DNA from: Cyanobacteria bacterium QS_8_64_29
Lineage (GTDB): Bacteria; Cyanobacteriota; Cyanobacteriia; Cyanobacteriales; Rubidibacteraceae
Reading direction: 5' to 3'
Length of the DNA: 35,956 nucleotides
Assembly: GCA_003022125.1 (NCBI GenBank)
Contig: PXQH01000068.1
Span: 1 to 35,956, forward strand
The first letter of the stretch is position 1. Every line of letters begins with the position of its first letter. The translations under genes and the position numbers were made by a program. Shown here piece by piece: positions 1-35,956 of this stretch. The notes under the pieces are model-generated. The model made no database searches. It was not told where the DNA came from and worked only from the letters and a program-made list of their open reading frames with translations.

Positions 1-87
1 CGAGCGGCAAACGTCGAGCATCCGCTCGATGGCTGCTACTTGCGCGGCCGTTGGAACGAGCTTGTACTGGTACGTCAGCGTCAGCAC
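1..87 (-). CDS. tnpB: TnpB (IS1341/IS605 OrfB-type transposase), N-terminal fragment
   Basis: The minus strand carries a GTG start at 87 followed by 29 codons that run off the window edge. The peptide begins MLTLTYQYKLVPT and continues to an IERMLDVCRS segment. This is the typical opening of TnpB proteins: a short beta strand with a YxYKL motif, then a helix leading to a conserved Cys-Arg. TnpB is an RNA-guided nuclease encoded by IS200/IS605 and IS607 elements. Only about 7% of a usual 400-residue protein is visible, so the RuvC residues and the guide-RNA (omega RNA) end lie outside. A G-rich stretch just before the GTG could act as ribosome binding site. The identification rests on a short but characteristic motif. 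Confidence 0.75.
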   Translation of the reverse strand, partial: MLTLTYQYKLVPTAAQVAAIERMLDVCRS

Positions 88-161
88 ACCCCCACTCTAA
101 CACTATCTACATAATTAGCTCAACTTTGTAGAAATTCGGGGGTGCGAGAGGGTCCATGTAT

Positions 162-194
162 CCCTTCCCTTGAGGGAAGGGCTCTATAGCCCTT
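162..194. other. Two overlapping, mutually exclusive hairpins
   Basis: CCCTTCCC (162-169) and GGGAAGGG (174-181) form a perfect 8-bp stem with a TTGA loop. AAGGGCT (177-183) and AGCCCTT (188-194) form a 7-bp stem with a CTAT loop. The two share bases 177-181, so only one can form at a time. The second is followed by TTTC on the plus strand. This could be the subterminal end structure of the tnpB element, or a leader or terminator ahead of the gene at 263. I favour the transposon end. Confidence 0.45.
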
Positions 195-262
195 TCGCGC
201 TCTCCCGAAGCGGTAGTGCCGTTTCGTTACGATTGGGGTAGTTCCCCGTTGGGTTTGGAGCC

Positions 263-604
263 ATGGCATCCCAGCAAAAGCGCGATTTGGATCGGCGACT
301 CCAAGAGCTCGAGCGCGAAGTCAACCAGACCGTTTCGAGCGCAACCCATAAGGTCCGAGAAGCCGAGCCGCTGCAGCGAGCGGCAAGCAATGCCCGCTCG
401 GGGATGGTTCTGCGCGCTCGGGACTGGTTCGAGCAACTTCCCCAACTGGGCAAAATCGCCGTTATTGCCGGCGGCGCCATCATCGGCTTTTCGCTGCTCA
501 AAACCGTTTTGCAGCTGGTGAGCTCGCTGCTGACGCTGGCGCTGGTTGCCGGGGCGCTCTACGTTGGGTACCGGCTGTTTTTAGCGCCCGAGCGCACTGA
601 CTGA
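263..604 (+). CDS. Small hypothetical membrane protein, 113 aa
   Basis: I do not recognise a named family. Residues 1-37 form a charged, probably helical region rich in Arg, Glu and Gln (DRRLQELEREV). They are followed by an amphipathic stretch and two likely adjacent membrane helices at about 65-83 and 84-106, and the protein ends in a short charged tail. The ATG sits directly after GGAG, a spacing rather short for a ribosome binding site. The 3' end overlaps the stop of the convergent methyltransferase gene by 24 bases. Composition and third-position GC look native, so it is probably a real chromosomal gene of unknown role next to the transposon end. Confidence 0.65.
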   Translation: MASQQKRDLDRRLQELEREVNQTVSSATHKVREAEPLQRAASNARSGMVLRARDWFEQLPQLGKIAVIAGGAIIGFSLLKTVLQLVSSLLTLALVAGALYVGYRLFLAPERTD

Positions 605-1822
605 GCGAGTGCGCTGTGGCCGATCGGCTGGCGGAAGGCCGTAGTGCCGGGCGGCCTGCGTGGCCGTCAGCTTGAGCAGCTGCGAATCGCCCAGCGCTAG
701 CGTGCTAGCAGGCATTTGAGAGGATTGCCCGCTGGCGTGCAATAGCTCGCCCCCCACCACTTGGGCCAGCGGTGGAGGAACGGCGTTGCCAATCTGGCGA
801 AAGCCATGCCACTTGGTGGCATGCACTCGGAACCAATCGGGGAACCCATGCAACCGTGCCGCCTCGCGGTTGGTAATGCAGCGCGGCGTATAGGGGTGGA
901 TGGGGCGGGGTGAGGTATGGGCCCCGCGGTTGCTTGCGGTCCCAGCGCGCAGCGTGTTGCAAACGGCGTTGGGGTCGAGCTTGAGAAAGCGGCTGATGCG
1001 CTCGATTTGCCCAAATGGGGTAGCTGCAAAGCGTTTCCGCGATCGCTGCGCGTGCGCCGTGCGGCGGCTTGCGGTTAGCAAGTTGGGGGTGTAGTTGCGC
1101 CGATAGCCGCAGGCTTGGCCCTGCCCTCGAAGCGCGCGCGCATAGGCAGAGGGCGGCCCGAGCTGGGCCTCAACCCAGTCGCGCTCGAGGAGCTCGGGAA
1201 AGCGCTCGACCTCGGGTAAATCCCCAATCGCATCCTGTACGGTTGGAGGTGCCCCAGCTGCTGCAGGGAGGGCCGGACACACCCGGTCGCGGCGCGCGCC
1301 CAGCAAGAACAGGCGCTTGCGGTCTTGGGGAAGGCCATAGTTGCAGGCGTTGAAGATCCCGGCCGTTGGCGTGTAGCCATGGGCGGCAAACTCGACCAGC
1401 AGCTCGTCCAAAAACTGCTGGTGCTTGCCGCGCGCCAAGCCGGGCACGTTTTCAAAGGCAAAGTAGGCCGGTTGCAGCTCGACCACCAAGCGAACGAAGT
1501 GGCGAACGAGCGCGTTGCGCGGGTCGTCGAGGGCACGCTTGCCCATGGGCGAAAAGCCTTGGCAGGGCGCTCCGCCAAAAACAGCCTCGATCTCGCGATC
1601 GCCGATTCCGGTGCGGGCACGGATGGCGGCGCCGCTCAAGCGGGCAACGTCGCTGCAGATGGTTGGGCAGTCGGGAAAGTTAAACGCGTGCGTGGCGCAG
1701 TGGATGGGGTCGGAATCGATGGCAGCCACCACATCGAACCCGGCCTGCTCAAAGCCCAGGCTCATTCCCCCAGCCCCGGCAAACAAGTCGATGCCCAAAG
1801 GCCGATTGCGCTGCTCGCTCAT
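581..1822 (-). CDS. DNA (cytosine-5-)-methyltransferase
   Basis: This 413-residue protein carries the C5-methyltransferase motifs in order: motif I (DLFAGAGGMSLGF, about 12-24, AdoMet binding), motif IV with catalytic Cys87 in GGAPCQGFS, motif VI ENVPG (124-128), motif VIII QDRKR (166-170), a target-recognition region at about 190-300, motif IX around ITNREAARLHGFPDWF, and motif X GNAVPPP (345-351). The ATG at 1822 is chosen because the longer frame to 1909 would run into lnt. No restriction endonuclease is adjacent, so it looks solitary. Cyanobacteria often carry a core enzyme of this kind that methylates CGATCG, the centre of HIP1 (M.Ssp6803I type). The segment FEQAGFDVVAAIDSDPIHCA resembles that group from memory, but the specificity is inferred. 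Confidence 0.93.
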   Translation of the reverse strand: MSEQRNRPLGIDLFAGAGGMSLGFEQAGFDVVAAIDSDPIHCATHAFNFPDCPTICSDVARLSGAAIRARTGIGDREIEAVFGGAPCQGFSPMGKRALDDPRNALVRHFVRLVVELQPAYFAFENVPGLARGKHQQFLDELLVEFAAHGYTPTAGIFNACNYGLPQDRKRLFLLGARRDRVCPALPAAAGAPPTVQDAIGDLPEVERFPELLERDWVEAQLGPPSAYARALRGQGQACGYRRNYTPNLLTASRRTAHAQRSRKRFAATPFGQIERISRFLKLDPNAVCNTLRAGTASNRGAHTSPRPIHPYTPRCITNREAARLHGFPDWFRVHATKWHGFRQIGNAVPPPLAQVVGGELLHASGQSSQMPASTLALGDSQLLKLTATQAARHYGLPPADRPQRTRSVSALGR

Positions 1823-2946
1823 GGCACCTGCAGCCAAGCCGCTCTGGATCCTAGCGCGAGCCGCGCTAGCATCGAACGCGCCGCCCGCCTCGCGCCCAGG
1901 TGACTGCAAGCCCTCGCCTCAACCCCCTACGGTCGCTCCGACGCGCCGCAGTCAATCGCCCGCGTTTGCTGCCCATCGGTACAGCATTGCTCGGTGGCGG
2001 TCTAATGGGCCTGGCCGCTGGCGAGGCCTTTGGGTTGGCCTGGGTGGCGCTCGTCCCGCTCTGGATGGGGGTACGGCAAGCCCAACCGCGCTACCTGCTC
2101 GCCGCGATCGCGTGGGGACTGGCCTATTACGGCATCTCGCTATTTTGGTTGACCGGCCTCCATCCCATGACCTGGATGGGGGTTCCCTGGCTGGCCAGCG
2201 TGGCGATCGCAGCATTTTGCTGGATTGCGGTCACGCTCTGGGGCACTGCCTACGTCGCGGCCTGGGCAGCCGGCATGGCCTGGCTGAGCCGGCGCCTGGG
2301 CGCCGGACATGCGCCTACCTTTGTCCTGGCTGGGACGGCAGGCTGGTGCGCCTTGGAGCTGCTGCGGAGCGCCACACCGCTGCACTGGAGCTATCTGGGG
2401 CTGACGCAAAGCCCCCACAATTTGGCCGTACTGCAACTGGCCCAGCTCGCCGGGCCAACAGCCGTCACGGCGGTGTTGGTTGCCACCAACGGCTTGCTAG
2501 CCGAGGCCATCCTGGCTCGCTGGGGGCCGCGCTCGCCCGGCCCGATCCCGCTGGCAGGGGCTGCCCTGGCCGTGCTGTTGGGGGGGCACGGCTTGGGATG
2601 GGGGATGCTGGCGCGCCCGCTGGCATCCGCGCAAGCCGAGCCGTTGCAAGTGGGCATCGTTCAGGGCAACGTGCCCAACGAGATCAAGCTCAAGGGCCGC
2701 GGTCGGCGCCAAGCGATCGCGCGCTACACCCGCGGCTACCGGCAACTAACGGCAGCTGGCGCTGATGCCGTTCTTACCCCCGAGACGGCCCTGCCGTTGG
2801 CATGGCCGCAATACGCCCGCCGCCGCGAGCAGTTTTATCGGGCTGTGGTGGCAGCCGAGGTGCCTGCCTGGCTGGGAGCATTCGGCGCCGAAGGGCAAAC
2901 CAACAGCCTGTTTGCCCTCACCGGCGAGGGCCAAACCCGCGATCGC
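1039..2946. repeat. Cluster of HIP1 octamers (GCGATCGC)
   Basis: GCGATCGC occurs at 1039-1046, 1595-1602, 2104-2111, 2203-2210, 2713-2720 and 2939-2946, and continues to appear throughout the window. At about 65% GC a given copy of this octamer would be expected roughly once per 28 kb by chance, so six in 3 kb is strong enrichment. HIP1 is the well-known hyper-abundant palindrome of cyanobacterial genomes. Here the copies lie inside coding sequence. Confidence 0.95.
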
Positions 2947-3474
2947 TACGATAAAGCCCATCTCGTCCCGCTGGGCGAGTACGTTCCCCTCGAAGGGATT
3001 CTGGGCGGTGCGGTCGATCGGCTCTCGCCGCTGGAGTCCCGCTTGGCCGCTGGCGAGCTGGGTCAAACCTTTGAGACCGCTTGGGGGCCAGCCATTGCCG
3101 GCATCTGCTACGAATCGGCATTCGCGCATCACTTCCGCCAGCAAGCGGCGCGCGGCGGACGGTTCATCCTCAGCGCCTCCAATGACGCCCACTACAGCCG
3201 CGCCATGCCCGCCCAACATCACAACCAAGATGTCATGCGCGCCATCGAAACGGATCGCTGGGCCGTGCGAGCGACTAATACCGGGTACTCGGCGATCGTG
3301 GATCCGCGCGGCCGCACCCAGTGGATCTCGGGCTTTGAGACCTACGCCACTCACTTGGGCACAATTACTCCCCGCCAGACCCAAACGCCCTACGTGCGCT
3401 GGGGCAATTGGCTGACCTGGGGGCTAGTTGGGGCGGCGGCCGCGAGCTGGGGCTGGGCCGAATGGTGCCGCTAG
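1900..3474 (+). CDS. lnt: Apolipoprotein N-acyltransferase
   Basis: Lnt transfers the third acyl chain to the N-terminal cysteine of lipoproteins in the inner membrane. The 524-residue protein has about six N-terminal membrane helices (roughly 25-235), then a periplasmic nitrilase-like domain (about 248-490) and a final C-terminal helix. The catalytic triad is visible: Glu295 in LTPETALP, Lys352 in DKAHLVPLGEY and Cys403 in GICYES. Length and order match the family. The GTG start at 1900 keeps the first membrane helix. No strong Shine-Dalgarno sequence precedes it. It diverges from the methyltransferase gene with 77 bases between starts, which must hold both promoters. Its stop lies 3 bases from the stop of convergent thrB. 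Confidence 0.95.
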   Translation: MTASPRLNPLRSLRRAAVNRPRLLPIGTALLGGGLMGLAAGEAFGLAWVALVPLWMGVRQAQPRYLLAAIAWGLAYYGISLFWLTGLHPMTWMGVPWLASVAIAAFCWIAVTLWGTAYVAAWAAGMAWLSRRLGAGHAPTFVLAGTAGWCALELLRSATPLHWSYLGLTQSPHNLAVLQLAQLAGPTAVTAVLVATNGLLAEAILARWGPRSPGPIPLAGAALAVLLGGHGLGWGMLARPLASAQAEPLQVGIVQGNVPNEIKLKGRGRRQAIARYTRGYRQLTAAGADAVLTPETALPLAWPQYARRREQFYRAVVAAEVPAWLGAFGAEGQTNSLFALTGEGQTRDRYDKAHLVPLGEYVPLEGILGGAVDRLSPLESRLAAGELGQTFETAWGPAIAGICYESAFAHHFRQQAARGGRFILSASNDAHYSRAMPAQHHNQDVMRAIETDRWAVRATNTGYSAIVDPRGRTQWISGFETYATHLGTITPRQTQTPYVRWGNWLTWGLVGAAAASWGWAEWCR

Positions 3475-3477
3475 GGC

Positions 3478-4410
3478 TTACGCCGCGGCGTGCGCGCGGT
3501 TCCAGGCGCCGCCCTCATCCAGCGCCAGCGCTTGGGCCTCGGCCGTGACCCCCTCGCGCTGCCAAGCTTGGGCGATAGCCGCAGCCACTGCTTCGGCCAT
3601 GCCCGCATTGCTTAAGGCCACCAGCGCCGGCCCCGCACCGCTAATCGCTATCCCATGCGCGCCGGCCGCCAGCGCGGCCGCCCGGACAGGGGCATAGCCG
3701 CGAATCAGATCCTGCCGGTAGGGTTGGTGCAGCGCGTCAACCATGCCGGCCTGCACCCACGGGCCGTAGCCCAAGGCCAAGCCGCGCAACAGCAGGCCCA
3801 GCGCGCCCAGATTGGCGATTGCGGCTGCGCGCTCGACCCGCTCGGGCAACACGGCACGCGCCTGCTGGGTGGCCAGCTCGAAATTGGGAACGGCCACCAC
3901 CGGGACAATGGCCGAGTGCCAGGGCAGCCGGCACCACTGCCAGCTGCCATCGGGCTGGGGGGCTGCCAGCTGGCACCCACCCAGTAGCGCCGGAACGACA
4001 TTATCGGGATGGCCCTCTAGGGCAATGGCCAGTTCGGCGAGGGCTGCCGCATCCAGCGGATGGCCGGCCAGCTGGTTGCCGCCGACCAACCCGGCCACAA
4101 TGGCGGTTGCCGAGCTCCCCAACCCGCGCGATAGCGGCACATCCAGCGTGATCGCGATCCGAATGCAAGGCGGCGTTCGGTCCAGGTGCTGGTAGAGGGC
4201 GCAAAAGGCGCGGTAGGCTAAGTTGCTGCTATCGGTGCTGACGCGATGCGCCCCGGCACCGGTGGCCGATACATCGACAGCCGGTGCTCCTGCTGCGCGC
4301 GGCTCGAATTGGAAGCGGTTGTAACGCGCTAGCGCCGCGCCCAAACAGTCGAAGCCCGGTCCCAGATTGGCTGTGGTGGCCGGAACGGTGACCATAACGG
4401 CGGCAGCCAT
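3478..4410 (-). CDS. thrB: Homoserine kinase
   Basis: ThrB phosphorylates homoserine with ATP in the threonine pathway. The 310-residue protein is a GHMP kinase. It has the N-terminal substrate motif (VPATTANLGPGFDCLG, about 9-24), the ATP-binding glycine loop PLSRGLGSSA (92-101), and the C-terminal GHMP motif around SGAGPALVAL near residue 270. Length is normal for the family. The ATG at 4410 is preceded by GAGGGG. An alternative ATG five codons in is possible. It starts 12 bases after the minE stop on the same strand, so it is probably the last gene of a minC-minD-minE-thrB transcript, an odd functional pairing. Confidence 0.95.
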   Translation of the reverse strand: MAAAVMVTVPATTANLGPGFDCLGAALARYNRFQFEPRAAGAPAVDVSATGAGAHRVSTDSSNLAYRAFCALYQHLDRTPPCIRIAITLDVPLSRGLGSSATAIVAGLVGGNQLAGHPLDAAALAELAIALEGHPDNVVPALLGGCQLAAPQPDGSWQWCRLPWHSAIVPVVAVPNFELATQQARAVLPERVERAAAIANLGALGLLLRGLALGYGPWVQAGMVDALHQPYRQDLIRGYAPVRAAALAAGAHGIAISGAGPALVALSNAGMAEAVAAAIAQAWQREGVTAEAQALALDEGGAWNRAHAAA

Positions 4411-4422
4411 GGCAGCAGCCCC

Positions 4423-4722
4423 TCACTCCGGGTTGGTGGTAGCGCCCCCGGTGTTGCTGGCCTGGCGCTTGACGCGGCGGATGGGGAAGTTGCCGATCAA
4501 GGCGGTCATGCCGTCGTCGGTATCGAGCGAAAATTCGGTTTCGTCGGGATCGATCTCGACGTAGCGGGCCAGCACGGCCACGATTTCCTGGCGCATGACC
4601 TCCAGCGACTCCGAGCTCAACCCCGCCCGATCTTGGGCGATGACGAGCTTGAGGCGCTCTTTGGCTTCGCCGCTACTGGGGCGATTGCGCTTGAATAGCT
4701 GCTCCAGGCGTTCCAGGACCAT
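4423..4722 (-). CDS. minE: Cell division topological specificity factor MinE
   Basis: MinE stimulates the MinD ATPase and drives Min oscillation, restricting MinC inhibition to sites away from mid-cell. The 99-residue protein has an N-terminal amphipathic anti-MinCD region (MVLERLEQLFKR), the AKERLKLVIAQDR contact helix and strand, and the C-terminal dimerisation domain (EIVAVLARYVEIDPDE). The length is slightly above E. coli MinE because of a short polar tail. It lies 45 bases downstream of minD and 12 bases upstream of thrB on the same strand. Confidence 0.95.
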   Translation of the reverse strand: MVLERLEQLFKRNRPSSGEAKERLKLVIAQDRAGLSSESLEVMRQEIVAVLARYVEIDPDETEFSLDTDDGMTALIGNFPIRRVKRQASNTGGATTNPE

Positions 4723-4767
4723 ACCCCACTCCGTGCGCTTGCCAGGCTAGCCGGCGCTGGCTCAATC

Positions 4768-5562
4768 CTACCGGAACCAGTTTTTAATGCGCTCGATTAG
4801 GTTGTTTTGCGAGGCCATCAAATCGAGGACGCGGACCTGCTCGCCTTCGAGGCGCCGGGCAATGTTGATCATGGCCATGGCCGGCAGGGAGGGATCGGAG
4901 CCGCCGATGAGCGGCTCGCCGCGGTTGCTGGAGACAATGAGGCGCTCGTCATCGGGCACAATGCCCAGTAGCGGGATGGCCAGAATGTCCAGGATGTCGT
5001 TGACCCCCATCATCTCGTCAGCTTTGACCATCTGGGGCTTGACGCGGTTGACAATCAGCTGCGTCTGCTGAACTTCGTTGGACTCCAGCAAGCCGATCAC
5101 CCGGTCGGCGTCGCGCACCGAGGCGACCTCTGGCGTGGCGATGACAATGGCCTCCTGGGCGGCCGCGATCGCGTTTTTAAAGCCCATCTCGATGCCGGCG
5201 GGGCTGTCGATGAGGATGTAGTCGTAGCTCTGGGCCAAATCGCCCACCAGCTGCCCGATCTGCTCGCTGGAGATGGCTTCTTTGTTGCGGTTTTGGGCGG
5301 CTGGCAGCAGGGCCAACCCCTCATAACGTTTGTCCTTGACCAGCGCCTGTTCCAAGCGGCACTCGCCGGCGAGCACATCCAGCGCCGTGTACACCACCCG
5401 ATTCTCTAGCCCCAGCAACAAATCCATGTTGCGCAGGCCAAAGTCGGCGTCAATGAGGGCGACGCTGCGCCCCCGATACGCGAGTGCGGCCCCCAAGTTG
5501 GCCGAAATTGTGGTTTTGCCGACGCCGCCTTTGCCGGAAGTGATGACGATGGTGCGAGTCAT
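4768..5562 (-). CDS. minD: Septum site-determining ATPase MinD
   Basis: MinD is a membrane-cycling ParA/MinD-type ATPase that recruits MinC. The 264-residue protein has the deviant Walker A motif KGGVGKT (11-17, signature Lys11), the switch I segment with DADFGLRNMD (38-47), the Walker B strand YILIDSPAG, and a C-terminal amphipathic membrane-targeting helix NNLIERIKNWFR (253-264). All key residues are present and the length is normal. The minC stop lies 54 bases upstream and minE follows 45 bases downstream, consistent with one operon. Confidence 0.98.
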   Translation of the reverse strand: MTRTIVITSGKGGVGKTTISANLGAALAYRGRSVALIDADFGLRNMDLLLGLENRVVYTALDVLAGECRLEQALVKDKRYEGLALLPAAQNRNKEAISSEQIGQLVGDLAQSYDYILIDSPAGIEMGFKNAIAAAQEAIVIATPEVASVRDADRVIGLLESNEVQQTQLIVNRVKPQMVKADEMMGVNDILDILAIPLLGIVPDDERLIVSSNRGEPLIGGSDPSLPAMAMINIARRLEGEQVRVLDLMASQNNLIERIKNWFR

Positions 5563-5616
5563 GGTTGGGGGTGCGCTCGGCAGTTGCAGGGGCAGCAGGG
5601 TAGGCCGGTATCAGGG

Positions 5617-6363
5617 TCAGCCCGCGCCGTCGCTGTTGCCCTTGTTAAAGGCCAGCGCCGGCACCAGCCGAATGCCATCGGCTGCGACGTAGGCCACCTC
5701 CGCGCTGGGATGGGTAGGTTCGGTCTCGGGAGCGCGGGCGACGACATCGGCAATGCGGAGCTGGGTGGGCGCCATTTGCAACGCCAAAATCCGGCTGTTG
5801 CGATTGCCATCGACTCCGGCGTGGGCAATGCCGCGCAACCGGCCCCAGATGACAATATCACCGCTGGCGGTCACGCTCCCGCTGGGGTTGAGATCCCCCA
5901 AAATGACGACCGTGCCCTGGTGGCGGACTTCTACCCCCGAGCGAACGGTAGTTTGCAGGTAGAGCGGCTCGGCCTGCGGGGTAGCAACCTGCTCGGAATC
6001 CGATACGGCCGATGGGGCCTGCTGTTCCACCGAATAGCCCTCCGCTGCGGCCGCGACTGCGGTTTGGCGCCGGCTAGTGGCAACGCGCTCCAGCTGAAGG
6101 TCGACGGCAGCTAGGGCCTCGGCGATCGCCTGCAACTGCCGGGCATCGAGCAGCCGGTCGCGCGCGCTCAGCACTGCTTGAGCCTGGGGCGACCAAAAGC
6201 ACTCGCTGCCATTGAGCCGGTGCGTCAGTTGCTGCCAGAGCTGGGGCCAATCTTGGGTGCTGGCCGCTTGGGGCAAGCTCAGCCGAACGCCGTTGCCTTC
6301 CCGCGCTAGCGCGACTTGCGGCGCAGCGGCCGTTATTGCTTGCGGATCCCAGTCAGCACTCAT
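5617..6363 (-). CDS. minC: Septum site-determining protein MinC
   Basis: MinC inhibits FtsZ assembly and is localised by MinD. The 248-residue protein has a divergent N-terminal domain (about 15-100), an Ala/Gln-rich linker (about 100-133), and a well conserved C-terminal beta-helix domain (about 135-235). That domain carries the Gly-rich signature VRSGVEVRHQGTVVILGD and SGDIVIWGRLRGIAHAG, which binds MinD and mediates dimerisation. It is the first gene of the min cluster. The 77 bases between its start and the stop of the upstream kinase gene may hold the operon promoter. I see no clear -10/-35 pair. Confidence 0.93.
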   Translation of the reverse strand: MSADWDPQAITAAAPQVALAREGNGVRLSLPQAASTQDWPQLWQQLTHRLNGSECFWSPQAQAVLSARDRLLDARQLQAIAEALAAVDLQLERVATSRRQTAVAAAAEGYSVEQQAPSAVSDSEQVATPQAEPLYLQTTVRSGVEVRHQGTVVILGDLNPSGSVTASGDIVIWGRLRGIAHAGVDGNRNSRILALQMAPTQLRIADVVARAPETEPTHPSAEVAYVAADGIRLVPALAFNKGNSDGAG

Positions 6364-6440
6364 GCTTGCTCGCAGCGCCGTGCCGGCAGCCAGGCTGCCC
6401 GAATATTACCTTAGCTGGGGCCGGCAAGAGAGGGTAGGGC

Positions 6441-7763
6441 TCAACTTTTGCCGCTCAGGCGGCGGTAAGCTGTGACCAACCCGTCGCGATCGCCAACGTT
6501 GCCCGGAAACAAAACGACGGGCAAATTGGGGAATTGCGGGTGGGTTTCGGGGGCGCGCACCACCGAACAGCCGGGTAGGATTTGCCCCAACAGCCGGGCA
6601 GACTGCAAGTTGAGGCCCGTACTGAGGACATCGTTGGAGGTGATGCCGCCTTTGCTAATTAAAAAGCCAATCTCGGCCGGTAGCCCGCGGACGATATCCA
6701 TCAGCAGCGAGGACACGGCAGTCCCGAACTCTAGCCGCTTTTGGTTGCTGGCAAAGGTTACCTCTTCCCGGCTAGTGTAGATCACCGGCGTTCGCCCGCC
6801 TTCGTGTGCATCGCTGACTTGTTGCAGCGTTCCCTCGCGCAAGGCCTCGTGGGCATCCGATTCGTCCCGCAAGCGCTTGACATCAACTTCGACGCTTGCC
6901 ACATCCGGCTCGGCCAAAAGCTGCTCCAGCTGCTGGGTTGTCTTTTGCACGTGCGAGCCCACCAGCACCACGCCGGGCTGGGCCGTGGCGGCGTAAGCGG
7001 CCATGTTCTCAGCGGCGATGGGTTGCGGCCCCAACTGCGCCAGCGAGGTTAGCAAGCTCGCGGCGCTGCGGAACAAAAAGCGCTTGCCCTCGCCAGCCGC
7101 AGCCAGGATGTCGCTGGCCAAGTGATCGAGATCGGATTGGCGCTCGGCATCGACGGCCACGCAGCGATTGCCCGCCAGCTGCGTCAGGCGATCACGCACC
7201 CCCACTCGCACATCCGACAGCGTTAGCCGCTCTACCCGATCCGCCGGGATTTGCCCTCGCGTTTTTTCTTCCACGTAGGCGGGCAAGTAGCTGTGGCTGA
7301 AGCCAAAGACCGTATCGCGCGCGAATTCAGTTTCGTGGACGGGGGTCTCGACGCCATCGGCCATGAGATAGTGCACGCTATCGCGCGTGAAGCGGCCGCC
7401 CTCGAAAAAGGCCGGGATCATAAAGTGCGCGTCGAAGGGGCCCAGTTCCTCAGCAATGATGTCGGTCTCGAGCGGGTAGTGCCCGCGCAGGGTGGAGTCG
7501 GAGCGGCTGACGACCAAAAAATCGTCAACCCCCTCAGTTGCCAGCGCCTGTTTCAGGTTTTGGCACACCTCCCGCGTTCGCGCCTCCGCTTGCTCGGCAG
7601 AGAGCGCTCGCGTATTGGTCAGGACAAAAAAGATAGGCGCGTTATCGGCCAATCCAATGCGCAGGGTCTCAACGTCCCAGCGCATGAGCAACAGGCAGCT
7701 GTGAACGGTCTGGGAACCGGTGGGATCGTCGTCCAAAACCACGATCTGCGGTTGTGCCGGCAT
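6441..7763 (-). CDS. DUF1537 / four-carbon acid sugar kinase family protein
   Basis: The 440-residue protein begins with the motif DDDPTGSQTVH (11-21) of the N-terminal sugar-acid-binding domain and ends with a nucleotide-binding domain containing KGGITSND and PGNVGD. Characterised DUF1537 kinases phosphorylate four-carbon sugar acids such as threonate and erythronate (OtnK, DtnK) and usually sit beside a PdxA2-type dehydrogenase or an aldolase. None of these partners is in the window, so the substrate is unknown. The ATG at 7763 follows GGGGG at a good distance and is preferred to the GTG at 7778. The N-domain is best conserved around VVSRSDSTLRGHYPLE, a substrate-binding segment. A native gene of secure family but unsure reaction. 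Confidence 0.85.
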   Translation of the reverse strand: MPAQPQIVVLDDDPTGSQTVHSCLLLMRWDVETLRIGLADNAPIFFVLTNTRALSAEQAEARTREVCQNLKQALATEGVDDFLVVSRSDSTLRGHYPLETDIIAEELGPFDAHFMIPAFFEGGRFTRDSVHYLMADGVETPVHETEFARDTVFGFSHSYLPAYVEEKTRGQIPADRVERLTLSDVRVGVRDRLTQLAGNRCVAVDAERQSDLDHLASDILAAAGEGKRFLFRSAASLLTSLAQLGPQPIAAENMAAYAATAQPGVVLVGSHVQKTTQQLEQLLAEPDVASVEVDVKRLRDESDAHEALREGTLQQVSDAHEGGRTPVIYTSREEVTFASNQKRLEFGTAVSSLLMDIVRGLPAEIGFLISKGGITSNDVLSTGLNLQSARLLGQILPGCSVVRAPETHPQFPNLPVVLFPGNVGDRDGLVTAYRRLSGKS

Positions 7764-7845
7764 GGCGCTTGCCCCCACAGGCGTCGGAACTCAGGGCCGT
7801 TATTGTCCCATCTTGCAGGCGCCTGGGAAAACGTAGCGCCTCGGC

Positions 7846-8496
7846 CTAGGTCGCCTTGAGGCCGACAATGCGCTCGTAGGCAACCGCGAGGGTGCAAACC
7901 GACCAAGGAACGGTCGCTAGCAGCCCTACCCCCAGCAGCAAAGCACCAATGAAATTGACGGCTGCAATGGCCAGCGTGAACCCGAATAATCCAAACCAAT
8001 TGCGGCTGATAATGCGGCGGCTCGTTTCCATGGCCGGCCAGAATTTGAGCCCGCGCTCGACCACCAGCGGCATGGCGAACAGGTAGGCAACAGAAAAATA
8101 AATGCCCGGTAGCACTAGCAGCACGAATCCAATGGCGGTCAGCACGCTAGGAAAGACGCTGACGTTAATCAGCGATGGGAGCCGCCGCCACCGAAAGCCG
8201 TCAAAAAACGCTTGAAACCCGGGAGACTGCCCTTGCAAGCGAGCAAATAGGAAGTAAAACCAGCCAGCGTTTAGGGGGCCGCCCACAATAACCCCCAGTA
8301 TCGTACCGAGCCGGTTGCCCAGCGACCCCAAGCCGAACTGAACTGCAAACAGGACGAGCAAAAAGCCAAATAACAAACCGGCATTTTGCGTAAAAAGCGT
8401 CCAGCCGCGCTCGAAGTAGTCCCAAATGTCAACGCGGTAGTCCCTGTCAGTCAGCTCGCGCTCGTTAGGAGACTGCTCGTCGGAAGGACCGCTCAC
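7846..8496 (-). CDS. Multi-pass membrane protein of unknown function
   Basis: The 216-residue protein has a soluble acidic N-terminus (1-35, including DIWDYFERGWTLF) and probably five or six membrane helices, at about 38-58, 63-84, 113-145 (perhaps two) and 166-206 (perhaps two). Tandem hydrophobic hairpins with Pro-Gly breaks (VLPGIYFSVAY) and the phrase YFERGW resemble small DUF975- or GDPD-membrane-domain-like proteins, but I cannot assign it firmly. The ATG at 8496 opens the clearest frame. It lies 38 bases downstream of the radical SAM gene's stop on the same strand, so co-transcription is possible. Confidence 0.8.
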   Translation of the reverse strand: MSGPSDEQSPNERELTDRDYRVDIWDYFERGWTLFTQNAGLLFGFLLVLFAVQFGLGSLGNRLGTILGVIVGGPLNAGWFYFLFARLQGQSPGFQAFFDGFRWRRLPSLINVSVFPSVLTAIGFVLLVLPGIYFSVAYLFAMPLVVERGLKFWPAMETSRRIISRNWFGLFGFTLAIAAVNFIGALLLGVGLLATVPWSVCTLAVAYERIVGLKAT

Positions 8497-8534
8497 AACT
8501 GCCTGCCATCACTGCGGTGACCGCATCCTAGCAG

Positions 8535-9455
8535 CTACGTCCTAGCCCCAATGTAGCCAAATCCGGCCTTGCCTTCGGCCAGCGTGACGCCCTTGAGGCG
8601 GGCGCGCAATCGCTCGCGAAACGCGCGGTAGCGGGATTGCTCGTTGGCATACCACCAGCGGTAATATTGCTTGAGCGCGACACCCTCGCTGCGCGTTGAG
8701 GCCGCCAGCGTGCGTCCGTCGCTGGCGTGAAAGGGTTGCAGGACGACGCGATCGGCAACGGCCAAACGCTCGAGTAGCGCGGCTTCGTCTTGGGGGAAGG
8801 TAGGCAGCAGCGGCGTCATGGTAATGACAAAGCGCGCGCTGCCGGGTAGCTCGCGCTTGAGCCGGGCCACCGCTTGCAGACGGGCCTTAACGCTCGGCGA
8901 TCGCGGCTCGAAATCGCGCCGCACGCGCTCGCTGCCGGTGGGCACGCTAAAGTCAATCTGCAGGCGCTGCAACTGGGCGAGCAGATCGTGATCGCGCACT
9001 AGTAGCGGGCTGCGCGTTTGCACCACCAGCGTGGGTTGGTAGCGCACCATGACCGCGAGCAACTGCCGGGTGAGCTGCCGCTGCGCCTCGATGGGCTGAT
9101 AGGGATCCGTGGCGCTGCTCATGTAAATGTGGGGCGCCCGCTCGGGATGCTTGCGGGACCAGCGCGCCAGCGCCCGCTCGAGCAGCGCAGCTGTGTTGCG
9201 CTTGATGGCGACCCAATTGCCCCAATCTTGGCGCATGACCGGATTGGGGCTAAAGGCGGCGGCATAGCAGTAGCTGCAGCCGTACTGACAGCCTCGGTAG
9301 GGATTGAGCGTAAAGTCAAATGCCGCAATGAAGCCGCTAGCCGGAGTCAGGATCGAGCGCGCCTCCTGGGCGTAGGTTTTGGTGCCCCCAAAGCGTTCTT
9401 GCAACGGCACGGTGGGGTTACCGCGCGTATAGCCCTCGTATTGTGGTTGCGGCAC
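8535..9455 (-). CDS. SPL-type radical SAM protein
   Basis: The cluster motif CxxxCxxC is present as CQYGCSYC (Cys56, Cys60, Cys63) within LNPYRGCQYGCSYCYA, the hallmark of the spore-photoproduct-lyase-like (Rv2578c/COG1533) subgroup of radical SAM proteins. The 306-residue length fits. Members of this subgroup outside spore formers have no settled function, and DNA repair is only one suggestion. The GTG at 9455 is preferred over the upstream TTG at 9485, because GGAGG lies just ahead of it, right after the stop of the aldo/keto reductase gene. The 11-base gap suggests translational coupling. The C-terminus is Arg-rich. Confidence 0.9.
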   Translation of the reverse strand: MPQPQYEGYTRGNPTVPLQERFGGTKTYAQEARSILTPASGFIAAFDFTLNPYRGCQYGCSYCYAAAFSPNPVMRQDWGNWVAIKRNTAALLERALARWSRKHPERAPHIYMSSATDPYQPIEAQRQLTRQLLAVMVRYQPTLVVQTRSPLLVRDHDLLAQLQRLQIDFSVPTGSERVRRDFEPRSPSVKARLQAVARLKRELPGSARFVITMTPLLPTFPQDEAALLERLAVADRVVLQPFHASDGRTLAASTRSEGVALKQYYRWWYANEQSRYRAFRERLRARLKGVTLAEGKAGFGYIGART

Positions 9456-9466
9456 GGGCGGCCTCC

Positions 9467-10450
9467 CTAGCGCGGCTGCTGCCAAGCGCGCGTCGCTTCC
9501 TCGAGCTGCTGCCAGTCCGCATCGGCCAGCTGCCAGCCCAGCGCGCCCGCGTTCTGGCGGGCCTGCTCGGCATTTTTGGCTCCGGGAATGGGGACCACGC
9601 CGCCTTGGGCCATGAGCCAGTTCAGCGCTACCTGGGCCGGCGTTTTGCCGTACTGCTGCCCCAGCTCGCGCAGCTGAGACAGTGCGGGCGCGATCGCCTG
9701 CAGGCCCTCCCGGCGAAAGCGCCGGTCGAAGCGGCGCGCATCCCGCAGCGGTTGCGGATCCGCCGGGTCGTATTTGCCCGCAAGCAGTCCCTGGGCCAGG
9801 GGGCTGTACGCCAGCAGCGTGATGCCCAGCTTCCGGGCGTGATCGCGGATGCCGTTGCGCTCGATTTGGCGCCGCAGCAGCGAGTAAGACACCTGATTGA
9901 CCGCCAGCGGAACGCCGCGCTGAGCCAAGATCTGGTGGGCGCGCGCCATGCGCTCGGCCGAATAATTGCTCACGCCCACAGCCGCAATCCGCCCGCGCTG
10001 GACCTCATCGGCCAGGGCATTCAACAGCGTTTCCTGGCGCATGAAGAAGCTAAAGGGCCAGTGCACCTGGTAGAGCGCAATGCGATCGCGCTGCAGGCGC
10101 TCGAGGCTGTTGGTGACGGCGTCGTAGACGGCTTGGCGGCTCACGCGCCAGGGGTAGGGCGCGTATTTGGTCGCAATGGCAATGTCAGCGTTGCGTTGCC
10201 GTGCGAACTCGCCCAGCAGCGACTCTGAGGTGACTGGGCCGTAGACCTCGGCCGTATCGAAAAACGTGATGCCAGCTTCAACAGCGGCCTCGAATGCCCC
10301 CTGGACCTGCTCGGCGCCGTAGCGATTGCCGTAGTTCCAGTAGAGCTTGTCGCCCCACGACCAGGTCCCAATCCCTAAGGCCGTGACTTGGGGGCCTGCC
10401 GACCCTAGTGCAACGGTGGTGGCTTGCGTTGGGGAGGGGTTGGCACTCAT
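9467..10450 (-). CDS. Aldo/keto reductase
   Basis: This is an NADPH-dependent oxidoreductase of the AKR superfamily, 327 residues. The catalytic tetrad is intact: Asp65 and Tyr70 (FFDTAEVYG), Lys95 (ATKYAP) and His130 (YQVHWP). A cofactor phosphate-binding region (VPIPGAKNAEQARQN) lies near the C-terminus. The sequence style resembles the plastid/cyanobacterial pyridoxal-reductase-like and YajO-like members. The substrate cannot be told. It starts 9 bases after the stop of the upstream PucC-like gene, and its own stop is followed at once by the ribosome binding site of the radical SAM gene, so these three genes look like one transcription unit. Confidence 0.92.
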   Translation of the reverse strand: MSANPSPTQATTVALGSAGPQVTALGIGTWSWGDKLYWNYGNRYGAEQVQGAFEAAVEAGITFFDTAEVYGPVTSESLLGEFARQRNADIAIATKYAPYPWRVSRQAVYDAVTNSLERLQRDRIALYQVHWPFSFFMRQETLLNALADEVQRGRIAAVGVSNYSAERMARAHQILAQRGVPLAVNQVSYSLLRRQIERNGIRDHARKLGITLLAYSPLAQGLLAGKYDPADPQPLRDARRFDRRFRREGLQAIAPALSQLRELGQQYGKTPAQVALNWLMAQGGVVPIPGAKNAEQARQNAGALGWQLADADWQQLEEATRAWQQPR

Positions 10451-10459
10451 GCGTAGCAG

Positions 10460-11860
10460 CTACCCGATATCGCTAGCCATAACGCGCTCGACGGCCCGAG
10501 ACGCACTGGCGCGGAACTCGTCAACATCCACGCGCGCTAGCAAAACAACCGCCACCAGCATCCCAAAGATTTGAATCCCAAAGACGAAGCTGTAAGCCAG
10601 TTGTTCGCCGCCAAACAGCAAGCGCCCAACATCCAACAGGGTCCCGCCCAAAAACGTTGCCGACGCCTGACCCAGGGCCTGCGCCAGGCCCCACATGCCG
10701 GTAAAAATGCCAGCGGTCTCGGCAGTAGTCAGATCCAGCATCAGCCCCAGCGAGCCGCTGGTCGCTACCCCCAACCCCAACCCGAATATAAAGACCGCGC
10801 CTTTAAGCACTGCCGGCGCGCCGGCAAAACCAGAAGCGATTAACAAGGCAAAGCACCCAGTCAGCAGCAGGCACCCCAGTCGCGCCGTTCGTTGCTTGCC
10901 CAGCCGCGGCACGATCGCAAAACCGGTTAGCGTCAGGCTAATAATGCTGCCGACAGCATAAAAGATGTTGAGCCGCGTGCTCTGCGAGACGCTCATGCCA
11001 AAGACTTCGCCAGCATAGGGCTCTAGCACGGGCTGCTGCAGGAACAGCCCCACAATCAAAACCAGCAGATAGATAAAGAAAAACCCCGTCTGGCGGTTGG
11101 CGCGCAGGATGCGGATGGCATCCCGCAAGGTAACCTTGTTGCCGCGCTGGGCCAGGCGAGAGCGCTGCCAGTAGCGCGAGTACTTGCGCTCGATGCCCAA
11201 CGTCCCCACAAACGTCATGGCAACGACCGCAGCCGGGACGATGGTAAAGAGTCGGTTGAGATAGGGCTGGAGGTTGGTATCGTTCATGCCCTCCAGCAGG
11301 CTGCTGCTAAAGCCGGCGCCCACCCCAATGCCAACTAGCAGCAGCGACCAGACAATGCCAATAACCTTGGAGCGCTCGCTCTCTTCAGTGACATCGACCA
11401 GCAGGGCAAAAAACGGCGTCGCCGTCGCGCTAATGCCCAGCCCGTAGAGGGCAAAGGTGAGCGCAAACAGCGCAATCCAAGCATAGGTGGGAAACGTCCA
11501 CCCGGCACTCTCAACGCTGGCATTGAGCTGCAAGACCACTTGCAGGCCCACAAAGGCCAAAACGGCGAAAGCCAGCGCGCCGCCCCAAATGTAGCCCGTG
11601 CGGTTGTAGGGGCCAATGGCATAGGCATCCGAGAGCTGCCCGAACCACACCCGGGCTGGGGCCACGAACTGGTACATCGCCAGCGAACCGCCCACGATGG
11701 TCGCAGGGATGGCCAACTCGTCGATGGCAACGCGGTTGAGCACGCTCAAGGTGAGGATGGACATGATGCCCAATCCCATCTGCACCAATCCCAGGCGCAC
11801 CATAGTCACGGGATTGATGTTGGGCGGCGACGTTGCGTTGGATGCCGATTCCTGCGCCAT
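10460..11860 (-). CDS. PucC/BCD-family MFS transporter
   Basis: The 466-residue protein has about twelve hydrophobic segments and the opening typical of the PucC (bacteriochlorophyll delivery) family, INPVTMVRLGLVQMGLG followed by NRVAIDELAIPA and GQLSDAY. In purple bacteria PucC and LhaA help assemble light-harvesting complexes. Cyanobacteria carry one or two relatives of unproven role, perhaps chlorophyll-protein assembly or export. The ATG at 11860 is the only start ahead of the conserved N-terminus. The gene diverges from the IMPase-family gene with 152 bases between starts, and it leads the transcription unit that includes the aldo/keto reductase. Confidence 0.9.
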   Translation of the reverse strand: MAQESASNATSPPNINPVTMVRLGLVQMGLGIMSILTLSVLNRVAIDELAIPATIVGGSLAMYQFVAPARVWFGQLSDAYAIGPYNRTGYIWGGALAFAVLAFVGLQVVLQLNASVESAGWTFPTYAWIALFALTFALYGLGISATATPFFALLVDVTEESERSKVIGIVWSLLLVGIGVGAGFSSSLLEGMNDTNLQPYLNRLFTIVPAAVVAMTFVGTLGIERKYSRYWQRSRLAQRGNKVTLRDAIRILRANRQTGFFFIYLLVLIVGLFLQQPVLEPYAGEVFGMSVSQSTRLNIFYAVGSIISLTLTGFAIVPRLGKQRTARLGCLLLTGCFALLIASGFAGAPAVLKGAVFIFGLGLGVATSGSLGLMLDLTTAETAGIFTGMWGLAQALGQASATFLGGTLLDVGRLLFGGEQLAYSFVFGIQIFGMLVAVVLLARVDVDEFRASASRAVERVMASDIG

Positions 11861-12012
11861 GCCCGGTGTCCTTGCCTCACTGTCGGCCCCGCCCGTCCAA
11901 GCTAACCCAAGCCCAGCATCCGTGCCGCGCGCCGGCGTCTGAGCTGGGACCCCTCACCACCGTGCTAGGTTTGGACCGCTTGAGGCCGCTGGCAATTCAA
12001 AAGACTACCCCC

Positions 12013-12843
12013 ATGGATGCATTCTGGAACGGCGTGCTCGCGTTCGCGCGCACCACCACCGACCGGGTCGGCCGGCAGTTGCTGGCCGATTTCGGTACGG
12101 TGCAGGCCGCGCAAAAAACGGATGGCTCGCTGGTGACCCAGGCGGATCGGTGGGCGGACGAGCAACTGCAAGCTGCGATCGCGCAGCGCTTTCCCGATCA
12201 CGGCATCCTGAGCGAGGAAGCGCAGCACACCTTCCCCAATCGGGATTGGTGCTGGGCGATCGATCCGGTGGATGGCACGACCAATTTCACGCGCGGCATC
12301 CCGATCTGGGGCATCTCGATGGGACTGCTCTATCGCGGCGTACCCGTGTTTGGCTTGGTGCACTTTCCCGGGTTGGGGCAAACCTTCCATGGCTTTTGGT
12401 ACGGCGATTCGGGCCTGTCGGGGCCAACCGGTGCCTTCTGCAACGACCATCCCATTCGCACCAGCGCGGATGCCCCCAGCAGCAACCACTTGTTCAACCT
12501 GTGCGCTCGCAGCACGAGCCTGGCCGCGCAACCGTTCCCGTGCAAGCTGCGCATGGTAGGCGTTTGCACCTACAGCTTTTTGTTGGTCGCCACCGGGGCC
12601 GCTCTAGGGGCCGAAGAAGCGACTCCCAAGGTGTGGGATCTGGCAGCGGTCTGGCCCATCCTGCAAGCGGCTGGCGGGTCCTCCCTCCCGCTAACCCCCG
12701 AGGCGATTTTTCCGCTGGTGGTGGGTCAGGACTACGGCCAAACCTCCTATCCCAGCTTGGTCGTGGGCCGCGCCGATTTGGTGCCCGTCTTTCGGCCGCT
12801 GGTGGCTGAGATAGCTGATCGGGTGCTGGCAGCTCAGCAGTAG
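12013..12843 (+). CDS. Inositol monophosphatase family protein
   Basis: This is a Mg-dependent, Li-sensitive-type phosphatase fold protein of 276 residues. Metal-binding motifs are intact: SEE (67-69), DPVDGTTNF (84-92), and WDLAAVWPI (208-216, second metal-site Asp). Substrates in this family include inositol phosphates, histidinol phosphate, fructose-1,6-bisphosphate and PAP, and the sequence does not decide between them. The ATG at 12013 gives the usual N-terminus; the open frame extends upstream without family similarity. It ends 26 bases before the PlsY-PPDK-like fusion gene on the same strand, so the two are probably co-transcribed. Confidence 0.93.
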   Translation: MDAFWNGVLAFARTTTDRVGRQLLADFGTVQAAQKTDGSLVTQADRWADEQLQAAIAQRFPDHGILSEEAQHTFPNRDWCWAIDPVDGTTNFTRGIPIWGISMGLLYRGVPVFGLVHFPGLGQTFHGFWYGDSGLSGPTGAFCNDHPIRTSADAPSSNHLFNLCARSTSLAAQPFPCKLRMVGVCTYSFLLVATGAALGAEEATPKVWDLAAVWPILQAAGGSSLPLTPEAIFPLVVGQDYGQTSYPSLVVGRADLVPVFRPLVAEIADRVLAAQQ

Positions 12844-12869
12844 CGCACGAGTAAGAGGGCGGTCAACCC

Positions 12870-15746
12870 ATGACGCAGCTTTGGGGAGCGCTGCTGGTTT
12901 TGGTGCTCTGTCCGCTGCTGGGCGGCTTGCCGCTGGTTGAAGGGATCGCGCGCCTGCTGGCCGGCCGCCGCCTAAGCCAGCTGGGCACTGGCAATATCTC
13001 GGTCTCGGCGGCGTTCTACCACGGCGGCACGGTGGTGGGCGTGCTGGCCGTGCTGGCCGAAGCGCTCAAAGGCGTGCTGGCCGTGCTGCTAGCGCGCGCT
13101 TTTTTCCCCACCGATCCTGCCTGGGAGCTCATCGCGCTAATTGCACTGGTCCTGGGCCGTTATTGGGGGGGCAAAGGGGCTGGCGCCACCAATGTTACCT
13201 GGGGGGTGGTCGTTCACGACTGGGTGGCAGCGGCGCTGATTGCGCTCATTGGCGGCATTAGCTTGACCGTCTTGCGCGATCGCCGCTCGGCTCAGTGGGG
13301 CGTTTCGATCCTCATGCCGCTGGTTTTGGGCCTGCGCCATACGGACGAGCCGGGCCGATTCATGGCTGCGGTCGTCCTATCGGTGCTGCTGGGGTGGCTG
13401 TTTCGCCGCATGCCTGACGATCTGGACTTGTCGGGACGGGGCAGTCAGAGCTCGGCGCGCGTGTTTCGTTTTTTCCGCGGCGATCGCGCCGTCCGCTCGC
13501 TGGATGAGCCGCTGGCGGCCGAGCGCGCCGGCGGCAAGGCCGCCACGCTATCGCAACTCAAGCGCTGGGGCTATCCCGTCCCCGCTGGCTGGGTGCTGCC
13601 GCCCGGCGACGACCCGCTGCCGCTGGTGCAGTCGCTGGCCCCATCCGAGGAGGCGCCGCTGATCGCGCGCTCCTCGGCCGTTGGCGAAGATAGCGAGACC
13701 GCCTCGGCCGCCGGTCAGTACCAAAGCGTTTCCCACATTGCCTCGCGCGAGGCCCTGCAAGATGCCATCCGGCGCTGTCAGGCCTCCTACGAAGCGGCCG
13801 GCGCCACGCGCTACCGCCGCGATCGCGGCCAAGCCGATGCCGCCATGGCCGTGCTGGTGCAGCGGCAGGTGCGGGGCCGCTTCTCGGGAGTGGCTTTTAG
13901 CCGCGATCCGGTCGAGCCAGGCGAAGCTGTCCTCGTGGAAGGCTTGCCGGGCGAGGCCGCCCCCATTGTCTCGGGGCAAGCAACGCCGCAGCAGTACCGC
14001 GTCAGCTGGCCTGCCCAGGGCGAGCCGCAGATAGAGGGCAGCGGCGATTTACCCGCCGATTTGGTGGCTGAAGTCGCTCGCCTGGCGCGCGAGCTCGAGC
14101 GCCGCTACCGCGGCGTGCCCCAAGACCTGGAGTGGACCCACGACGGGGAGCAACTGTGGCTGCTGCAAGCGCGCCCCATTGCCACCCTGCAACCCATTTG
14201 GACGCGCAAAATTGCGGCCGAGGTCATCCCAGGGCTGATCCCGCCGCTGACGTGGTCGATCAACCAGCCCTTGACCTGCGGCGTGTGGGCCAAGCTCTTT
14301 CGCCTGGTGCTGGGCAAGCGCGCGCAGGGGCTGGATTTTGACCGGACGGCGGCGCTCCACTACGGGCGGGCGTATTTCAATGCCACCTTACTGGGGCAGA
14401 TTTTTGGGCGCATGGGCTTGCCCGAGCAGAGCTTGGGCTTTTTGACCCAAGGGAAGCGCATGGGCCGGCCGCCACTGGGCACAACGTTGCGCAACCTACC
14501 GGGATTGTTGCGCTTGCTGGGGCGGGAGCTGCGCCTGGCCCGCGACTTTCGCGTTTCGGATCGCAAGCAGTTGCAACCCACGCTGGCACAGCTGGCGCGC
14601 GAGCCGCCAACCGAGCTAGCCCCTGTAACCGTACTCGAGCGCACCGACACCATCCTGACCGCCCTTGAGGAAGCGACCTACTACAGCATCCTGGCGCCGC
14701 TTAGCCTATCGCTGCGCCAAGCCCTGCTGCGAGTGACTGACAGCGAGCTCGATAGCAGCCGGCTGCCCGAGGTGGCCTCGCTGCGATCACTGGCCGAGAT
14801 TGCCGCCGAGGCGCGCGTGCTGGTTTCCAACCGGGTGCTGCCGCGCGAGGACAGCGAGGCGCTCTTTGAGATCCTAGGGGAAACCCCAGCAGGCCGGCGC
14901 GTCCGGGCGCGCTTTCAGGACTGGCTGGCCCGCTACGGCTACCTCAGCGAAGCCGCCACGGACATCTCGGTCCCGCGCTGGCAGGACAACCCAGAACCGG
15001 TGCGAGCGCTGTTCGTCCGCTGGGCCCGCGGCCAGCAGGATGCCGGCCGAGTTGGCGATCAGGGGCGCCGCCGGCAGTCCCGGCGCGCGCGCTGGGTGCA
15101 GCAGCGCCTGGATCTCAAAGCTCGCACTGCCGAGCGCTACGCTCAGCTGCTAGCGCAACTGCGCTGGCACGTTTTGGCCCTAGAGCAGGCAGGCCTGCAA
15201 GCCGGTTGGCTGTCGCAACCGGGGGATGCCTTCCTGTTGCAAGTGGGCGAGCTCCGCCATGCCATTCGCGAGCCCCAGACAACATTCGAGCCACCGCTGC
15301 AGCAGCGGGCGCAGCAGCGGCGAGCGCAGCTGGAGCGCTACCGGCAGCTCCCGCGCGTCCCCGCAATTGTCTACGGCAACGACCCGCCGCCGGAGGCCCT
15401 AACGGGCGAGCTGCCTGCCCCTACGGGACAGCTGCAGGGGCTGGGCGTCAGCCCCGGCTGGGCCCAAGGGCGCGTCGCCATCCGCCACCAGCTCCCGGCC
15501 GAGGCCGACATCGACGGCGACACCATCCTGGTGGTGCCCTACACCGATGCGGGTTGGGTGCCGCTGCTGGCGCGGGCAGGGGGCCTGGTTGCCGAGGTGG
15601 GCGGGCGCCTCTCGCACGGGGCAATTGTCGCCCGCGAGTGCGGCATCCCGGCTGTGGTCGCGCTCGAGAACGCCACGCAGCTGCTGCGCGAGGGCGAGCG
15701 CGTGCGCATTGATGGGCGCTCGGGCACGCTGGAGCGCGATGCGTGA
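12870..15746 (+). CDS. PlsY-like membrane domain fused to PPDK/rifampin-phosphotransferase-like enzyme, 958 aa
   Basis: Residues 1-183 form about six membrane helices with features of the acyl-phosphate:glycerol-3-phosphate acyltransferase PlsY. GTGN (39-42) corresponds to the GSGN motif and GGKGAGATN (100-108) to the GGKG motif, but the usual GATN after the first motif is SVSA, so activity is uncertain. Residues about 205-440 are a PPDK-type ATP-grasp domain: GGKAATLSQL (221-230), ARSSAVGEDS (266-275), SGVAFSRDP (339-347) and DLEWTHDGEQLWLLQARPI (419-437). Residues 440-855 are a helical middle region. Residues 858-957 are the swivelling phosphohistidine domain, with His916 in GGRLSHGAIVARE. 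The PEP/pyruvate barrel of PPDK and PEP synthase is absent, so the soluble part resembles rifampin phosphotransferase. Substrate unknown. The gene converges on the next one with only 8 bases between. Confidence 0.88.
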   Translation: MTQLWGALLVLVLCPLLGGLPLVEGIARLLAGRRLSQLGTGNISVSAAFYHGGTVVGVLAVLAEALKGVLAVLLARAFFPTDPAWELIALIALVLGRYWGGKGAGATNVTWGVVVHDWVAAALIALIGGISLTVLRDRRSAQWGVSILMPLVLGLRHTDEPGRFMAAVVLSVLLGWLFRRMPDDLDLSGRGSQSSARVFRFFRGDRAVRSLDEPLAAERAGGKAATLSQLKRWGYPVPAGWVLPPGDDPLPLVQSLAPSEEAPLIARSSAVGEDSETASAAGQYQSVSHIASREALQDAIRRCQASYEAAGATRYRRDRGQADAAMAVLVQRQVRGRFSGVAFSRDPVEPGEAVLVEGLPGEAAPIVSGQATPQQYRVSWPAQGEPQIEGSGDLPADLVAEVARLARELERRYRGVPQDLEWTHDGEQLWLLQARPIATLQPIWTRKIAAEVIPGLIPPLTWSINQPLTCGVWAKLFRLVLGKRAQGLDFDRTAALHYGRAYFNATLLGQIFGRMGLPEQSLGFLTQGKRMGRPPLGTTLRNLPGLLRLLGRELRLARDFRVSDRKQLQPTLAQLAREPPTELAPVTVLERTDTILTALEEATYYSILAPLSLSLRQALLRVTDSELDSSRLPEVASLRSLAEIAAEARVLVSNRVLPREDSEALFEILGETPAGRRVRARFQDWLARYGYLSEAATDISVPRWQDNPEPVRALFVRWARGQQDAGRVGDQGRRRQSRRARWVQQRLDLKARTAERYAQLLAQLRWHVLALEQAGLQAGWLSQPGDAFLLQVGELRHAIREPQTTFEPPLQQRAQQRRAQLERYRQLPRVPAIVYGNDPPPEALTGELPAPTGQLQGLGVSPGWAQGRVAIRHQLPAEADIDGDTILVVPYTDAGWVPLLARAGGLVAEVGGRLSHGAIVARECGIPAVVALENATQLLREGERVRIDGRSGTLERDA

Positions 15747-15754
15747 GCCCCGTG

Positions 15755-16873
15755 CTAGCGCCCCTGTGCCAGATAGCTTTCTAGGTTGGGCACGGACGCC
15801 CACTCGTTGCGCTCGCTCGATTGGTGGGTCAGATCCATCAGCAGCTGCGAGTAAACGCCCTCCCGCAGTGACGGCGTCAGGGACTGCCCTTGATCGATGG
15901 CCTGAACCCAGCGATCAACCACGCGGATGAATGGCGCCAGGCGGCCATCGCTAAACACCTGAGTGAAGTCCAAGCGCTCGGGAACCGCAACCTCCGCCAG
16001 CGGTTGGCCGGCCGGGGCCGCGTAGAAGCGGACCCCGTGTACGTAATCATTGAGGTTACCGCTGCCCAGCACCAGCGTGCCGCGATCGCCGTACACCTCC
16101 ACCCAGTGACCGCGACCCTGGTAGGTCACGGCGCTAATGCTGAGCTGGCAGGGCGTCCCATCCGCCAACTCCAACATCAGCAGGGCGGTATCGTCCGAGT
16201 CCACTGGCTTGCGCTCGCCGCCGGCTTCGGGGTCGGGGCGCTCGGGGACCATGGCGCGCAACTGGGCCGAGAGGCGCCGGACGCCGCCAAACAGCCAGTT
16301 GAGATAATCAAAGCTGTGCGAGCCCACCGCCCCCAGGGCACCGCCGCCCCGCTTCTTTTGCGCGTACCAGTTCCAGGGACGCTCGGGGTTGGCGCGCGAA
16401 GCCGTCAGCCAGTCGACTTTGACCAGCCGCGGGGTGCCAACGTAGTCGCGCGCCAGGTACTCGGCCAGCAGCTGCCACGGCGGCACGAAGCGAAACTCAA
16501 AGTCGATCAGCGCAGCAACGCCCTTCTCGGCCGCGAGGTAGTAGAGGGAACGCGCCTCATCTGCCGTTAACGTCACCGGCTTCTCCAGCAGCAAGTGCTT
16601 GCCGGCCTGCAGCACTTGCTGGGCCATCTCGTAGTGCAAAAACGGCGGTGTGGAGATGCTTACTGCCTCGACATCGGGCAGGGCGAGCAGCTCGGCCAAA
16701 TCGTTGCTGGCATGGGGCAGGTTGTTACTGTCGGCAATGGCTTTGGCCTTTTCCAGCTCGCGGTTGTAGACCGCTACGGGTTGGGTGCGCGGATGGTGCT
16801 GGAACCCCGGCAGGTGAATTTTTTGACCGAATCCCGTCCCGACGACGGCCACCCCGATGGGCTTGTCTGTCAT
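15755..16873 (-). CDS. Gfo/Idh/MocA family oxidoreductase
   Basis: The 372-residue NAD(P)-dependent dehydrogenase has an N-terminal Rossmann fold with GTGFG (12-16) and the family EKP motif at 97-99 (LLLEKPVTLT). A C-terminal alpha/beta substrate domain follows (about 125-350), with YAQKKRGGGALGAVGSHSFDYL near residue 180 carrying the likely catalytic His. Substrates of such enzymes are sugars, inositols or, in the BvdR branch, biliverdin. BvdR is shorter and different, so I do not propose it. No sugar-metabolism genes flank it. The ATG at 16873 is well placed before the dinucleotide-binding motif. Confidence 0.9.
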   Translation of the reverse strand: MTDKPIGVAVVGTGFGQKIHLPGFQHHPRTQPVAVYNRELEKAKAIADSNNLPHASNDLAELLALPDVEAVSISTPPFLHYEMAQQVLQAGKHLLLEKPVTLTADEARSLYYLAAEKGVAALIDFEFRFVPPWQLLAEYLARDYVGTPRLVKVDWLTASRANPERPWNWYAQKKRGGGALGAVGSHSFDYLNWLFGGVRRLSAQLRAMVPERPDPEAGGERKPVDSDDTALLMLELADGTPCQLSISAVTYQGRGHWVEVYGDRGTLVLGSGNLNDYVHGVRFYAAPAGQPLAEVAVPERLDFTQVFSDGRLAPFIRVVDRWVQAIDQGQSLTPSLREGVYSQLLMDLTHQSSERNEWASVPNLESYLAQGR

Positions 16874-16934
16874 GAGCGTTCCTGTTGGCTTGATGGTGCG
16901 GCTTTCGGGGCGATTCTATCAGGGGCAAGAGGGC

Positions 16935-17909
16935 CTATTGGCGGGACTGCTGCCAGGCCTCGAGCCACCGCACCACTTGCTTGCCCAGGCGGCTGCCCTC
17001 GAGCCGATCAATTTCGCGCACGCCAGTGGGGCTGGTGACGTTGACCTCGGTGAGGTAGCCGCCAATAATGTCAATGCCCGCCAAGTAGAGACCGTCAGCC
17101 CGCAACCGGGGCGCTAGTTGGGCGCAAATGGCGTGATCGCGCTCGGTGATGCTAGCCCGCGCAACGCGACCGCCGACTGCCATGTTGCCGCGGAACTCGT
17201 CCCCCTGGGGAATGCGGTTGAGCGCGCCGATGGGCTCGCCATCGAGCAGGATGATGCGCTTGTCGCCCTCGCTGGCGGCTGCTAGATAAGTCTGGATCAC
17301 AATGGGTTCGCGGCCTTGCTTGGTCGCTAGCTCCAGCAGCGAGTTGAAGTTGCGATCGCCGGCCTGCAAAACCAAAATGCCCTCGCCGCCTTTGCCATCC
17401 AGGGGTTTGAGCACGGCCTCGCCGTGCTGCTCGACAAACTGGCGCACGAGCGCCCGGTCTTGGGTGACCAGGGTCTCGGGGATGAGCTCGCCAAATTGTA
17501 GGGCGTAGAGTTTTTCGTTGGCAGCCTGCAGGCCGCGGGGCGCGTTGACCACCGGGGTCCGCTGGCGATCAAGGCGATCCAGAATCTGGGTGGCGTAGAG
17601 GTAGGGCACTGTCACGGGCGGATCGGTGCGCATGAGCACCGCATCCATGGCCTGGAGCGAGCTCAGGGTACTCTCGCCAGTGGCGTACCAGCGCTCGGCG
17701 GCTTCCCAATGCCCGTCTGCTAGCGAAACGGGCGTCAGCTCGGTGGGCCAGAGCCGCGCCCAGGCTTGAGTGCCTGCGACGCTCAGGTGATCGGCAGTGG
17801 TGACCCAAACGCCGTGCCCGGCGGCTTGGGCCGCCTCCATTAGGGCCACGCTGGTGTCGTGGCTGGGATCGAGCGTGGCGAGCGGATCGATAACGAACGC
17901 GAGTTGCAC
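16935..17909 (-). CDS. gshB: Glutathione synthetase (prokaryotic type)
   Basis: GshB joins gamma-glutamylcysteine and glycine with ATP. The 324-residue protein begins VQLAFVIDPLATLDPSHDTS, the standard N-terminus, from a GTG at 17909 that follows GAGGAG. The longer frame to 17954 is therefore not used. ATP-grasp landmarks are MRTDPP (93-98), KPLDGKGGEGI (168-178), the metal-binding GIDIIG (278-283) and NVTSPTG (290-296). The grxC stop lies 59 bases upstream on the same strand, so grxC and gshB form a likely redox operon, an arrangement common in cyanobacteria. Confidence 0.96.
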   Translation of the reverse strand: MQLAFVIDPLATLDPSHDTSVALMEAAQAAGHGVWVTTADHLSVAGTQAWARLWPTELTPVSLADGHWEAAERWYATGESTLSSLQAMDAVLMRTDPPVTVPYLYATQILDRLDRQRTPVVNAPRGLQAANEKLYALQFGELIPETLVTQDRALVRQFVEQHGEAVLKPLDGKGGEGILVLQAGDRNFNSLLELATKQGREPIVIQTYLAAASEGDKRIILLDGEPIGALNRIPQGDEFRGNMAVGGRVARASITERDHAICAQLAPRLRADGLYLAGIDIIGGYLTEVNVTSPTGVREIDRLEGSRLGKQVVRWLEAWQQSRQ

Positions 17910-17968
17910 GCCGGGCTCCTCACAACCCTGAGTCGCCGCCGGCGGCGACGCCAAGCAACCGTGCCGTT

Positions 17969-18244
17969 TTAAGAGGCCGGGGCACTGCCTTCCAGCATGG
18001 GCTCGAGCTGGCCGCTTTCCTCTAGCTCGAACAGCTCGTCGCAGCCGCCCACGTGCCGATCGGCAATAAAGATTTGGGGCAAAGACTTGTGGCCGTTGGC
18101 GCGCTCGGTCATGCGCGCGCGCGCCTGCTCGTCGCCGTCAATGCAGTATTCGGTGTAGTCAACGCCCTTGCGCTCCAGCAGGGCTTTGGCCCGCAAGCAG
18201 AACGGACAGGTACTCCAGGTATAGATCTCCACCGGTGCAGCCAT
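17969..18244 (-). CDS. grxC: Glutaredoxin 3
   Basis: The 91-residue dithiol glutaredoxin has its CPFC active site at Cys13-Cys16. The glutathione-binding loop SLPQIFIADRHVGGCDEL (55-72) has the usual cis-proline. It reduces disulfides with glutathione. The next gene on the same strand makes glutathione, which supports a common transcript. The ATG at 18244 gives a normal-length family N-terminus. Confidence 0.97.
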   Translation of the reverse strand: MAAPVEIYTWSTCPFCLRAKALLERKGVDYTEYCIDGDEQARARMTERANGHKSLPQIFIADRHVGGCDELFELEESGQLEPMLEGSAPAS

Positions 18245-18307
18245 GGTTTGCGTCCGCTCCCAACAATTTCGACGGTGCCAGATAAATTCTAGCCGACCGG
18301 CAGCCCA

Positions 18308-19138
18308 CTACTCGGCCCAGCCTTCCTGCGATTGCGTTAGCGCGCGCCCCAGCTCGGGCCAGGGTTTTTGGGCCAGTCCGGCCAAGCGGGCTACGTCCGT
18401 CAGGTTGTATTGCAGCGGCGTTACGGTGATGTGGTTATCGCGAATGGCGCTGACATCCGTAGGGTAGTCGCTGGCGCTGCCGCCAGGCTGTTCGATGTCT
18501 TCAATGGCCTCGCCCGCCAGCCAGTAGTAGCTGTTGCCGCGCGGATCGACCCGCTTTTCAAAGGTCTCAACGTAGCGGCGCAGGCCCTGGCGCGCGAGCC
18601 GAACGCCGACAATATCGTCGGCCGGGACGGGCGGCACGTTGACGTTGAGCAGTGTTGCTTCGGTTGGGGCCAGCAAGCCGTCTCCGGCCAGGGCGCGGCA
18701 CGCAAAGCTCGCAGCCGGGCCAAAATCGCAGGCGCTGAAGCTGGCTAGGCTAAGGGCCATGCTGGGGATGCCCTCGACTGCTCCTTCCATCGCGGCCGAG
18801 ACAGTTCCCGAGTACAAAACGTCGGTGCCGAGGTTGGATCCCTGATTGATCCCGGCCAGCACCCAATCGGGCGATGCCGCCAGCACGGCGCTGAGGGCAA
18901 ATTTGACGCAGTCGGACGGCGTTCCCGAGCACGACCAAGCCGTTACTGCCGGATGGAAGACTGAATCGACGGGCTCGGCGCGAATGGGATGGTGCAGCGT
19001 CAGCCCGTGGCCGGTGGCCGAGCGCTCTCGGTCCGGGCAGACGACGGTGACCTCATGGCCGGTTTGGGCTAGGGCATTGGCAAGCGCGCGCACGCCGGCC
19101 GCAAAAATGCCGTCGTCGTTGCTAATTAACAGTCTCAT
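18308..19138 (-). CDS. surE: 5'/3'-nucleotidase SurE
   Basis: SurE is a metal-dependent phosphatase acting on nucleoside monophosphates and polyphosphate. The 276-residue protein shows the metal-binding set Asp8-Asp9 (ISNDDG), Ser40 (RERSATGHG) and Asn98 ([10 protein letters not shown]), plus the [11 protein letters not shown] segment. Length is typical. The ATG at 19138 is the obvious start, since the motif LLISNDDG follows at once. The next gene diverges with 105 bases between starts. Confidence 0.96.
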
Positions 19139-19243
19139 CGGCGGTCGGGATGCGCCTCTCGGGCCTGGGCTCGCGCTCGGGCATCAGCGCTCCTATGGTG
19201 GCACCCTAGTACCGCCACCTCTCAAGGCAAGAGTCGTGATGTC

Positions 19244-19798
19244 ATGACCCCAACTGCCACCGCCGCGATCGCCGGTATTGCCGCCACGCTCGGGGTGCCG
19301 CTCGCCGCCTACGCTGCGCCGCTTCCCGTCCGGGAGCTGGCTGATTGGCAGCCGCTTGCACCCAACTCAGCGCTGGGCGCGACCGTGCGCTACGCGCCCG
19401 AGCTGCCCCAACTAACGGTGACCGCGATCGCCTACGATCCCGCCTCGCTGCGGCGCAAGCGCCAAGATCCCCACATCGCGCTGGCAACGCTGCTGCAGTC
19501 CCACCGGCCGTGGGCCATTCCCCGCACCTACCGGGACCGCTACCCCCGCCTGGGGGTGCCCTGGTCGAACGTGGCAGTGGGCAGCATCCGCCAGTACGCC
19601 TACAACTGCCGCACCCGCGAGGTGGCACTGGCTCCCTTCTTTTTGTTGGTCTATCGGGGCGAGCGCGTCGAGCGGGACCGGCAGAGCAATCCGCTCCCCA
19701 TTGCCTGGGAGTGGCGCCCGGCGCAACAGCTGCACCAGCAGCGGGTGCTGGGGCAGGTCTGCAACCGTTTGGTTCCCCGGCAGGCGGCTGGCCGCTAG
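19244..19798 (+). CDS. Hypothetical exported protein, 184 aa
   Basis: I do not recognise a family. The N-terminus (residues 1 to about 25: hydrophobic, Ala-rich, ending AYAA) looks like a signal peptide or a single membrane anchor. The remainder is a compact domain rich in Arg, Pro and Tyr with segments such as LRRKRQDPHIALATLL, GSIRQYAYNCRTREVALAPF and IAWEWRP. It contains a Cys at NCR and one at VCN that could pair. A GAG element lies a short way before the ATG at 19244. It converges with the TspO-like gene, 37 bases between stops. Codon use fits the neighbours, so it is probably a genuine gene. Confidence 0.65.
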   Translation: MTPTATAAIAGIAATLGVPLAAYAAPLPVRELADWQPLAPNSALGATVRYAPELPQLTVTAIAYDPASLRRKRQDPHIALATLLQSHRPWAIPRTYRDRYPRLGVPWSNVAVGSIRQYAYNCRTREVALAPFFLLVYRGERVERDRQSNPLPIAWEWRPAQQLHQQRVLGQVCNRLVPRQAAGR

Positions 19799-19835
19799 CT
19801 GCGCCGGCATCGCTAGTAGGGCCCAGGAAGCAGCT

Positions 19836-20633
19836 TCAGCGACCCACCGCGGAGGAGTCTGTCGGCTTTTGGGAGCGCAACTGGAGGCCGGTTGCCACTG
19901 CCAGCGCAAGCGTCAGGCCCGCTCCCACAACTGCAATGAGCGGCTTGTCAGCATGCCGGATGGTGATCGCGGCAAGCGCCCACATGACAACGCCAACAAA
20001 CGCAACGTCTCGGTTGCGCCAAGCGGCAATCAGCGCGAGCGCGGCGGCAACTGCCATCGCGATAGCGGTCCAAACCTCGGGGGCGATCCCCCCACCCTCC
20101 CAACCGAGGGCCACCAGCGCCACTGCGGCATTGACGAGGGTCGCCACGCTAATCCAAGCCAAATAAACGCTTAGCGGAATCCGAACGAACCAGCGCTGTG
20201 GTTGGGTCAACCGCTCCCGATGGAGCCGGCGATAAATCCGCGCTAACGGTAGCAAAATCGCCAGCATGGCCAGAAACGACCCACCAAAGAATCGCAACTG
20301 GAATAAAAACACCCAACCTATTTGGGCCAAGCTAGCAGCGACCACCCCATACCCCAGGCGGCGGAGTGGGCGTTGCGCTGCTTGCGACGGCAGGGCCTGA
20401 TAGATGGCAAAGCCAAACAGCCCCACATAAATAACGCCCCAGATGGCAAACGCGTAATCGGCTGGTGTGATGAGGACGTTCCCAAACAGCTGATTGGAAA
20501 TCTGGCCCAGCGTGAGGCCGCCAATCGGCCTAACGTTGGCCAGGACATTGACGCCAAAGGCGGCCAAAACCGCGAGCGCGTTAAGCCCTTGCCGGCGTTG
20601 GTCTGAGGTTGAGGGCGTCTCAGTGGGGCGCAT
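19836..20633 (-). CDS. TspO-like / tryptophan-rich sensory protein-related membrane protein
   Basis: The 265-residue protein has about seven predicted membrane helices. The motif ITPADYAFAIWGVIY (55-69) and the later RIPLSVYLAWISVATLVN (151-168) are typical of a cyanobacterial group often labelled tryptophan-rich sensory proteins, distantly related to TspO/MBR. Classical TspO is about 160 residues with five helices, so this is a longer relative. TspO binds tetrapyrroles in some bacteria, but the function of this group is unknown. It diverges from the cysteine desulfurase gene across 109 bases. Confidence 0.75.
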   Translation of the reverse strand: MRPTETPSTSDQRRQGLNALAVLAAFGVNVLANVRPIGGLTLGQISNQLFGNVLITPADYAFAIWGVIYVGLFGFAIYQALPSQAAQRPLRRLGYGVVAASLAQIGWVFLFQLRFFGGSFLAMLAILLPLARIYRRLHRERLTQPQRWFVRIPLSVYLAWISVATLVNAAVALVALGWEGGGIAPEVWTAIAMAVAAALALIAAWRNRDVAFVGVVMWALAAITIRHADKPLIAVVGAGLTLALAVATGLQLRSQKPTDSSAVGR

Positions 20634-20742
20634 GGGCGATTGCCGCGGATCTGCCTTCCATCCTGACAGGTCCTCAGGCCCGCATTGCCAGCGCCTGCCG
20701 CTAGCGTGTTAGATGGAGGCAGGCACCCCCGGCTGCATCCGC

Positions 20743-21912
20743 ATGCAGATCTATCTCGACCACAGCGCGACAACGCCGCCGCGCGCCGAGGCGATCGCCA
20801 AAATGCAGGCGGTCCTGACCCGGCAGTGGGGCAACCCGGCTAGCCCGCACGCCTGGGGCGAGCGGGCCGCTACCGAGCTGGAGCTGGCCCGCTGGCAGGT
20901 GGCCGCGCTGCTCAACGCCGAGGCTCCCGAGACCATCGCGTTCACCTCCGGCGGGACCGAGGCAGATAACTTGGCGCTGGTGGGCGTGGCGCGCCAGTAC
21001 CGGCAGCCGCAGCACACCATTATTTCCAGCGTCGAGCACCCAGCCGTGACGCGCGCGGCCGAGCTGCTGGAGCGCTGGGGCTGGCAGGTGACGCGCTTGC
21101 CCGTGGATGGCAGCGGGCGCGTGGCCCCAGCGGATCTGGAATCGGCCCTGCAGTCCAATACTGTCCTGGTCTCGGTCATTTACGGCCAGAGCGAGGTGGG
21201 CACGCTGCAACCCATTGCAGCGCTGGGGCGCATTGCCCGCCAGCAGGGCGCGCTGTTCCACACCGACGCCGTGCAAGCCGCCGGGCGTTTGCCGCTCGAT
21301 GTGCAGCAGCTGCCGGTGGATCTGCTCTCGCTCTCCAGCCACAAACTCTACGGCCCGCAAGGGGCAGGCGCGCTCTACGTTCGGCCAGGGGTGACGCTAG
21401 CGCCTTTGCTCGAGGGCGGCGCCCAAGAGAGCGGGCTGCGCTCGGGGACGCCACCCCTGCCGGCGATCGCCGGATTGGGCGAAGCGGCCCGGCTGGCTGC
21501 GGCCGAGTGCGAGAGCGAGGGACCGCGGCTGGCAGCGCTGCGCGATCGCCTGTTCGAGCGGTTGGCAGAGCGGCCCGAGCTCAGTCCCACCGGTCACCGG
21601 CAAGCGCGCTTGCCGCACCATGCCAGCTTCTGCCTGCGGCGCGAGGTCGCTCCGCTATCGGGCCAGGATCTGGTGCGCCAGCTCAATCTGGCAGGCATTG
21701 CCATCAGCGCCGGCTCAGCCTGCAGCAGCGGCAAGCTCGAGCCCAGCCCCACGCTGCTCGCCATGGGCTACGCCGAGACGGCTGCCCTGCAAGGCATCCG
21801 CCTCTCGCTGGGCCGCGCCACCGTCGCAGCCGATGTTGACTGGACCGCTACCGTACTGGGCCAAGCGCTCGAGCGCGCCCGCCACCGGTCCTCTCTGGTT
21901 GCCGCGCCGTAA
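20743..21912 (+). CDS. Cysteine desulfurase (NifS/IscS-like, class V aminotransferase fold)
   Basis: This PLP enzyme releases sulfur from cysteine for Fe-S clusters and other uses. The 389-residue protein starts with the standard MQIYLDHSATTPP at the ATG at 20743; the ATG 10 codons upstream is less likely. Seen residues: PLP Lys201 (SLSSHKLYG), ring-stacking His99 (SSVEHPAV), Asp175 (FHTDAVQ), and active-site Cys327 on the long group-I loop (SAGSACSSGK). The segment usually written NNExG is GQSEVG (148-153), replacing the PLP-contacting Asn with Gln or Ser. A DUF1995 gene follows 14 bases downstream. No iscU or sufB lies nearby, so this is probably a second or housekeeping copy. Confidence 0.93.
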   Translation: MQIYLDHSATTPPRAEAIAKMQAVLTRQWGNPASPHAWGERAATELELARWQVAALLNAEAPETIAFTSGGTEADNLALVGVARQYRQPQHTIISSVEHPAVTRAAELLERWGWQVTRLPVDGSGRVAPADLESALQSNTVLVSVIYGQSEVGTLQPIAALGRIARQQGALFHTDAVQAAGRLPLDVQQLPVDLLSLSSHKLYGPQGAGALYVRPGVTLAPLLEGGAQESGLRSGTPPLPAIAGLGEAARLAAAECESEGPRLAALRDRLFERLAERPELSPTGHRQARLPHHASFCLRREVAPLSGQDLVRQLNLAGIAISAGSACSSGKLEPSPTLLAMGYAETAALQGIRLSLGRATVAADVDWTATVLGQALERARHRSSLVAAP

Positions 21913-21926
21913 CGGGTCCGCTCCCC

Positions 21927-22682
21927 ATGGCTGCTAGCGTCGAGTTTCCCCAAAGCCTGGACCAAGCGATCGCCCAAGCCAAGCAGGCGACGGTCCAAGC
22001 CCTGGAGTCAGGCCAAACGCGCCTGCAAGTGGAGCTGGAAATCCCCGAGATCTCGCTGCAGTCCCAACCCATCACCTGGTCCTTTACTGAGGTTTTTGGG
22101 GATTCTCTGGAGGGGTTGCGCGTGCTTTTTCCAGATACGGGCGCCGCCGCCTTAGCGCGGCGGGATTGGGGCGAGATCCCCTTTGCCGTGAGCGATTTGG
22201 GCAGCCGCCAAACCGACATTGACAGCCGCATTCAGCCTCAGGACAGCGCCTTTTTGGTGGTAGGCCCCTCCTCGGTGGAGGTGGATCGCGTCGAGCGCCT
22301 CTGCGAGCTAGCCGGCGATCGCCCGGTGGTGCTGCTCATCCCGCAACTGGAAGATTTGAAAGTCGTGGGGTTGGGCTACACCGCGCGCCAGCTGCGGGAG
22401 CGCTTTCTCAACACCCTCGAGACCAGCTACTGCATCAAGCCGCTGGAGGGCGCCACCATCCTGCGCTACTATCCCCATCCCTGGCAGGTCTGGATCGAGC
22501 GCGAGGAGGGCTACGAACTCTTTAGCGAAGAGCCGCAGCGCCCCACCGGCGACCTGCTAGATCGCATCCTGACCCAGGCCGCCGGCGAGTCGCAGGACGC
22601 CGAGGGCTCAAGTACCGGTGGCCCCCAAAAGCCCGGGCTGCTAGGTAGCTTGCAGCGCTTCGTCCGAGCGCTGACCCAGTAG
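21927..22682 (+). CDS. DUF1995 domain protein (LPA3-like)
   Basis: The 251-residue protein is dominated by the DUF1995 domain found only in oxygenic phototrophs. It begins VEFPQSLDQAIAQAKQA and contains VVLLIPQLEDL, YCIKPLEGATILRYYPHPWQVW and a final ELFSE segment. In plants the LPA3 protein with this domain is needed for photosystem II accumulation. The bacterial function is not established. The C-terminal 50 residues are low-complexity and end in a short helix (LLGSLQRFVRAL). The start is 14 bases after the desulfurase stop, so the genes are probably co-transcribed. Confidence 0.85.
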   Translation: MAASVEFPQSLDQAIAQAKQATVQALESGQTRLQVELEIPEISLQSQPITWSFTEVFGDSLEGLRVLFPDTGAAALARRDWGEIPFAVSDLGSRQTDIDSRIQPQDSAFLVVGPSSVEVDRVERLCELAGDRPVVLLIPQLEDLKVVGLGYTARQLRERFLNTLETSYCIKPLEGATILRYYPHPWQVWIEREEGYELFSEEPQRPTGDLLDRILTQAAGESQDAEGSSTGGPQKPGLLGSLQRFVRALTQ

Positions 22683-22688
22683 GTACCG

Positions 22689-23819
22689 TCACCGCATCGA
22701 AACGGCGCCGGGCGCTTCGGGTTGCGCCCCCACTGGCGCTGCCGCTGCTTGCCCTTCGGCTTCCTGTTTGGGGTGCAGGTAGAGCTCCTCCAACAGGACG
22801 GCGCTGCCGGCCACCCACGGCGGCACGATCAGCGCGCCGATAATGCCCAGCACCTGCGCACCGCCCAAAACGGCTAGCAGCTGGTACAGCGGGTGAACGC
22901 GAACCGAGGTGCCCACCAGCAGCGGGTCGAGCACGTAGGTCTCGACGTTTTGGATGACCGCAAACAGCAGCAGCACCCACAGCATGGCCCAACCCCCTTG
23001 CGAGGTGGCCACGATCAGCGCCGGAATCGAGCCCAGAAGGGGGCCGAAGAAGGGGATGAGATTGGTGACGCCGGCAATGGCGCCCAAGCCCAAGGCAAAT
23101 TCGGAAAAGCTCAGGGCCGAGAGCCCAACTGTCACCGCCACGCCCAAAATGGCCGAGACCAGGACCCGGCCTTGGATGTAGCCGCCCATGCGCTGGCTGA
23201 CCGGCTTGACCTGAGCGGCGAGACGCTGGTTCCACGGTTGCGGAAACAGATTGACGATGCCGCGGATCAAGCGCTGCGAGCCCGACAGCATGTAGCCCGA
23301 GAGCAACACGGCCAGTACCAGGCTGAGTACGCCGCCGATGACCCCGCGCGTGAAGCCGTAGGAGCGTACCAGTACCTGCTGGCCGGAGCCCACGATCCAA
23401 CCGGTTAAGGACTGGACGTCAAAAAACTGGTTGAGCTGCTCCAGCGCTTGCGGCTCGGTCATGCCCAAGCGCACGACCGTATCTTGCACCAGCGCGCGGG
23501 CTGCTTCCAAATAGGCTGGTAGCTGCCGGACCAGGCGCTGGATCTGCTCGATCACGGTCGGGCCCATTAGCAACCCAGCGCCGGCCAAACCAGACAGCAA
23601 GACCAAATACACCAAAAGAACCGACAGAATGCGCGGAACGCCCAGTCTTTGCGCGTTGTTGACGATGGGCGCCAGCGCCGAGGCCAGCACGGTGGCAATC
23701 ATCAGCACCACCAGCAGGCTGCGCAGCTGCCACAGCAGCAGGACCGCAAACGCGATCGCGGCTCCAACGAGCAGGTTACGGCTGGAGAGGGAGATGCGCT
23801 GTTCGGACTGCTCAGTCAT
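22689..23819 (-). CDS. AI-2E family transporter / permease (first copy)
   Basis: The 376-residue protein belongs to the UPF0118/AI-2E (TqsA, PerM) family. It has two N-terminal helices (about 15-55), a helix at about 65-90, a soluble amphipathic region (about 95-150), then helices around 155-180 and 210-325. The conserved segments are the GYIQGRVLVSAILG motif and the loop AGVTNLIPFFGPLLGSIPA. Family members export autoinducer-2 or act as Na+/H+ antiporters, and the cyanobacterial substrates are unknown. The C-terminus is a Pro/Ala-rich tail. It converges with the DUF1995 gene, 6 bases between stops. Confidence 0.9.
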   Translation of the reverse strand: MTEQSEQRISLSSRNLLVGAAIAFAVLLLWQLRSLLVVLMIATVLASALAPIVNNAQRLGVPRILSVLLVYLVLLSGLAGAGLLMGPTVIEQIQRLVRQLPAYLEAARALVQDTVVRLGMTEPQALEQLNQFFDVQSLTGWIVGSGQQVLVRSYGFTRGVIGGVLSLVLAVLLSGYMLSGSQRLIRGIVNLFPQPWNQRLAAQVKPVSQRMGGYIQGRVLVSAILGVAVTVGLSALSFSEFALGLGAIAGVTNLIPFFGPLLGSIPALIVATSQGGWAMLWVLLLFAVIQNVETYVLDPLLVGTSVRVHPLYQLLAVLGGAQVLGIIGALIVPPWVAGSAVLLEELYLHPKQEAEGQAAAAPVGAQPEAPGAVSMR

Positions 23820-23904
23820 GGTGCTTGGTGCAGGCTGCTGCTTTTGGATCAGTGTAACCCCCTAGCGGCAGGTTGCCCGCCTGTGGAGGGCATTGCGGCT
23901 GCGC

Positions 23905-25419
<1,515 letters not shown>

Positions 25420-25521
25420 GGCCCCCAAAGCTCGGGATCCCAACGGCAGCGCTGGCTGGCAGGCGCCAACGATCCTGCCCCATGCTACTGTCTATGCTGA
25501 CGCGCTCTGCCGCAATCCCCC

Positions 25522-26517
25522 ATGGCAGCGACGGACGCGCCGTCCGGCGATCGCGAGGCCACCGTGCTTGCGGAATCGGGGCTGCCGGTAACGATTGTCA
25601 CCGGCTTTCTCGGTAGCGGCAAAACCACGCTGCTCAACCACATCCTGACCAACAACCAGGGGGTCAAAACGGCCGTTTTGGTCAACGAGTTCGGCGAGAT
25701 CGGCATCGATAACGATCTCATTGTTAGCAGCAGCGATGGCATGGTGGAGCTCAACAACGGTTGCGTCTGCTGCACCATCAACCGCGATCTGGTCGAGGCC
25801 GTCCGCCGCATCTTGGAGCGCGAAGCCCCGGTTGACTACCTCATTGTGGAAACGACGGGCTTGGCCGACCCGCTCCCTGTGGCGCTGACCTTTTTGGGGA
25901 CGGAGTTGCGCGAGCGCACCCAGCTTGATGTGATCGTCACGGTCGTGGACTGTGCCAACTTTAGCCTGGATCTGTTCAATAGCGAGGCTGCCTACAGCCA
26001 GATCGCCTACGGCGATATCACCATCCTCAACAAGACCGACTTGGTCGATAGCGCCACCATCGCCTCGCTCGAGACCCGCATACGCCAAACCAAGGAGGGG
26101 GCGCGCCTGCTGCGGGCCCAGCAAGCCCACGTACCGCTGCCGCTCATTCTGGGCATTGGTGCCTTTGATGCCGAGCGCGATTGGCGCGCCCAAACGCCAG
26201 CTGCGCACGCCGAACATGCCCATGGCCACTTAGCCAACGACGGCTTCGTCTCGCTGACCTTTCAAAGCGATCGCCCCTTCTCGCTGCGCCAGTTCCAGTC
26301 CTTTTTAGATAACGAGCTGCCCGAGAGCGTCTTTCGCGGCAAAGGCATCCTCTGGTTTGATGAGAGCCCCCAGCGCCACATCTTCCACCTCAGCGGCAAG
26401 CGCTTCTCGCTCGAGGACAGCGAGTGGCAGGGCGAGCGCCAAAATCAGCTCGTGCTGATCGGGCAGGACCTTGATCGCGAGTGGCTGCAGCAGCGGCTGG
26501 AGCAGTGCCTGAAGTAA
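25522..26517 (+). CDS. CobW/P47K-family metal-chaperone GTPase
   Basis: This COG0523 G3E-family GTPase has 331 residues. It has Walker A GSGKTT (31-36), the metal-binding CVCC motif (81-84), the ETTGLADP switch region, NKTD (170-173, guanine specificity) and a C-terminal CobW_C domain (about 247-331). A short His-bearing linker AHAEHAHGH (228-236) between the domains offers extra metal ligands. Relatives supply zinc, cobalt or iron to client enzymes; which metal is not shown. I found no recognisable Zur box in the 102 bases upstream. The dtd gene starts 12 bases downstream, on the same strand. Confidence 0.93.
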   Translation: MAATDAPSGDREATVLAESGLPVTIVTGFLGSGKTTLLNHILTNNQGVKTAVLVNEFGEIGIDNDLIVSSSDGMVELNNGCVCCTINRDLVEAVRRILEREAPVDYLIVETTGLADPLPVALTFLGTELRERTQLDVIVTVVDCANFSLDLFNSEAAYSQIAYGDITILNKTDLVDSATIASLETRIRQTKEGARLLRAQQAHVPLPLILGIGAFDAERDWRAQTPAAHAEHAHGHLANDGFVSLTFQSDRPFSLRQFQSFLDNELPESVFRGKGILWFDESPQRHIFHLSGKRFSLEDSEWQGERQNQLVLIGQDLDREWLQQRLEQCLK

Positions 26518-26529
26518 CTAGCTAATCCC

Positions 26530-27000
26530 ATGCGAACGCTCATCCAGCGCGTCGCCTCCTCCCAGGTCACGGTGGGCGGCGAAATTGTAGGCCAAATCGG
26601 GCCGGGCTTGAACCTGCTGGTGGGCATTGGAGCGGCCGATACAACCGCCGAGCTGGACTGGATGGCGCGCAAGTGCCTGGACCTGCGGCTGTTTCCCCAT
26701 CCCGAGCGCGGCGCCGATCGCTGGGACTGCTCGGTGCGCGACATTGGCGGCGAGCTGCTCGCGGTGAGCCAATTCACCCTCTACGGCGACTGCCGCAAGG
26801 GGCGCCGCCCTGCCTTTGGGGAAGCTGCCCCACCGCAGCACGCCCAGGCTTGCTACGACTACTTTGTAGCCCAACTGCGCCAGAGCGGCCTGCGCGTGGC
26901 CACCGGGCAGTTTGGCGCTACCATGCAGGTCAGCATCGATAACGACGGGCCGGTCACGCTGCTGCTCGAGCGCGAGCCGGCAGCCCCGGCATCCGGCTAG
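26530..27000 (+). CDS. dtd: D-aminoacyl-tRNA deacylase
   Basis: Dtd hydrolyses D-aminoacyl-tRNA (and glycyl-tRNA-Ala), protecting translation. The 156-residue protein has both active-site motifs, SQFTL (80-84) and the cross-subunit NDGPVT (138-143), the latter holding the cis Gly-Pro pair. The N-terminus [15 protein letters not shown] is typical. The length is slightly above the usual 145 because of an Ala/Pro tail. It begins 12 bases after the CobW stop, suggesting co-transcription. Confidence 0.97.
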
Positions 27001-27024
27001 GTCCATCCCAGGCGCGCAGCGATC

Positions 27025-27041
27025 GCGGCTGCAGCAGCCGC
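27025..27041. terminator. Short GC-rich inverted repeat after dtd (possible terminator)
   Basis: GCGGCTGC and GCAGCCGC are separated by one A, giving a 6-bp hairpin with a 5-base loop (or a cruciform). It is followed by TGCGCTTTC rather than a clean T run. It lies 24 bases after the dtd stop and about 60 before psb28. A HIP1 octamer (27019-27026) abuts it. It may end the CobW-dtd transcript, but the weak T tract makes this doubtful. Confidence 0.3.
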
Positions 27042-27101
27042 TGCGCTTTCGATAGCATTAAACAAACTGTCGAGGCAACGCATAGCAGGCAACGCTCGCT
27101 C

Positions 27102-27437
27102 ATGGCAGAGATTCAATTCAACCGCGGCGTCCCGGAGAACACTGTCCCCGAGGTGCGGCTGACGCGCTCGCGCGATGGGACTACTGGAACAGCCACCTTT
27201 ACCTTCGACTCGCCCCAGGTCCTCAGCGCCGACAACACCGACGAAATTACCGGCATGTACATGGTGGATGAGGAAGGCGAGATTGCTATCCAGGAAGTCA
27301 AAGGAAAATTCCTCAACGGCCAGCCCCAGGCCATCGAGGCCATCCACTACATGAAATCCAAAGAAGACTGGGATCGCTTCATGCGCTTTATGGAGCGCTA
27401 CGCCCAAGAGCACGGCCTCGAGTTCAGCCAAAGCTGA
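27102..27437 (+). CDS. psb28: Photosystem II assembly protein Psb28
   Basis: Psb28 binds PSII assembly intermediates (RC47) on the cytoplasmic face near cytochrome b559 and the Q sites. The 111-residue protein begins [23 protein letters not shown]. It has the [13 protein letters not shown] core and a C-terminal helix rich in acidic residues ([18 protein letters not shown]), all characteristic. Length is normal. The 101-base gap upstream probably holds its own promoter. moaB starts 5 bases downstream of its stop, an odd functional pairing. Confidence 0.97.
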
Positions 27438-27442
27438 GCTCT

Positions 27443-27952
27443 ATGGCAAACCCGCCGCACGGTCATGGCAGCGCGGGGGAGCGGCTCACCTGCAGCGCGC
27501 TCACCGTTAGCGACACGCGCACCGAACGGGACGATGCCAGCGGTCGGCTGATCCGGCAACAGCTGCAGGAGGCAGGCCACATTGTGGGGCCCTACGCCAT
27601 CGTTCCGGACGAGCCCCAGCGCGTGCGCGCCCAGCTGCAGCAGTTCTGCGGGCGCCGCGATCTGGCAGCCGCGATCGTCAGCGGCGGTACCGGCATTGCC
27701 CCGCGCGATACCACCTACGAGGCCGTTGCGGGGTTGCTGGAGCAAACCCTGCCGGGCTTTGGCGAGCTCTTCCGCTGGCTGAGCTACCAAGAAATCGGCA
27801 GCCGCGCCCTGGCTTCGCGCGCGATCGCCGGGGTCTGCGGCGGGACGCTCGTTTTTGCCCTCCCTGGGTCCACGGCAGCCGTTCGGTTGGGGCTCGAGCG
27901 CTTAATTTTGCCCGAGCTACCGCACCTAGCGCACCAGTTGCGCGGGCGCTAG
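27443..27952 (+). CDS. moaB: Molybdenum cofactor biosynthesis protein MoaB/MogA family
   Basis: The 169-residue protein has the molybdopterin-binding fold with LTVSDTRTERDDASG near the N-terminus (20-34), the SGGTGIAPRDTTYEA motif (80-94) and a later LPGSTAAVRLGLERLI segment. MogA adenylylates molybdopterin; the role of MoaB homologues varies. No other moa genes are in the window except a MoeB-type enzyme about 1.3 kb away on the other strand. The ATG at 27443 is 5 bases after psb28. Its TAG overlaps the stop of the convergent GDPD gene within a shared CTAG. Confidence 0.92.
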   Translation: MANPPHGHGSAGERLTCSALTVSDTRTERDDASGRLIRQQLQEAGHIVGPYAIVPDEPQRVRAQLQQFCGRRDLAAAIVSGGTGIAPRDTTYEAVAGLLEQTLPGFGELFRWLSYQEIGSRALASRAIAGVCGGTLVFALPGSTAAVRLGLERLILPELPHLAHQLRGR

Positions 27953-28680
27953 CCGCTGGCTCGGGCCGGCAGCAGCGAGTTGGTCACGGCCCGCACGACC
28001 CCTAGCTGCTGCAGGGCCTGCAGGTCCTGGTAGCAATCCACCGTCCAAGCCCCCAGCTCGATGCCCCCCTCGAGCGCCACCCGAGCCAGCTTGGGGTTTT
28101 TGAGCAGCAGCCGGTACTCGCTCAGCAATAGGGCGTTGCCGCAGTCGCGGGCGCGCTCGAGCTTTTGGCGGTAGCGGTAAGCGCTCGTGCCGGCAACGTT
28201 GAAGCCCAGCGGCAGGTGGGCGGCGCGATCGCGCACCTGTTGCAAAAAGCGGTCGTCAAACGAGACCAGCACGCAGCGATCGGCCCACGCCGGCGAGGCC
28301 AGCAGCGCCACCAAGCGATCAATATCGGCGGGGCCCCAGCAATGCCCCTGCTTGACCTCCGGATAGATTTGGAGCGAGCTGGGGGCCAGTAGGGCCAGGA
28401 CTTCCTCCAGCGTCGGGATGGGTTCGCCGGCAAACTGGCGGTCGAACCAGCTCCCGGCATCCAGGCGCTTGAGGCGCGCCAGGGGCTTGCGGCGAACGCG
28501 GCCCCAACCGTTGGTGGTGCGGTTGAGCCTGGCGTCGTGAATGACGACTGGCGTTCCGTCGGCCGAGAGGTGCAGATCGAACTCGATGCCGTGCGCTGCC
28601 GTCCGGCACGCCGCCGAGAACGCGGAAAGCGTATTCTCAGGAGCAACGGCCGAGAATCCCCGATGGGCAATCAGTTCCAC
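27949..28680 (-). CDS. Glycerophosphodiester phosphodiesterase family protein
   Basis: This cytosolic GDPD (TIM-barrel) protein has 243 residues. The catalytic set is visible: His6-Arg7 (IAHRGF), the PENT turn (14-17), Glu33 and Asp35 (GIEFDLHLSADG) and His48 (VVIHD). Cleavage of glycerophosphodiesters to glycerol-3-phosphate is expected. The GTG at 28680 is chosen because it lies 2 bases after the stop of the upstream gene and puts the HRG motif at the usual distance. The longer frame to 28788 lies inside that gene. The near-overlap implies translational coupling with the cysteine-repeat protein. Confidence 0.92.
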   Translation of the reverse strand: MELIAHRGFSAVAPENTLSAFSAACRTAAHGIEFDLHLSADGTPVVIHDARLNRTTNGWGRVRRKPLARLKRLDAGSWFDRQFAGEPIPTLEEVLALLAPSSLQIYPEVKQGHCWGPADIDRLVALLASPAWADRCVLVSFDDRFLQQVRDRAAHLPLGFNVAGTSAYRYRQKLERARDCGNALLLSEYRLLLKNPKLARVALEGGIELGAWTVDCYQDLQALQQLGVVRAVTNSLLPARASG

Positions 28681-28682
28681 GG

Positions 28683-29189
28683 CTATTGCGCTGGCGCGTC
28701 TGCCTGCCGGGCGGAAGGAGCTTCGCTGCAGCGCGCCATTGCGCTTGCCGGGCTGGCGTCGGTGGCGCGCGCTAGCCCCACCGTGCACTCAGAAAGCCGC
28801 AGCGGCAGCAGGCTGCGGCGGCAGCGATCCAGAACTGCCTGCGAGTCGGCAACCTCAGTCGCCTCGTGGATCTCGACGGCGCAGCTCGCTAGCTCCAGCG
28901 GGTGGCGCATGCCCTCGCAAGCCGAGAGCGCTGCCTCGGCGGCCAGCGGCGTCCGCGCGCCGATTTCGCGCGCGCAAAGCGACAGATCTTGGGGCGTGCG
29001 AGCAGCGCCACAAGCAGCCGCAGCGCGCTCCCGCGAGATGCCCGCATCTAGCAACTCCCGGGTGCAAAGCGAAAACCGCTCGCCCAACTCCGCCCGCGCT
29101 GGCGCCGCCAGCAAGCCCAGGGCGCTAGCGTGCAACGCGCCCATTGCGACCAGAGCCAGCGCGCGATCGCGATAGCGCCGTCCGTCCAT
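28683..29189 (-). CDS. Secreted protein with four tandem cysteine-pair repeats
   Basis: I recognise no family. From the ATG at 29189 (preceded by GTGGGG; a GTG at 29201 and ATG at 29195 are alternatives) the protein has 168 residues. An Arg-containing N-terminus and hydrophobic core end in AAPARA, a likely signal peptide cut near residue 33. The mature part has eight cysteines at 42, 60, 72, 91, 103, 123, 135 and 154. Four pairs are spaced 18-20 residues apart and separated by exactly 12. Each unit runs roughly L-S-x-C-(A/T)-x-E-(I/L)...A-x-x-x-C. Four helical hairpins held by disulfides would fit. It is coupled to the GDPD gene downstream. Confidence 0.75.
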   Translation of the reverse strand: MDGRRYRDRALALVAMGALHASALGLLAAPARAELGERFSLCTRELLDAGISRERAAAACGAARTPQDLSLCAREIGARTPLAAEAALSACEGMRHPLELASCAVEIHEATEVADSQAVLDRCRRSLLPLRLSECTVGLARATDASPASAMARCSEAPSARQADAPAQ

Positions 29190-29245
29190 GCTCATCCCCA
29201 CCTAGCCGGGCTGGATGCAGCCCCTGCTTGCCCTACGGCAACAAT

Positions 29246-30403
29246 CTAGTATTCGGGGACGGAGGCGTCAATTTCGCGGCTCCAAGCCGTGATGCCGCCT
29301 TTGAGGTTAGTGCCTTCAATGCCGGCTTCTTGCAGCCGGTTGAGGGCTTGGGCCGAGCGGGTGCCTGCCTTGCAGTGCGCGATGATGCGATGGCCGTTGG
29401 CCAGCCGCTCGATCTTGTCGATGCCCGAGCCCCGCTCGATTTCGGAGAGCGGAACGAGATAGGCGCCCGGGATGCGGGCGATTTCGTACTCGTTGGGGTT
29501 GCGAACGTCAATCAAGACAAAATCGCTATCGCCGCGATCCATGAGCGCTTTGAGCTCGTGGACCGTCATCTCGGGCAGCGATTGCTGCTGCTGCGCCTGA
29601 GGGATGCCGCAGAACTGCTCGTAGTCGATCAGGCCCTCGATGGGCGGGCGCTCCGGGTTGGGGCGCAAGGTGAGCTCGCGAAAGCTCATGGCCTGGGCAT
29701 CGTAGAGCAGCAAGCAGCCGCTGAGCGTCTGCTGCGATCCCAAAATGACTTTAATAGCTTCGGTGGCCTGAATGGAGCCCACAACGCCGCAAAGAACGCC
29801 CAAGACGCCCCCTTCGGCACAGGAGGGCACCATGCCGGGCGGCGGCGGCTCGGGGAACAGGTCGCGGTAGTTGGGGCCGCCTTGGTAGTTAAAGACCGAA
29901 ATCTGCCCTTCAAAGCGGAAGATGGAGCCGTAGACGTTGGGCTTGCCCTGCAGCACGCAGGCATCGTTGACCAGGTAGCGGGTGGGGAAATTGTCCGTGC
30001 CGTCCACCACCAAGTCGTAGGGCTCGAAAATCTCGAGCGCGTTCTCAGAACTCAAACGCGTTTCGTGGACATCAACCTGGCAGTAGGGATTGATATCCAG
30101 CACTCGCTGCTTGGCTGATTCGGTTTTGGACTGACCGACCGCAGCGGTGCCGTGGACGATCTGGCGCTGTAAGTTGGAGCTCTCGACGGCATCGAAATCG
30201 ACAATGCCGATCCGACCGACACCAGCAGCTGCCAAATACATCAGCAGCGGCGAGCTTAGGCCGCCCGTCCCGATGCAAAGGACGCTAGCGGCTTTAAGGC
30301 GCTTTTGGCCTTCCAGCCCAAACTCGGGCAGGATAATGTGTCGCGAATAGCGCTCGTATTCGTCCTTATTGAGCTCGATCGCCTCGAGGTTGGGATTCAG
30401 CAT
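29246..30403 (-). CDS. moeB: MoeB/ThiF-type adenylyltransferase fused to rhodanese
   Basis: The N-terminal E1-like domain (about 15-265) adenylates the C-terminal glycine of a ubiquitin-fold sulfur carrier (MoaD, ThiS or relatives). It has the ATP loop CIGTGGLSSP (43-52), DFDAVESSNLQRQ (69-81) and Cys195 (PSCAEGGVLGVL). The C-terminal rhodanese domain (about 277-385) carries the persulfide Cys344 in AHCKAGTRSA and can transfer sulfur. The zinc CxxC pairs of E. coli MoeB are absent (NYRDLFPE replaces the first), as I recall for cyanobacterial members. Length 385 is normal for MoeB-R. The JAMM protease gene lies 98 bases upstream on the same strand. Confidence 0.95.
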   Translation of the reverse strand: MLNPNLEAIELNKDEYERYSRHIILPEFGLEGQKRLKAASVLCIGTGGLSSPLLMYLAAAGVGRIGIVDFDAVESSNLQRQIVHGTAAVGQSKTESAKQRVLDINPYCQVDVHETRLSSENALEIFEPYDLVVDGTDNFPTRYLVNDACVLQGKPNVYGSIFRFEGQISVFNYQGGPNYRDLFPEPPPPGMVPSCAEGGVLGVLCGVVGSIQATEAIKVILGSQQTLSGCLLLYDAQAMSFRELTLRPNPERPPIEGLIDYEQFCGIPQAQQQQSLPEMTVHELKALMDRGDSDFVLIDVRNPNEYEIARIPGAYLVPLSEIERGSGIDKIERLANGHRIIAHCKAGTRSAQALNRLQEAGIEGTNLKGGITAWSREIDASVPEY

Positions 30404-30501
30404 GGCAGGTCAGGTGGGCGGATTGGGATCGCGGCTGGCTCCCCTCAAGGGGCTGGCAGCCGGCACTCAGCTCAGACAGGCTTGGGACTGGGCCCGAACG
30501 A

Positions 30502-31008
30502 TTAGGATAGTGAGCCATCCGGGGCGGCTGCAACGCCGGCAGCCGTGATCGCCTCAGGAACGAAGGTGCCGTCCTCGGCCAGAACCCAACCGTTCAGCTC
30601 CCGAGCGCGGCCGTCGCGGACCGCGACGATGGGGTAGGAGTACTCCGGCCAGGCGATCGCGCGATCGAACTCGGAGGGCACGGCCGGATGCTCGGGATGG
30701 GAGTGATAGACGCCGATAATGTCGAGCTGGCGCTCGCGCGCGCTTTTTTGGGCCTGCACCATCTCGCGCGGGGCGATGCTAAAGTGGCGCTCCTTACCGG
30801 CGGCTAGGGCCTGACTCGAGCGCAGCCCCTCGAAGCTCCGAGCGGTCTCGCCATCCCAAGCATTCTGGGCGGGCCAAAGATCGCAGGTTTGCTTCTCGGC
30901 CGCCTGGCGCCATCCCAGCAGCAACCCGCAGCATTCCTGCGGGTAAGCGCGCTCGGCGTGCGCGCGGATGGCCTGCCGTTGGGCCTCGCTCAAATGCAGA
31001 ACGGCCAA
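30502..31008 (-). CDS. JAMM/MPN+ (Mov34) metalloprotease
   Basis: The 168-residue protein has a complete JAMM zinc site: Glu25 (PQECCGLLLG), His102-x-His104 and Asp115 in HSHPEHPAVPSEFD, with Ser112. Bacterial homologues such as Mec+ remove sulfur-carrier proteins or amino acids attached to their C-terminal glycine. Archaeal ones are desampylases. Co-orientation with moeB-rhodanese, 98 bases downstream, suggests processing of the same sulfur carrier, although no carrier gene is in the window. The C-terminal tail of about 20 residues is Ala-rich. Confidence 0.93.
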   Translation of the reverse strand: MAVLHLSEAQRQAIRAHAERAYPQECCGLLLGWRQAAEKQTCDLWPAQNAWDGETARSFEGLRSSQALAAGKERHFSIAPREMVQAQKSARERQLDIIGVYHSHPEHPAVPSEFDRAIAWPEYSYPIVAVRDGRARELNGWVLAEDGTFVPEAITAAGVAAAPDGSLS

Positions 31009-31020
31009 AGCTGCGACGGT

Positions 31021-31167
31021 CTAGAGATCGATGATGTGGAAGTAAAAGGCGGCAACGAGCAGGTTGCCCAGCAACAGGACCAACGCCCATCCCGTGCGGT
31101 AGGGATAGGGCGGTTGGCCGCTTTGGGGAACGGGCAGTTGCTTTTGCTTGTCGCTGTTGGCAGTCAT
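31021..31167 (-). CDS. Small single-helix membrane protein, 48 aa
   Basis: The ATG at 31167 is preceded by GGAGGG at about 6 bases, a better start than the frame opening at 31203. The 48-residue product has a polar N-terminus (1-25, Lys/Gln/Pro-rich) and one strong membrane helix (about 26-45, GWALVLLLGNLLVAAFYF), ending HIIDL. I cannot match it to a known photosystem or NDH small subunit, though size and topology are of that kind. It ends 12 bases before the JAMM gene start, so the two are likely co-transcribed. Confidence 0.65.
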   Translation of the reverse strand: MTANSDKQKQLPVPQSGQPPYPYRTGWALVLLLGNLLVAAFYFHIIDL

Positions 31168-31278
31168 AGCGACCCTCCAGAGTGCAGGTAGTCGGCGCTG
31201 CAAGCGCGTGCCTGGTTAGGGCACAGTGGGCTTGCCGCGTTTGCCATCCATCCTATCGGAGTTGGGGCTGCGCGCGCC

Positions 31279-32211
31279 TCAATCGGCCTCGCCCGCATGG
31301 TAGGAGCTGCGCACCAGCGGCCCCGAACGGACGTGCGAGAAGCCCATCTCGCGCGCGATCCCGCCCAAGCGCTCGAATTCCTCGGGCGTCCAGTACTGCT
31401 GCACGGGGCGGTGCTCGAGCGAGGGGCGCATGTACTGGCCCAGGGTGAGGCGATCGCAGCCCACAGCGCGCAGGTCCCGCATGGCCTGCACGATCTCGGC
31501 CTCGGTTTCGCCGTGCCCCAACATCAGCCCTGATTTGGTGGGAACGCTGGCATCGAGGGCCTTGACCTGGCGCAGGAGCTCGAGCGAGCGGTGGTATTTG
31601 GCCCCGCGCCGCACCGGGCCCTGCAGGCGCTCGACCGTCTCGATGTTGTGGTTGAAGCAGGCCGGGCCAGCCCGGACGACAGTGGCGGCGCGCTCGGCCT
31701 GGGCTTGCTGGGCGTTGTGGCCGCTCCAAAAATCGGGCGTTAGCACCTCAATGCCGGTCTCGGGGCACTGCTGCCGGATGGCGGCCATGGTGCGGGCAAA
31801 TTCGCCGGCACCGCCATCGGCGAGGTCGTCGCGCGCTACTGAGGTCAGCACGACGTAGCGCAGTCCCAGTGCCTGCACGGCGTCGGCAATTTTTTGGGGC
31901 TCATCGGGATCCAGCGGCATGGGGGCGTGGCCTTTATCCACCTGGCAGAAGGCGCAGGCGCGCGTGCAGGTGGGCCCCATTAGCAGGAACGTGGCCGTTT
32001 TGCGGGCGTAGCACTCGCCGCGGTTGGGGCAGCGGCCTTCCTCGCAGATGGTGTGGATCTGGCGCTGCTTGATAACCTGCTGGACCTGCGAGATCGCATC
32101 GGCATTGCCGATGGGACGCCGCAGCCACGACGGCAGCGCAGCTACCTCCGAGCGCCAGCGATCGCGCTCTGACAGTTGCTGGGAATCAGGTTGTCGGGCG
32201 TCAATAGGCAT
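31279..32211 (-). CDS. lipA: Lipoyl synthase
   Basis: LipA inserts two sulfur atoms into octanoyl-protein. The 310-residue radical SAM enzyme carries both Fe-S cluster motifs: the auxiliary [12 protein letters not shown] (Cys56, Cys61, Cys67) and the radical [11 protein letters not shown] (Cys82, Cys86, Cys89). The C-terminal RSSYHA serine motif that ligates the auxiliary cluster is also present. Other landmarks are [11 protein letters not shown] and [10 protein letters not shown]. The ATG at 32211 is the family-like start. Cyanobacteria often have two lipA genes; I cannot say which this is. Confidence 0.97.
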
Positions 32212-32299
32212 GACACAACGGATGGCGATGCGCGCTGAGCGCAGTAGCTATCGATTGTAGCCCAAACGCCGCAGCGAGCGCCTGCGGTGCCCGATCGCC

Positions 32300-32494
32300 A
32301 TGCATGCCGAGACGCGATGGATTCTGCAGTTGCTAGGACTATCGGTGGGGCTCTCGCTAGCCATCAAGTACGGCGGACCGCTGCTAGCGCTAGCGCCCAC
32401 TGCCGGCAATGCGCTGCTAGGCATTACCGTGCTGCCGGTGGGCGTTGCTGCGGCGCTGCTGTGGCGCTGGCGGCAGTACCGCCGGCAGCGCTAG
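32300..32494 (+). CDS. Small conserved-looking membrane protein, 64 aa
   Basis: The 64-residue protein opens MHAETRWILQLLGLSVGLSLAIKYGGPLL, with a first helix at about 7-30, a second at about 37-55 (GNALLGITVLPVGVAAALLW) and a basic C-terminus (RWRQYRRQR). Positive residues at the tail suggest both ends face the cytoplasm. I recall similar unnamed small proteins in cyanobacteria but cannot confirm it. It diverges from lipA with 88 bases between starts and is followed 96 bases later by an AI-2E permease gene. Confidence 0.6.
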   Translation: MHAETRWILQLLGLSVGLSLAIKYGGPLLALAPTAGNALLGITVLPVGVAAALLWRWRQYRRQR

Positions 32495-32590
32495 CACCTC
32501 GGGGGGGCCAAATTGCGATCGCGCGCGCCATCGCCCTAGACTGCTGGCACGCTCGCGATCGCAGCGCTCGCCGGGCAGGCTCGAGAGGCA

Positions 32591-33679
32591 GTGACTTTGG
32601 GACGATGGCTGGGCCTATTCGCACTGCTGGCAGCTGCCTACGTGTTGTGGCAAATCCGGCAGCTGCTGTTGCTGATATTTGCCGCCATTGTTGCGGCAAC
32701 CGCGCTCAACCTGCTCGTTCGGCGCTTTCGGCGCATGGGCATGCAGCGCGGCTACGCCGTCGTTCTGGCGGTGCTGGCGCTGTTGGGCATTGTGGCGATT
32801 TTTGTCTGGCAGATCGTGCCGCCTTTCGTCCGGCAGCTGGTGGAACTAGCCGAGCTGCTGCCGCTGGGCATCCAGCAGCTCAACGATTGGATCGCGTTTC
32901 TAGAGGAGCGCCTGCCCAGCGCTGCCATTGAAGCCATCCCGGATGTCAACCGACTGCTAGGCGAGCTACCGCAAGTGCTCAGGCGCTTGTTGGGCGGCGG
33001 TCTGACCTTGCTCAGCATCGTGCTCAACACGCTGCTGGTGCTGGTGCTGACCGTCATGCTGCTGGCCGATCCGGATCCGTACCGGCGCGGGTTCGTGCGC
33101 CTGTTCCCCTCGTTTTACCGCCGCCGCGCGGATGAAATTCTGGTCCTGTGCGAGCGCGCCCTGCAGGGCTGGCTCTCGGGCAACCTGTTCAACATGGCGG
33201 TGGTGGCAACCCTGAGCTTTATCGGGCTGTCGCTGTTGCGCGTCGATTTAGCCCTAGCTCATGCCCTGCTTGCGGGGCTGCTAAACTTTATTCCCAACAT
33301 CGGGCCGGTTTTGAGCGTGGTGCCGCCGCTGGCGGTGGCACTGCTGGATAGCGGCTGGAAGGTCGTTTCGGTCCTGGGGCTCTATACCGCCATCCAGCAG
33401 TTTGAAGGCAGCTTTTTGACCCCCTGGGTCATGGCGCAGCGTGTCTCGCTGCTACCGGCCGTCACGCTCTCGGCTCAGGTGTTTTTTGCCACGTTTTTTG
33501 GCATTTTGGGGCTGTTGTTGGCCCTGCCGCTGACAGTGGTGGCCCAGGTTTGGGTGCGAGAGGTGCTGATCCGCGACATTTTGGACGAGTGGCGATCGCG
33601 CCAGCCGCAGCGAGCGGATGAGGTGCCGCAGGCGCTGCCGGCAGCCTCAACCGATGCCGAACCGAGGCAGCAGGATTGA
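32591..33679 (+). CDS. AI-2E family transporter / permease (second copy)
   Basis: The 362-residue protein has the same architecture as the gene at 22689-23819: N-terminal helix pair (about 5-65), a periplasmic or amphipathic stretch with LAELLPLGIQQLNDWIAF, then C-terminal helices and the signature LLNFIPNIGPVLSVVPPL. The C-terminal helices contain AQRVSLLPAVTLSAQVFFATFFGILGLLLALP, shown here only as two parts: a basic loop with SLLPAVTL and a long hydrophobic end with FFGILGLL. The GTG at 32591 follows GAGAGG. The end is a polar tail. Function unproven; it could be an exporter of signals or an ion antiporter. It precedes aspC by 29 bases. Confidence 0.9.
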   Translation: MTLGRWLGLFALLAAAYVLWQIRQLLLLIFAAIVAATALNLLVRRFRRMGMQRGYAVVLAVLALLGIVAIFVWQIVPPFVRQLVELAELLPLGIQQLNDWIAFLEERLPSAAIEAIPDVNRLLGELPQVLRRLLGGGLTLLSIVLNTLLVLVLTVMLLADPDPYRRGFVRLFPSFYRRRADEILVLCERALQGWLSGNLFNMAVVATLSFIGLSLLRVDLALAHALLAGLLNFIPNIGPVLSVVPPLAVALLDSGWKVVSVLGLYTAIQQFEGSFLTPWVMAQRVSLLPAVTLSAQVFFATFFGILGLLLALPLTVVAQVWVREVLIRDILDEWRSRQPQRADEVPQALPAASTDAEPRQQD

Positions 33680-33708
33680 TGCGGGCGCAGCCGCGCAAGG
33701 AGTGAACG

Positions 33709-34881
33709 ATGAAGCTGGCAGCTCGCGTCGCCCGCGTAACCCCATCCCAAACGCTGGCTATCTCGGCGCAGGCCAAAGCCATGCGGGCCGATGGTATGGA
33801 CGTGTGCAGCCTGAGCGCCGGCGAACCGGATTTCGATACCCCCTCGCCCATCAAGGTCGCAGCGCAGCGCGCCCTCGATGAGGGCCAGACCAAGTACGGG
33901 CCGGCCGCCGGCGAGCCGCCCCTGCGAGAGGCCATCGCGCGCAAGCTCCAAACCGAGAACGGGCTGAACTATCAAGCCCAAAACGTCATCGTCACCAACG
34001 GCGGCAAGTACTCGCTCTACGCCCTCATGCAGGCCCTGCTCGATCCGGGCGACGAAGTGCTGATTCCGGCGCCGTATTGGGTGAGCTACCCCGAGACGGT
34101 CAAGCTGGCCGGGGGCGAGCCGGCCATCGTCGAGACTGCCGCCGAGGATGGGTTTAAGCTCACCCCCGATCAGTTGCGCGCGGCCACAACGCCGCGGACC
34201 AAGCTAGTCATTCTCAACACGCCGGCCAATCCCACCGGCAGCGTCTACACCCCCGAGGAGCTGCGCGCGCTGGCAGCCGCCATTATCGAGCAGGACCTGC
34301 TGGTGGTTGCCGACGAAATTTACGAGCGCATTCGCTACGACGGGGCGCAACACGTAAGCGTGGGCGCGCTCGGCCCCCAAATCGGGGAGCGCACCATCGT
34401 CAGCAACGGCTTCTCCAAAAGCTTTGCCATGACCGGCTGGCGCGTGGGCTATTTGGCTGGGCCCAGCGATCTGATCGAGGCCATGACCGCCATCCAGAGC
34501 CACAGCACCTCCAATGTCTGCACCTTTGCCCAATACGGCGCCATGGCTGCCCTCGAGACGCCGCTGGAGGAGCTAGAGCACATGCGCCAGACGTTCGACC
34601 GGCGCCGCCAGCTCGTGCTGGAGTGCATTGATGCCATGTCGGGGGTAAGTTGCCCTACCCCGCAGGGGGCGTTTTACGTCTTTGCCGATATTGGTGCCAC
34701 TGGGCTGGGCTCGTTCGAGTTTTGCCAGGCCCTGCTCGAGCAGGAGCAGGTCGCGGTCGTGCCCGGGATCGCCTTCGGGCGCGATCACTGCATCCGCCTC
34801 TCCTACGCGACGGATTGGGAGTCGCTCGTCCAGGGGATGGCGCGTTTGGACCGATTTGTTAGAAAGCAGTTAGAGGCTTAA
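33709..34881 (+). CDS. aspC: Aspartate aminotransferase (class I/II, PLP-dependent)
   Basis: The 390-residue enzyme has the Ib-type AspAT layout. It has the N-terminal [10 protein letters not shown] (36-45), NPTG with PLP-contacting Asn174, Asp202-Tyr205 (ADEIY) and Schiff-base Lys237 in [17 protein letters not shown]. The C-terminal HCIRLSYAT has the substrate-carboxylate Arg. Length is normal. Some cyanobacterial relatives also use prephenate or LL-diaminopimelate, so the exact substrate range is open. The ATG at 33709 follows AAGGAGTG at good spacing. It ends 29 bases before the stress-protein gene. Confidence 0.93.
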
Positions 34882-34883
34882 GT

Positions 34884-34897
34884 CCCCCACGTGGGGG
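34884..34897. promoter_or_regulatory. Perfect 14-bp palindrome CCCCCACGTGGGGG
   Basis: CCCCCAC is followed at once by its reverse complement GTGGGGG, 2 bases after the aspC stop and 13 bases before the ATG of the stress-protein gene. With no loop it would form a poor hairpin, so a dimeric protein site or a structure overlapping the ribosome binding region seems likelier than a terminator. The short T tract expected of a terminator is missing. Confidence 0.4.
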
Positions 34898-34910
34898 CAA
34901 GGAACCGGCC

Positions 34911-35429
34911 ATGAGCTACAGCCGCATCCTGGTTGCTGTCGATCGCACCCCGCAAGGCAAAGCCGTTCTCGATCGCGCGCTGGATATTGCCAGCAAAGAT
35001 GGCGTGCGCTTGCTGCTGTTTCACTGCATTCCGTTTGAGGGGCAAGAGGTCAGCGCGTACGGCGGCATTTACGGCCAAGATCTGGTTAATGTCTCGCAGC
35101 TAATGCAAGAGCGTTTGGAGAGCGAGGCCAACGAGGTCGGCGAATGGTTGAGCCAGCAGCGCCAGCGGGCGGAGGCTGCCGGCGTTGCCGCCGAAACTGA
35201 CTGGAAAGTGGGCGAGGCCGGCAGCTGGATCCGGGAGCTCGCGCGCAACTGGGAAGCCGATCTGGTCGTTGTCGGGCGGCGCGGCCGGCGCGGTTTGGCC
35301 GAGATGGTGCTAGGAAGCGTCAGCAACCACGTCGTCCATCACGCCCCGTGCTCGGTGCTGGTGGTTCAGGGAACCGATCTGCCGGATGAGGCCGAGGCGG
35401 GCGAAGCAGCGCAGATCGCTACGGGCTAA
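34911..35429 (+). CDS. Universal stress protein (UspA family)
   Basis: The 172-residue single-domain protein has the Usp fold with the ATP-binding motif G-x2-G-x9-G-S visible as Gly122, Gly125, Gly135 and Ser136 (VVGRRGRRGLAEMVLGSVS), and the N-terminal ILVAVDRT strand with its Asp. ATP-binding Usp proteins of this type respond to stress or energy state. An insert at about 45-75 (YGGIYGQDLVNVSQL) is common in cyanobacterial copies. The ATG at 34911 follows AAGGA. It overlaps the stop of the convergent GNAT pseudogene by 11 bases. Confidence 0.93.
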   Translation: MSYSRILVAVDRTPQGKAVLDRALDIASKDGVRLLLFHCIPFEGQEVSAYGGIYGQDLVNVSQLMQERLESEANEVGEWLSQQRQRAEAAGVAAETDWKVGEAGSWIRELARNWEADLVVVGRRGRRGLAEMVLGSVSNHVVHHAPCSVLVVQGTDLPDEAEAGEAAQIATG

Positions 35430-35870
35430 TGCGGCAGCCCAAAATGGCCAAATCGCGCTCGCGGCTATCGAGCTCGGCCACGCGCGGCAAACATCCCCAG
35501 CGGACGAACCCCAAGCGACCGAACAGCCGCAGGCTGGCGCTATTGTGCTCGAAGACCAAGCCCACTAGCGTTTTGAACCCCAACCTTGGCCCCGTCCCGA
35601 TGGCGTGTAGCAGCTGCTGCCCCAGGCCGCAGCCGCGCCAAGCCGGCGCAATGTAGAGACTGACCTCGGCTGTGGCAGCGTAGGTGGCGCGATCGTAAAA
35701 GGGCTCGAATGCCAGCCAGCCCGCCACGGTTCCCTCGCAGGCGATCACCCATAGCGGATAGCCCTGGCGATCGCGCAGCCAGGGGCGGCACTCGGCTAGC
35801 GAGAGGGGGTCAAATCGGCGGTGGCCGTTTGCTCGGGGACGGCAGCGTTGTAGATGCTGACCAAAACTAG
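35419..35870 (-). pseudogene. GNAT acetyltransferase (phosphinothricin-acetyltransferase-like), frameshifted and 5'-truncated
   Basis: The downstream part reads as a GNAT domain: LWVIACEGTVAGWLAFEPF, then YIAPAWRGCGLGQQLL (acetyl-CoA loop R/Q-G-x-G) and VFEHNSASLRLFGRLGF. The longest frame starts poorly (TTG at 35880). One frame over, the sequence reads VLVSIYNAAVPEQTATADLTP, the expected N-terminal motif, and it meets the main frame at a run of five G (plus strand 35805-35809). Loss of one base there explains the break. Upstream of about 35870 the family similarity stops where the right-end transposon hairpin begins, and the first 10 or more residues are missing. A sequencing error could explain the frameshift but not the missing start. 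Confidence 0.75.
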
Positions 35871-35956
35871 CGGGATACAAGCCCCGCCCTTTAGGGCGGC
35901 TAACTGTGCTATTTTAATAAGAGTAGCTAGGCTTTTATCAGTGTTGGTCCTGAGCT
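35871..35956 (+). mobile_element. 5' end of a second IS200/IS605-type element
   Basis: A hairpin of CCGCCC (35884-35889), TTTA loop and GGGCGG (35894-35899) is followed by an AT-rich leader (CTATTTTAATAAG around 35909-35921) and a GTG at 35941. The sharp drop in GC, the palindrome and the tnpB-like start codons fit the left end of an IS1341/IS605 element entering on the plus strand. The boundary with the GNAT gene is inferred to lie between about 35858 and 35884. Confidence 0.5.
35941..35956 (+). CDS. tnpB: Probable TnpB start, five codons only
   Basis: GTG TTG GTC CTG AGC reads MLVLS, which matches the usual opening of TnpB (MLVLTYEYK-like) and parallels the left-end gene (GTG CTG ACG CTG ACG). 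It also has a hairpin and AT-rich leader upstream. Five codons alone prove little. The call depends on context. Confidence 0.4.

Follow-up and report, generated by a model that had tools for sequence, protein, structure and literature searches.

A cyanobacterial fusion of a PlsY-fold membrane domain with a rifampin phosphotransferase-like dikinase module, possibly acting on membrane-soluble compounds

The window analysed here, a stretch of 35,956 nucleotides of cyanobacterial DNA, harbours an intact open reading frame for a protein of 958 amino acids, in which a PlsY-like membrane domain is followed by an ATP-grasp domain, a helical middle part and a swivelling phosphohistidine domain (Table 1). 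This layout had been read from the sequence alone in the original prediction, and the Pfam and fold matches agree with it. The membrane part is matched by PF02660 (G3P_acyltransf) at residues 14-179 with 61 bits against a gathering cut-off of 24, and the C-terminal part by PF00391 (PEP-utilizers) at residues 883-952 with 82 bits against a cut-off of 23, in agreement with the expected swivelling domain carrying His916. PF01326 (PPDK_N) scores 128 bits (cut-off 27) in two stretches, the best of which covers residues 259-381; together with the fold match to rifampin phosphotransferase (RPH) described below, this bears out the claim of a full PPDK-type ATP-grasp domain. As predicted, no PEP/pyruvate-barrel family was found among the Pfam matches of the 958-aa protein, and residues 441-850 have the fold of the RPH acceptor domain. 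An inositol-monophosphatase-like gene, recognised by eye at positions 11833-12843 (+) of the window, ends 26 bases upstream of the fusion gene, shares its strand and may be co-transcribed with it here; the pairing did not surface as conserved among relatives. At 581-1909 (-), the window contains a frame which by eye resembles a DNA cytosine methyltransferase (PCQGFS motif).

Table 1. Features of the fusion gene and of its product (positions in the window).
Feature	Position	Strand	Basis or remark
Whole fusion gene, 958 aa	12870..15746	+	ATG to stop, no internal stop; homologues
PlsY-fold membrane domain, residues 1-180	12870..13409	+	PF02660; 5xj7 match
Altered PlsY motif 1, residues 39-53 (GTGNISVSAAFYHGG)	12984..13028	+	PlsY Arg45 = Tyr50
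Altered PlsY motif 2, residues 96-112 (GRYWGGKGAGATNVTWG)	13155..13205	+	His92 -> Arg97, Lys104 -> Gly105
Linker past last membrane helix, residues 181-205	13410..13484	+	conserved PDDLDL ... FFRGD
PPDK/RPH-type ATP-grasp domain, residues 206-440	13485..14189	+	PF01326, conservation, fold
Key residues of the ATP-grasp domain			Lys223, Arg267, Glu357, Glu421, Gln433, Arg435
Helical acceptor domain, residues 441-850	14190..15419	+	fold = rifampin-binding domain of RPH
Swivelling phosphohistidine domain, residues 853-955	15426..15734	+	PF00391, fold
Codon of phosphate-carrying His916	15615..15617	+	aligned with catalytic His of RPH

The AlphaFold model of the fusion (input of 58 sequences) has a mean pLDDT of 84.8, a fold model alone being no proof of activity. 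Residues 4-204 of the model superpose on PlsY 5xj7 (Z 18.6, 182 aligned residues, 3.1 A) over the whole seven-helix PlsY fold, which corrects the six helices originally proposed. Residues 206-958 match RPH 5hv1 with a Z of 25.5 over 662 residues and an rmsd of 16 A, as expected from a differing orientation of the domains; hence the middle domain was also folded alone. In the comparison with the rifampin-binding domain of RPH, which the original prediction had proposed, it then matched with a Z of 18.5 (338 aligned residues, 4.3 A), RPH being the sole good structural match and the next unrelated chain reaching a Z of 9.2 only. The sequence profile of the middle domain likewise finds RPH (E 2.7e-5) and nothing else significant. 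Since the AlphaFold/PDB matches and the middle-domain profile agree, the predicted anatomy, the comparison with RPH included, is right at the level of the model.

The kinase half retains the residues that matter in RPH. Of the 193 homologues, 189-193 keep each of Lys223, Arg267, Glu357, Glu421, Gln433, Arg435 and His916 (189 in the case of His916), and Lys223, Arg267 and His916 align with RPH Lys22, Arg117 and His825, of which the first two are required for phosphate transfer and the last bears the phosphate (PMC4844700). An invariant stretch at the beginning of the acceptor domain, WTRKIAAEVIPGxIxPLTWSINxPL, corresponds in the alignment to a rifampin-contacting part of RPH. Both proteins (5HV1 and 5FBS for RPH; PMC4844700) share the order of ATP-grasp, helical acceptor and C-terminal swivelling His domain, the ATP-site residues and the acceptor-domain fold. 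The fusion, however, adds the N-terminal seven-helix membrane domain, its acceptor domain is only about 15% identical, and the Gln336-Gln337 pair of RPH, which contacts rifamycin and phosphate, corresponds in the profile alignment to Ala450-Glu451, while the RPH acceptor pair Arg666-Glu667 falls in a helix of low-confidence alignment to the fusion. The NCBIfam equivalog of RPH gives 210 bits, with its cut-off at 999. Judged by its anatomy, the fusion is not an RPH but would work like one. PEP synthase and pyruvate phosphate dikinase have the ATP-grasp and phosphohistidine domains in common with the fusion, which, in contrast to them, has no PEP/pyruvate barrel and carries its His domain at the C-terminus. 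The prodigiosin ligases PigC/RedH and the two-component dikinases, for example HpeI, belong to the ATP-grasp/His superfamily too, their acceptor parts being divergent; the fusion stays far below the equivalog cut-offs (196 of 1300 bits for PigC, 195 of 1350 for RedH), and to our knowledge neither PigC/RedH nor the HpeI-type dikinases possess a membrane domain.

In PlsY, the phosphate of glycerol-3-phosphate (G3P) is held by Ser35, Arg45, Lys104 and Asn180, its 2-OH by Ser142 and His177, and the acyl-phosphate by Thr41 and His92 together with the motif 2 loop; the mutation R45K abolishes more than 90% of the activity, and S35T leaves 17% (PMC5700162). The profile of the membrane domain matched Aquifex PlsY (5xj5) with a full-sequence E of 0.013, a similarity that is weak by sequence and backed by the fold match. 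In this alignment three residues of the G3P clamp are replaced (Ser35 by Thr40, Arg45 by Tyr50, Lys104 by Gly105), as are the acyl-phosphate contacts Thr41 (Ser46) and His92 (Arg97), so that the alteration of acyltransferase motif 2 noted originally holds against a solved PlsY and extends to the clamp; the register of motif 1 is unchanged in the profile comparison with cyanobacterial PlsY. The alignment ends just before motif 3 (His177, Asn180), and residues 176-190 contain no conserved His or Asn. A by-eye reading of motif 3 at His157/Glu160, with Lys104 equated to Lys102, was dropped, since the 5xj5 alignment sets Lys104 against Gly105 and gives that placement of motif 3 no support. The fusion family has strongly conserved loop signatures of its own, GTGNxxVSAAFYHGG and GRYWxGKGAGTTNVVWG, in which Phe49 (187/193 homologues), Tyr50, His51, Arg97 (191/193), Gly103, Gly105, Thr107, Asn108 (187/193) and Trp111 are near-invariant. 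The PlsY-like loops thus appear, from their conservation, to be re-tooled and not lost. With the G3P clamp dismantled, a role as G3P acyltransferase is unlikely. The score with the PlsY equivalog TIGR00023 is 29.1 bits against a cut-off of 137.2, and the label "glycerol-3-phosphate acyltransferase" is probably wrong for this protein. What is left in common with PlsY (5XJ5-5XJ9; PMC5700162) is the membrane-domain fold and the Gly-rich motif 1 and 2 loops, whereas the substitutions listed above and the attached 750-residue kinase set the fusion apart.

The suggestion that the fusion may be conserved in cyanobacteria is borne out by a search for the full-length architecture: relatives at E <= 1e-60 are present in 105 of the 386 cyanobacterial genomes sampled, and most matches are full-length. 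The best 80 loci listed from 85,000 species, as named contigs, are all cyanobacterial (51-60% identity in the best segment, essentially over the whole length), none of them showing the full fusion outside cyanobacteria; the named carriers include Nostoc, Scytonema, Fischerella, Calothrix, Leptolyngbya, Moorena, Oscillatoria and Halothece. Among the 386 genomes the fusion is missing from many small-genome groups, yet the window's own genome, small as it is (2.2 Mb, 99.95% complete), keeps it. Plasmid-borne relatives match the kinase half only, no plasmid location covering 80% of the protein. A frameshift or assembly joint near residues 185-205 is excluded, since the frame is continuous across residues 180-211 in full-length homologues and Asp183, Asp184 and Leu211 are invariant in the alignment used. 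The break between the domains in genome G249 (L163 4276-4281), at first sight a natural two-gene form, is interpreted as a frameshift or an error in sequencing. No description of the fusion and no characterised homologue was found in the open-access literature searched, in line with its being called functionally undescribed. Hence none of the three circumstances named beforehand as speaking against the fusion (absence from relatives, a joint at 185-205, a characterised homologue) was encountered. Each domain family is known, and the combination appears to be undescribed. The neighbourhood is not conserved: of 41 loci, only 5-6 share even the commonest neighbour families, which lie now on one side and now on the other. 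No gene is conserved nearby that would hint at a substrate or decide between the readings weighed below.

A canonical plsY was looked for in the window's own genome and found there as a separate gene (G000:C45:8798-9355, 161 bits as against 66 bits for the fusion). In the class as a whole, PF02660 is matched in 144 of 145 genomes, nearly all with a single strong canonical copy, the weaker copies in the list sitting in frames of about 965-1081 aa; canonical plsY is present in all but a few of the 145 genomes. One genome, G104 (99% complete, in a single contig), lacks canonical plsY but carries plsX and the fusion, while its congener G266 has plsY. Compared with L220, some 1 Mb separates the exbBD side from the ileS side in G104 (L232, L281), and the intervening stretch with plsY and its neighbouring genes was not found there. 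The gap may reflect either a genuine loss or a loss in the assembly, and is therefore treated as a lead only.

Decay of the two sites was surveyed in 193 sequences of at least 550 aa, L163 (frameshift) and L172 (contig end) being left out as fragments, and the seven kinase residues were scored against 18 PlsY-like loop positions. In 184 sequences all seven kinase residues are present and the loops deviate at no more than two positions. Kinase residues are lost in six sequences, and all six show 7 to 15 loop deviations: L066, L067 and L166 (His916 to Gln, Lys223 to Asp/Gly), L175 (His916 to Gln), L064 (Arg435 to Gln, with motif 1 cleanly deleted) and L165 (Gln433 to His, with the entire middle domain absent). 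L174 keeps the seven kinase residues, yet its loops are decayed and its ATP and His loops altered. On a tree built without these columns the decayed state requires 4 changes, of which at least 3 are forced by strong branches; about 4 separate lineages have decayed, and the independent pairs differing in both sites all go the same way. A sign test on these pairs gives p 0.25 and, as there are only 3-4 of them, cannot reach significance. The loops being decayed where the kinase is lost and kept where it is intact, the pattern argues that the membrane site may serve the kinase instead of being just an anchor, and that the PlsY-like loops have no function likely to outlive the kinase; it counts against a stand-alone acyltransferase as well. 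One must bear in mind that joint decay by itself is no proof of both sites acting on one molecule, and would be expected, too, from general relaxation in an enzyme that is dying out.

The architecture, conservation, folds, kinase residues, loss of the G3P clamp and joint decay seen in sequence and model are consistent with a membrane-embedded RPH-like dikinase acting through phospho-His916 on a membrane-soluble compound, a lipid or lipid-phosphate, a reading which we hold at roughly even confidence. The ATP-grasp domain would bind ATP, the beta-phosphate of which would be taken by His916 of the swivel domain with release of AMP and Pi; the swivel would then travel to the helical acceptor domain; there, in the direction that we infer, the phosphate would pass to a hydrophobic and possibly lipid acceptor coming from, or returning to, the membrane. 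The PlsY-like domain would not acylate G3P; its conserved loops may hold a phosphate-bearing or to-be-phosphorylated lipid at the acyl-phosphate site of PlsY, so that membrane and kinase sites would form one pathway.

The chief rival, in our estimate a rather doubtful one, is a self-contained acyl-phosphate machine: starting from a free fatty acid or some other acid, the kinase half would make an acyl-phosphate, whose acyl group the PlsY-like half would pass on to an acceptor different from G3P. In its favour, acyl-phosphate is what enzymes of the PlsY class use, both sites of the fusion are retained or lost together, and the acyl-phosphate side (the motif 2 loop, and Thr41 as Ser46) is the better kept one with regard to the contacts described for PlsY (PMC5700162); however, the acyl-phosphate-binding His92 has become Arg97, no site for the acceptor is evident, and PlsX, present for instance in the two genomes tested, already makes acyl-phosphate in cyanobacteria. 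As to the chemistry, transfer from phosphohistidine to acyl-phosphate is known in succinyl-CoA synthetases. More broadly, and no less tentatively, one may think of a two-reaction enzyme, in which an acyl-phosphate or other activated lipid phosphate is made with ATP and used by the re-tooled PlsY half on a non-G3P acceptor.

That the PlsY-like part is a membrane anchor only, the kinase working alone, seems improbable: the domain is clearly membranous and fusions often use borrowed anchors, but an anchor does not need near-invariant loops, and these are lost just where the kinase is lost. A shade less probable still is a membrane sensor or scaffold with catalysis secondary, for which one could quote the catalytically degraded forms that several genomes still retain as uninterrupted frames of about 900-960 aa, and against which the conservation of His916, equalled by that of the ATP-site residues, has to be set. 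Least probable of all these readings is a second true G3P acyltransferase with a kinase half that is regulatory or makes a local substrate. The PlsY fold, the PF02660 score above cut-off and the gene content of G104 favour it, but three of the four phosphate-clamp residues are replaced at aligned positions, no conserved His/Asn occurs where motif 3 would fall, TIGR00023 scores only 29 against 137, and nearly all carriers also have canonical plsY; the gap in G104, moreover, coincides with a rearrangement losing the neighbours too.

Roughly one in four of the sampled cyanobacterial genomes encodes the protein, those of the filamentous Nostoc and Fischerella among them, and a domain search scores it as a glycerol-3-phosphate acyltransferase despite the lost G3P site; from the sequences, its active-site changes seem to set it apart from both parents. 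The discoverers of RPH assigned the RPH group to a large, unexplored set of enzymes (PMC4844700). Were the preferred reading, a lipid-directed dikinase, true, the RPH group would be extended to membrane substrates, a non-acyltransferase use of the PlsY fold would be demonstrated and the domain-based label corrected; the two-reaction reading would imply an undescribed cyanobacterial route of lipid building or lipid salvage in one polypeptide. The decayed lineages, as natural mutants, offer a way to test whether the two sites are functionally linked. Three decayed but full-length forms, L066 7936-10638, L067 8455-11157 and L166 3411-6155, come from one genus, have motif 1 deleted and show about 29% identity; still open frames of 900-914 aa, they are, to judge by their sequences, a retained pseudoenzyme. 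L165 3329-5104 (-) is a second copy in genome G207, a protein of 591 aa with PlsY-like, ATP-grasp and His domains and decayed PlsY motifs.
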